36,214 bases of DNA from a virus. Each line of letters opens with the position of its first letter. Position 1 is the stretch's first letter. The stretch covers positions 1-36,214 of IMG/VR virus record IMGVR_UViG_3300012354_000009; one strand, 5' to 3'. Made by a program: the position numbers and the translations under genes. The notes under the pieces were generated by a model. The model did no database searches. It saw only the letters and a program-made list of their open reading frames with translations, and had not been told where the DNA came from. Below are positions 1 through 36,214 of this stretch, one piece after another.

Positions 1-23
1 ACTCGCGGCGAGAAATTTTCTGA
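1..23 (+). CDS. C-terminal tail of an upstream gene, cut by the window edge
   Basis: The six codons before the TGA just ahead of the terminase start read SRREIF in the third frame. The TGA abuts the TerL ATG with no gap, as at most junctions here. By position it could be the small terminase subunit, but six residues cannot show that. Confidence 0.35.
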
Positions 24-1478
24 ATGGCTGTTGCGGTCTCGTCTATGCCCGATTTCGGGTTGGCGATGGATGCCTACACGCTCGCTGCGTTCTCGGAGTT
101 CTGCGGTGAGCTCGTGTTGGAGAACGGGGAGCCGTTCGTGTTGGAGCCGTTCCAGCGGCGGATGCTCGAGGATTACTTCGCTGGCGCGGTGGAGTCGGTC
201 ATCATCATCTCGAAGAAGAACGGGAAGACGACTTTGCTGGGGGCGTTGGCGCTGTTTCATTTGGAGCGGTGGCCGGAGGCGGAGTGTGTGATCGGCGCGT
301 CATCCCGGGACCAGGCGCGGATCTTGTTTAAGCAGGCGGCGGGGCTTGTTCGGCGGTCGGGGATGTCCGATCGCTTCGATGTGAAGTCGGGGTATGGGGA
401 GATCCGGTTGCGTGGTGGGACGAAAGACGGGCCACGGGTCCGGGTGTTGGCTGCGGACGCGGGCACAGCGGACGGGGTGATTCCAACGCTGGCGCTCGTC
501 GACGAGTTGCACCGGCATCCGTCGGCTGAGTTGTACGGCGTGTTCATGGATGGGCTCGGCCCGCGGGGCGGGCGGATGCTGACGATCTCCACGGCCGGCG
601 CGACACAGGATTCCCCGTTGGGGTTGCTGCGGGCGAAGGCGCATTCGCTTCCAGGGTTCAGCCGGGACGAGGACGCGAAGACGAATTACGCACGGTCGGA
701 GGACGGGACGTTCGTGCTGCACGAATGGTGTCTATCGGCGGATGACGACGTGGACGATTTGGCGGTGGTGGTGAAGGCGAATCCGGCTTCGTGGCATACG
801 GAGGAGACTTTGCGGCGGCGGCATGACTCGCCGTCGATGACGCCGTGGCAGTGGCGGCGATTCGCGTGCGGGATCTGGACGGAAGGTGAGGAGCCATGGT
901 TGAACCCAGCGACCTGGGATGCGCTCGCCGACCCGGACATGGAAATCAGTACGGGTGAGCCGGTGTGGCTGGGAGTCGACATTGGTGTCCGTCATGATTC
1001 GACAGCGGTTGCGATCGTTGCGGGTCGGGGTGGCGGGAAGGTCGCCGCGAGGGCGATCATCATGCGGCCACCCGCCAGCGGCGCGCTCCCTCTCGAGACG
1101 GTGGAGCAGACCCTTCGGGAACTCTGCGAGACCTACAACGTCCAGCAGGTCGCGTTCGACCCGTGGGCTTTCCGCCGATCCGCCGAACTCCTCACGAGCG
1201 AGGGGCTGCCGATGGTCGAGTTCCCCCAGTCGCCCGAGCGAATGGCGAACGCGTCCGCGAACCTGTATCGGCTGATCGACTCTGGGCAGCTTGTCCACGA
1301 CGGTGACCCGTACTTGCGGGCGCATGTGGTAGCTGGGGTGACGAAAGAAACCGAGCGTGGCTGGCGACTCGTGAAAGACCCGAAGCTGAGTCGCCCGATC
1401 GACGCGCTGATTGCACTCGCGATGGCGGCTCTGCCGGCAGTGAACGAGGCGCCCGAGGCGATGGTATGGCTCGTATGA
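24..1478 (+). CDS. terL: Terminase large subunit (TerL)
   Basis: This is the ATP-driven DNA packaging motor and headful nuclease that docks on the portal. The 484 residues match the usual size of HK97-type TerL. An N-terminal ATPase shows a deviant Walker A (SKKNGKTT, residues 63-70) and a Walker B strand ending in VDE (about 155-161). The C-terminal RNase H-like nuclease shows acidic residues at D319 and D325 (GVDIGVRHDST), D379 (AFDPW) and D460 (RPIDALIAL). The ATG follows the previous stop directly; in-frame ATGs a few codons on (45, 66) are alternatives. The end overlaps the portal start. The family call is secure; the packaging mode (cos or pac) cannot be told. Confidence 0.95.
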   Translation: MAVAVSSMPDFGLAMDAYTLAAFSEFCGELVLENGEPFVLEPFQRRMLEDYFAGAVESVIIISKKNGKTTLLGALALFHLERWPEAECVIGASSRDQARILFKQAAGLVRRSGMSDRFDVKSGYGEIRLRGGTKDGPRVRVLAADAGTADGVIPTLALVDELHRHPSAELYGVFMDGLGPRGGRMLTISTAGATQDSPLGLLRAKAHSLPGFSRDEDAKTNYARSEDGTFVLHEWCLSADDDVDDLAVVVKANPASWHTEETLRRRHDSPSMTPWQWRRFACGIWTEGEEPWLNPATWDALADPDMEISTGEPVWLGVDIGVRHDSTAVAIVAGRGGGKVAARAIIMRPPASGALPLETVEQTLRELCETYNVQQVAFDPWAFRRSAELLTSEGLPMVEFPQSPERMANASANLYRLIDSGQLVHDGDPYLRAHVVAGVTKETERGWRLVKDPKLSRPIDALIALAMAALPAVNEAPEAMVWLV

Positions 1479-2869
1479 GATTCCCATGGAAAAAGCGCTC
1501 CATGGTGCTTGAGCGGTCTGGGGATCCGCTCAGCCTCGACCAATGGGCGTCGTGGTTCTCGTACAACAGCAACGCCTACCCGATCACTGGGGTGAACACG
1601 TGGTACGGCGATAACAAGCAGGAGGAGCCAGATCCATCCTTCGTCGGTTACGTGCAGCAGGCATATAAGGCAAATGGCGTCGTCTTCGCCTGCGAGCTAG
1701 TTCGGTTGTCGCTGTTTAGTCAGGCGCGCTTCCAGTTCCGCCGACTCCGCAACGGGCGCCCCGGCGATCTTTTCGGCAACCAGGATTTGCAGATCCTGGA
1801 GAAGCCATGGCGGAACGGAACCACGGGGGACCTCTTGGCGCGGATGGAGCAGGACGCGAGTTTCGCAGGCAACTTTTACGCCACCACGCGGCCGAGCGGG
1901 ATCAAGCGGATGCGGCCGGACTGGGTGACGATCGTCCTTGGCTCCGACACCAATCCTGACGTCGCGGGCGACGACCTCGATGCCGAAATAGTCGGCTATC
2001 TCTATCACCCCGGGGGCCGGATGAGCGGCGAGGACCCGGTTCCGTTGCTGCCCGAGGTTGTCTGTCATTACGCGCCGATTCCAGACCCGATCGCCTGCTA
2101 CCGAGGCATGTCCTGGCTGACCCCCGTCATCCGCGAGGTCATGGCCGATCAGGCGATGACGTCGCACCGCCAAACCTTCTTCGAGCATGCCGCCACACCG
2201 AATCTCGCTATCAAGCTCAATCCGGACCTACAGGTCGAGGCGGCGAAGCGGTGGATGGAGATGTTTCGGGAGCAGCACGAGGGCGTCGCGAACGCCTACA
2301 AGACGATGTTCCTTGGTGGCGGCGCGGATGTGACAGTGGTCGGTGCGAACCTGGAACAGATCGACTTTAAGAAGGTGCAGGGTGCAGGCGAGACACGGAT
2401 CGCGGCGGACGCCGGTGTGCCCCCGGTGATCGTGGGGTTGAGCGAAGGACTGGACGCGGCCACATACTCGAACTACTCCCAAGCTCGTAGACGCCTAGTG
2501 GATGGGACGATGGTGTGGTTGTGGCAGAACGCGTCCGCGTCCTTGGCGCCGCTCGTGACCGTCCCGTCGGACGCGGAGCTTTGGTACGACGATCGGCACA
2601 TCCCGTTTCTGCGTGAGGACGAAAAGGACCGCGCCGAGATCCAACAGGCCCAGTCGTCCGCGATGAAGACCCTCATCGACGCCGGCTGGGATGCCGACAC
2701 CGCCCGGGACGCCATCCTGAACGACGATTTCTCACGGTTGGCCCATACCGGTCTGTTCTCGGTGCAGCTCCAGCCGGCCGGTAGCCAGCCACCTTTGAAC
2801 GGAAACGGCAACAAACCCGCAATGAGAGCTCTGGCGGAGGCTCTCACGGATCTGGCCCGGGACGACTGA
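1466..2869 (+). CDS. Portal protein, HK97 family
   Basis: The portal is the dodecameric ring at one capsid vertex through which DNA enters and to which the tail joins. The 467 residues have the usual length of HK97/SPP1-like portals, and the gene sits between TerL and the protease. Recognisable features are the N-terminal wing rich in W and Y, a central segment with YRGMSWLTPVIREVM, and the helical stem/crown region with GVPPVIVGLSEG and YSNYSQARRRLVDG, typical of phage_portal proteins. The ATG at 1466 has GAGGCG five bases upstream; the ATG at 1475 forms an ATGA overlap with the TerL stop and is also possible. The C-terminal about 30 residues look disordered. Confidence 0.93.
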   Translation: MARMRFPWKKRSMVLERSGDPLSLDQWASWFSYNSNAYPITGVNTWYGDNKQEEPDPSFVGYVQQAYKANGVVFACELVRLSLFSQARFQFRRLRNGRPGDLFGNQDLQILEKPWRNGTTGDLLARMEQDASFAGNFYATTRPSGIKRMRPDWVTIVLGSDTNPDVAGDDLDAEIVGYLYHPGGRMSGEDPVPLLPEVVCHYAPIPDPIACYRGMSWLTPVIREVMADQAMTSHRQTFFEHAATPNLAIKLNPDLQVEAAKRWMEMFREQHEGVANAYKTMFLGGGADVTVVGANLEQIDFKKVQGAGETRIAADAGVPPVIVGLSEGLDAATYSNYSQARRRLVDGTMVWLWQNASASLAPLVTVPSDAELWYDDRHIPFLREDEKDRAEIQQAQSSAMKTLIDAGWDADTARDAILNDDFSRLAHTGLFSVQLQPAGSQPPLNGNGNKPAMRALAEALTDLARDD

Positions 2870-2874
2870 CCCTG

Positions 2875-3792
2875 ATGCCGTGGCATGTCGACAAGTCGAG
2901 CGAATGCCCGGCCGGTAAGCCCTGGGCGGTCATCAAGGACGCGGACGGAACGGTGGAGGGCTGCCACCCGTCCAAAGCCAAAGCAGGGAAGCAGATGGCG
3001 GCCCTCTATGCCAACGAACCAGGAGCGAAACGAATGAGCGAGAACGACGAGAACATCGAAGCGATGGGCACCGGTGAATTCGTTTACCGGGCGACGGAAC
3101 CGGAGGGGATGAGGTTCCGCGAGGAGGGCGACGGAGCCCCTGTCCTTGAGGGACGGATGATGCCTTACGGCGAGTGGACAGAGGTGGATTCCTCTGTGGA
3201 GGGGCATTTTTTGGAACGGTTCGCCCCTGGCTCGCTCGCGAAAACCCTGAACGAGCGTGCAGCCCGGATCAGGATCCTATTTGAGCATGGCCTCGACTTT
3301 CTCGGGCGGCAACCGATTGCCGCGTTTGAAGGGTTCCGCGACGAGGATGACGGAGCCCATTACGAGGCGAGCCTTCTCCGCGGTGTCCCCGACCTGCTCG
3401 TCGAGGGACTCCGCCGTGGGGTCTATGGCAGCTCGATCCGCTATCGCCCGGTCAAATGGGAGCGGCTCCGCTCCCCCGGTGAGAGCGACCATAACCCAGA
3501 GGGATTGCCGGAACATACGATCAGAGAGGCGTTCATCAAAGAGTTCTCTGTGGTGACATTCCCGCAGTACGAGGGGGCAACAGCGGGAGTACGGTCAATC
3601 ACCGACGACATCACAGGCAAGCAACTTCTGAAGGATCCGGGGAAGCTTCTCGAGCTGATCCGGACGACGACTGAGCCGCAGCACTCGGGGCGTGAGGAGC
3701 AGGAGGAACCTGCTCCGCAGCGGAGCCGCAGCACTCAGCCAAGCCACGACTACCTAAACCCAGGAAAGGGGGAAACACCGTGGCGGCTGTAG
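2875..3792 (+). CDS. HK97-family prohead protease (peptidase S78)
   Basis: This protease matures the capsid by cutting the scaffold-like N-terminus from the major capsid protein. The S78 signature residues are visible: H138 (ILFEHG), the serine in GSSIRYR (about 186-187) and the EFSVVTFP strand (223-230). An N-terminal segment of about 50 residues (CPAGKPWAV, then GCHPSKAKAGKQMAALYA) lies ahead of the catalytic domain; similar leaders occur on many phage proteases. An internal ATG at 3034 with GGAG upstream could start a short form. The last 60 residues are a low-complexity linker that contains a 14-base direct repeat (3673-3686 and 3723-3736). The stop lies inside the capsid gene. Confidence 0.9.
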   Translation: MPWHVDKSSECPAGKPWAVIKDADGTVEGCHPSKAKAGKQMAALYANEPGAKRMSENDENIEAMGTGEFVYRATEPEGMRFREEGDGAPVLEGRMMPYGEWTEVDSSVEGHFLERFAPGSLAKTLNERAARIRILFEHGLDFLGRQPIAAFEGFRDEDDGAHYEASLLRGVPDLLVEGLRRGVYGSSIRYRPVKWERLRSPGESDHNPEGLPEHTIREAFIKEFSVVTFPQYEGATAGVRSITDDITGKQLLKDPGKLLELIRTTTEPQHSGREEQEEPAPQRSRSTQPSHDYLNPGKGETPWRL

Positions 3793-5243
3793 GAACAGAC
3801 GAGCTCCGAGCAGAGATCAAGGAGCTCATCGAACGCCGAGAGGCGATCGACACCGAGTACGCGGGGAAGCGCTTCCCGCAGGAAGTACGGGACAAGTTCA
3901 ACGTCATCTGCGACGAGATCAAGGAGAAGGAGGAGACCCTCGACGAGATCCTCCGGCGTGAGCAGATCATCGAGGAGACGGCGAAGAAGACCGGCAACAC
4001 CGAGGCCCTTGAGATGCCGAACATTTCACGGCCCGGTGCTGTGAAGGGCGACGACATCTATAACCTCGGCTCGGTCCGCCGTAGCTTCGATGACCCCGCT
4101 GTTGAGGGTGCGGAGCTGCGCGACCGTGCGCGACGGGCGATTGAGCGGGCCCGGTTCCCGCACGAGAAGGCCAAGCACGAAGAGGTGCAGGGTCATATCG
4201 AGGGGCTGGTTGAGCGGATCGACGACGAGCAGGGGTCGTTCTCGCGATACCTGCTGATGACCGGCTCGCCGGGCTACAAGACGGCGTTTACGAAGTACCT
4301 GGCCGGGCAGCCGCGGTCACAGAGCGAGGAGCAGATGCTGTTCCGTGCTGCGTCTCTGACGACGACGTCCGGTGGTTTCGCGGTGCCGTTCGTGCTCGAC
4401 CCTTCTGTGATCCAGACCGGGTCGGGTGCGATCAACCCGTACCGGGCGATCTCAAGCGTGACCGTTCAGAACGTCGATGAGTGGCGCGGCGTGAGCTCCG
4501 CCGGCATCACGGCGTCGTTCCAGGCCGAGGCAGCAGCGGTAACCGATGCGTCGCCGACCTTGGCGCAGCCGACGGTGTCGACGGAGATGGCACGTGCGTT
4601 CGTGCCGTTCTCGATCGAGATCGGGCAGGACTGGGCGTCGTTCAGCTCGGAGATGGCCGGGATGATCCAGGACTCCAAGGACGTCCTGGAAGCAACGAAG
4701 TTCGCGGTTGGATCCGGCACCAATGAGCCGTTCGGTGTCATCACCGGCGCCACCACCGTGTTCACCGCCTCCAACACCAACTCGCTTGTGGTGGCGGACG
4801 TCTACGGTGTCCACAATGCGTTGGGTCCGCGGTTCCGCCGCGGGGCGTCGTGGACGCTCAACAACGCGGTCGCCGACCGCATTCGCCAGCTGGATACAGC
4901 CGGGGGCGCAAACCTGTGGATCGACAACCTGCAGCAGCGTTCTGCGGCAATCCCGGATAGCTTCTCGGATGGTCGCATGGGAGCGGGTCTGCTCGGCAAG
5001 CCAGCCTATGAGGCAACCGCACAGTCAGGGACGTTCACGACCGGCCAGTTGATCGGTGTGGTCGGGGACTTCTCGTACTACAAGATCGTCGACCGGGTCG
5101 GGTTGACGATCGAGACGATCCCGCATCTGTTCGGTGCGGCGCAGGGAAACCTCCCGACGATGCAGCGCGGTCTGATCGCGTACTGGCGCGTGGGCGCGAA
5201 GGTGCTTGACGCAAATGCCTTCCGCACGCTGAAGCTGGCGTGA
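3780..5243 (+). CDS. Major capsid protein, HK97 fold
   Basis: This is the shell subunit of the icosahedral head. The GTG start is supported by a strong AGGAAAGGGGG about eight bases upstream and overlaps the end of the protease gene. Residues 1 to about 70 form a charged coiled coil that would act as the built-in delta scaffold, explaining why no scaffold gene is present. Residues 71-190 are a linker with many charged positions where the protease probably cuts. The HK97 core begins near GGFAVPFVLDPS, with the P-domain and A-loop-like stretches FVPFSIEIGQDW and GSGTNEPFGVITG. The C-terminus (RGLIAYWRVGAKVLDANAFRTLKLA) is typical of this family. Confidence 0.95.
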   Translation: MAAVGTDELRAEIKELIERREAIDTEYAGKRFPQEVRDKFNVICDEIKEKEETLDEILRREQIIEETAKKTGNTEALEMPNISRPGAVKGDDIYNLGSVRRSFDDPAVEGAELRDRARRAIERARFPHEKAKHEEVQGHIEGLVERIDDEQGSFSRYLLMTGSPGYKTAFTKYLAGQPRSQSEEQMLFRAASLTTTSGGFAVPFVLDPSVIQTGSGAINPYRAISSVTVQNVDEWRGVSSAGITASFQAEAAAVTDASPTLAQPTVSTEMARAFVPFSIEIGQDWASFSSEMAGMIQDSKDVLEATKFAVGSGTNEPFGVITGATTVFTASNTNSLVVADVYGVHNALGPRFRRGASWTLNNAVADRIRQLDTAGGANLWIDNLQQRSAAIPDSFSDGRMGAGLLGKPAYEATAQSGTFTTGQLIGVVGDFSYYKIVDRVGLTIETIPHLFGAAQGNLPTMQRGLIAYWRVGAKVLDANAFRTLKLA

Positions 5244-5248
5244 GCCCG

Positions 5249-5413
5249 ATGGCTGAGAAGAAGAAGCCAGCAGAAGAGGCACCTGATACCCCGTCGGGGA
5301 AGGCGCTCGAGAAGGTCGGCCCGGCACCGGAGCTCAAGCACAACAACGTAGAACAAGTGCTCGAGCACGGCGAGAAGTACCAGGCCGAAAAGAAGAAGCA
5401 CAGGTGGGGATGA
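5249..5413 (+). CDS. Small lysine-rich capsid-proximal protein
   Basis: A 54-residue ORF starts at an ATG six bases after the capsid stop. It is very charged: an N-terminal MAEKKKPAEEA tail, a middle with HNNVEQVLEHGEKY, and a C-terminal KKKHRWG. Position and coupling with the capsid gene suggest a minor head protein or assembly helper, but the family is not recognised. Its stop overlaps an ATG that begins the LAGLIDADG-like fragment. Its last seven residues recur about 140 bases further on, so the 3' end of this gene looks disturbed. Confidence 0.7.
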   Translation: MAEKKKPAEEAPDTPSGKALEKVGPAPELKHNNVEQVLEHGEKYQAEKKKHRWG

Positions 5414-5481
5414 GTCCTGCAATCGAACAGGCCCGTCGCCTAAGTTGGGCGGTGGGCCTGTTCGAGGGCGAGGGTTGGTGA
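5410..5481 (+). pseudogene. Possible LAGLIDADG homing endonuclease remnant
   Basis: The ATG overlaps the previous stop (ATGA). The 23-codon frame reads MSPAIEQARRLSWAVGLFEGEGW and then stops; the core WAVGLFEGEG closely resembles the first LAGLIDADG helix of phage homing endonucleases (typically WxAGLFEGEG). Nothing that follows encodes the rest of such an enzyme, so if real it is a scar. The same bases form a long hairpin, so the likeness could also be chance. Confidence 0.35.
5423..5465 (+). terminator. Long RNA stem-loop downstream of the capsid genes
   Basis: An 18-base arm (5423-5440) pairs with 5448-5465 through a 7-base loop (TAAGTTG). All 18 pairs form in RNA if two G-U wobbles near the loop are allowed. 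No T-tract follows. It may be a terminator-like or mRNA-stabilising element that sets capsid mRNA level relative to downstream genes. The structure is clear; the function is inferred. Confidence 0.6.
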
Positions 5482-5617
5482 ACGCAATGGTCGATACGCC
5501 CTAGGCAGACAGCTCGTTGCTTAAACGAAAGAAGAAGCACCGCTGGGGCTAACCTCGGTGGAACCATGGGGCCCGGCTGGTCGCGGCGGCCGGGCCCCCC
5601 GCGAAAAGGAGACAGAC

Positions 5618-5890
5618 ATGCCACGCAAACCGAGCGGGATGGTCGTCGCACGCGAAGCGATCGTCATCAACGTCGGCGGAAGGCCACCCGAGTACGACCG
5701 GGTGCAGGTCATCAACAAGCGCACTGGCGAGCCGGCGGTCATCAACAAGGACGAACCCAGGGATCCTGGTGACCTCGGTGTCCCCTACGCGTTCAAGGAG
5801 GGGCAGAAGGTCAAGAGGTCACATCCGGCGGTGAAGGAATGCCCGGGCGCGTTCGTTCCGGAGGACGACGCGGAGCCCGTCGAAGCGTGA
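5618..5890 (+). CDS. Conserved-looking hypothetical head-region protein
   Basis: A 90-residue protein whose ATG has AAAAGGAGA about six bases upstream, which decides the start; the frame is open upstream but lacks such a site. The N-terminal half (MVVAREAIVINVGGRPPEYDR) looks beta-rich; the middle holds two charged VINK repeats, and the C-terminus is acidic. No family is recognised. Its place after the capsid gene suggests a structural or assembly role. Its stop overlaps the next GTG. Confidence 0.75.
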   Translation: MPRKPSGMVVAREAIVINVGGRPPEYDRVQVINKRTGEPAVINKDEPRDPGDLGVPYAFKEGQKVKRSHPAVKECPGAFVPEDDAEPVEA

Positions 5891-6030
5891 ACGAGAACGC
5901 AGTCACAATCACAGTCACCTGCCCGGTCGCCAAGGACGAGGTCGAACGTGACCGCGCTGACTTCTGGGAGGCCGTTAAACGTCTGTTCTGCGAGGCGCTG
6001 GACGATCTCAGGGTGAAGGATCGCGCGTGA
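5887..6030 (+). CDS. Small hypothetical protein
   Basis: A 47-residue protein from a GTG that overlaps the preceding stop (GTGA). A short beta-like N-terminus (AVTITVTCPVAK) is followed by a charged helix with WEAVKRLFCEALDDLRVK. It is translationally coupled on both sides, which supports it despite its size. Function unknown. Confidence 0.6.
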   Translation: MNENAVTITVTCPVAKDEVERDRADFWEAVKRLFCEALDDLRVKDRA

Positions 6031-6734
6031 GCGGCGCGAACGGGGGTCGACCGATGCGGCAGGGCGTGATGATCGGTGTCACCTCCGGCGAGCTATCGCG
6101 ATTCTCGGCGTTCACGACGTCACTGATCAGCGTGATGGCGACCATGCCGCCCGGATCCGGGCTCGTCTGGGCGAAAGGCGTCGACGTGTCCGGCAACTGC
6201 AACCAGCTCTGCCGGAAGACATTGGCCGGCGAGTATGAGTGGCTGTGGGTGATGGGCGATGACCATGCGTTTCCGCAGGACACGTTGGTCCGGCTGATCG
6301 CCCACGACGTAGATGTGATCGTGCCGCACTGCTTGAAGCGGTATCCGCCGTGGAAACCGGTCGTGTTTTCGCACCAGAACGAGGATGGCGCCTACGTCGT
6401 CGCGGATCTGCCGCGGAGCGGACTGGTGGAAATCCATGCAGCCGGGTCGGCGGGGATGCTGATTCGCCGCGATGTGCTTGAGGCGGTCGGTGATCCGTGG
6501 TTCACCCCCTCCCCGGATGCCCACGGGCTGAACGAGGATCTCCATTTTTGCCAGAAGGTGCGGGAGGCAGGGTTCCGGCTCTGGTGTGACCCGGAGATCA
6601 CGCTCGGCCATATCGCGTTGCACACGGTGTCGCCGGAGTGGCAGGACGGGCAGTGGCACCCGGCGGTTCTGCACGATGACACGGTGTCGATGCTGTACCG
6701 GCGACCCGATGTTCCGGTGGCGGTTTCGGCGTGA
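6027..6734 (+). CDS. GT-A type glycosyltransferase
   Basis: This enzyme likely moves a sugar from a nucleotide-sugar donor to a phage or host acceptor. The 235 residues show a Rossmann-like start (GVMIGVTSGELS), a metal-binding acidic pair in WLWVMGDDHAF (D78-D79), a conserved AGSAGMLIRRDVLEAVG segment (about 139-155), the NEDLHFCQKVREAGF acidic motif (E170-D171), and H195 as a possible extra metal ligand. This order matches GT2-like phage glycosyltransferases. The GTG start overlaps the previous stop; an ATG at 6054 is an alternative. Its place between capsid and tail genes points to glycosylation of a virion protein, which is inference. Confidence 0.8.
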   Translation: MSGANGGRPMRQGVMIGVTSGELSRFSAFTTSLISVMATMPPGSGLVWAKGVDVSGNCNQLCRKTLAGEYEWLWVMGDDHAFPQDTLVRLIAHDVDVIVPHCLKRYPPWKPVVFSHQNEDGAYVVADLPRSGLVEIHAAGSAGMLIRRDVLEAVGDPWFTPSPDAHGLNEDLHFCQKVREAGFRLWCDPEITLGHIALHTVSPEWQDGQWHPAVLHDDTVSMLYRRPDVPVAVSA

Positions 6735-6985
6735 GTGCGGAGCGTGTTGCTCCGCTCGTCCCGGCCGATTTGCTTGAGGCCCGGATCGCGGACTACCGGA
6801 AGACGGAGGCGGTGCTGACGATGCGGCTGATCCGCTACGGCGAAGCATTAAAGGCCGCCGGCGTCGAACCCCCTGATGACACGGAGGACGAACTGCTGCA
6901 GATGTGGCGGAACGCGCAGGCCGTGCTGACGACCGCAAGCGAGTTCGTTGCTCATCTCGGCTCCGCGAAGGAACTCCTCGCCTAA
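6731..6985 (+). CDS. Small helical hypothetical protein
   Basis: An 84-residue protein from a GTG overlapping the glycosyltransferase stop. The sequence is almost wholly helical, with charged heptad-like stretches (ADLLEARIADYRKTEAVLT) and an acidic middle (PPDDTEDELLQMW). No family is recognised. It ends directly before the exported enzyme, so it belongs to the same transcript. Confidence 0.65.
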   Translation: MSAERVAPLVPADLLEARIADYRKTEAVLTMRLIRYGEALKAAGVEPPDDTEDELLQMWRNAQAVLTTASEFVAHLGSAKELLA

Positions 6986-8785
6986 ATGCGGAAGCTGCTC
7001 CTCCTGGCCGCCCTGTTCACGGCGGGGCTGCTGCTTGCCACTGGGACCACCCCTGCCGAGGCTGTGAGGACATGCGCGACGGTTACACGCACGGTGGTTT
7101 CGACGGTCATCAGCACCGTGACCGTCACCGTCACGAATCCTGGGACCACGACGGCTCCTACTACGATTACCACCCCGCCGCCACCGAACGCATGGCCGGC
7201 CCAGTGGCGGTTCGCCTACTCAAACCGGGCCGATCAGGCGTTGATGCCGTCGTATGGGTACAACCTGATCGACGTTTCCACGGTGAGCGAGGCGTTGGCG
7301 GTGCCGGCGGGGACGCAGGCGCAGGTGTGGCTGTACGACTACGACAACGCCACCTGTACGTGGGAGAAGGACGACGCCTATGTCATCGACATCGTGTCGC
7401 AGCTCGCGAGCTCGGACAAGGTGGCCGGCTTCTACTTCTCGAACGAACCGCACCCATGGGACTGCCCGAGCGCGCCGGCGCAGCATAAAGCGCGCTCTGA
7501 TCTGATTCATTCGTTGGCGCCGTCGAAGTACACGCTGATCGGGTTGGACTCGAACGACCGGCCGCATTTCGACGCGTACGGGAGCGAGTGGGTCGGCACG
7601 GCTGACTATGTGAACTACAACCCGTACATCTGCTACGAGCGGGACACCTCCACCTGTGACTTCGCGTGGCTCGACCATGTCCTCGCGGTCGCGCAGTCGC
7701 TGCCGCAGCCGTACTTCGTTGCGTTGCAGGCGTTCCGTGAGGCTGGGGAGTGGCGCTGGCCTACCGCGTCGGAGGAGTCGCAGATGCTCGAGCGGCTCAA
7801 AGACCCCGCGCTCACCGGGTTGCATGGGTACCTGACGTTCTCATGGAACTGGCAGAACGACCCGCTAACGGCTCACCCGGAGGTTTTGAATGAGATTCAG
7901 GCGTACAACCGTGGGCGGCCGAGTCCTTGCTGTTCAGGCGGCGGCGGATCTACGACTAGCACGACTACTCCTACGACGACGACAACTCCGCCTCCTCCTT
8001 CTACTGATCCGGTCCTGGTCGGAGCAGGTGACTCGTGCGGGTCAGCGGCGAGCTGCACACCGACCGCCGACCTGATCCAGACCCTGAACCCAACGGCGGT
8101 GTTCACGGTCGGCGACAACGCCTACGAGGACGGCACTCTCACCGAGTACAACGCCTACTACGACCCGAACTGGGGACGCTTCAAGAGCATCACCCACCCG
8201 GCCACGGGCAACCACGACTACCACACCACGGGGGCGGCCGGGTACTTCAGCTACTACGGCGCCCAAGCCCCAGCCCCGTATTACAGCTATGACCTCGGCA
8301 CCTGGCACATCATTGTGCTCGCCTCAGACTCAGGCATCACCCCCTCCTCGGGGTCCGCTGAAGAAACATGGTTGAGGCAGGATCTCGCCGCCTATCCCAA
8401 CGCTTGCACCCTCGCCTACTGGCATGAGCCACGCTGGAGCTCCGGCAGCGTCCACGGCAACTCATCCACCTGGGACACCGTCTGGACGGACCTCTACAAC
8501 GCCCACGTCGACGTCGTGCTGAACGGCCATGACCACACCTACCAGCGGTACGGGCTCCTCAACCCGGCTGGGCAGAGCGACCCGAACGGCATCCAGGAGT
8601 TCGTCGCTGGTACCGGCGGGTGGGGCCACTACGACTTCACCACGACCAGTCCGATGCCGACGATTCGTGACAACACCAGCTACGGCGTTCTCAAGCTGAC
8701 GTTGCACTCGGCCAGCTATGACTTCGAGTTCGTCCCGATCACGGGTGCTTCGTTCCATGACCAGGGCTCAGGGACCTGCCGGTAG
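6986..8785 (+). CDS. Exported glycoside-hydrolase-like and metallophosphoesterase fusion
   Basis: A 599-residue two-domain protein. Residues 1-26 are a clear signal peptide (KLLLLAALFTAGLLLATG, then a PAEA-type cleavage site), followed by a Thr/Pro linker. Residues 70-310 resemble a TIM-barrel hydrolase, with a possible acid residue E154 in YFSNEP and aromatic-rich strands. A second Thr/Pro linker (320-338) leads to a calcineurin-like phosphoesterase with a full set of ligands: D349, D377-N378 (GDN), N409-H410 (GNHD), H480, H515 and H517 (GHDH). The latter domain is confident, the former tentative. A signal peptide is odd for a virion protein; a lysogenic-conversion cargo gene or a secreted surface enzyme is possible. 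Confidence 0.8.
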   Translation: MRKLLLLAALFTAGLLLATGTTPAEAVRTCATVTRTVVSTVISTVTVTVTNPGTTTAPTTITTPPPPNAWPAQWRFAYSNRADQALMPSYGYNLIDVSTVSEALAVPAGTQAQVWLYDYDNATCTWEKDDAYVIDIVSQLASSDKVAGFYFSNEPHPWDCPSAPAQHKARSDLIHSLAPSKYTLIGLDSNDRPHFDAYGSEWVGTADYVNYNPYICYERDTSTCDFAWLDHVLAVAQSLPQPYFVALQAFREAGEWRWPTASEESQMLERLKDPALTGLHGYLTFSWNWQNDPLTAHPEVLNEIQAYNRGRPSPCCSGGGGSTTSTTTPTTTTTPPPPSTDPVLVGAGDSCGSAASCTPTADLIQTLNPTAVFTVGDNAYEDGTLTEYNAYYDPNWGRFKSITHPATGNHDYHTTGAAGYFSYYGAQAPAPYYSYDLGTWHIIVLASDSGITPSSGSAEETWLRQDLAAYPNACTLAYWHEPRWSSGSVHGNSSTWDTVWTDLYNAHVDVVLNGHDHTYQRYGLLNPAGQSDPNGIQEFVAGTGGWGHYDFTTTSPMPTIRDNTSYGVLKLTLHSASYDFEFVPITGASFHDQGSGTCR

Positions 8786-9526
8786 ATGGCGCTCCCACTG
8801 TTGAATAACGCCGAGTCAGGCACGGACACGGCTACCGTCACAACCGGTAACAGCGGCGGGCCGAACGCGGACGCGTTCACCGGTGTCACCATCGGCGCGA
8901 GCGCGACCCTCACCTATGACAGTGTCCACGCCGCCCACGGCACGTTGGGTTTCAAGATCGCGATCGGCGCGACGAACCAGCCCACACATGTGATCTGGAA
9001 CACGGTCGGCGGCGTCACCGAACTGTGGGGGGCCGTGTACACATACATGACCGCGAACCCGAGCTCGACGATCCGCGGGATAGCGTTCTTCAGCGGCGGC
9101 AGCCTACTCGGCAATCTTGGCGCCCCGAACAACACGGGGTTGATGCAGTGGAAGTTCCCGGGGGACACGTCGGTGGGGACGCTGAACGATACAGCGTTCA
9201 CGCTGAACCAGTGGAACCGAATGGAGTTCCACGTGATCTTCAACGCCACCACCGGGAGCGGCGAGGCGCAGTGGTTCGCCGGTGACGCCTCGACGCGAAC
9301 GGGGACACAGGCGACGTTCACCGCCACGAACACGGGTGCGTCGTGCGACGAGATCCGGATCGGCATGAACGCTGCGTCAACGACGATCAACTACACATGG
9401 TGGCACGACGATCTGAACGTTAACGCGGTTGGGTTCCCGGGGCCGGGTCCATACTCTTCCTCTCCATTCCGTGCCCCGGATACGTTCACTCAGACTCCGC
9501 TCATGCCGCAAGGAAGGAACCTCTAA
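8786..9526 (+). CDS. Beta-sandwich surface protein, lectin-like
   Basis: A 246-residue protein with no signal peptide, starting right after the previous TAG. Strands alternate with glycines and many T, N and S; the pattern (ELWGAVYTYMTANPSS, NQWNRMEFHVIFN, EIRIGMNAA, TWWHDDLNV) resembles concanavalin A-like/LamG jelly rolls found in phage fibres and decoration proteins. The Pro-rich C-terminus (FPGPGPYSSSPFRAPD) looks like an attachment tail. Probably a virion surface or carbohydrate-binding protein; exact role unknown. Confidence 0.65.
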   Translation: MALPLLNNAESGTDTATVTTGNSGGPNADAFTGVTIGASATLTYDSVHAAHGTLGFKIAIGATNQPTHVIWNTVGGVTELWGAVYTYMTANPSSTIRGIAFFSGGSLLGNLGAPNNTGLMQWKFPGDTSVGTLNDTAFTLNQWNRMEFHVIFNATTGSGEAQWFAGDASTRTGTQATFTATNTGASCDEIRIGMNAASTTINYTWWHDDLNVNAVGFPGPGPYSSSPFRAPDTFTQTPLMPQGRNL

Positions 9527-10080
9527 TGGCCCGACAGTACCTGCAGGACGGCCCGTACCTCGACGCGCCGATCGCGTCACCGCTCGCCGCCGATGTGGCT
9601 ACGACGGCGGTGCTGATGTGGAACCCGTTGCAATACACGAAGTTCTACGGTGACGAAGCGCGGCCCTCAAGGGTGTACTGCGTGAAGGCTGGCGGGATCC
9701 TGACGACCGCGACGACCGGGGCGTTGACGATCTCACCGGGGATCACGACCACGAACGCGATCGGCACAACACTCGGAGCCTCGGGCGCACAGACCGTTCC
9801 TGGCACCGCCTTGACGGCTGTCGCGTGGTGGCTGGATAGTGCCTGGGTCTGCCGAACAATCGGTGCTCCCGGCGGAAACAACGCGACGATGATGGGCGAA
9901 GGGTTGTTCCACACGATGGGTGTTGTCGGTACAGCCGGGGCCGGCCCGCTTACGGTGACGTTCGGCGGTACTTCGGCGGTGTTCGACCAGTCGGTCGCGA
10001 ACGCAATCGCTTTCACGAAAACCCTCAGCGTCGCCGGCTCGTTTACTGTCCACTGGTGCCTCGGCTATTGGATGAACTGA
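9526..10080 (+). CDS. Beta-rich minor structural protein
   Basis: A 184-residue protein whose ATG shares a base with the previous TAA and has AAGGAAGG upstream. It is rich in G, A, T and V, with few charges, typical of phage fibre or head-decoration proteins. It resembles in layout the 165-residue protein encoded two to three genes downstream (N-terminal short tail, repeated A/T strands, C-terminal aromatic end). No defined family. Confidence 0.65.
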   Translation: MARQYLQDGPYLDAPIASPLAADVATTAVLMWNPLQYTKFYGDEARPSRVYCVKAGGILTTATTGALTISPGITTTNAIGTTLGASGAQTVPGTALTAVAWWLDSAWVCRTIGAPGGNNATMMGEGLFHTMGVVGTAGAGPLTVTFGGTSAVFDQSVANAIAFTKTLSVAGSFTVHWCLGYWMN

Positions 10081-10081
10081 C

Positions 10082-10216
10082 TTGCGGCTGAACCTTCCTG
10101 GCCCCGGGCCGTTGGTCGCCCAGCCTCGCTCCGACCTCACTTTCCAGCAGGCCGTCGCGTTCATCGCTTCCCTGCATCTCTACTTGCAGGCCGTCAACCG
10201 CTCGAGCGTCTACTAA
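10082..10216 (+). CDS. Small hypothetical protein with TTG start
   Basis: A 44-codon frame beginning at TTG one base after the previous stop and filling the gap to the next gene. It reads RLNLPGPGPLVAQPRSDLT and then FQQAVAFIASLHLYLQAV, a plausible amphipathic helix. The good fit in the gap and protein-like composition support it; the start codon is weak and no clear ribosome binding site is present beyond coupling. Confidence 0.5.
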   Translation: MRLNLPGPGPLVAQPRSDLTFQQAVAFIASLHLYLQAVNRSSVY

Positions 10217-10219
10217 CTC

Positions 10220-10468
10220 GTGTTCACCCCAAGACCAACAGGCGCGACGTTGCGCCGGATGCAGGACGCCCTCATCCGGCCGCACCCCGCCACGGAACGC
10301 TTCGACCCAGGCTTCCCGGTCGCGATGCGCTGCAGCAAATGCGGCAAGGTCGGCTACGGGCCACGCGACCAGATGCAGGACGCGCTACGGGAACACATGG
10401 AGTCCGAATGCCCAGCCCGCCACAAGGACGGGCCGCAGATCACCCAGATCCTGTCACCAAGGCTCTAA
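10220..10468 (+). CDS. Small zinc-finger protein (C2HC type)
   Basis: An 82-residue protein from GTG. Residues 37-65 carry CSKCGKVGYG, then an amphipathic helix and HMESEC, giving a C-x2-C...H-x4-C zinc site like a treble-clef or classical finger. A paralogous layout (CPYC...H...H) occurs in the small gene at 11070, so the two fingers are probably related. DNA or protein binding is possible; the role in a structural gene region is unknown. Confidence 0.65.
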   Translation: MFTPRPTGATLRRMQDALIRPHPATERFDPGFPVAMRCSKCGKVGYGPRDQMQDALREHMESECPARHKDGPQITQILSPRL

Positions 10469-10477
10469 GGAGGAGCG

Positions 10478-10975
10478 ATGGCTAAGAGTTACCAAGTAGT
10501 CAACGGGGCCGCTCCAGGCGCGGCAGCCCCGGTCGCGGTCAACGCAACCGCGGTCAAAACGATGCTTCAGTTCTCCACGTCGGCGGCCCGTGAGGCACGC
10601 GTGACGGAATGGTGGTGGGAAGGCGACAACTCCGCCGCCGCGACACCCGTCAAGGTTGAACTGCTACGCCACGGAACCGCACCATGCACAACCGTGACGG
10701 CGTATGTGGCGGCGGACATTATGAAGTACGAGCCGAACTCCGTCGCCCCGGCGATCACGCTCGGAACATCCAACAGTGGGTACACGGCGACGGCTGAGGT
10801 AACGCCGGCAACCAACCCGAACTCGATCGCCCACTTCGTTCCGCCCACCTCGGGGATCTACATCCAGTATCCCCTCGGCCGTGAACCGGAGGTGGCGATC
10901 TCGACGTTCCTGCGAATCCGCAACACCCCCGCCGCGTCCGTCAACGTGTACTGCGGACTGGTCTGGGAAGAGTAA
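10478..10975 (+). CDS. Beta-rich structural protein
   Basis: A 165-residue protein with a strong AAGGAGGAG ribosome binding site, so probably made in quantity. It has an N-terminal AAPGAAAPVAV stretch, then an alternating beta pattern with FVPPTSGIYIQYPLGREPEV and a final VNVYCGLVWEE strand. This size and pattern suit a head-decoration or tail-surface protein. No family recognised. Confidence 0.7.
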   Translation: MAKSYQVVNGAAPGAAAPVAVNATAVKTMLQFSTSAAREARVTEWWWEGDNSAAATPVKVELLRHGTAPCTTVTAYVAADIMKYEPNSVAPAITLGTSNSGYTATAEVTPATNPNSIAHFVPPTSGIYIQYPLGREPEVAISTFLRIRNTPAASVNVYCGLVWEE

Positions 10976-11073
10976 TGGCCGGCAACTGCAAAAACTGCGG
11001 GGCCGTCATCCCATCCGGCCGGAAGGGCACGTTCTGCTCCGACTCCTGCAAGAGCGCGGCCGGGAAACCATGA
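10975..11073 (+). CDS. Tiny zinc-ribbon protein
   Basis: A 32-residue protein whose ATG shares a base with the preceding TAA. It is essentially one zinc knuckle: CKNCGAVIPSGRKGTFC, then SDSC (C-x2-C, C-x3-C). This matches small FCS/zinc-ribbon fragments that phages encode. Its stop overlaps the next ATG. Function unknown. Confidence 0.6.
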   Translation: MAGNCKNCGAVIPSGRKGTFCSDSCKSAAGKP

Positions 11074-11234
11074 GCAGGTTTTGGGACATCCCATCCATGT
11101 CGGACGGGCTTCAGGCCCGCTGCCCTTACTGCAACTGGGCCCAGAACGGGGAAGACTGGAATCTCCTAGCCGAACAATTCCGCAGCCATCTGGAGATCGA
11201 CCACGGGGTTCCGGTCATAGCACCACAGCCTTGA
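11070..11234 (+). CDS. Small zinc-finger protein (C2H2 type)
   Basis: A 54-residue protein from an ATG overlapping the previous stop. RCPYCNWAQNG is followed by a helix and HLEIDHG, giving a C2H2 site close in layout to the C2HC protein at 10220. The frame is open upstream, but the coupled ATG fits the local pattern. Function unknown. Confidence 0.65.
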   Translation: MSRFWDIPSMSDGLQARCPYCNWAQNGEDWNLLAEQFRSHLEIDHGVPVIAPQP

Positions 11235-11237
11235 TGA

Positions 11238-12314
11238 ATGGCGCGGCTCCTTCGATCTACAGCACAGTCTGTTCTCCGCAAGCCGGCTGTAGTTGCACCA
11301 GCGATCACGTTCTCACCGGTTCGGGTGCGGCTGGCTCCGGCACCGGGGCAGGCGCGGAAGCCACACTCGAGGCTTGGTTCACCGACCGTCGTCGCCGCGT
11401 CGGTCACGTTCCGGCCGATCGCGTCGAAGCTAGCCAGGCCACCACGATCCTCGCAGCACACACTCAGCAGGCTTCAACCACCGGCGGTTTTCGGTGCGGT
11501 AGCGACACCGTTCCTGGCCGCCCCGGTTACGGTCAGGATTACCCGGGCGAAGCCGCCGCCGCGTACCGACTTCCGGCTCGCCCCACCCGCGGTTGTGGCG
11601 GGGGCGATCACGTTCCGACCGCTCGCAGTGTCGATAGCGGAGTGGAAGGCTCCGCGGCTCACACGCAGCACGGTCAGGCCGCCGACGGTTGTCACAGCGG
11701 CCGGGGTCCTCGCACCGTTCGCCCCGGTCACGATCAGGTTGGCGCGGCCGTTGGCATCACGCCGGAATACCTACAAGCTGCGTGGGCCGGCGATCCTTGG
11801 AGCGAGTGTCGTCTTCGGCCCGCTCGAAGTGCGGTTGGCCCGGACGCCCCCTCAGGCGCGGAAGACCACCAGTCGGCTCCAACCCCCGGCGAGCCTCGCC
11901 GTCGTCGTACAGGCGCTCCTAGCGCCGATCACGACCCGTCTAGCCCGAGTCAAGCGCATCCCGCGCGCACAAACCAGGCTCAGACCGCCAGCGGTCGTTG
12001 GTGCATCGGTCACGTTTCGGCCACTGGCTATCAAACTCGTCCGGCGGCCACGGCAAGCCGGCGCCGCGAAGAGCATCGTCGGCAAGCTCATCAGTGGGCT
12101 CGCGCAGGCCATCCCGTCGTTCTGGCTCGAGGGCGACCAGGCAAGCGCAACCTTCGACGGCGACCAGGCGGCAGGGTCGATGGATGACCTAATGACCGTC
12201 GCCGTGATGGATGCCGACTCGGGCGAGGCGAGCATGGACACCAGTGCGGGGGCGCAAGGGATCCTGTTCGATTACGGTGCCCGTTACTACGGCGGCGGGA
12301 GCTACAGGGGCTAA
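11238..12314 (+). CDS. Highly basic protein of eight ~33-residue Pro/Arg repeats
   Basis: A 358-residue protein. Residues 13-279 are eight tandem units of 32-35 residues with consensus L-x-PPAVV-x-A-x-VTFRPL, then two to four strand residues ending LAR, a Pro/Arg loop and a closing SR. Only three acidic residues occur before residue 298, against dozens of Arg/Lys. The last 60 residues are the opposite: acidic, with DGDQ, MDDLM and a Gly/Tyr-rich end. The unit suggests a beta-hairpin or solenoid repeat. Other frames also stay open here because of the GC-rich repeats, but this frame has the repeat and the TAATG junction with the next gene. No family is recognised. A virion-associated or DNA/polyanion-binding role is a guess. 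Confidence 0.75.
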   Translation: MARLLRSTAQSVLRKPAVVAPAITFSPVRVRLAPAPGQARKPHSRLGSPTVVAASVTFRPIASKLARPPRSSQHTLSRLQPPAVFGAVATPFLAAPVTVRITRAKPPPRTDFRLAPPAVVAGAITFRPLAVSIAEWKAPRLTRSTVRPPTVVTAAGVLAPFAPVTIRLARPLASRRNTYKLRGPAILGASVVFGPLEVRLARTPPQARKTTSRLQPPASLAVVVQALLAPITTRLARVKRIPRAQTRLRPPAVVGASVTFRPLAIKLVRRPRQAGAAKSIVGKLISGLAQAIPSFWLEGDQASATFDGDQAAGSMDDLMTVAVMDADSGEASMDTSAGAQGILFDYGARYYGGGSYRG

Positions 12315-13636
12315 TGGCGAGGCTGCCCACCATCAATGGTGATAACGGCGCATGGGGGACCGTGCTCAACGAGTTCCTTAGCGTGGCCCACGGCACGGAC
12401 GGGAATATCAAGAGCGCCCCCGCTACCGCCCGGATTCGTCCGAAGCGGATCGCGACGACCATGTTCACGAGGTTCCAGGCTGGGCACGGCTTCTTCTTAA
12501 GCGGACCGGGTACGTTCACAGATCCCGAGACGTCATCCTTTGTGCATGGCTCGCAGTCCGTGAAGGTCACCACGGACGGCGCAGGTGGGGTGGCTTTCAT
12601 CAAGAAGAACTCGATCTCCCCGACTCTCGACCTGACGGGGAAGATGGTCCGAGTATGGGTGCGCCTGCCCGTTACCTCTGACATCACGAACATCGCGACG
12701 ATAACGCTCTATGTCTCAAGTGACAACGTCGCGTCGAACTACTATCAGAAGGAATTCGGGAACCTCGGGACCCCGACACAACGGCACTTCATCAGTGCGG
12801 ACAACGACTGGACGGGCGTCACCTTCTCGTTCGGGGAATTTACAGTTGTTGGTTCGCCGAACCGGGCGGCTATCAACTCGTTCTGGCTTCGCGTGCAGGA
12901 TCAGAACGGGCAAGCGATCCAAGTGCAGTTCGGCGGCATCGAGCTGGTCCCCGGGCCCGCGGCAGGGATAGTGTCGCTGACGTTCGACGACGGCTGGGCC
13001 ACCCAGTACACCAACGCGCGGGCCAAGCTCTCGCAGTACCGCTACCCGGCCACGACGTACATCATCCGGGACCTCGTGGACACGACCGGCTACATGTCAC
13101 TCGGGCAGATCCAGGCGCTGCACGACCTGCACGGCTGGGACGTCAGCGCCCACGCGGACACCGTGGCGAACCACAACCTGTCCAGTGGCTTCGCGTCGCT
13201 GTCGGCCACGGAGATAGAGGCCGAGATGCTGGAGATCCAGGCGTGGCTCATGCAGGCCGGCTTCAACGGGTCGAACCACCTCGCGCTGCCGAAGGGCGAG
13301 CACAACTCCACGGTCTACAAGTACGCGCGGAGGTACTTCCTCAGCACCCGCACGACCTACAGCCTCTCGCGGGAGACCTACCCGCCGGCGGACTGGAACA
13401 AGCTCCGGGTCTTCAACACGGACAACACCACCACGTTCGTGCAAGTGCAGACCGCTATTACGCGGGCTGTGGCGAACAAGGAATGGCTGATCCTCGTGTT
13501 CCACGACATCACCAGCGGTGCGGCTAGTGCGAGTACGCAGATGACGTCCACGATCTTTAACCAGATAGTGGATGAGATCGCGACCCAGGGACTCGCGGTC
13601 CGCACGGTAGGCGATGTGGCCGAGAACGGCATGTAA
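12314..13636 (+). CDS. Virion-associated polysaccharide deacetylase (NodB/CE4)
   Basis: A 440-residue protein. The N-terminus (MARLPTINGDNGAWGTVLNEFLS) is a typical tail-fibre/surface-attachment lead. Residues 50-212 are a beta-sandwich, carbohydrate-binding-like domain. Residues 219-440 are a NodB domain, which removes acetyl groups from glycans: TFDDG (D225-D226), histidines H280 and H287, a PKGE element (326-329) and LVFHD (H397). The spacing of the two histidines is seven rather than the usual four, so metal binding may be arranged differently. Likely a depolymerase-like enzyme acting on host capsule or wall polymer during adsorption. The ATG overlaps the preceding TAA. Confidence 0.85.
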   Translation: MARLPTINGDNGAWGTVLNEFLSVAHGTDGNIKSAPATARIRPKRIATTMFTRFQAGHGFFLSGPGTFTDPETSSFVHGSQSVKVTTDGAGGVAFIKKNSISPTLDLTGKMVRVWVRLPVTSDITNIATITLYVSSDNVASNYYQKEFGNLGTPTQRHFISADNDWTGVTFSFGEFTVVGSPNRAAINSFWLRVQDQNGQAIQVQFGGIELVPGPAAGIVSLTFDDGWATQYTNARAKLSQYRYPATTYIIRDLVDTTGYMSLGQIQALHDLHGWDVSAHADTVANHNLSSGFASLSATEIEAEMLEIQAWLMQAGFNGSNHLALPKGEHNSTVYKYARRYFLSTRTTYSLSRETYPPADWNKLRVFNTDNTTTFVQVQTAITRAVANKEWLILVFHDITSGAASASTQMTSTIFNQIVDEIATQGLAVRTVGDVAENGM

Positions 13637-14490
13637 TGGCGGCCTCCCAGATCCTCAAAAACACCGTCGCCACGTTGGAGGTGACGTTCTCGGTCGGTAA
13701 CGCGGACGGAGCCGTTACCGTCACTATCCTCCGCGCGGACGGGTCAACGCTCGTCGCCGGGGGCGCCACCACCCAAACAGGCGGCGCCGGCCGATATGTG
13801 TATTCCCTCGCCGCCCAATCGGAACTTGACTCGCTCACCGCCACATGGACGGGCACCTTCGGCGGGGCGGCACAGTCGGTGCAGACGTTCGCGGAGGTCG
13901 TCGGTGGCTACCTGTTCCCGCTCGCGGACCTACGGGCGTTCGGTGACAAGGTCTTGGCGAACGCGACGACCTACCCGGACGCCGATCTGCGCGCGGCGCG
14001 GGAGAGGATCACCGACATGTTCCAGGACATCTGCGGTGTGTCGTTCATCCCCCGATATGAGCGTGAAGTCATCGACGGCACCGGCTCAACCAGGTTGTGG
14101 CTGAAGCGGAAGCGTGTCTCGAGGATCATCGCCGCCTCCGCGAACGGAACAGCGATCACGGGTGCTGACCTAACCGCGCTGAAGCCGTACCCGACCGGAC
14201 GTGTCGAACGGCCCGTGGTTTGGCCCTGGCCGTCCCTGAGCAGCCTGCAGAACGTCACGGTCGCCTACGAGCATGGCTGGCCCTCACCGCCTGCCGATAT
14301 CGCGCGGGTGGGGATGGTGATGGCGCGGTATGACCTCGTATCGAGCGACATCAGCGACCGGATGATCAGTTTCGACAATGACCTCGGATCCGTCCGCCTC
14401 TCTGTCCCCGGCCGGAACTTCCCGACGGGGATCCCGATCGTCGATGCGACCCTCGCACGGTACGACGAGACCGACCTGATCCCAGCCTGA
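13636..14490 (+). CDS. Head-tail connector with N-terminal Ig-like domain
   Basis: A 284-residue protein. Residues 1-90 form a beta domain (VTVTILRADGSTLV, GAGRYVYSLAAQSELD) like Ig-type add-ons of phage proteins. Residues 92-284 match the HK97 gp6-like adaptor pattern: an N-terminal helix (LADLRAFGDKVL), RITDMFQDICGVSFIPRYE, a strand-rich middle and LVSSDISDRMISFDNDLG. It would join the portal to the tail. Context (next gene a tail terminator candidate) supports this. Confidence 0.75.
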   Translation: MAASQILKNTVATLEVTFSVGNADGAVTVTILRADGSTLVAGGATTQTGGAGRYVYSLAAQSELDSLTATWTGTFGGAAQSVQTFAEVVGGYLFPLADLRAFGDKVLANATTYPDADLRAARERITDMFQDICGVSFIPRYEREVIDGTGSTRLWLKRKRVSRIIAASANGTAITGADLTALKPYPTGRVERPVVWPWPSLSSLQNVTVAYEHGWPSPPADIARVGMVMARYDLVSSDISDRMISFDNDLGSVRLSVPGRNFPTGIPIVDATLARYDETDLIPA

Positions 14491-14958
14491 ATGGCCGCCA
14501 GCTCGACAGCCGCCGCCTTCGTGGTGGCCTTGAAGGCTGCCCTCGTAACGAGGTTCGCCGCCGGGGCACTCAGCTCAGTCTTGGTGGAGTTGGTGCTTGG
14601 GGGGGACAACACCGAGGTCGACCGTGTCGTCCTATTGCGAGCTCCGACCCCAGTGGCGGGCGGGCAGGAATACGTGGCGATGGGGAACCGCCGTGAGGAC
14701 GCCTACAAGTTCATGGGCGCGATCCAGACATACGCGACCGACCCGAACACTGACGTCGCGTTCCAAGCTTCCTGGGATCGGGCTGCTCTGATTCTCGACG
14801 AGATCATCCTTCAGCTTCGCGACAACCAAACCCTGGCAGTGGACACAGTAAAGAAGGGGATGGTGACGGACATCTCTTACCGGCCGTTCCCGAGCGACAA
14901 GGGCGGCTGGGTGACCCGCTGCGAATACACGATCGAGTACGGATCCATCGTCAGTTAA
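14491..14958 (+). CDS. Tail terminator/completion protein candidate
   Basis: A 155-residue protein whose ATG follows the connector stop with no gap. A helix-rich N-terminus (AAAFVVALKAALVTRFA) is followed by an alternating core with DNTEVDRVVLLRAP and a final strand pair ending RCEYTIEYGSIVS. This layout fits the short proteins that cap the tail tube between connector and tube genes. Assignment rests on position and fold pattern. Confidence 0.6.
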   Translation: MAASSTAAAFVVALKAALVTRFAAGALSSVLVELVLGGDNTEVDRVVLLRAPTPVAGGQEYVAMGNRREDAYKFMGAIQTYATDPNTDVAFQASWDRAALILDEIILQLRDNQTLAVDTVKKGMVTDISYRPFPSDKGGWVTRCEYTIEYGSIVS

Positions 14959-14970
14959 GGAGGAAAGGGA

Positions 14971-15312
14971 ATGGCGCTACTGACCGTGCAGAACATCACC
15001 CGGGCCGGGGTGACACCCGCATATACGGCCGTTGCCGCGTCCGACACGTTCCTACCGGACGCGAACACGTTCATCCACGTGAAGAACGCCGGCGGCTCAC
15101 CCGATTCGTGTGTGATCGCGGTTCTTCAGGGGGACCCGCCCGGCGGTCTAACGATCGCTGACAACACGGTGTCGGTGACGAACGGGCAGGAGCGGATGAT
15201 AGGCCCGCTCCCAGCGAACTTCTTTGCCGACCCCACGACCGGCTTGGCGACCGTCACCCACAGCTTCACGACCACAGTGACGGCTGGCGTCTTCAAGCTC
15301 ATCCAGCCGTGA
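14971..15312 (+). CDS. Small structural protein between connector and tail tube
   Basis: A 113-residue protein with a strong AAGGAGGAAAGGG ribosome binding site. A beta-rich sequence with TVQNITRAGVTP at the start and FIHVKNAGGSPDSCVIAVLQ; this pattern is common in short actinophage proteins near the tube gene. A capsid or tail surface role is likely, details unknown. Confidence 0.65.
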   Translation: MALLTVQNITRAGVTPAYTAVAASDTFLPDANTFIHVKNAGGSPDSCVIAVLQGDPPGGLTIADNTVSVTNGQERMIGPLPANFFADPTTGLATVTHSFTTTVTAGVFKLIQP

Positions 15313-15611
15313 GCCGCTACAGAAACCTGTTGCCGTTGCTCATCCACACCGAGGACGGCAGCTACGCACAGGGGGAGGAGTTCGAGAAGGATTTCTCACC
15401 GGAGGATGAGCTGGAGAACCTCAACTCCGGCCTATTGGAACTCCTGCCCCGCAAGTACCGGGTCATCGGCGGAAGCGACGTGGACGGGCATGAGCCTGGA
15501 AGCGAGTTCGAGGCCGCCATCCCCCTGGCCCGGGAGGCCCAGCTAGTCAACCACATCGAGCGGGTCGAAACGCCAGTGGCAAAACCAAAGCGCAAGAAGA
15601 AGGAGGAGTAG
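15309..15611 (+). CDS. Hypothetical tail-region protein
   Basis: A 100-residue protein from a GTG overlapping the previous stop. It is charged, with an acidic centre (EEFEKDFSPEDELENLNSG), and ends in a lysine-rich tail (AKPKRKKKEE). It lies directly before the tail tube gene, with an overlapping translation site. No family recognised. Confidence 0.65.
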   Translation: MSRYRNLLPLLIHTEDGSYAQGEEFEKDFSPEDELENLNSGLLELLPRKYRVIGGSDVDGHEPGSEFEAAIPLAREAQLVNHIERVETPVAKPKRKKKEE

Positions 15612-16031
15612 ATGGCTATCAGTGTCCTCACAGACGCACTGGTGATCATCAACGGTGTGACCCTGTCCGACCACGCATCGAAGGTGACGGTGGAGGACAA
15701 CAGGGACTCGGTTGACATCACCGCGATGGGCGCAACCAGCAAAGCGGTTACGAAGGGGCTGGGTGACGCGAAGATGACGATCCAGTTGTTCCAGGACTTC
15801 GCGGCCGGCAAGGTACACGCGACCCTGCAGCCGTTGCTCGGCTCGTCGACGCCGGTCACGATCGAGGTCAGGCCAACATCGGGGGCACGGTCAGCGACGA
15901 ACCCGGCAGCCGTCATGTCCGGACTGTTGATGAACTACAACTTCATTGACGGCGGGGTTGGTGCCGCCTCCGAGATCTCGGCGGAGTTCGTGAACGGCGC
16001 CCAGGCTGGGATCACATATCCGAGCGCCTGA
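15612..16031 (+). CDS. Major tail tube protein
   Basis: A 139-residue protein with GGAGGAG directly upstream. The sequence shows the tube fold pattern: DALVIINGVTLSDHASKVTVED, a central VDITAMGATSKAVTKGLGDAKMT segment and a final EISAEFVNGAQAGITYPSA. It is followed by an intrinsic terminator, as expected for a highly expressed gene. It forms the stacked hexamer rings of the siphovirus tail. Confidence 0.85.
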   Translation: MAISVLTDALVIINGVTLSDHASKVTVEDNRDSVDITAMGATSKAVTKGLGDAKMTIQLFQDFAAGKVHATLQPLLGSSTPVTIEVRPTSGARSATNPAAVMSGLLMNYNFIDGGVGAASEISAEFVNGAQAGITYPSA

Positions 16032-16058
16032 TCCGCGTGGCTCATCGTTTCCTGGTGG

Positions 16059-16078
16059 CCGCCGCAAGGCGGTTTTTT
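16059..16078 (+). terminator. Intrinsic terminator after the tail tube gene
   Basis: A five-base GC stem (CCGCC/GGCGG) closes a GCAA tetraloop and runs straight into six T residues. It lies between the tube stop and the next ATG, so it probably cuts much of the tube transcript and sets lower expression of the following tail genes. Confidence 0.8.
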
Positions 16079-16079
16079 C

Positions 16080-16469
16080 ATGTCTGAATCCATCGTCATC
16101 AAAACCGAGGGGATCGGCCAGTTACTCCGTGCCCTTAACAAGGTCGACAAAGACCTTCGCTCCACCGTCCGCGGAGGTCTGGTGGCGGTCGCGGGGATGG
16201 TCGCGGTTGAGGCACGGCAGGTCGCAGAGCAGAAGGGGCTCCGCCAGTCCGGTGATTTGATCGCGGGGATCCGGCCGGGGTTCCGCAGCTCTTACGCGTA
16301 CGTGGCGGACACGGCTAGGCACCGTGGTTACAACTACCCGGCCAGGATCGAGTTCGAGAAGAAGTACGGGGACCGCTCATTCCTCGGCCAAGCCATCGAA
16401 CACAAACACGCCGAGGCGATGCTCGGGGTCGAAGCGGTTCTCGACACGCTGATCAGCGACGCCTTCTAA
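16080..16469 (+). CDS. HK97 gp10-like minor tail protein
   Basis: A 129-residue protein. The N-terminal helix-rich part (GIGQLLRALNKVDKDLRSTVRGGL) and the downstream VEARQVAEQKGLRQSGDLIAG match HK97_gp10-like proteins that act at the head-tail joint. The gene follows the tube gene, not before it as in many siphoviruses. The ATG starts two bases after the terminator T-tract. Confidence 0.75.
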   Translation: MSESIVIKTEGIGQLLRALNKVDKDLRSTVRGGLVAVAGMVAVEARQVAEQKGLRQSGDLIAGIRPGFRSSYAYVADTARHRGYNYPARIEFEKKYGDRSFLGQAIEHKHAEAMLGVEAVLDTLISDAF

Positions 16470-16483
16470 CGAAAGGAACAAGG

Positions 16484-16804
16484 GTGGCGAAGATCTCGAT
16501 CGACGGGCGCTCCTACGAGATGCCCGACAACTTCACCTACCGGGAGATGAACCGCATTAAGCGGCTCACTGGTCTCCGCGCCGGCGAGTTGTTCCCGGCG
16601 TTGGAGGCTGGGGATACGGATGTCGCGATGGCGTTCGCGATCACCGCCGCCGACCGGGCCGGTCAGCTCGTGAACGAAGAGCAGTTCTTCGACCTCGAGC
16701 TCGACAAGATCCAGCTGGACTTCAGGGATGAGGAAGTGAATGGTGGCCCCCCGGCCGAAGCGACGGCGCAGGAGACTCCGGCCGTCGCAGAACCCGCCGC
16801 ATAG
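16484..16804 (+). CDS. Tail assembly chaperone G
   Basis: A 106-residue protein from a GTG with GAAAGGAAC upstream. The N-terminus (AKISIDGRSYEMPDNFTYREMNRIKRLTG) is the common beginning of phage tail assembly chaperones, which load the tape measure. The frame continues past a C-run to a TAG; a -1 slip on that run would fuse it to the second reading frame, giving the longer GT form. Confidence 0.8.
   Translation: MAKISIDGRSYEMPDNFTYREMNRIKRLTGLRAGELFPALEAGDTDVAMAFAITAADRAGQLVNEEQFFDLELDKIQLDFRDEEVNGGPPAEATAQETPAVAEPAA
16747..16753 (+). promoter_or_regulatory. Candidate -1 frameshift heptamer C-CCC-CCG
   Basis: In the chaperone frame the codons are GGC CCC CCG, so both tRNAs can slip back by one onto CCC/CCC. 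The -1 frame then stays open for 75 codons to the tape measure gene. This is the expected place and direction for the G/GT shift. Confidence 0.6.
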
Positions 16805-16980
16805 AACCCGCCGTCTACACCGCCCTCTATGAAATCAATCCCCGGCAGGAGTGGACGTTAGTGATGGACGCGCGATTTCACCTGAAACCCTGGCAGATGC
16901 AGGATCTTACGCCGTTCGAGCTGGAGGCGTACAAGATCGGCACCGCGACCGCGGGGCAGGAGCCGACACCACTTGGCTAA
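16753..16980 (+). CDS. T part of the G/GT tail assembly chaperone (-1 frame)
   Basis: Reading from the slip site in the -1 frame gives about 75 codons, ending at a TAA inside the tape measure start. After an Arg-rich linker the sequence is protein-like: YTALYEINPRQEWT, then FHLKPWQMQDLTPFELEAYK. No proper start lies at its 5' end (GTG and ATG exist at 16861/16864), so expression as a fusion with the G frame is more likely. The full fusion would span 16484-16980 at about 165 residues. Confidence 0.6.
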   Translation, partial: GRSDGAGDSGRRRTRRIEPAVYTALYEINPRQEWTLVMDARFHLKPWQMQDLTPFELEAYKIGTATAGQEPTPLG

Positions 16981-19900
16981 GAACATCGAAGTCAAGATCC
17001 TCGGCGACGCTAAGCCGCTGCAGCGGTCCCTGAACGGTGCCTCCCGGAACGTCAAGGAGTTCGAGGGGCATCTTGGCAAGGCGAGCCGCGGTGCTGCTTC
17101 CGCTAGCGGTGCGTTCAGCCATCTAGGGCGTTCTATTGCGTTCGCGTCCGGGGCGTTCCTCGGCGCCGCTGGCTTCACGACTGTGGTGAAGGGCTCGGTT
17201 GAGGCTGCCATGAGCCTCGAGAAGGAGATGGCGAAGACCCGTGCGGTGTTCGGGTCGAACAGCAAGGCTGTCGAGACGTGGTCGAAGACGACGGCGCACG
17301 CGTTCGGGATTAGTAGTGCGGAGGCGTTGAAGTCTGCGAACCAGTTCGGGCAGATGCTGAAGGTGATGGGTGTCGGCAAGGGTGTCGCGCTCGACATGTC
17401 GAAGTCGCTGACGGAGCTGTCTGCGAAGCTCGCGTTGTTCGCAGGGAAGACGCAGGAGGAAGCCGCCGCCGCCCTGGCCGGTGGATTGACGGGCCGGACC
17501 CGTGCCCTGAAGGCGTATGGGATCGTGATCGACCAGACCACGATCAAGGCTGAGGCGATGCGTCTCGGCATGGTGAAGTCGGCGGTGAGTAGCCGTGCGG
17601 TTGAGGAGGCGCAGACACGGCTTGCGATCGCGTCCGCTAAGGCTGCTGAGGCGCACAAGAAATACGGGGAGAACACGACCCAGGTCGCCTCTGCTGATCT
17701 TGCGGTGAAGAAGGCGCATGACGCGCTGGCGAAAGCGACAGCGGGGGTTACGGGGTCGTTGTCGGCGGCGCAGAAGGCTCAGGCGACGTATTCGCTGATT
17801 CAGGGGCAGTCGAAGGCGGCGAGCGAGACGTGGCGTCGGGAGCAGGGTTCCGCTGAGGTTCAGATGAAGAAGCTGAAGGCGGAGATCCACGACACCGAGG
17901 TCACGATCGGGAACGCACTTTTGCCGACGGTGTTGAAGATCACGACGAAAATGGCGGACTGGCTGGGAAGCACGGAGCACCAGAAGAAGATCCAGGAGGA
18001 CCTAAACAAAACGGTCGACACCGCGACAGCCCTGCTCGGCGGGTTGAAGGACGCGATACAGCTGCTGGCGGTTCCGGCGAAGGCTCTCAACAACGCGCTC
18101 GGCGGCACAAAACATTCGTTCGAGCTGCTGTTCGCATTGGGGATCGTGGGGAAGCTGCGGGCGATGTCCGTCGCGTTGGGGCTGGTGAAGACGGAGGCCG
18201 CTGGGGCGGCGCTCGCGACGGGGACGGGCAAGCTGGGGCTGCTGTCGAACCTGCGAGCGCTCGCGAAGATCGGCGCGATAACGATCGCGATCGACGTCTT
18301 CCTCCACTTGCACCACGGCAAGGGGTCGTGGCTCAGCAAGTCGGCGCGCTCGATGTTCGGGGGCGGCAGCCACCATCTCGGGCTGCTCGGCGACTGGCTT
18401 TTCGGGAGCGGCAACGCCAACCAGTTCGGCGCGTCCGGGAACACCGGGCCGAGCCGACAGATGGGCGGCCCCAAGGGCGCTCCGACCGTTACTGGTGGGA
18501 CCGCTATCCAGCGTGGTCTCGTTTCCACGGCGCAGGGATCGTTGGGTGTCCCCTACCAGTACGGTGGCGCACCGTCGCTAAGCAAACCCACTGATTGCTC
18601 CGGATTAATGGTGGCGGTGTTCCGCAAGAACGGGATTTCTCTGCCGCGCACATCGCAGGCGCAGTTCTCATCGGCACCGATCAAAAACGCGAAACCCCTA
18701 CTGCCAGGCGACCTCGTCTTCGCCGAAGGCATCCATCCCGGGCATGTCGGTTTGTACATCGGCAAAGGGATGGTGCTCGAGGATCCGCATACCGGGGATC
18801 ACGTAAAGATCGTGCCGTTGTCAGCATTCGGCTGGAACGGTATGTCGGCGCGCTGGTGGGGCGGCAACGCCAAGATCAGCGGCGGCGGCGCCAAAGGGGG
18901 CGCCACAGCAGCATCCGCGTCTACCGGCGGTGACACTGGCGGTGCCACAGGTGCTCTCACCGTAGGAACGTCCAAGGCGACGGCCCCGGTATGGAAGGGC
19001 GCCACCGTCGCCACGATCATCAGCGCCAAAGCGTCTGTCACGGCGAGGCTGACGGAGGCGAACAAGGTGATCGGCGGGATGGCCGGCCCGATGGACGCCA
19101 TCGAAAAAGCCGCCGAGGACCATCTGAAGAAACTCAAGGCGCATCTGCATCCGCACATGACCCCGGCTGATCTTGCGAGGACGAAAGCGGAGATCGCTAA
19201 GTGGGGGAAGGTGCTCTCCGACGAGATCGCGGCGCAGACGAAGGCGGCGCAACGGGCGTTCGACGCGGCCTCGAAGAAGATGTTCCGCGCGTTCGACGAG
19301 GCGACCGCCGATCACGAGCGGAAGTTCAACCGCGAAACCGAGGATCACCTGCGGCAGATGGCGGCGGACTTCACGAAGGTGATGGCCGCGTTCGACAAGG
19401 AGACCGCCCGGGGGTTGGCCGCGAGGGCGGCGCCAGCGTTGACACCGACGGAGGCGTTGCTGCAGGCGCGGGCTGCGGCACGGGCGAACGCCGATCTGCA
19501 GAAGGCGCTGAGTGACGCTTTGGCGTCCGGGGATCCGCAGGCGATCGCCGACGCGCAATACGACATTGAGACGGCGGCGCTCGAGCGGCAGGCGGCAGCC
19601 GAACGCGCCGCGGCGGACGCTAAGGCTGACGCGGACCAGTCGGCGTACTCGGATCAGCGGCAGGCGCTCGCGGAGTCATTGACGGAGCAGGAGCGGCTCC
19701 GGGAGCAGGACTACCAGGATGGCCGTGACGCCGATTTGCGGCATTGGGAGGACATGCGCGACGACCAGCGCGACGCGTTGCAGCAGCAGCTGGATGACTG
19801 GAACGAGATGCTGACAAACAAAAAGAAGTCGTGGAACGACTTCTGGAAGTGGATCAAGGACAACCCGGAGGGTGGCCCAATCACCACGGGTTCCGCGACG

Positions 19901-20176
19901 AACGGGAAAGCCACTCCGCGGCCCGGCAGGGTGTTCGAGCCGAGGGCGAGTGGTGGGTCTGTGGTTTCGGGTAGCAGGTATCTCGTTGGTGAGCGTGGCC
20001 CTGAGATGTTCAGCCCGTCGCGGTCCGGGTTCATCATTCCGGCCGGTCAGGGTGGCGGCGATACCTACAACTTCACCTTCCCGAACTACGTCGGCAGTAA
20101 GAACGAGCTGGTGGACACGGTGACACGGGAGCTGTACCGGATCCAGAAGCGAAACACGACCTTGGGGTTCACGTAG
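16973..20176 (+). CDS. Tape measure protein with internal NlpC/P60 peptidase
   Basis: A 1067-residue protein, starting at TTG with CAGGAG upstream. Its length would set tail length. The N-terminal half is alanine-rich helix with the family-like KVMGVGKGVALDMSKSLTELS region and a hydrophobic zone near 390-440. Residues 514-632 are an NlpC/P60 peptidase: C542 in TDCSGLM, H591 in GHVGLYIG, and a polar third residue at H606 or H610. It probably cuts wall peptide cross-links during DNA entry. Residues about 770-960 are a long coiled coil. The end (VGERGPEMFSPSRSGFIIPAGQ) is the usual tape measure tail motif. Confidence 0.9.
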   Translation: MAKNIEVKILGDAKPLQRSLNGASRNVKEFEGHLGKASRGAASASGAFSHLGRSIAFASGAFLGAAGFTTVVKGSVEAAMSLEKEMAKTRAVFGSNSKAVETWSKTTAHAFGISSAEALKSANQFGQMLKVMGVGKGVALDMSKSLTELSAKLALFAGKTQEEAAAALAGGLTGRTRALKAYGIVIDQTTIKAEAMRLGMVKSAVSSRAVEEAQTRLAIASAKAAEAHKKYGENTTQVASADLAVKKAHDALAKATAGVTGSLSAAQKAQATYSLIQGQSKAASETWRREQGSAEVQMKKLKAEIHDTEVTIGNALLPTVLKITTKMADWLGSTEHQKKIQEDLNKTVDTATALLGGLKDAIQLLAVPAKALNNALGGTKHSFELLFALGIVGKLRAMSVALGLVKTEAAGAALATGTGKLGLLSNLRALAKIGAITIAIDVFLHLHHGKGSWLSKSARSMFGGGSHHLGLLGDWLFGSGNANQFGASGNTGPSRQMGGPKGAPTVTGGTAIQRGLVSTAQGSLGVPYQYGGAPSLSKPTDCSGLMVAVFRKNGISLPRTSQAQFSSAPIKNAKPLLPGDLVFAEGIHPGHVGLYIGKGMVLEDPHTGDHVKIVPLSAFGWNGMSARWWGGNAKISGGGAKGGATAASASTGGDTGGATGALTVGTSKATAPVWKGATVATIISAKASVTARLTEANKVIGGMAGPMDAIEKAAEDHLKKLKAHLHPHMTPADLARTKAEIAKWGKVLSDEIAAQTKAAQRAFDAASKKMFRAFDEATADHERKFNRETEDHLRQMAADFTKVMAAFDKETARGLAARAAPALTPTEALLQARAAARANADLQKALSDALASGDPQAIADAQYDIETAALERQAAAERAAADAKADADQSAYSDQRQALAESLTEQERLREQDYQDGRDADLRHWEDMRDDQRDALQQQLDDWNEMLTNKKKSWNDFWKWIKDNPEGGPITTGSATNGKATPRPGRVFEPRASGGSVVSGSRYLVGERGPEMFSPSRSGFIIPAGQGGGDTYNFTFPNYVGSKNELVDTVTRELYRIQKRNTTLGFT

Positions 20177-20968
20177 ATGGCTGAGACTTTTGCGAACAAC
20201 GCTGTCGGGACCCTGAACGCGGCGATCACGACTACGGGCGCGACCTCATTTGTTTTGCAGGCGGGACAGGGTGCAGCGTTTCCAGCGACGGGGAATTTCC
20301 GTGTGTTGATCGACAGCGAGTTGATGCTCGTCGGCGCACGCTCTGGGGACACTTGCAGTTCGGTCACGCGGGGTATCGAGGGAACGGCGGCGGCGACACA
20401 TCTGATTAACGCGGCGGTGACGCATGAGTTGACGGCTGGGGCGCTAGCACAGTTTATTCAGCCGAACTATGCGACAACGCTACCGGGTAGCCCAACAGAT
20501 GGGCAGGTGGCGATTCTAGTCGATTCGGTCACGCTTCCGACGTATCAATGGATGTTTCGCTGGAACGCTGGCTCGTCGAATACCGACAAGTGGGAGTTCG
20601 CCGGCGGGACGAAGGCTTACGCAGAAATCACTGCGAGCGAGTCCACGGCTTCCACGACCTACGTGGCGTTAACGACCGCGGGGCCATCGTTTGCGCTTCC
20701 CCGCGCTGGAGTCTACCTGGTGGAGATAGGGGTCTACGCTGCGGGATCGGTCGTCGCGATTGTTGCGATGAGCTATGACATCGGTGCGACAGGTGCGGTC
20801 GACACGGACTCGGTTCAAGCTAACAACACCGCCAGCACCAGCGCCGCGCGGACACGCCTCAAGACCGGCTTGACTGCGGTGACGCTGACCGCCAAGTACC
20901 GGGTGAGCACCGGGACAGGGACGTTTGCGAACCGCTGGATCGCAGTGACACCAGTACGGGTGAGCTGA
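20177..20968 (+). CDS. Minor tail/baseplate protein
   Basis: A 263-residue protein right after the tape measure stop. The first 90 residues (FVLQAGQGAAFPATGNFRVLIDSE, then SSVTRGIEGTAAATH) follow the pattern of a tail-tip protein domain seen in many actinophages. The C-terminal half (residues about 140-263) resembles a jelly-roll like those of C1q/TNF-type phage fibre ends (SFALPRAGVYLVEIGVYAAG). Likely part of the tail tip. Confidence 0.65.
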   Translation: MAETFANNAVGTLNAAITTTGATSFVLQAGQGAAFPATGNFRVLIDSELMLVGARSGDTCSSVTRGIEGTAAATHLINAAVTHELTAGALAQFIQPNYATTLPGSPTDGQVAILVDSVTLPTYQWMFRWNAGSSNTDKWEFAGGTKAYAEITASESTASTTYVALTTAGPSFALPRAGVYLVEIGVYAAGSVVAIVAMSYDIGATGAVDTDSVQANNTASTSAARTRLKTGLTAVTLTAKYRVSTGTGTFANRWIAVTPVRVS

Positions 20969-23446
20969 ATGCCACTCACCGCGAAGCTCGGCACCACCGA
21001 CTCGCGGCCGGGCAACATCGTCCTCGGTCTCGGCTCCGCCCGCTTCATCCCCACCCTCACCGCGGCGACCCCGGCAACGCTGGTGGTGGAGGTGGCGTTC
21101 CCGAACAACCCGATCGACCTCGCCGGCTACCAGAACACGGTTTTGGCGGACAACCCAACCTCGTACTGGCGGATGAATAACACCACTTCCCTGGGTGATC
21201 TTGCCGGGGCCGGTAACACGATGACTCTCGACGCAACCCCAACACTAGTGGCGGGGGCGTTGGCGGGGGATTCGGATCAGGCATTGCTGTTTAACGGGAC
21301 GACGCAGGACGGGACGGTGCCGGACGCCCCCTCAATGTCTCCGACGGGGGTGATGTCGCTGGAGCTGTGGTTGCAGTTCTCCGCCGCACCCGGCACGACG
21401 CGAACCGTTGTTGGGAAAACACGCTCCTACTGGCTCGAGCTTCGCACCGACAGGAAGTTGCAGTTCTCAGTGAGGAGCGGCTCGACTGTCACTACCCTGG
21501 TTTCCGCGTCGGTGTTGTCAACCGCGACCTGGTACCACATCGCATGTGTGTATGACGGCTCCAACCTGAAGATCTATTTGAACCAGGTGCAGGACGCGAC
21601 CACCACGTATAGCTCGGGGATCAGCGCGACCACGTTTCCGTTGACGGTCGCCCGCACCGATGACAGCACCGCTTCGCCGGGGTGGCGGGGCGCGTCGGGG
21701 CCGGTCGCGACCAGCGGTTTGGGAACGTCGATTGCGATCAGCACACCGGCGGGCACCGTCACCGGCGACTATCTGGTGGCCGCGATCCGCCCGAACAACG
21801 GCAACAGCTGTACCCCCCCGGCGGGGTGGACGCTGCTGGGCACGAGCCCCGGGTCGAGCGGCAGCTTCCAGCTGTTCATGTACGGGAAGATCGCGACCGG
21901 AGCGGACGCGGCTGGTGGCGCAACCTACACGTGGACGATCGGCAGCGCCATCTCAGAGATCACCGGCATGATCGCCGCGTTCTCGGCTGTCGGCGCGACC
22001 GGTGTAACCGCATCCGCTGGTAACTCCAGCACCTCGATCTCTGCCGGTTTGACGCCGGCGTATAGCAACACGCTGGTGGCAGCGTTCTTCGCCGCTTCCT
22101 CCGTGAGAACCTGGACGGAAACCCCGGGGACCGAGCGCGCCGACGCGCAAGGCATGGCGCTGGAAACAACCGCTGTCGGGGTGATCGCGGCACAGACAGA
22201 GACGGGCACTCCGGACGCGACCGGCCCGAACGAGATGTTCGCGCTCGAGCTGGTTGGGGTGGTGGGTGCGACGTCGTTCACGGGGATGCAGGCCGACGAG
22301 ATCTCGCTCTGGAATGTCGGTCTATCGGCGGGGCAGGTGGCGGCGCATTATGCGGCCGCCGCGGTTGTACCGACCACGCTCACCTGGACCGACATCAGCG
22401 CCGACGTGCGGGAATGCCACATCAGCCGGGGCCGCCAGTACGAACTCGACCAAGTCCAGGCTGGCACCGCCACCCTCGTCCTGAAAGACCAGGTGCGCGC
22501 CTACGACCCGGCTAACACATTGAGCCCCTACGCCCCGAACGTCGTCCCACTCCGCCAGATCCGGGTCCGGGCGTTCTTCAACAGCGTCTACTACCCGCTG
22601 TTCCGGGGGTTCGTGGAACGGTGGGAAAGCAAATGGTCAACCGACTACGTGCAGAACTACGCCGAGATTGACCTGACCGCTGTCGACGGGTTCGAGCCGT
22701 TGTCGCTGGTGAGCCTAGTGGGGACGATCCCCGCGGGGAGCTCGGGGCTCGCGACAGGGTCGTTGTTGAGCCGCGCCAATTGGCCTGCCGCCTCACGCGT
22801 TCTCGACTCGGGCGCGTTTGCGGTGGCGTCGATCGTGATGGATGGCTCCACCTCGATCCTCAGCTATCTGCAGGACATCGCTAATGGCGAAGGCGGACTC
22901 TTTTTCATTGATGCGTCCGGGAACGCTGTCTTTCACGATAAGAATCATCGCTCCACGAACACGTTGTCGACGGTGTCGCAGGGGACGTTCTCGGATGTGC
23001 CGGAGGGGGCACTGCCGTATACAGAGTTGGTGCCGTCGTTCGACAAGGACCACATCACCAACGATTGGCATGTGACCGACTCCAGCGGCGGCGACCACCA
23101 AGCGTCAGATCAAACCTCGATTAACAAGTATTTCCGCCGCACACAATCACGCTCCTCGTTCCTGTCCAGCGGCGATGCGACAACCGTGGCCGCGGCGTTG
23201 TTGGCAAGAACGAAAGACCCCGGTTACCGGTTCGACCAGATCGAGGTCACCCCGAACACCACTCTGGAGGTGTGGTTGCAGGCGTTGCAGCGTGAGATCA
23301 GCGACCGGATCACGGTGCATCGGCAGCCCGTTGGGATCGTGCCGGGGTCGCAGATCGCGAAGGACTGCTGGGTAGAGCGGGTCGAGTGGACGATCGCTGC
23401 GGGGCAGCCGTGGCGGGTCCGCTGGCAACTAAGCCCAGCGACATGA
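20969..23446 (+). CDS. Large tail-tip protein with split LamG domain
   Basis: An 825-residue protein. Residues 61-229 follow the LamG/concanavalin pattern (YWRMNN, LELWLQFSA, TATWYHIACVYDGSNLKIYLN). The final LamG strand and helix (FTGMQADEISLWNVGLSAGQVAAHY) come only at 437-461. Between them lies a different beta domain of about 200 residues, so it seems to be inserted in a LamG loop. Residues 468-825 look like the tail-hub/baseplate part: FRGFVERWESKW, VDGFEPLSLVSL and the GLFFIDASGNAVFHDK stretch. Probably the receptor-side hub. Confidence 0.75.
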   Translation: MPLTAKLGTTDSRPGNIVLGLGSARFIPTLTAATPATLVVEVAFPNNPIDLAGYQNTVLADNPTSYWRMNNTTSLGDLAGAGNTMTLDATPTLVAGALAGDSDQALLFNGTTQDGTVPDAPSMSPTGVMSLELWLQFSAAPGTTRTVVGKTRSYWLELRTDRKLQFSVRSGSTVTTLVSASVLSTATWYHIACVYDGSNLKIYLNQVQDATTTYSSGISATTFPLTVARTDDSTASPGWRGASGPVATSGLGTSIAISTPAGTVTGDYLVAAIRPNNGNSCTPPAGWTLLGTSPGSSGSFQLFMYGKIATGADAAGGATYTWTIGSAISEITGMIAAFSAVGATGVTASAGNSSTSISAGLTPAYSNTLVAAFFAASSVRTWTETPGTERADAQGMALETTAVGVIAAQTETGTPDATGPNEMFALELVGVVGATSFTGMQADEISLWNVGLSAGQVAAHYAAAAVVPTTLTWTDISADVRECHISRGRQYELDQVQAGTATLVLKDQVRAYDPANTLSPYAPNVVPLRQIRVRAFFNSVYYPLFRGFVERWESKWSTDYVQNYAEIDLTAVDGFEPLSLVSLVGTIPAGSSGLATGSLLSRANWPAASRVLDSGAFAVASIVMDGSTSILSYLQDIANGEGGLFFIDASGNAVFHDKNHRSTNTLSTVSQGTFSDVPEGALPYTELVPSFDKDHITNDWHVTDSSGGDHQASDQTSINKYFRRTQSRSSFLSSGDATTVAAALLARTKDPGYRFDQIEVTPNTTLEVWLQALQREISDRITVHRQPVGIVPGSQIAKDCWVERVEWTIAAGQPWRVRWQLSPAT

Positions 23447-23685
23447 CGGTTCAGGAAATCACCGACCTGCTGACGGCGGACGTAAAGGCGTACACCGATG
23501 CTGCCACCCAAGCCGAGCGGCAGACAGCCTTGGTGCAATGGATGAATGATGTGAGTCGCGCCATCGTTGAGTCCTACACGAACATCGCCTCAGCGACGAT
23601 GTTGCTTCGGAGGATTCAGCGCAGGTTGATCGACCGGGGCGTGATCTGGAACCCCGTCTTGCGCGACCAGCTCGGCGAGGAATAA
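23443..23685 (+). CDS. Small tail-region protein
   Basis: An 80-residue protein from an ATG overlapping the tail hub stop. Wholly helical: EITDLLTADVKAYTDAATQAERQ and a central WMNDVSRAIVESYTNIASA; the end is RGVIWNPVLRDQLGEE. The reading frame continues in the same phase after its TAA for 34 codons. No family recognised. Confidence 0.65.
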   Translation: MTVQEITDLLTADVKAYTDAATQAERQTALVQWMNDVSRAIVESYTNIASATMLLRRIQRRLIDRGVIWNPVLRDQLGEE

Positions 23686-23790
23686 CTGAGAAGCATCTGG
23701 GATAACGAGCATCCGCGCGGCATCCGCCACTACCAGAAACGAGGGATCCCAATGACCTACAAGAGCCCCCCGAGGGGGACGGGGCCATGA
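23686..23790 (+). CDS. In-frame extension or CTG-started microprotein
   Basis: After the TAA, 34 sense codons follow in the same phase, reading SIWDNEHPRGIRHYQKRGIP and then a basic Pro/Gly end; the stop overlaps the amidase ATG. The composition is protein-like. Either it starts at CTG (GAGGAA lies three bases upstream), or the TAA is read through, or the two frames are one gene broken by a stop. An ATG at 23752 would give only 12 residues. Confidence 0.35.
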   Translation: MRSIWDNEHPRGIRHYQKRGIPMTYKSPPRGTGP

Positions 23791-24371
23791 GCCGTGTACG
23801 ACAGCCGCCGATCATCACGACCGACAAGTGGGGCGCGATGCCAGCGAAGGCCCCGGTGATCTGGCTGGGACGACCTGACCGGGTGATCTTCCACCATACC
23901 GCTGGCCACCACGCTGAGATTTCGAACACGAAGGACGAATCGCGCGCCGAGGCGATCCGGTACGCCCGCGACATTCAGGCGTTCCACATGGGGCCAGACC
24001 GCGGCTGGAACGACAGCGGCCACAACTTCCTCGTCTGCCGAAACGGCCTGATCCTCGTCGGGCGGCACCAGTCGTACACGGCCATCAGGAAGGGACGGAT
24101 GGTGCTCTCTGCACACTGCCCCGGCCAGAATGACCAGCCCGGGATCGAACACGAGCACAACGGGTCGGAGCAGATGACGAAGGCGCAGTTCGCGGCGTCG
24201 GCGCGGCTGATCGCATGGATCATCGACTGCTGCAAGATGCGGGGCGCCGGCGTGATTCACCCTCACCACGAGTTCTTCCCGACGAGCTGCCCCGGGGTGC
24301 TCGAGCGGGAATTCCCGGCGCTGAAGACCGCGGTGGCGCAGATCATCCGGGAAGCGACACCTGGGATATGA
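23787..24371 (+). CDS. Endolysin, N-acetylmuramoyl-L-alanine amidase (PGRP/Amidase_2)
   Basis: The enzyme cuts the bond between MurNAc and the stem peptide, lysing the host wall. The 194 residues contain the amidase_2 fold and zinc ligands: VIFHHTAGHH (H36/H37), WNDSGHNFLVCRNG, and HPHHEFFPTSCPG (H160/H161 and C168). No separate cell-wall-binding domain follows. No signal peptide is seen, so release needs a holin; membrane protein genes follow directly. Confidence 0.9.
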   Translation: MSRVRQPPIITTDKWGAMPAKAPVIWLGRPDRVIFHHTAGHHAEISNTKDESRAEAIRYARDIQAFHMGPDRGWNDSGHNFLVCRNGLILVGRHQSYTAIRKGRMVLSAHCPGQNDQPGIEHEHNGSEQMTKAQFAASARLIAWIIDCCKMRGAGVIHPHHEFFPTSCPGVLEREFPALKTAVAQIIREATPGI

Positions 24372-24399
24372 GTGGCGCGGTACGCCCTGTGTGGGGCCG

Positions 24400-24486
24400 G
24401 TGAATGCGAGGAGGAGGTATGGGTGGATGGACCCAGCTACTCGAAAAGAAAGTAGGCGACTCAGGCGTGCGCGGGCCGCTGAATGA
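24400..24486 (+). CDS. Very small basic protein in the lysis cluster
   Basis: A 28-residue frame from GTG to TGA, coupled by overlaps to the neighbouring frames. It reads NARRRYGWMDPATRKESRRL and ends RRARAAE, so it is strongly basic. Another frame is open across this stretch, but this one joins the holin-like frame by ATGA overlap. Low certainty. Confidence 0.4.
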   Translation: MNARRRYGWMDPATRKESRRLRRARAAE

Positions 24487-24650
24487 AACGGCGATTCGAT
24501 TACTGGTTCCCGACATTGACACGTTACGCGGGGGCTGGGTTGATGGTATATGCCGCCCTAATCGACAAGGGGGCGAACCCCGCCTTGATCCCCGCGGCTA
24601 CCGGGATGATCTTCCTGAAAACCGTTTACAACGGCGGGGAGAAGAAGTGA
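24483..24650 (+). CDS. Small membrane protein, holin-like
   Basis: A 55-residue protein: a basic N-terminus ([17 protein letters not shown]), a first hydrophobic segment ([13 protein letters not shown]), a second ([14 protein letters not shown]) and a short charged end (NGGEKK). The size, two weak membrane helices and position after the endolysin fit a holin or antiholin. ATGA and GTGA overlaps on both sides. Confidence 0.6.
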
Positions 24651-24766
24651 GGCGACCCCGCGTGTGGGACATTGTGTGTCGCCACATCTGGCGTTGCCGG
24701 GTCGTCTATTACATCGCGCTCATCACAACGATCTCGCTGGTCCTTCAGATCGTCTGGGGGCGGTGA
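24647..24766 (+). CDS. Small single-span membrane protein
   Basis: A 39-residue protein from a GTG overlapping the previous stop. The N-terminus is basic ([16 protein letters not shown]) and residues 19-36 form a membrane helix ([19 protein letters not shown]). It belongs to the lysis cluster; the exact role (lysis regulator or accessory) is unknown. Confidence 0.55.
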
Positions 24767-25233
24767 TGCGGGTTGTTGGCGCGTTCCTCGCTGTTGTCAT
24801 CGCCTCAGTGGTGATGGGTGTCCTGTTGAAGCAGCAGATCGACCAGCGCGGCGAAATCATCAAGCTGAAGCGGCAGGTTGTCCACGTAACCCGGGTGATC
24901 GAGGGGAAGCGAGGTCCTGCCGGGGTGGGGAACATCGGCGCGCGTGGCAAGCGTGGAGCGGCTGGCCCGCGAGGGAAGAAGGGGGCGCCGGGCTCGCGCG
25001 GTGCCCGAGGCGCCAGAGGCACTCGAGGCGCTCGAGGCTCCCGCGGTGCCCGGGGAGCCGATGGGCCAGCCGGCGTAGCCGGTGCGGCAGGGCCTCGCGG
25101 CCCCGCAGGCCCGCAGGGGCCACCAGGCCCACGAGGACCAGCATCGCCACCCGGTTCTCCCGGACCCCCAGGATCTCCAGGACCCCCATCGAGGCCACCA
25201 TGCAAACCGAGGCCACACAAACCATGCCCATGA
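24766..25233 (+). CDS. Membrane-anchored collagen-like protein
   Basis: A 155-residue protein. The ATG shares a base with the previous TGA, and an N-terminal helix (residues 3-21, [19 protein letters not shown]) anchors it. A short coiled coil ([17 protein letters not shown]) leads into Gly-X-Y repeats at about 47-140 ([28 protein letters not shown]), followed by a Pro/Cys tail. Collagen-like stalks are usual in phage fibres, but a membrane anchor in the lysis cluster is not. A role in lysis or at the host surface is possible. Confidence 0.7.
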
Positions 25234-25535
25234 AAATCGTGAAGATCCGCCGCGGGGAAATCGTCGTTGCGTTTGTGCTTGTGACAGCGTCGTTCACGGT
25301 TGGGCTGTGGCTCGTCAGCGGGGCGAGCGACCGCGCGAGCCGTGCGGCCGTGGGTGTATGCCGTGTTTCAGACCGGAACACCGCGACGCTTCGGCAACTC
25401 CTCACTCTTGCCCAGCACAACGCGCAGGTGTCGTTACGAGCCGACCCAGAGCGTCTTCGGGCGTCGCGAGAGTTCTACCGGCAGGCGCTCAACCTGCTGA
25501 AGCCCGTCGACTGCGCCGAACTCACAGGAGGTTGA
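25230..25535 (+). CDS. Small membrane-anchored protein of the lysis cluster
   Basis: A 101-residue protein. The ATG overlaps the preceding stop; an upstream in-frame ATG at 25200 would overlap further. It has a basic N-terminus (KIVKIRRGE), one membrane helix (11-30) and an outer helical domain with cysteines at 44 and 95. Single-span proteins with outer helices occur in lysis cassettes, so an accessory lysis role is possible; no family recognised. Confidence 0.65.
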
Positions 25536-25536
25536 C

Positions 25537-25701
25537 ATGAAGGACATTTTTGACTCCAGGCTGTTCGTGTTCCTCAGCCTCGTCGGCGTTCTCGTCGCTT
25601 ATGTCGTGTTGAGCCTGAACGGCAGCGACGTCGCGTCAATCCCGAACCTGCTGTACATCCTGGTGGGCGCTCTCGCCGGGGTGACCGTTCCGAAACCGTG
25701 A
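25537..25701 (+). CDS. Holin, two membrane helices
   Basis: A 54-residue protein with AGGAGG six bases before the ATG. The N-terminal SRLFVFLSLVGVLVAYVVLSL and C-terminal LLYILVGALAGVTVP segments are two membrane helices joined by NGSDVASIPN. This is the best holin candidate: short, two helices, strong translation start and position at the end of the lysis cluster. Confidence 0.75.
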   Translation: MKDIFDSRLFVFLSLVGVLVAYVVLSLNGSDVASIPNLLYILVGALAGVTVPKP

Positions 25702-25714
25702 GAAGGCGTCGGGG

Positions 25715-25912
25715 ATGGCCGACGACGACACGACTGAGCGGGAAGACGTCCGTGAGTGGCGGATCACAGTTCTCCGCCAGCTCGGTTATAACTGGGGTCA
25801 GCGGCAGCACCTTGCTGACCTGATCGAAGCCGGTGAGTTCGACCTCGAGCAGGTGCGGCATCTCGCGGAGAAGGGAGCGACTCTTGAGGAGGCGTGGTGG
25901 GTGCTCTGCTAA
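25715..25912 (+). CDS. Small hypothetical protein
   Basis: A 65-residue acidic protein. It is mostly helical: TEREDVREWRITVLRQLGYNW and LADLIEAGEFDLEQVRHLAEKG, ending in EEAWWVLC. The layout resembles short proteins in actinophages that sit before the end of the late operon. It is the last + strand gene before the convergence region. Function unknown. Confidence 0.65.
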   Translation: MADDDTTEREDVREWRITVLRQLGYNWGQRQHLADLIEAGEFDLEQVRHLAEKGATLEEAWWVLC

Positions 25913-25919
25913 CCGTGAG

Positions 25920-25945
25920 AAGGCCCCACCTTTCAGCGGGGCCTT
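25920..25945. terminator. Terminator hairpin at the end of the late operon
   Basis: AAGGCCCC and GGGGCCTT form an eight-base stem around a ten-base loop, eight bases after the last late gene. The stem is symmetric and could stop both strands; the T-tract is short. Convergent transcription meets just to the right. Confidence 0.65.
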
Positions 25946-25970
25946 CGGCCGCGACTAGAGGCAGGAGCTT

Positions 25971-26143
25971 GTGTCGCCCAAAGGGGCCGACACCGAAGGT
26001 TCCCTCTCGGACGATTCCGAGAGGGACGAACAACGGACCTTGGAGGAGGTGACTCGGTGAAAGTGCCGAGGCCGCGTCCGCTCTAGATAGACCCTAGAGC
26101 AACGGACAGGGAGGGGTTCGCCGTAGCAGCGGCGACCCCTCCC
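25971..26143. other. Hairpin-rich intergenic region, no convincing gene
   Basis: Four inverted repeats lie in 170 bases: GTGTCG/CGACAC (25971-25976/25988-25993); a perfect 11-base stem with a CGAT loop (26001-26011/26016-26026); CTCTAG/CTAGAG plus an outer GTCCG/CGGAC (26076-26105); and a 14-pair stem with one bulged T (26109-26123/26130-26143). T-tracts are lacking. With the terminator to the left this may be a structured RNA or a two-way terminator array. From 26144 to 26281 I see nothing. Confidence 0.55.
26057..26086 (+). CDS. Nine-codon leader-like ORF in the hairpin region
   Basis: A strong GGAGGAGG stands eight bases before a GTG that encodes MKVPRPRPL and stops at a TAG inside the CTCTAG/CTAGAG hairpin. 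The Pro/Arg-rich product and overlap with a hairpin recall leader peptides of attenuators. It may also be chance. Confidence 0.3.
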   Translation: MKVPRPRPL

Positions 26144-26281
26144 GAGGCCGCTTTCGTCAGCACTAGTCGCCTTTAAGCGTACCACACTGACCGGCGTGGG
26201 CCTTCTCGAACAGGCCGAGGGGGTCCCGACGAAGCGCGGCTCGTACCGCAAAACGCGCGAGCGGGCAGAGGATAGAGAGGG

Positions 26282-26314
26282 GTGCCCCCGAACGTGGATG
26301 GACGCCGGGGGCAC
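26282..26314 (-). terminator. Hairpin downstream of the - strand membrane gene
   Basis: GTGCCCCCG pairs perfectly with CGGGGGCAC (nine bases, 15-base loop), starting 14 bases beyond the stop of the - strand gene. On that strand a pyrimidine-rich stretch (CCTCTCTATCC) follows. It probably ends the - strand transcript. Confidence 0.55.
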
Positions 26315-26327
26315 GCTTGGTGAAGTG

Positions 26328-26573
26328 CTACTTGTCCAGGTCCTCGCCGTACCGTCGATCGGCCATGATCTGAGCGACCAAGCGAATGGACGCCTCCGAG
26401 GCCGTCTGGGTTCTAATCGTCGCGATGATGAACAAGCCCTTCCCGACGAAATAGGCGCCGATCCCATGCAGAAGCACGTTGAAGACGCTGTTCGATGCCT
26501 GCGTTTCGTTGAGAAGCATGTAGGCACCCGCAGCGATACAGACGAGTCCCGCGATCGTCCCGAGAGTTTTCAC
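26328..26573 (-). CDS. Two-helix membrane protein on the minus strand
   Basis: An 81-residue protein starting at GTG on the - strand. Helix one (TLGTIAGLVCIAAGAYMLL) and helix two (FNVLLHGIGAYFVGKGLFIIA) flank a short polar loop; the C-terminal 30 residues are charged and would face the cytoplasm. It is one of only two - strand genes, and the other is the repressor, so it may be expressed from the prophage. A lysogenic-conversion or superinfection-exclusion role fits, but this is inference. A hairpin lies downstream. Confidence 0.65.
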   Translation of the reverse strand: MKTLGTIAGLVCIAAGAYMLLNETQASNSVFNVLLHGIGAYFVGKGLFIIATIRTQTASEASIRLVAQIMADRRYGEDLDK

Positions 26574-26597
26574 CGCGTCTCTTCAAGAGGGGGTGAC

Positions 26598-26687
26598 ATG
26601 AACCGATTTGCTCTCATCACGCTGATCCTGCTCGCCCTCGTGGCCGCAGACATCGTGATCAACCCGGGCTCGCTGATCATCGCCTGA
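26598..26687 (+). CDS. Tiny transmembrane peptide, divergent to the minus-strand gene
   Basis: A 29-residue peptide (MNRFALITLILLALVAADIV, then INPGSLIIA) with AAGAGGGGG six bases before ATG. It is nearly all one membrane helix. Its start is 24 bases from that of the - strand membrane gene, and the CTCTTCAAGAG palindrome between them gives a ribosome binding site to both. Role unknown. Confidence 0.5.
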   Translation: MNRFALITLILLALVAADIVINPGSLIIA

Positions 26688-26712
26688 TATCCCTCAAACG
26701 GGGGATACGCGC

Positions 26713-26735
26713 TTGACAAACGACCGCGCTAGGAT
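26713..26735 (+). promoter_or_regulatory. Promoter-like boxes with short spacing
   Basis: TTGACA and TAGGAT are both near-perfect boxes but only 11 bases apart, against the usual 16-18. The same TTGACAAAC element occurs in the strong promoter at 27298. It might serve the + strand frame from 26801, but the spacing makes it doubtful. Confidence 0.25.
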
Positions 26736-26800
26736 GGCCCCTACTCCGTCGTGTGCTCTGCGGCCAGACGGGTTCAGGGGAAACAATCAAGGAGGAACCC

Positions 26801-27013
26801 GTGGCCGAGACCACGCCACTTGCCGCAGACTGCGCCGACATCACTCTTGACCTCCGCCGCCTTCAATGGCAGCTGCGCGTTGCGTTAAGACAGCTACGAG
26901 CCGAGACATCTCACCAACGAGTTCTCGTTGCTCAGCTAGCAGCCCGGCTAGATCCGCCAGCGTGTCCCGCACCTCTAGCAGTACCGCTTCATCTGGTCGC
27001 GGGCGATCAGTGA
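26801..27013 (+). CDS. Small ORF antisense to the repressor gene
   Basis: A 70-codon frame from GTG with a strong AAGGAGGA four bases upstream. The first 13 codons lie before the repressor's 3' end; the rest is antisense to it. The product is helical and Arg/Leu-rich (LDLRRLQWQLRVALRQLRAE). The ribosome binding site is the main support; the composition may simply mirror the repressor. Antisense transcription here could modulate the repressor. Confidence 0.4.
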   Translation: MAETTPLAADCADITLDLRRLQWQLRVALRQLRAETSHQRVLVAQLAARLDPPACPAPLAVPLHLVAGDQ

Positions 27014-27251
27014 CGTATTCCCGGAACAGGTCTGGGCCGATCGTCTCCCCGTAGATCTCGGAGGCGTAGGTAGCGAGTTTCTGCCGGTTCTCCCGACCGG
27101 GCCTCGCATGATGGTTCAGCCAACGGTTCACCGTCTCCCTCGGTGTTCCGAGGGTCGCCGCTAGCCCTTCCTGGTCTGTTTCGGCTGCCCCGATCAGCGT
27201 GGCGATTCGCTCGCTGAGTGGGAGCGCCGCGAGCTCCTCCCGCTGAGTCAC
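26841..27251 (-). CDS. XRE-type repressor (immunity repressor candidate)
   Basis: A 136-residue protein from a GTG on the - strand. The HTH is at about residues 25-52 (DQEGLAATLGTPRETVNRWLNHHARPG), with a C-terminal coiled coil (VRDTLADLAGLLAEQRELVGEM) that would dimerise it. It would bind the CACGTG palindromes and hold the lysogenic state. The start chosen lies within one of these palindromes, eight bases after a TAGAGG box, so the mRNA may be leaderless; an in-frame GTG at 27314 would add 21 residues. It is transcribed away from the early operon. Confidence 0.75.
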   Translation of the reverse strand: MTQREELAALPLSERIATLIGAAETDQEGLAATLGTPRETVNRWLNHHARPGRENRQKLATYASEIYGETIGPDLFREYVTDRPRPDEAVLLEVRDTLADLAGLLAEQRELVGEMSRLVAVLTQRAAAIEGGGGQE

Positions 27252-27257
27252 GTGACT
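27246..27257. promoter_or_regulatory. Operator-like palindrome 1
   Basis: AGTCACGTGACT, a perfect 12-base palindrome. The central GTG on the - strand is the proposed repressor start codon, so a bound protein would block both transcription start and translation start. Confidence 0.6.
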
Positions 27258-27263
27258 ACCCTC

Positions 27264-27286
27264 TAGGAAAAGACGAACGGATACAA
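27264..27286 (-). promoter_or_regulatory. Weak promoter for the repressor gene (minus strand)
   Basis: On the - strand TAGAGG (27269-27264) may be the -10 box, with CTTGTA (27287-27282) or TTGTAT as a poor -35. Eight bases separate the box from the repressor GTG, as in the divergent promoter, giving a leaderless mRNA. Confidence 0.4.
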
Positions 27287-27297
27287 GTGACTCACCC

Positions 27298-27326
27298 TTG
27301 ACAAACCGAGTCACGTGACTTACTCT
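27298..27326 (+). promoter_or_regulatory. Strong early promoter with an operator in its spacer
   Basis: TTGACA (27298-27303) and TACTCT (27321-27326) are separated by exactly 17 bases. The spacer holds the second copy of the AGTCACGTGACT palindrome. Transcription should begin at about the GTG of the XRE gene, so the mRNA is leaderless. Confidence 0.75.
27309..27320. promoter_or_regulatory. Operator-like palindrome 2
   Basis: A second perfect AGTCACGTGACT, filling the space between -35 and -10 of the early promoter. A protein bound here would block RNA polymerase directly. Confidence 0.65.
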
Positions 27327-27329
27327 CCC

Positions 27330-27340
27330 GTCACGTGAGT
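27330..27340. promoter_or_regulatory. Operator-like palindrome 3, containing a start codon
   Basis: GTCACGTGAGT is a one-mismatch copy with a perfect TCACGTGA core. The GTG inside it is the start codon of the + strand XRE gene. A half-like GTGACTCAC also lies at 27287-27295. Confidence 0.55.
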
Positions 27341-27658
27341 ACTGCCCCTGTCACAGAGCACCGCTATCACGAGAACGGCGAGAAGATCCGCCGCGCCCGG
27401 GAAAGAGTCCCGAGCCCTCGTGATGGCGGACGCCCGATCAGCCAAGAGGACTTCGCCCCGATCCTCGGTGCGAGCCGTCGGCATCTGATCCGCCTCGAGA
27501 ACGGCGAGCAGCGCCCGAGCGGCTCCCTGCGGGACCGGATCGTTGAGATCACCGGCACCGAGGAGCAGATCGAGGCCGACGACGACGAGGAGGAGGAAGA
27601 CGCGTTGGAAGCCTGGCTCCTCCGATCAGTCTGCAAGCTCAGGGAGCAGGCGGCGTGA
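27335..27658 (+). CDS. XRE-type early regulator
   Basis: A 107-residue protein whose GTG lies eight bases after the -10 box, consistent with a leaderless mRNA. The HTH spans about residues 35-60 (ISQEDFAPILGASRRHLIRLENG); the segment near 80-90 is very acidic (EADDDEEEEDALE). First gene of the early operon and divergent to the repressor, so a Cro-like counter-regulator is likely. Which of the two XRE proteins acts as the repressor is inference from strand and context. Confidence 0.75.
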   Translation: MSTAPVTEHRYHENGEKIRRARERVPSPRDGGRPISQEDFAPILGASRRHLIRLENGEQRPSGSLRDRIVEITGTEEQIEADDDEEEEDALEAWLLRSVCKLREQAA

Positions 27659-28041
27659 TCCTCACCCTCGCCGCCTTCACAGCCGCCCTCTCGCTCGTCG
27701 CGGGGAAGCCCGTCACGCTCACCATCATTCCCGGGTCCCCGCAACAGTTCGCGTCGACCGCCGACCTCGGCGGGACCCGTATCGACATCGGTGAGGGTGC
27801 CCTCACGGACGCACGACACGGCAACGGGCCGGGGCTCCTCATCGCCCTCCATGAGGTTGGTCATCTCACGGGGATCAGCAATGAGGCGCAGGCGACCTGC
27901 TACGGACTCGCTCGTCTCCGCCCGTTCCTGCGTCGGTATTTCCACATGGGGGCGCGGCGGGTGGAGCGGCAGTTCATGGATGCCCGGGCGTTCATGCGGA
28001 CGGCGCTCGGTGCTAGCTACCAGTGCGGGAGCGTCCGATGA
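27655..28041 (+). CDS. HExxH metallopeptidase-like protein 1
   Basis: A 128-residue protein from a GTG overlapping the previous stop. A hydrophobic N-terminus (ILTLAAFTAALSLVAG) may be a signal or anchor. The zinc motif is LHEVGH (residues 65-70), with a downstream glutamate in NEAQATCYGLARL as third ligand, a gluzincin pattern like ImmA/IrrE. Proteins of this kind beside XRE regulators often cleave repressors; here the target is unknown. Confidence 0.65.
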   Translation: MILTLAAFTAALSLVAGKPVTLTIIPGSPQQFASTADLGGTRIDIGEGALTDARHGNGPGLLIALHEVGHLTGISNEAQATCYGLARLRPFLRRYFHMGARRVERQFMDARAFMRTALGASYQCGSVR

Positions 28042-28475
28042 GTCTCTACGAGAAGAACATCGAGCGCGAAGCACACATCGCCTACCTTTGTCTCAACAAC
28101 GAAGTCGACTGGCAGTGGCGCGGGCGACATGGACGAGCTCAGTACGCGCATCCGCGAAAGGGCGAGTCGGCGGTCGTCCATCTCCCACAGATCCGCGGGC
28201 AGATGACCTACTTCGTCGCCCTTCACGAACTCGGCCACGTCCTCTCGTCTGGCAACCGATATCTCCGCACACTGGAGTCTGAAGCTGATGCGTGGCAGTG
28301 GGCACTTGCGAATACCGAAGAGGAGCCGACGAAGGCGACACTCAAGGGCATTCGGCGGCGCCTGAGTAGCTACGTCGCCAAGGCCATCCGCTCACCCAGG
28401 ATGCATCTGCCGGATGAGGACAGTGATTTCGAGCGGTTCTGGCGGTGGCTGAGCGAGGCTGCGCGTGACTATTAA
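28038..28475 (+). CDS. HExxH metallopeptidase-like protein 2
   Basis: A 145-residue protein from an ATG overlapping the previous stop. FVALHELGHVLSSGN carries the zinc site, and ESEADAWQWALANTEE supplies the downstream glutamate, as in M78-type (ImmA/IrrE) proteases. It has no membrane segment. It lies after another HExxH protein, so the two may work on one substrate or as a pair. Confidence 0.65.
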   Translation: MSLYEKNIEREAHIAYLCLNNEVDWQWRGRHGRAQYAHPRKGESAVVHLPQIRGQMTYFVALHELGHVLSSGNRYLRTLESEADAWQWALANTEEEPTKATLKGIRRRLSSYVAKAIRSPRMHLPDEDSDFERFWRWLSEAARDY

Positions 28476-28845
28476 GGCGCCGACCCAGTGCGACCGGATC
28501 CTGTGGATCCTAAACGACGGCGCCGAACACGACGCCCGCGAGTTCTACGGGTTCTGTGTCCTGCACAGCCGAATCTCCGAGCTGCGGAAGCGCGGCCATG
28601 AGATCGTGTATCGCCGCGACGGGGACAAGCATCTGTATCGGCTTGTGGCGTTGCGTGAGCCCGATGGGGGTCGACGTGAGACTCCCCCCTCGTCGGGCTC
28701 ACGGAGCGCCCCTTTGCATGAGCGAACTGACGCCAGTCCTCTGGGGCAGGCCGGCGCGTTCGCTCATGGAGAGGGAGCGGCTCTCTCCCCTCACCTCGGC
28801 CGTTCTCTCTCCGACCCTGACCAACTTTCATTGGAGGCAGCATGA
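28465..28845 (+). CDS. Winged-helix DNA-binding protein
   Basis: A 126-residue protein from a GTG that overlaps the previous gene's end by eleven bases. Residues 7-60 match a winged helix (CDRILWILNDGAEHDAREFY, HSRISELRKRGHEIVYRRDG) of a type common in phage early regions. The last 60 residues are Pro/Ser/Gly-rich and disordered. Role probably regulatory. Confidence 0.65.
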   Translation: MTIKAPTQCDRILWILNDGAEHDAREFYGFCVLHSRISELRKRGHEIVYRRDGDKHLYRLVALREPDGGRRETPPSSGSRSAPLHERTDASPLGQAGAFAHGEGAALSPHLGRSLSDPDQLSLEAA

Positions 28846-29030
28846 AGAAGATCTTTGTACTTGTCGCGATCCTCGTCGCACTGGCGGCGGCAGGTGGCAC
28901 CTACTGGGGTAGCAGCGCTCCTGATGCGTACTGGGGCAGCAAGGCCGCCAGTCCTGTCGCCGCGTCATGGGTTGGCCCCGATCCCGACGGCTGGTCATGG
29001 ACTGGCCCCGACACGTACTGGGGCAGCTAA
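28842..29030 (+). CDS. Exported Trp-rich peptide with repeated YWGS motif
   Basis: A 62-residue peptide. ATG with TTGGAGG upstream, overlapping the previous stop. Residues 1-17 are a signal peptide (KKIFVLVAILVALAAAGG). The rest holds three YWGS copies (residues 21-24, 30-33, 59-62), two in the longer form PD[A/T]YWGS; the last is the C-terminus. There are six Trp in 43 residues. Not a known family. It could be a signalling peptide precursor or a small secreted membrane-active peptide. Confidence 0.6.
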   Translation: MKKIFVLVAILVALAAAGGTYWGSSAPDAYWGSKAASPVAASWVGPDPDGWSWTGPDTYWGS

Positions 29031-29200
29031 TGACCGTCCTTGACCGGATCCTCACGTACGAGCTTGCTGAGAAGCAGGAACAGCTCGAGAGCTACCGAGA
29101 TGACCACGTGCGGTATTTGGAGATGGTCGACGGGGTCGACGCGAAGATCGCGCTGCTCGTGGAGGAGATCAAGGCGCTGGAAGAGGCGCACTGCGAGTGA
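29030..29200 (+). CDS. Small coiled-coil protein
   Basis: A 56-residue protein whose ATG shares a base with the TAA of the peptide gene. Nearly all helix, with heptads (LAEKQEQLESYRDDHVRYLEM and IALLVEEIKALEEAH). No family recognised; possible dimeric adaptor. Confidence 0.6.
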   Translation: MTVLDRILTYELAEKQEQLESYRDDHVRYLEMVDGVDAKIALLVEEIKALEEAHCE

Positions 29201-29424
29201 CCGACGCTCCGCAGCGGTTCGAGTTCGCCGTGACGTGGCGCGGCATCTGCGAAGGGCCAGATCACGCCCGCCGATGGCTGGACAGGTTCATCTACACGAA
29301 CCTGTCCGGGGCCACGATCGTCACCTCGACCATCGAGCCCGTGGTGCCGGTCGAGGATCACGAGCAGGACCACGGGGCCGCCGGGCACTTCGACGAGCCT
29401 GGTAGCGGAGGAACGAACCCGTGA
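29197..29424 (+). CDS. Hypothetical early protein
   Basis: A 75-residue protein from GTG, with 4-base overlaps at both ends. The N-terminal half (RFEFAVTWRGICEGPDHARR, then FIYTNLSGATIVT) looks structured; the rest is acidic and disordered. Function unknown. Confidence 0.6.
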   Translation: MTDAPQRFEFAVTWRGICEGPDHARRWLDRFIYTNLSGATIVTSTIEPVVPVEDHEQDHGAAGHFDEPGSGGTNP

Positions 29425-29771
29425 ACAACGGCCCGTCCGTGTACATCCCGACCGCAACCTTCCTCCCAGTCCTTGAGGAGCTGATCGCCGACGCCGGGAG
29501 CCAGTCTGCACTAGCCCGACAGATCGAGGGGTCCGGGACGATGAGCCTTCACGCCGCCGCCCGGAAAATCTACTCGATCCTCCACGGCGAGTACCCAACA
29601 GTGTCAGTCGCTGTCGCCGACCGCATCATCACCGGGGCGGGCCGCACCGACCTATGGCATCTGAGTGGACTCAGCGACGCTGTTGTTGAGCGTGACGAGG
29701 AGTTTAAGCGGGAGGCTCAGCGGCGGTCGTGGCGTGAGGGCTATCACCGCCGGAAGGTGACGGTCGCGTGA
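29421..29771 (+). CDS. Putative HTH-containing early protein
   Basis: A 116-residue protein from GTG. The part PVLEELIADAGSQSALARQIEG resembles an XRE-like helix pair, followed by AARKIYSILHGEYPTVSVAVADRII, as expected of a DNA-binding domain; the C-terminus is a basic helix. Weak likeness only; it might be DNA-binding. Confidence 0.55.
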   Translation: MNNGPSVYIPTATFLPVLEELIADAGSQSALARQIEGSGTMSLHAAARKIYSILHGEYPTVSVAVADRIITGAGRTDLWHLSGLSDAVVERDEEFKREAQRRSWREGYHRRKVTVA

Positions 29772-30631
29772 CCAGCTGCCTCTACGACATCACCGCGGAG
29801 CGGTACCACGCCGACGACCTATCAGAGCAGCCATCTTTATCGGCATCGATCGCGCACCTTCTGTGTAGCGCGTCGCCGGCGCATGCCCGGGCGGCGCATC
29901 CCAGGCTTAACCCCGAGCACAGAAGGGAGGAGAAGGAACGATACGACATCGGCACCGCCGCCCATGCCATCCTGCTCGAAGGCGAAGCGGCTGTCGAAGT
30001 GGTCGTTGCGTCTGATTGGCGCACAAGGGACGCTCGTGAGCAGCGGGATGCCGCGCGTGCGGCTGAGAGGATTCCGTTGCTCGCGAGCGTCTTCGACGAG
30101 GTGCAGGCGATGGTCGCGGCTGTGCGGGAGCAGCTTGCTGAGCATCATGCGGAGCCACCGTTGTTCACTGATGGGCAGGCGGAGCAGACGCTTGTGTGGG
30201 AGGAGCCCGGTGGTGTCATGTGTCGCGCCCGCCTGGACTGGCTGCGCCATGACCGCACAGCGGTCGACGATTTGAAGACGACGTCGCGGAGCGCGAACCC
30301 GGAGGCGTATAGCCGGGCGCTGTTCAGCGTCGGCGGGGACGTGCAGGCGGCGTTCTACGTACGGGCTGTCCAGGAACTCACGGGCGAGACCCCGGAGTTC
30401 CGGTGGGTCGTCGTGGAGACGCAGCCGCCGTTCGCGCTGTCCGTCGTCGCACCCGGCCCGGATGTGCTCTCGATCGGGGCGAGCAAGGTGCGTTACGCGA
30501 TCGAGACGTGGCGGCGGTGCCTCGCGTCCGACTCGTGGCCGGGCTACCCCTCCGAGATCTGCTGGGCGACATTGCCGCCGTATGAGGAGGCGCGGTGGCT
30601 TGAGAAGGAACTCCGGGAGATGGCGGCGTGA
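29768..30631 (+). CDS. PD-(D/E)XK exonuclease (exonuclease VIII-like)
   Basis: A 287-residue protein from GTG. The motif order of the RecE/RecB-like phage nuclease family is visible: GTAAHAILLEG (62-72), CRARLDWL (D157), the VDDLKTT D-x-K core (D168, K170) and DVQAAFYVRA (Q193). It would resect dsDNA ends. Two genes on is a Sak4-like ATPase; the pair forms a phage recombination module. Confident at the fold level. Confidence 0.8.
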   Translation: MTSCLYDITAERYHADDLSEQPSLSASIAHLLCSASPAHARAAHPRLNPEHRREEKERYDIGTAAHAILLEGEAAVEVVVASDWRTRDAREQRDAARAAERIPLLASVFDEVQAMVAAVREQLAEHHAEPPLFTDGQAEQTLVWEEPGGVMCRARLDWLRHDRTAVDDLKTTSRSANPEAYSRALFSVGGDVQAAFYVRAVQELTGETPEFRWVVVETQPPFALSVVAPGPDVLSIGASKVRYAIETWRRCLASDSWPGYPSEICWATLPPYEEARWLEKELREMAA

Positions 30632-30705
30632 AAGAGAGCTGTGCTTAACAGATGGTCGCGACGCTCTCACGTCCTCAGTACCACTGTCAGAACAGACGGT
30701 CAGAC

Positions 30706-31728
30706 ATGAGCGTCTGGGTCTACGCCTTTGGCGAAAAGACCGGGGCGGACATCAAGATCGGCCACACGAAGGAGAGAACGCTTCGGAAACGCCTCCGGGA
30801 TGTCAATAAGGAGCAGACGACCTCGGAGGAGTACGTCCCCCTCGTCGCCGTCCATGCCACGACAAAGGACGAGGATTACATCAAGACGAGGTTTGCGGTA
30901 CACCGTCGACCCGACAAGGGGGGCCGGACGGAATACTTCTATCCGGCCGAGCCTATCGTGCATTACATCAACTGGCTGCGTTCTCAATGGTGGTCATCGC
31001 TGTCAATCGACGACGATCGCATGGACGCGCACATGGCGGACGCAGAACATTGGCTCCCGGATGGGAATGGCCGCGCGATTGCACCACCACCTTGGGACCC
31101 GTTGAAAATCATCCAAGACTACGAGGACCCCTCCGATGTGCTCTACAACACGCCTTGGTCGTGGATGGCCAGTCAGAAGGCGGGCGTCCAAGATTTCTTC
31201 ACCCCTCCTGGCCCGGATATGCCAGAGCCCAACATCATCGGCGCGGCGCGCGAGGCCATGGGCGGGATTGATCTCGATGCGGCCTCCCATCCTCTCGCGA
31301 ACCGCACCCACAAGATCCCCGACTATTTCCACACCGGACGTAGTGCGTTCCACAACGACTGGTATGGCCGGGTCTGGCTGAACCCGCCATACGGCAATAA
31401 CGCGCCCTGGTTCGAGCGGATCCTCCACTTCGTCGAAGCCGGGACCGTGGAGCAGCTCTGCATGTTGAGCCCGATGTGGGTGTTCCAGACGGCAATCGCG
31501 CGGCCAGTGATGCAGCTTGCAAGTGGCCTGATCCTTCTCAACCCGACACCAAAGTTTTGGGGCAACGCGGACCCGAACAAGACCGGGAAGAACTTCCCGC
31601 ACGGTGTCATCTACATCGGACCATACGCGAAGCGGTTCAATCGAGCCTTCGCCCCCTATGGCTTCCCGACACGGCCCGCGTGGGAGGACATAGAGGAGGA
31701 GTTCATCCCCGAAGGCGAGGCCGCATGA
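30706..31728 (+). CDS. Fusion of GIY-YIG-like (T5orf172) and Dam-type adenine methyltransferase domains
   Basis: A 340-residue protein. Residues 4-90 match the T5orf172/MUG113 type of GIY-YIG-like domain (WVYAFGEK, DIKIGHT, ERTLRKRLRDV, GGRTEYFYP). Residues 180-330 match phage N6-adenine methyltransferases (GGIDLDAASHPLANR, GRVWLNPPYGNNAPWF; catalytic NPPY at 226-229). An in-frame ATG at 30652 would extend the N-terminus by 18 residues with no better binding site, so the ATG at 30706 is used. The role may be self-protection of phage DNA, or restriction-like targeting, not proven. Confidence 0.75.
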   Translation: MSVWVYAFGEKTGADIKIGHTKERTLRKRLRDVNKEQTTSEEYVPLVAVHATTKDEDYIKTRFAVHRRPDKGGRTEYFYPAEPIVHYINWLRSQWWSSLSIDDDRMDAHMADAEHWLPDGNGRAIAPPPWDPLKIIQDYEDPSDVLYNTPWSWMASQKAGVQDFFTPPGPDMPEPNIIGAAREAMGGIDLDAASHPLANRTHKIPDYFHTGRSAFHNDWYGRVWLNPPYGNNAPWFERILHFVEAGTVEQLCMLSPMWVFQTAIARPVMQLASGLILLNPTPKFWGNADPNKTGKNFPHGVIYIGPYAKRFNRAFAPYGFPTRPAWEDIEEEFIPEGEAA

Positions 31729-32726
31729 GCTTCACCTTCCGCCCAGCCCGACGCGAGAACGTGCCGCTCCTCATCGGGGTAGCCGGAGGCACCGGCAGCG
31801 GCAAGACGTACTCGGCGCTCCTCCTCGCCCGCGGCATCGCGGGCGGCCAACCGTTCGCCATCGTTGACACCGAGAACGGCCGGGCGAAGCACTACGCCGA
31901 CCTGTTCCCCGAGATGCGTCACGGCGAGATCCACGCACCGTTCCGGCCGGGGAAGTACGCCGACGCGATCCAGGCGGGTGCCGCCGAGTACCCTGTCGTC
32001 GTCGTTGACTCCATGAGCCACGAGTGGGCTGGTGATGGTGGCTGTCTCGACTGGCACGACGAGATCATGGCAGGCGACCAGAAGAAGAACCTGGCCGCGT
32101 GGATCGAGCCGAAGCGAGCGCACAAGGCGATGGTGACCCGGCTGCTTCAGGTGAGCGCGCACGTCATTCTGTGCTTCCGGGCTGAGCCGAAGGTCGAGGC
32201 GGTCCGTGAGGGCGGTCAGACGAAGATCGTGCCGAAGGCGTCGCTTACCGGTCTGAACGGGTGGCTGCCGATCAGCGAGAAGATGCTCCCGTATGAGTTG
32301 ACGGCGTCGTTCCTGCTGATGGCGGACACGCCGGGTGTGCCGAAGCCGATCAAGCTACAGGAGCAGCATCGGGCGCTTGTGCCGCTCGACACGCCGTTGG
32401 CGGAGGAGACGGGCCGGCGCCTCGCAGAGTGGGCGCGTGGTGGGGCGGTGTCAGAGCCGGACGGAGGAACTGACCCCTCCTCGGGAACGTCCGGCTCTGA
32501 GATCGCCTCGCTAACCGAGCGGCTCACCGGTCTCCTCGTCGACGCCGGCAAGGCGAACATGGTGGGCCGGATCGCGACGAACCGGGAGCGTCACCGCGAG
32601 GACCCTGAGAAGCATGAGGCGTGGCTTCGGCAGCAGGTGGAGAAGGCGGCGGCTGCGATGCCTGACGGTCAGACCGCGCTGACCGTGCCGGCGGAGGTTC
32701 GGCACCGGATGGAGCAGGGCGTCTAG
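31725..32726 (+). CDS. Sak4-like RecA-fold ATPase
   Basis: A 333-residue protein from an ATG overlapping the methyltransferase stop. Walker A is GGTGSGKT (21-28); Walker B is VVVVDSMSHEW (D95). The length and the PKASLTGLNGWLPISEKMLPYE segment fit the Sak4 phage recombination ATPases that work with annealing proteins. The C-terminal 80 residues are a separate helical part. Together with the PD-(D/E)XK exonuclease it would drive phage homologous recombination. Confidence 0.8.
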   Translation: MSFTFRPARRENVPLLIGVAGGTGSGKTYSALLLARGIAGGQPFAIVDTENGRAKHYADLFPEMRHGEIHAPFRPGKYADAIQAGAAEYPVVVVDSMSHEWAGDGGCLDWHDEIMAGDQKKNLAAWIEPKRAHKAMVTRLLQVSAHVILCFRAEPKVEAVREGGQTKIVPKASLTGLNGWLPISEKMLPYELTASFLLMADTPGVPKPIKLQEQHRALVPLDTPLAEETGRRLAEWARGGAVSEPDGGTDPSSGTSGSEIASLTERLTGLLVDAGKANMVGRIATNRERHREDPEKHEAWLRQQVEKAAAAMPDGQTALTVPAEVRHRMEQGV

Positions 32727-32962
32727 TGGCTGCGTCGTTCAAGTCCGGCCTCGACGCGATCGTGCTGATCTCGAGGCTCGAGGGGTGCCTCTATCCGCTC
32801 ACCCAGTTGATGAGCCAACTCGATGACATTGAGGGGGAGGATCCGGCGTTGCGACCGGAGCTGAACGGGATCCGTGAGCAGCTTGTTGAGGTGACCGGGG
32901 GGTTGCGTCGGGCGGTCGGGTTTGTTCATGCCCGCTACGACGTCGGGAACGAGGCCGCGTGA
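32726..32962 (+). CDS. Small helical early protein
   Basis: A 78-residue protein from a GTG that shares a base with the preceding TAG. Helices: AIVLISRLEGCLYPLTQLMSQ and LRPELNGIREQLVEVTGGLRR. No family recognised; position after Sak4 suggests a recombination or replication accessory. Confidence 0.6.
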   Translation: MAASFKSGLDAIVLISRLEGCLYPLTQLMSQLDDIEGEDPALRPELNGIREQLVEVTGGLRRAVGFVHARYDVGNEAA

Positions 32963-33156
32963 GGGTTGACGTTCAGGAGCGGTTCTGCGCTGCCGCCGCG
33001 GAGATGCTTGCGGTGGAGGGCACCTACTGCGCCCGGGTCTCGAAGTTCCTTGTCGATGCGCAGGCTGGCGAATGGTCAGAGCCGGTTCGGTTCCGGTTCG
33101 AGCCGAGCGATGACGGCACCGTCGAACTGATCTTTAAGCGTGAGGACGCCGCGTGA
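32959..33156 (+). CDS. Small hypothetical early protein
   Basis: A 65-residue protein from GTG. A short helix (AAAEMLAVEGTYC) is followed by a beta-like end (EPVRFRFEPSDDGTVELIFK). The 4-base overlaps on both sides support translation. Function unknown. Confidence 0.55.
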   Translation: MRVDVQERFCAAAAEMLAVEGTYCARVSKFLVDAQAGEWSEPVRFRFEPSDDGTVELIFKREDAA

Positions 33157-33365
33157 TCTTCTACGTGATCGGCACCTCCGCCGCCGCATGGGTTGCCGAC
33201 ACGTTCGCCGAGCCCGACCCGGATGAAGATCTCGTCTGGGTAGAACGGCAGATCGAGCGCGTCGAGAACATCGAGCCCGTAAGTGAGGACGCCGCATATC
33301 AGAAGCGCGAGTACCTGGCACGGCTCCGCAGGATCCGGCGGGAGCTACTCCGGGAGGGACGATGA
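33153..33365 (+). CDS. Small hypothetical early protein
   Basis: A 70-residue protein from GTG. The N-terminus is hydrophobic (IFYVIGTSAAAWVADTF), and the rest is charged helix (LVWVERQIERVENIE, YLARLRRIRRELLREGR). Possibly membrane-associated; no family recognised. Confidence 0.55.
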   Translation: MIFYVIGTSAAAWVADTFAEPDPDEDLVWVERQIERVENIEPVSEDAAYQKREYLARLRRIRRELLREGR

Positions 33366-33463
33366 GGTTCGAACTCGGCGTGCTACTCGGGTGGCTGCTC
33401 CTTCTCATCGCCTGCTTGGCGTTCTGGCTGATGGTTGTGGCCGCCATCGTGAGGTTCACATGA
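33362..33463 (+). CDS. Tiny single-span membrane protein
   Basis: A 33-residue protein (MRFELGVLLGWLLLLIACLA, then FWLMVVAAIVRFT) from an ATG overlapping the previous stop, almost entirely membrane helix. Its stop overlaps the MT-A70 start, so it is part of the translated operon. Role unknown. Confidence 0.5.
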   Translation: MRFELGVLLGWLLLLIACLAFWLMVVAAIVRFT

Positions 33464-33987
33464 GATACCGCACGATCGTCGCCGACCCACCGTGGGAGAT
33501 CCCGGACTTTACTGGCTGGCAGGGAGACACTCGCCCCCGGTCTGCGCCTTATGCGTTCATGTCGCTCACGGAAATCTGCGGCATCCCGGTGCGCGAATGG
33601 GCAGAGCGCAACTCAGTACTCCTGCTCTGGACGATCAACGCCTATGTACCAGAAGCGTACGAAGTGGCATGGGCGTGGGGATTCCGCCCGTCGAAGCTTC
33701 TGACTTGGGCTAAGACACCACAAGGTCTGGGTCCCGGGGGAACCTTTGCCTCGACCACAGAGTTCGTTCTGTTCGCCACTCGAGGCCTTGTGGGGGCGAA
33801 ACAGCGCGTCGATAGCTCCTGGTTCCTTTGGCCGAAGGGAGAGCACTCCGCGAAGCCAGAGGCGTTCCTCGACCTCGTGGAAACAACCTTTGACGGCCCC
33901 TACTTGGAAATGTTCGCGCGTCGTCAGCGGCTTGGCTGGGACACCTGGGGCAACGAAGCCCTCAACCACGTGGAGCTCACAGCATGA
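33460..33987 (+). CDS. MT-A70 family adenine methyltransferase
   Basis: A 175-residue enzyme expected to place N6-methyladenine in DNA. The catalytic DPPW is at residues 9-12 (VADPPWEIPDF), near the N-terminus as usual for the short phage forms, followed by SVLLLWTINAYVPEAYEV, then FRPSKLLTWAKT and a C-terminal YLEMFARRQRLGWDTWGNE. The ATG overlaps the preceding stop. A second, unrelated adenine methyltransferase domain is encoded at 30706. Confidence 0.85.
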   Translation: MRYRTIVADPPWEIPDFTGWQGDTRPRSAPYAFMSLTEICGIPVREWAERNSVLLLWTINAYVPEAYEVAWAWGFRPSKLLTWAKTPQGLGPGGTFASTTEFVLFATRGLVGAKQRVDSSWFLWPKGEHSAKPEAFLDLVETTFDGPYLEMFARRQRLGWDTWGNEALNHVELTA

Positions 33988-34205
33988 GCGCCGCCCTCGT
34001 CGCCCTTGAATCCGAGCCCCTCACCCCCCGCGAACACCAGATGCTCCAACACGCCGCGAACGGCTACTCAAGCCGGGAAACCGCCCGGGTGATGTGGCTC
34101 ACCCCCCGCACCGTCAAGTTCCACCGCAGCAACGCGATCCGGAAGATGGACGCCCGAAACATCACCGAAGCCGTCGCACGGGCGATCCGGGAAGGACTCC
34201 TGTGA
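33984..34205 (+). CDS. Stand-alone LuxR-type HTH protein
   Basis: A 73-residue protein consisting of little more than a GerE/LuxR HTH: LTPREHQMLQHAANGYSSRE, TARVMWLTPRTVKFHRSNAI and RKMDARNITEAVARAI. No receiver or ligand domain is attached. The ATG overlaps the MT-A70 stop. A local regulator of early or integrase genes is likely but unproven. Confidence 0.75.
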   Translation: MSAALVALESEPLTPREHQMLQHAANGYSSRETARVMWLTPRTVKFHRSNAIRKMDARNITEAVARAIREGLL

Positions 34206-34585
34206 CGGACTACTTCAGCGTTGAGCAGTTGCGAGAGTTCGAGGAACTATTCGCCTCGCCTGAATGCAGCCGAACCGTGGCCCTTGTTGGTCGCGCTCTG
34301 TTGCGCGAATACCAACTCGTCCTCGTGCGGACCAAGAAACTGGAGGAGTTGCTAGAAGAGGGGCGCATTTACGTCCAGCATCTACTCGACACATCGACAG
34401 ATGTGGAGATAGCAGAATATGTGGCGGCGCTGGAGGAACGGAATGACTCGCTAGAGAAGGCGCTCGAGAATCTATGCGGTGATGTCTACCTCTACGGTTT
34501 GCGTGAAATCACTGAGCAACAGCTGCGGGAGTCGTCAGGCAAGGCTCAGGATGTGCTGAGAGTCGCCCGGGAAGGGCTTCTGTGA
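34202..34585 (+). CDS. Coiled-coil protein before the integrase
   Basis: A 127-residue protein from GTG. Long helices with heptads (KKLEELLEEGRIYVQHLL, YVAALEERNDSLEKALENLC); the first 20 residues (VEQLREFEELFASPE) and the ending REGLL echo the LuxR-type protein. Tightly coupled to the LuxR-type gene and the integrase by 4-base overlaps. Function unknown; an accessory or directionality factor is possible. Confidence 0.6.
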   Translation: MTDYFSVEQLREFEELFASPECSRTVALVGRALLREYQLVLVRTKKLEELLEEGRIYVQHLLDTSTDVEIAEYVAALEERNDSLEKALENLCGDVYLYGLREITEQQLRESSGKAQDVLRVAREGLL

Positions 34586-35532
34586 GCGCCGCCGCCGCGA
34601 ACGTCGTAGGCTTCGACCCCCTGCGCGACAAGAGCTACCAGCAGACCAGGCTGGGCCGCTCCGTGGCCGACTTCCTAGCCTGGCTTGAGACCGGTGGGGC
34701 CGCGGAAAGAACGCTCGACCAATACGAGCGGGACCTCGCACGCGGCTGCCTCATGTTCCCCGATAAAAGCATCGAGGACTTCGAGGACGCCGACATGCTC
34801 CACGTCGCCCGATCGTTCCAGCCGAAAGAGCGACGGGTCAGGGTCGCGGCGTACAAGTCGTTCTTCAAGTGGGCGGTCGCGTCGCGGCTCCGGGTGTCGA
34901 ATCCGTGTGACGCTCTGCCGCGGATCAAGCCGCAGCCGAAGAAGGTGTTCGACCTGTTCGCCGAACCAGAGATCACCGCGCTGTGCGGGCTGCCGGTCCG
35001 CGACGGTGCCCTGTTTGCGCTGATGTTCGAGACCGGGGCGCGCAAGGCCGACTGCCGCCACTTCCGGTTTCGCAACTGGCTGCCGGACGCGACCCCCGAC
35101 GCGCCGTACGGGATGCTCGTCTTCCACGAAGGGAAGGGCGGGAAGGATCGGCAGGGTCCGGCACGGGAGGTCGTCGCGCGGAAACTGTCAGAGCGCGCGC
35201 TCGTCGAGGGGCTGGCGCCACCAGATCATCTCGGGTACTCGCGTCCCGGCGGCGGCCACAGCATCAGCCGAAAGACCCCGATCGGCGACACGTCGTTCAA
35301 CACATGGTGGGTGCGATGCCTCGCCGAAGCCGGTGTCCGCTACCGCAATCCTCACCTGACACGGCATACGTTCGCGACGAACTACCTCCGCGGCCGTGGC
35401 CGGCTCGAGACGCTGCAGCTCGTGTTGGGACACGAGTCGATCCAGACGACAGCGGACCTGTATGGGCACCTCGATATGCGGGACGTCGCGGTGGATATGC
35501 GTCTCGTCTCTACGGAATCCGACCGGAGCTAG
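34582..35532 (+). CDS. int: Tyrosine site-specific integrase
   Basis: This recombinase joins attP and attB. The 316 residues hold an N-terminal SAM-like core-binding domain (about 25-115) and a catalytic domain with R154 (TGARKADCRHF), a lysine in EGKGGKDRQ (185 or 188), H258 and R261 in HLTRHTFATNY, H284 in VLGHESIQTT and the nucleophile Y294 (DLYGHL). No arm-binding domain is evident at the N-terminus. The GTG overlaps the preceding stop. A tRNA-3'-end sequence lies 270 bases downstream, the likely attP. Confidence 0.9.
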   Translation: MSAAAANVVGFDPLRDKSYQQTRLGRSVADFLAWLETGGAAERTLDQYERDLARGCLMFPDKSIEDFEDADMLHVARSFQPKERRVRVAAYKSFFKWAVASRLRVSNPCDALPRIKPQPKKVFDLFAEPEITALCGLPVRDGALFALMFETGARKADCRHFRFRNWLPDATPDAPYGMLVFHEGKGGKDRQGPAREVVARKLSERALVEGLAPPDHLGYSRPGGGHSISRKTPIGDTSFNTWWVRCLAEAGVRYRNPHLTRHTFATNYLRGRGRLETLQLVLGHESIQTTADLYGHLDMRDVAVDMRLVSTESDRS

Positions 35533-35535
35533 GGC

Positions 35536-35769
35536 GTGGTACCCGATCTTCGAGTAGAGGCCGAGCGCATCCTCGGAAACCCGGACCTATGGGCTTTGCA
35601 CGGTTTCGCGGATTCCGTAATCGAGTTGGCGGCCGAGGTTGGGCGGCTTGAGGGCGAACTGAAAGCGGCGCTAGAGATGCTTGCGAGTACCGAGGACGTC
35701 GAATGGCGACCCGAGGTACGAGACTTTCTGCGGGCCAGGGGTGCGAAATCCGACCGGACCGAGACGTGA
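35536..35769 (+). CDS. Small hypothetical protein after the integrase
   Basis: A 77-residue protein from a GTG with GGAGCTAGGG upstream. The sequence is helical and acidic (DLWALHGFADSVIELAAEVG, RLEGELKAALEMLASTEDVE). The GTGA at its end starts the next gene. No family recognised; could be an accessory factor of integration. Confidence 0.55.
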   Translation: MVPDLRVEAERILGNPDLWALHGFADSVIELAAEVGRLEGELKAALEMLASTEDVEWRPEVRDFLRARGAKSDRTET

Positions 35770-36146
35770 TAAATCCCTGCACACAGGCACGCAGAGGCGC
35801 CGACCAGAATCGAACTGGTGTATGCGACCTGAGCGCGGAAACCCTGTACGGAGGCGCGACGTGGACCTACTTCATCCAAGTCGACTTCGATGGGCCGATC
35901 AAGATCGGCACCGCGGCCGACCCGCAAGAGCGCCTTCAGACACTACAGACGGCGAACCCGCACGAGCTCCACCTCGTCCTCACCGTCTGGGCGCCGGCCG
36001 ATCTCGAGCGTGACCTTCACGCCAGGCTGAGCGCGCACCGGATCCGCGGCGAGTGGTTCCGGCCACACGCGGAGGTCTGGAATGCGGTCGCGGACTGTCA
36101 CGACGAGTACGTGATCGGTCGGCTGCTCGAGGAGGCTGCGGCGTGA
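35766..36146 (+). CDS. GIY-YIG-like (T5orf172/MUG113) protein
   Basis: A 126-residue protein from GTG overlapping the preceding stop. Residues about 38-110 match the T5orf172/MUG113 type: TYFIQVDFDGPIKIGTAADP, ERLQTLQTANPHELH, DLERDLHARLSAHRIRGEWF. The first 25 codons run through the tRNA-like sequence (peptide GADQNRTG), so the start region is uncertain and may be changed by integration. No catalytic metal residue can be assigned with certainty. Confidence 0.6.
   Translation: MINPCTQARRGADQNRTGVCDLSAETLYGGATWTYFIQVDFDGPIKIGTAADPQERLQTLQTANPHELHLVLTVWAPADLERDLHARLSAHRIRGEWFRPHAEVWNAVADCHDEYVIGRLLEEAAA
35795..35820 (-). other. tRNA 3'-end remnant, candidate attP core
   Basis: On the - strand the sequence reads as a tRNA T-arm (ACCAG, loop TTCGATT, CTGGT) followed by a seven-base acceptor half (CGGCGCC). 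No matching 5' half is found at the expected distance, so it is not a whole tRNA gene. A tyrosine integrase gene lies just upstream, and such phages often carry the 3' end of a tRNA as attP. Confidence 0.6.
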
Positions 36147-36214
36147 GCGTTATTGCTTCTTGTAACACACGCGGGGATCTATACCGCATGAACAAGCCAT
36201 CCATCCGGCTATGG
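36143..36214 (+). CDS. Partial gene, open at the window end
   Basis: A GTG overlaps the previous stop (GTGA) and 24 codons run open to the edge (SVIASCNTRGDLYRMNKPSI). It fits the local pattern of coupled genes. An in-frame ATG lies at codon 16. No family can be named from this length. Confidence 0.4.
   Translation, partial: MSVIASCNTRGDLYRMNKPSIRLW

Follow-up and report, generated by a model that had tools for sequence, protein, structure and literature searches.

The divergent XRE genes and their phage setting

The window, that is, the whole 36.2 kb virus record analysed here, contains a pair of small divergent XRE genes. The left gene (26841..27251, minus strand) encodes a protein of 136 aa, probably the lysogeny repressor, and starts at the GTG codon 27251-27249. 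The right gene (27335..27658, plus strand) encodes a protein of 107 aa, probably a Cro-type early repressor, and is the first of a long rightward operon. To the left of the pair, the translations indicate terminase, portal, capsid and tape-measure-like genes; to its right, overlapping genes form a long rightward run that carries replication genes, methyltransferases and an integrase and ends near the tyrosine integrase gene (34582-35532). An integrase is thus found together with structural genes, as in temperate phages. The phage also encodes adenine methyltransferases. In this rightward run, an open reading frame at 30652-31728 (plus strand) fuses a T5orf172 (GIY-YIG-like) domain to a Dam-type methyltransferase, and an apparent second T5orf172-like protein is encoded at the right end of the record (35703-36146, plus strand). 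In the structural region, 12314-13636 (plus strand) has the SLTFDDG motif and a translation that resembles a polysaccharide deacetylase; the protein may be a tail enzyme. Near the tail/lysis genes, 24664-25233 (plus strand) encodes a protein with collagen-like Gly-X-Y repeats and a membrane segment.

The left XRE protein matches PHROG 2328, 'transcriptional repressor' (E 5.9e-5). Its AlphaFold model (pLDDT 90.5) comprises an HTH domain and a C-terminal helix of 47 residues, which plausibly serves dimerisation. The solved folds closest to this model include P22 C2, C.AhdI and 434 Cro (probability 1.00), the best match being the DNA-binding domain of P22 C2 (probability 1.00, E 7e-3). The right XRE protein matches the Pfam families HTH_31 (E 5.1e-5) and HTH_3 (E 1.6e-4), both just under the Pfam cut-off, and its model (pLDDT 84.4) is closest to a designed HTH protein, C.BclI and HipB (probability 1.00). 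For both models, fold-match E-values stay above 0.001 despite probabilities of 1.00, presumably because the HTH domain is short. Direct searches of IMG/VR and of 50,697 phage records gave no close relative of either XRE protein, and no characterised close relative was found for either.

Two further features adjoin the pair. Directly after the right XRE gene, overlapping genes of the same operon (27655-28041 and 28038-28475, plus strand) encode small HEVGH and HELGH proteins, which are candidate antirepressor metalloproteases; the PHROG metallo-protease match is weak (E 0.047) and a Pfam search returned no ImmA/IrrE match. On the other side, an open reading frame of 70 aa (26801-27013, plus strand) runs opposite to the left XRE gene over the 3' half of the latter. 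It has a strong Shine-Dalgarno sequence (AAGGAGG) and TTGACA/TAGGAT upstream and may be a convergent antisense gene over the repressor.

Palindromes and promoters between the two genes

A sequence-only reading of the window had described two perfect palindromes and a near copy between the divergent XRE genes, the first and third containing the GTG start codons and the second lying in a 17-base promoter spacer. The coordinates confirm this description. The first putative operator, OL (AGTCACGTGACT, 27246-27257), is perfectly palindromic and spans the start codon of the left gene (GTG 27251). The second, O2 (again AGTCACGTGACT, 27309-27320), is also perfect and falls inside the rightward promoter, in the 17 bp that separate the -35 hexamer TTGACA (27298..27303, plus strand) from the -10 hexamer TACTCT (27321..27326, plus strand). 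The third, O3 (CGTCACGTGAGT, 27329-27340), has two mismatches to AGTCACGTGACT and covers the right gene's start codon (GTG 27335). A possible fourth operator (ATACAAGTGACT, 27281-27292) is weak and half-conserved, with three mismatches and one exact half-site; it overlaps TTGTAT (27286-27281, minus strand), a possible left -35.

When the 12-mer is searched with up to two mismatches through the 36.2 kb record, as the same reading had suggested, it proves confined to the switch region: all sites lie inside 95 bp, and none is found beyond OL, O2 and O3. A stoperator system of the cluster A mycobacteriophage type, where many repressor sites are spread across the genome, was ruled out on this ground. 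A pair of identical, perfect 12-bp palindromes spaced within 100 bp of each other was never produced in 150 simulations of the window with a Markov-2 model, and the window's own copies are the only such pair in the 1.39 Mb of loci fetched (see below). When palindromicity and the sharing of half-sites were scored together with fixed start codons, one of 20,000 random intergenic sequences reached the value of the window. By a loose count (up to two mismatches, anywhere in the window), three sites occur in 18 of 100 shuffles and are hence not unusual. CACGTG itself occurs 10 times in the window, and any CACGTG palindrome has GTG on both strands; what is notable is therefore the frame, the position and the lack of an alternative start.

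The latter point concerns the right gene. GTG 27335 is its sole possible start, no other in-frame ATG, GTG or TTG being present near its beginning, so that translation must start eight bases after the -10 box. Pairing with the anti-Shine-Dalgarno sequence was computed for the six switch genes of the window and of two relatives, L010 and L070, described below. For five of the six it amounts to -1.5 to -3.8 kcal/mol, as compared with -7.0 to -11.4 kcal/mol for 8 of the 11 comparison genes tested in the window; the three weaker ones are the record's first gene (-3.7), one minus-strand gene (-2.9) and a methyltransferase gene (-6.1 kcal/mol). The exception among the switch genes is the left XRE gene of the window, with a discontinuous Shine-Dalgarno match at -6.4 kcal/mol. 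The right gene thus combines a -10 box some seven bases before its only start with the lack of a Shine-Dalgarno sequence, and this combination is kept in L010 and L070. From the single start, its distance of eight bases from the -10 box and the missing Shine-Dalgarno sequence, it is very likely that the right mRNA is leaderless.

The left side is less clear. Within the weak left -10 region (27258..27265, minus strand), TAGAGG (27265-27260) stands eight bases before GTG 27251 and GAGGGT (27263-27258) six bases before it; neither is a good consensus match, and the region also resembles a poor Shine-Dalgarno sequence. An in-frame GTG is found upstream at 27314. A promoter scan at a strict threshold reported no promoter. 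It was claimed from the sequence alone that both mRNAs look leaderless and that both GTG codons stand eight bases after a -10-like box. The spacing is indeed found on both sides, although TAGAGG is a weak box that lacks the usual final T. A leaderless mRNA holds up well for the right gene, where the features recur in the relatives; for the left gene it is plausible, and less certain because of the weak -10 candidates and the match at -6.4 kcal/mol.

The same layout in two distant relatives

Relatives were gathered via the AAA protein encoded four kb downstream (31725-32726), which led to 14, then 80 uncultured phage loci, the 80 being those fetched of 555 candidates for this protein. Among the divergent XRE pairs of the fetched loci, two, L010 and L070, have the window's design, which is absent from the other pairs (L011, L013, L015, L021, L035 and L040). 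The design is thus represented by three instances only, two of them found by looking among relatives.

In L010, CGCACGTGCC covers the left GTG (4755). On the right, TTGACA (4805-4810) is followed by 17 bp, TATAAC, 8 bp and ATG 4842, which comes directly after CGCACGT; no other in-frame start is available to the right gene, and the spacer contains a GTGCGA half-site. In L070, GCGTCACGTGACGC covers the left GTG (6301), and TTGACA (6350-6355) is followed by 17 bp, CATACT, 7 bp and GTG 6386, the first in-frame start of the right gene, inside TGTCCCGTGACA; here the spacer half-site is GTGACG. The left genes of both relatives start inside the palindrome and have no Shine-Dalgarno sequence (-1.5 kcal/mol in L010 and -2.7 in L070). 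The left promoter of L070 is fair (TTGCCG-N17-CAAAGT-N7-GTG), those of the window and L010 being poor. The three phages therefore have in common a CACGTG palindrome over the left GTG, TTGACA-N17-(-10)-N7/8-start on the right, a half-site at the same place in the spacer and a site over the right start. The distances between successive operator centres are 63+20 bp in the window, 66+18 in L010 and 65+19 in L070, which places the centres of OL and O3 83, 84 and 84 bp apart, or about eight helical turns. The intergenic score with fixed starts was reached by three of 20,000 random sequences for L010 and by none for L070. Imperfect sites are those of L010 and the O2 of L070.

The layout is the same in the three phages, whereas the flanking operator bases and the XRE proteins differ. 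The operator arms of L010 are TCGCAC/GTGCGA, and the recognition helices of its two XRE proteins are nearly identical (TTRQVIMGW and TTRQVLIGW), which is what one would expect of two proteins that recognise a single set of operators. The operators of the window and L070 share GTCAC/GTGAC, and the right recognition helices of these two phages share SRRH(L/M)IR; within the window, the predicted left and right helices differ. L010 therefore departs from the window and L070 both in its operator arms and in its predicted recognition helices, and this joint difference among three members is at most suggestive.

Downstream, L070 and the window appear to share genes for a T5orf172/Dam methyltransferase, an MT-A70 protein, a DUF3799 nuclease and the AAA protein (assigned from translations in L070). 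No HEXXH protease genes adjoin the right XRE gene of L070. About 5.4 kb downstream of its switch, L070 contains an operator-like AGTCACTTGACG (11815-11826, two mismatches), possibly a second regulated site. In L010, as in the window, the left XRE gene is overlapped at its 3' end by an antisense open reading frame (4242-4463, plus strand), which may be a coincidence.

Wider searches were also performed. The DNA pattern CACGTG-N40-50-TTGACA-N17-(-10)-N3-6-CNCGTR retrieved 12 stretches from IMG/VR. A divergent XRE pair is present only in L106, which is L070's contig, and the other 11 look like chance. The same pattern gave one match in 400 genomes from the phylum of the genome that bears L023. 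Searches with the XRE proteins of L010 returned only its own contig and remote HTH proteins.

A probable immunity switch with operators on start codons

Two divergent small HTH repressor genes, separated by repeated palindromes that overlap the promoters, are the features of a CI/Cro-type region. Together with the arrangement of the sites, the single right start, the lack of a Shine-Dalgarno sequence and the conservation of the layout in two distant relatives, they suggest that the region is probably the lysis-lysogeny (immunity) switch of a temperate phage, in which the operators lie on the +1 of leaderless genes. By analogy with lambda, it can be proposed that the lytic/early operon, with a Cro-like gene at its head, is under the rightward promoter and the lysogeny repressor under the leftward one. 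A strong rightward and a weak leftward promoter would transcribe the two XRE genes divergently, and dimers of one or both XRE proteins would bind OL, O2 and O3, each protein possibly with its own preference among the sites. O2, between the -35 and the -10, and O3, on the +1 of the rightward promoter about two helical turns away, would both exclude the polymerase. Their occupation would then stop the early operon with its replication, methyltransferase and integrase genes, and would favour lysogeny. OL would lie on the +1 of the leftward gene, some eight turns from O3, and its occupation would repress the left gene. The half-conserved fourth site over the possible left -35 (27281-27286) could be a site of activation or of repression.

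Transcription of the right gene, and probably of the left one too, would begin at the start codon or within a base or two of it. The start codon of a leaderless gene is the +1, where an operator is effective, and this would account for start codons inside operators; an operator on a leaderless +1 contains the start codon, so that the half-site GTGAC(T) would double as the first codons. The further idea that binding also covers the translation start had to be given up: a repressor bound to DNA stops transcription and cannot hide a codon of the mRNA, and a leaderless mRNA contains only the 3' half of the palindrome.

It may be asked whether both sides follow this scheme. It is quite conceivable that the right gene alone is leaderless and that its left neighbour is translated from a longer mRNA, perhaps made from an upstream promoter of the lambda PRE type, with OL as an internal operator or roadblock. 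The weak left -10 candidates, the best Shine-Dalgarno pairing of the six switch genes, albeit discontinuous, and the in-frame GTG at 27314 all speak for this explanation. It fits less well with L010 and L070, whose left genes start in the palindrome yet have no Shine-Dalgarno sequence, and with the reasonable leaderless promoter of the left gene in L070. The roles of the two proteins could also be reversed, the right XRE protein being the repressor, inactivated by the ImmA-like HEXXH proteases in the manner of ICEBs1 immR-immA, and the left one an accessory regulator. The overlap of the HEVGH and HELGH genes with the right XRE operon and the weak PHROG match are in keeping with such a role. 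We consider it unlikely, however, since the same rightward run is the early operon, L070 has no such proteases beside its right XRE gene, and Pfam gave no ImmA/IrrE match.

Action of the palindromes in RNA, where O2-O3 pairing in a leadered transcript would hide the GTG, is very improbable. An 8-bp O2/O3 stem could form in an RNA begun upstream, but two copies of any palindrome can pair, and the promoter geometry would set the transcript start past O2. Moreover, the fold energy is no better than that of shuffled sequences (z -1.0, and +0.4 on the left), and L010 keeps the positions of the sites with changed and imperfect arms. Control by an RNA hairpin was therefore dropped. That the palindromes arose by chance or serve an unrelated purpose, for example as methylation or recombination sites, is hardly credible: CACGTG does occur 10 times in the window and the phage does have adenine methyltransferases, but in its extended 12-base form the palindrome is confined to this region, where it lies on both starts and in the spacer of the promoter, and relatives have the layout as well. 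The preferred interpretation thus remains a CI/Cro-type switch with its operators on leaderless starts.

Among known systems, the OR region of lambda follows the CI/Cro logic, has its three operators placed between two divergent repressor genes and contains, like the window as proposed, a leaderless repressor gene (cI). The lambda operators, of 17-18 bp, differ in that they do not include both start codons, and lambda cro has a leader. The leaderless transcription of lambda cI occurs from PRM (as cited in PMC8630535 and PMC4488713). In the immB switch of the telomere phage PY54, also with divergent repressor genes, RACE showed both the cI and the cro mRNA to be leaderless and to begin at the AUG, and Cro binds only one operator, OR3, located up to 40 bp away from the cro promoter (PMC4488713). 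In the part of the report available, the operators are not described as containing the start codons, whereas the sites of the window lie on both starts and in the spacer. The paaR2/ydaS immunity region of CP-933P from E. coli O157:H7 is a divergent CI/Cro-like pair 97 bp apart with several spaced palindromes over both promoters and a leaderless paaR2; the palindromes are of 18 bp and of other sequence, a leaderless start is reported on one side only in the part of the report available, and the operon contains toxin-antitoxin genes (PMC8630535). Control (C) proteins of restriction-modification systems, such as C.Csp231I, are small XRE proteins with a leaderless C gene and paired palindromes at its promoter (PMC4824078), and C.AhdI and C.BclI are among the fold matches of the window's proteins. 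However, these proteins autoregulate a single gene, without a divergent switch, and their half-sites are GACT-n3-AGTC (PMC4824078). Finally, one Zur operator serves the two divergent leaderless genes cg0042/cg0043 in Corynebacterium glutamicum, Zur being a host metal regulator of the Fur family and not part of a phage switch (PMC2823685).

The principle of leaderless repressor switches with operators at their promoters is therefore already known. No description of operators containing both start codons came up in searches of open-access papers, and start codons within operator palindromes on both sides, at a spacing that stays constant across three diverged phages, seem to be a new variant. 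Only tentatively can it be proposed that these phages represent a conserved class of switches, in which the operator core CAC|GTG would provide both start codons, both mRNAs would be leaderless, and operator, recognition helix and first codons would coevolve at a fixed spacing of 83-84 bp.

Leaderless repressor genes have been known singly. In this switch, the same six bases would serve both DNA recognition and the start of translation on either side, so that any change of operator specificity would have to keep a usable start codon. One way out may be that of L010, where the arms have changed and the start, an ATG, lies two bases further along. Gene callers that expect a Shine-Dalgarno sequence can misplace the starts of such genes. 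The switch would offer a clear system for studying the evolution of immunity specificity where a coding constraint applies.
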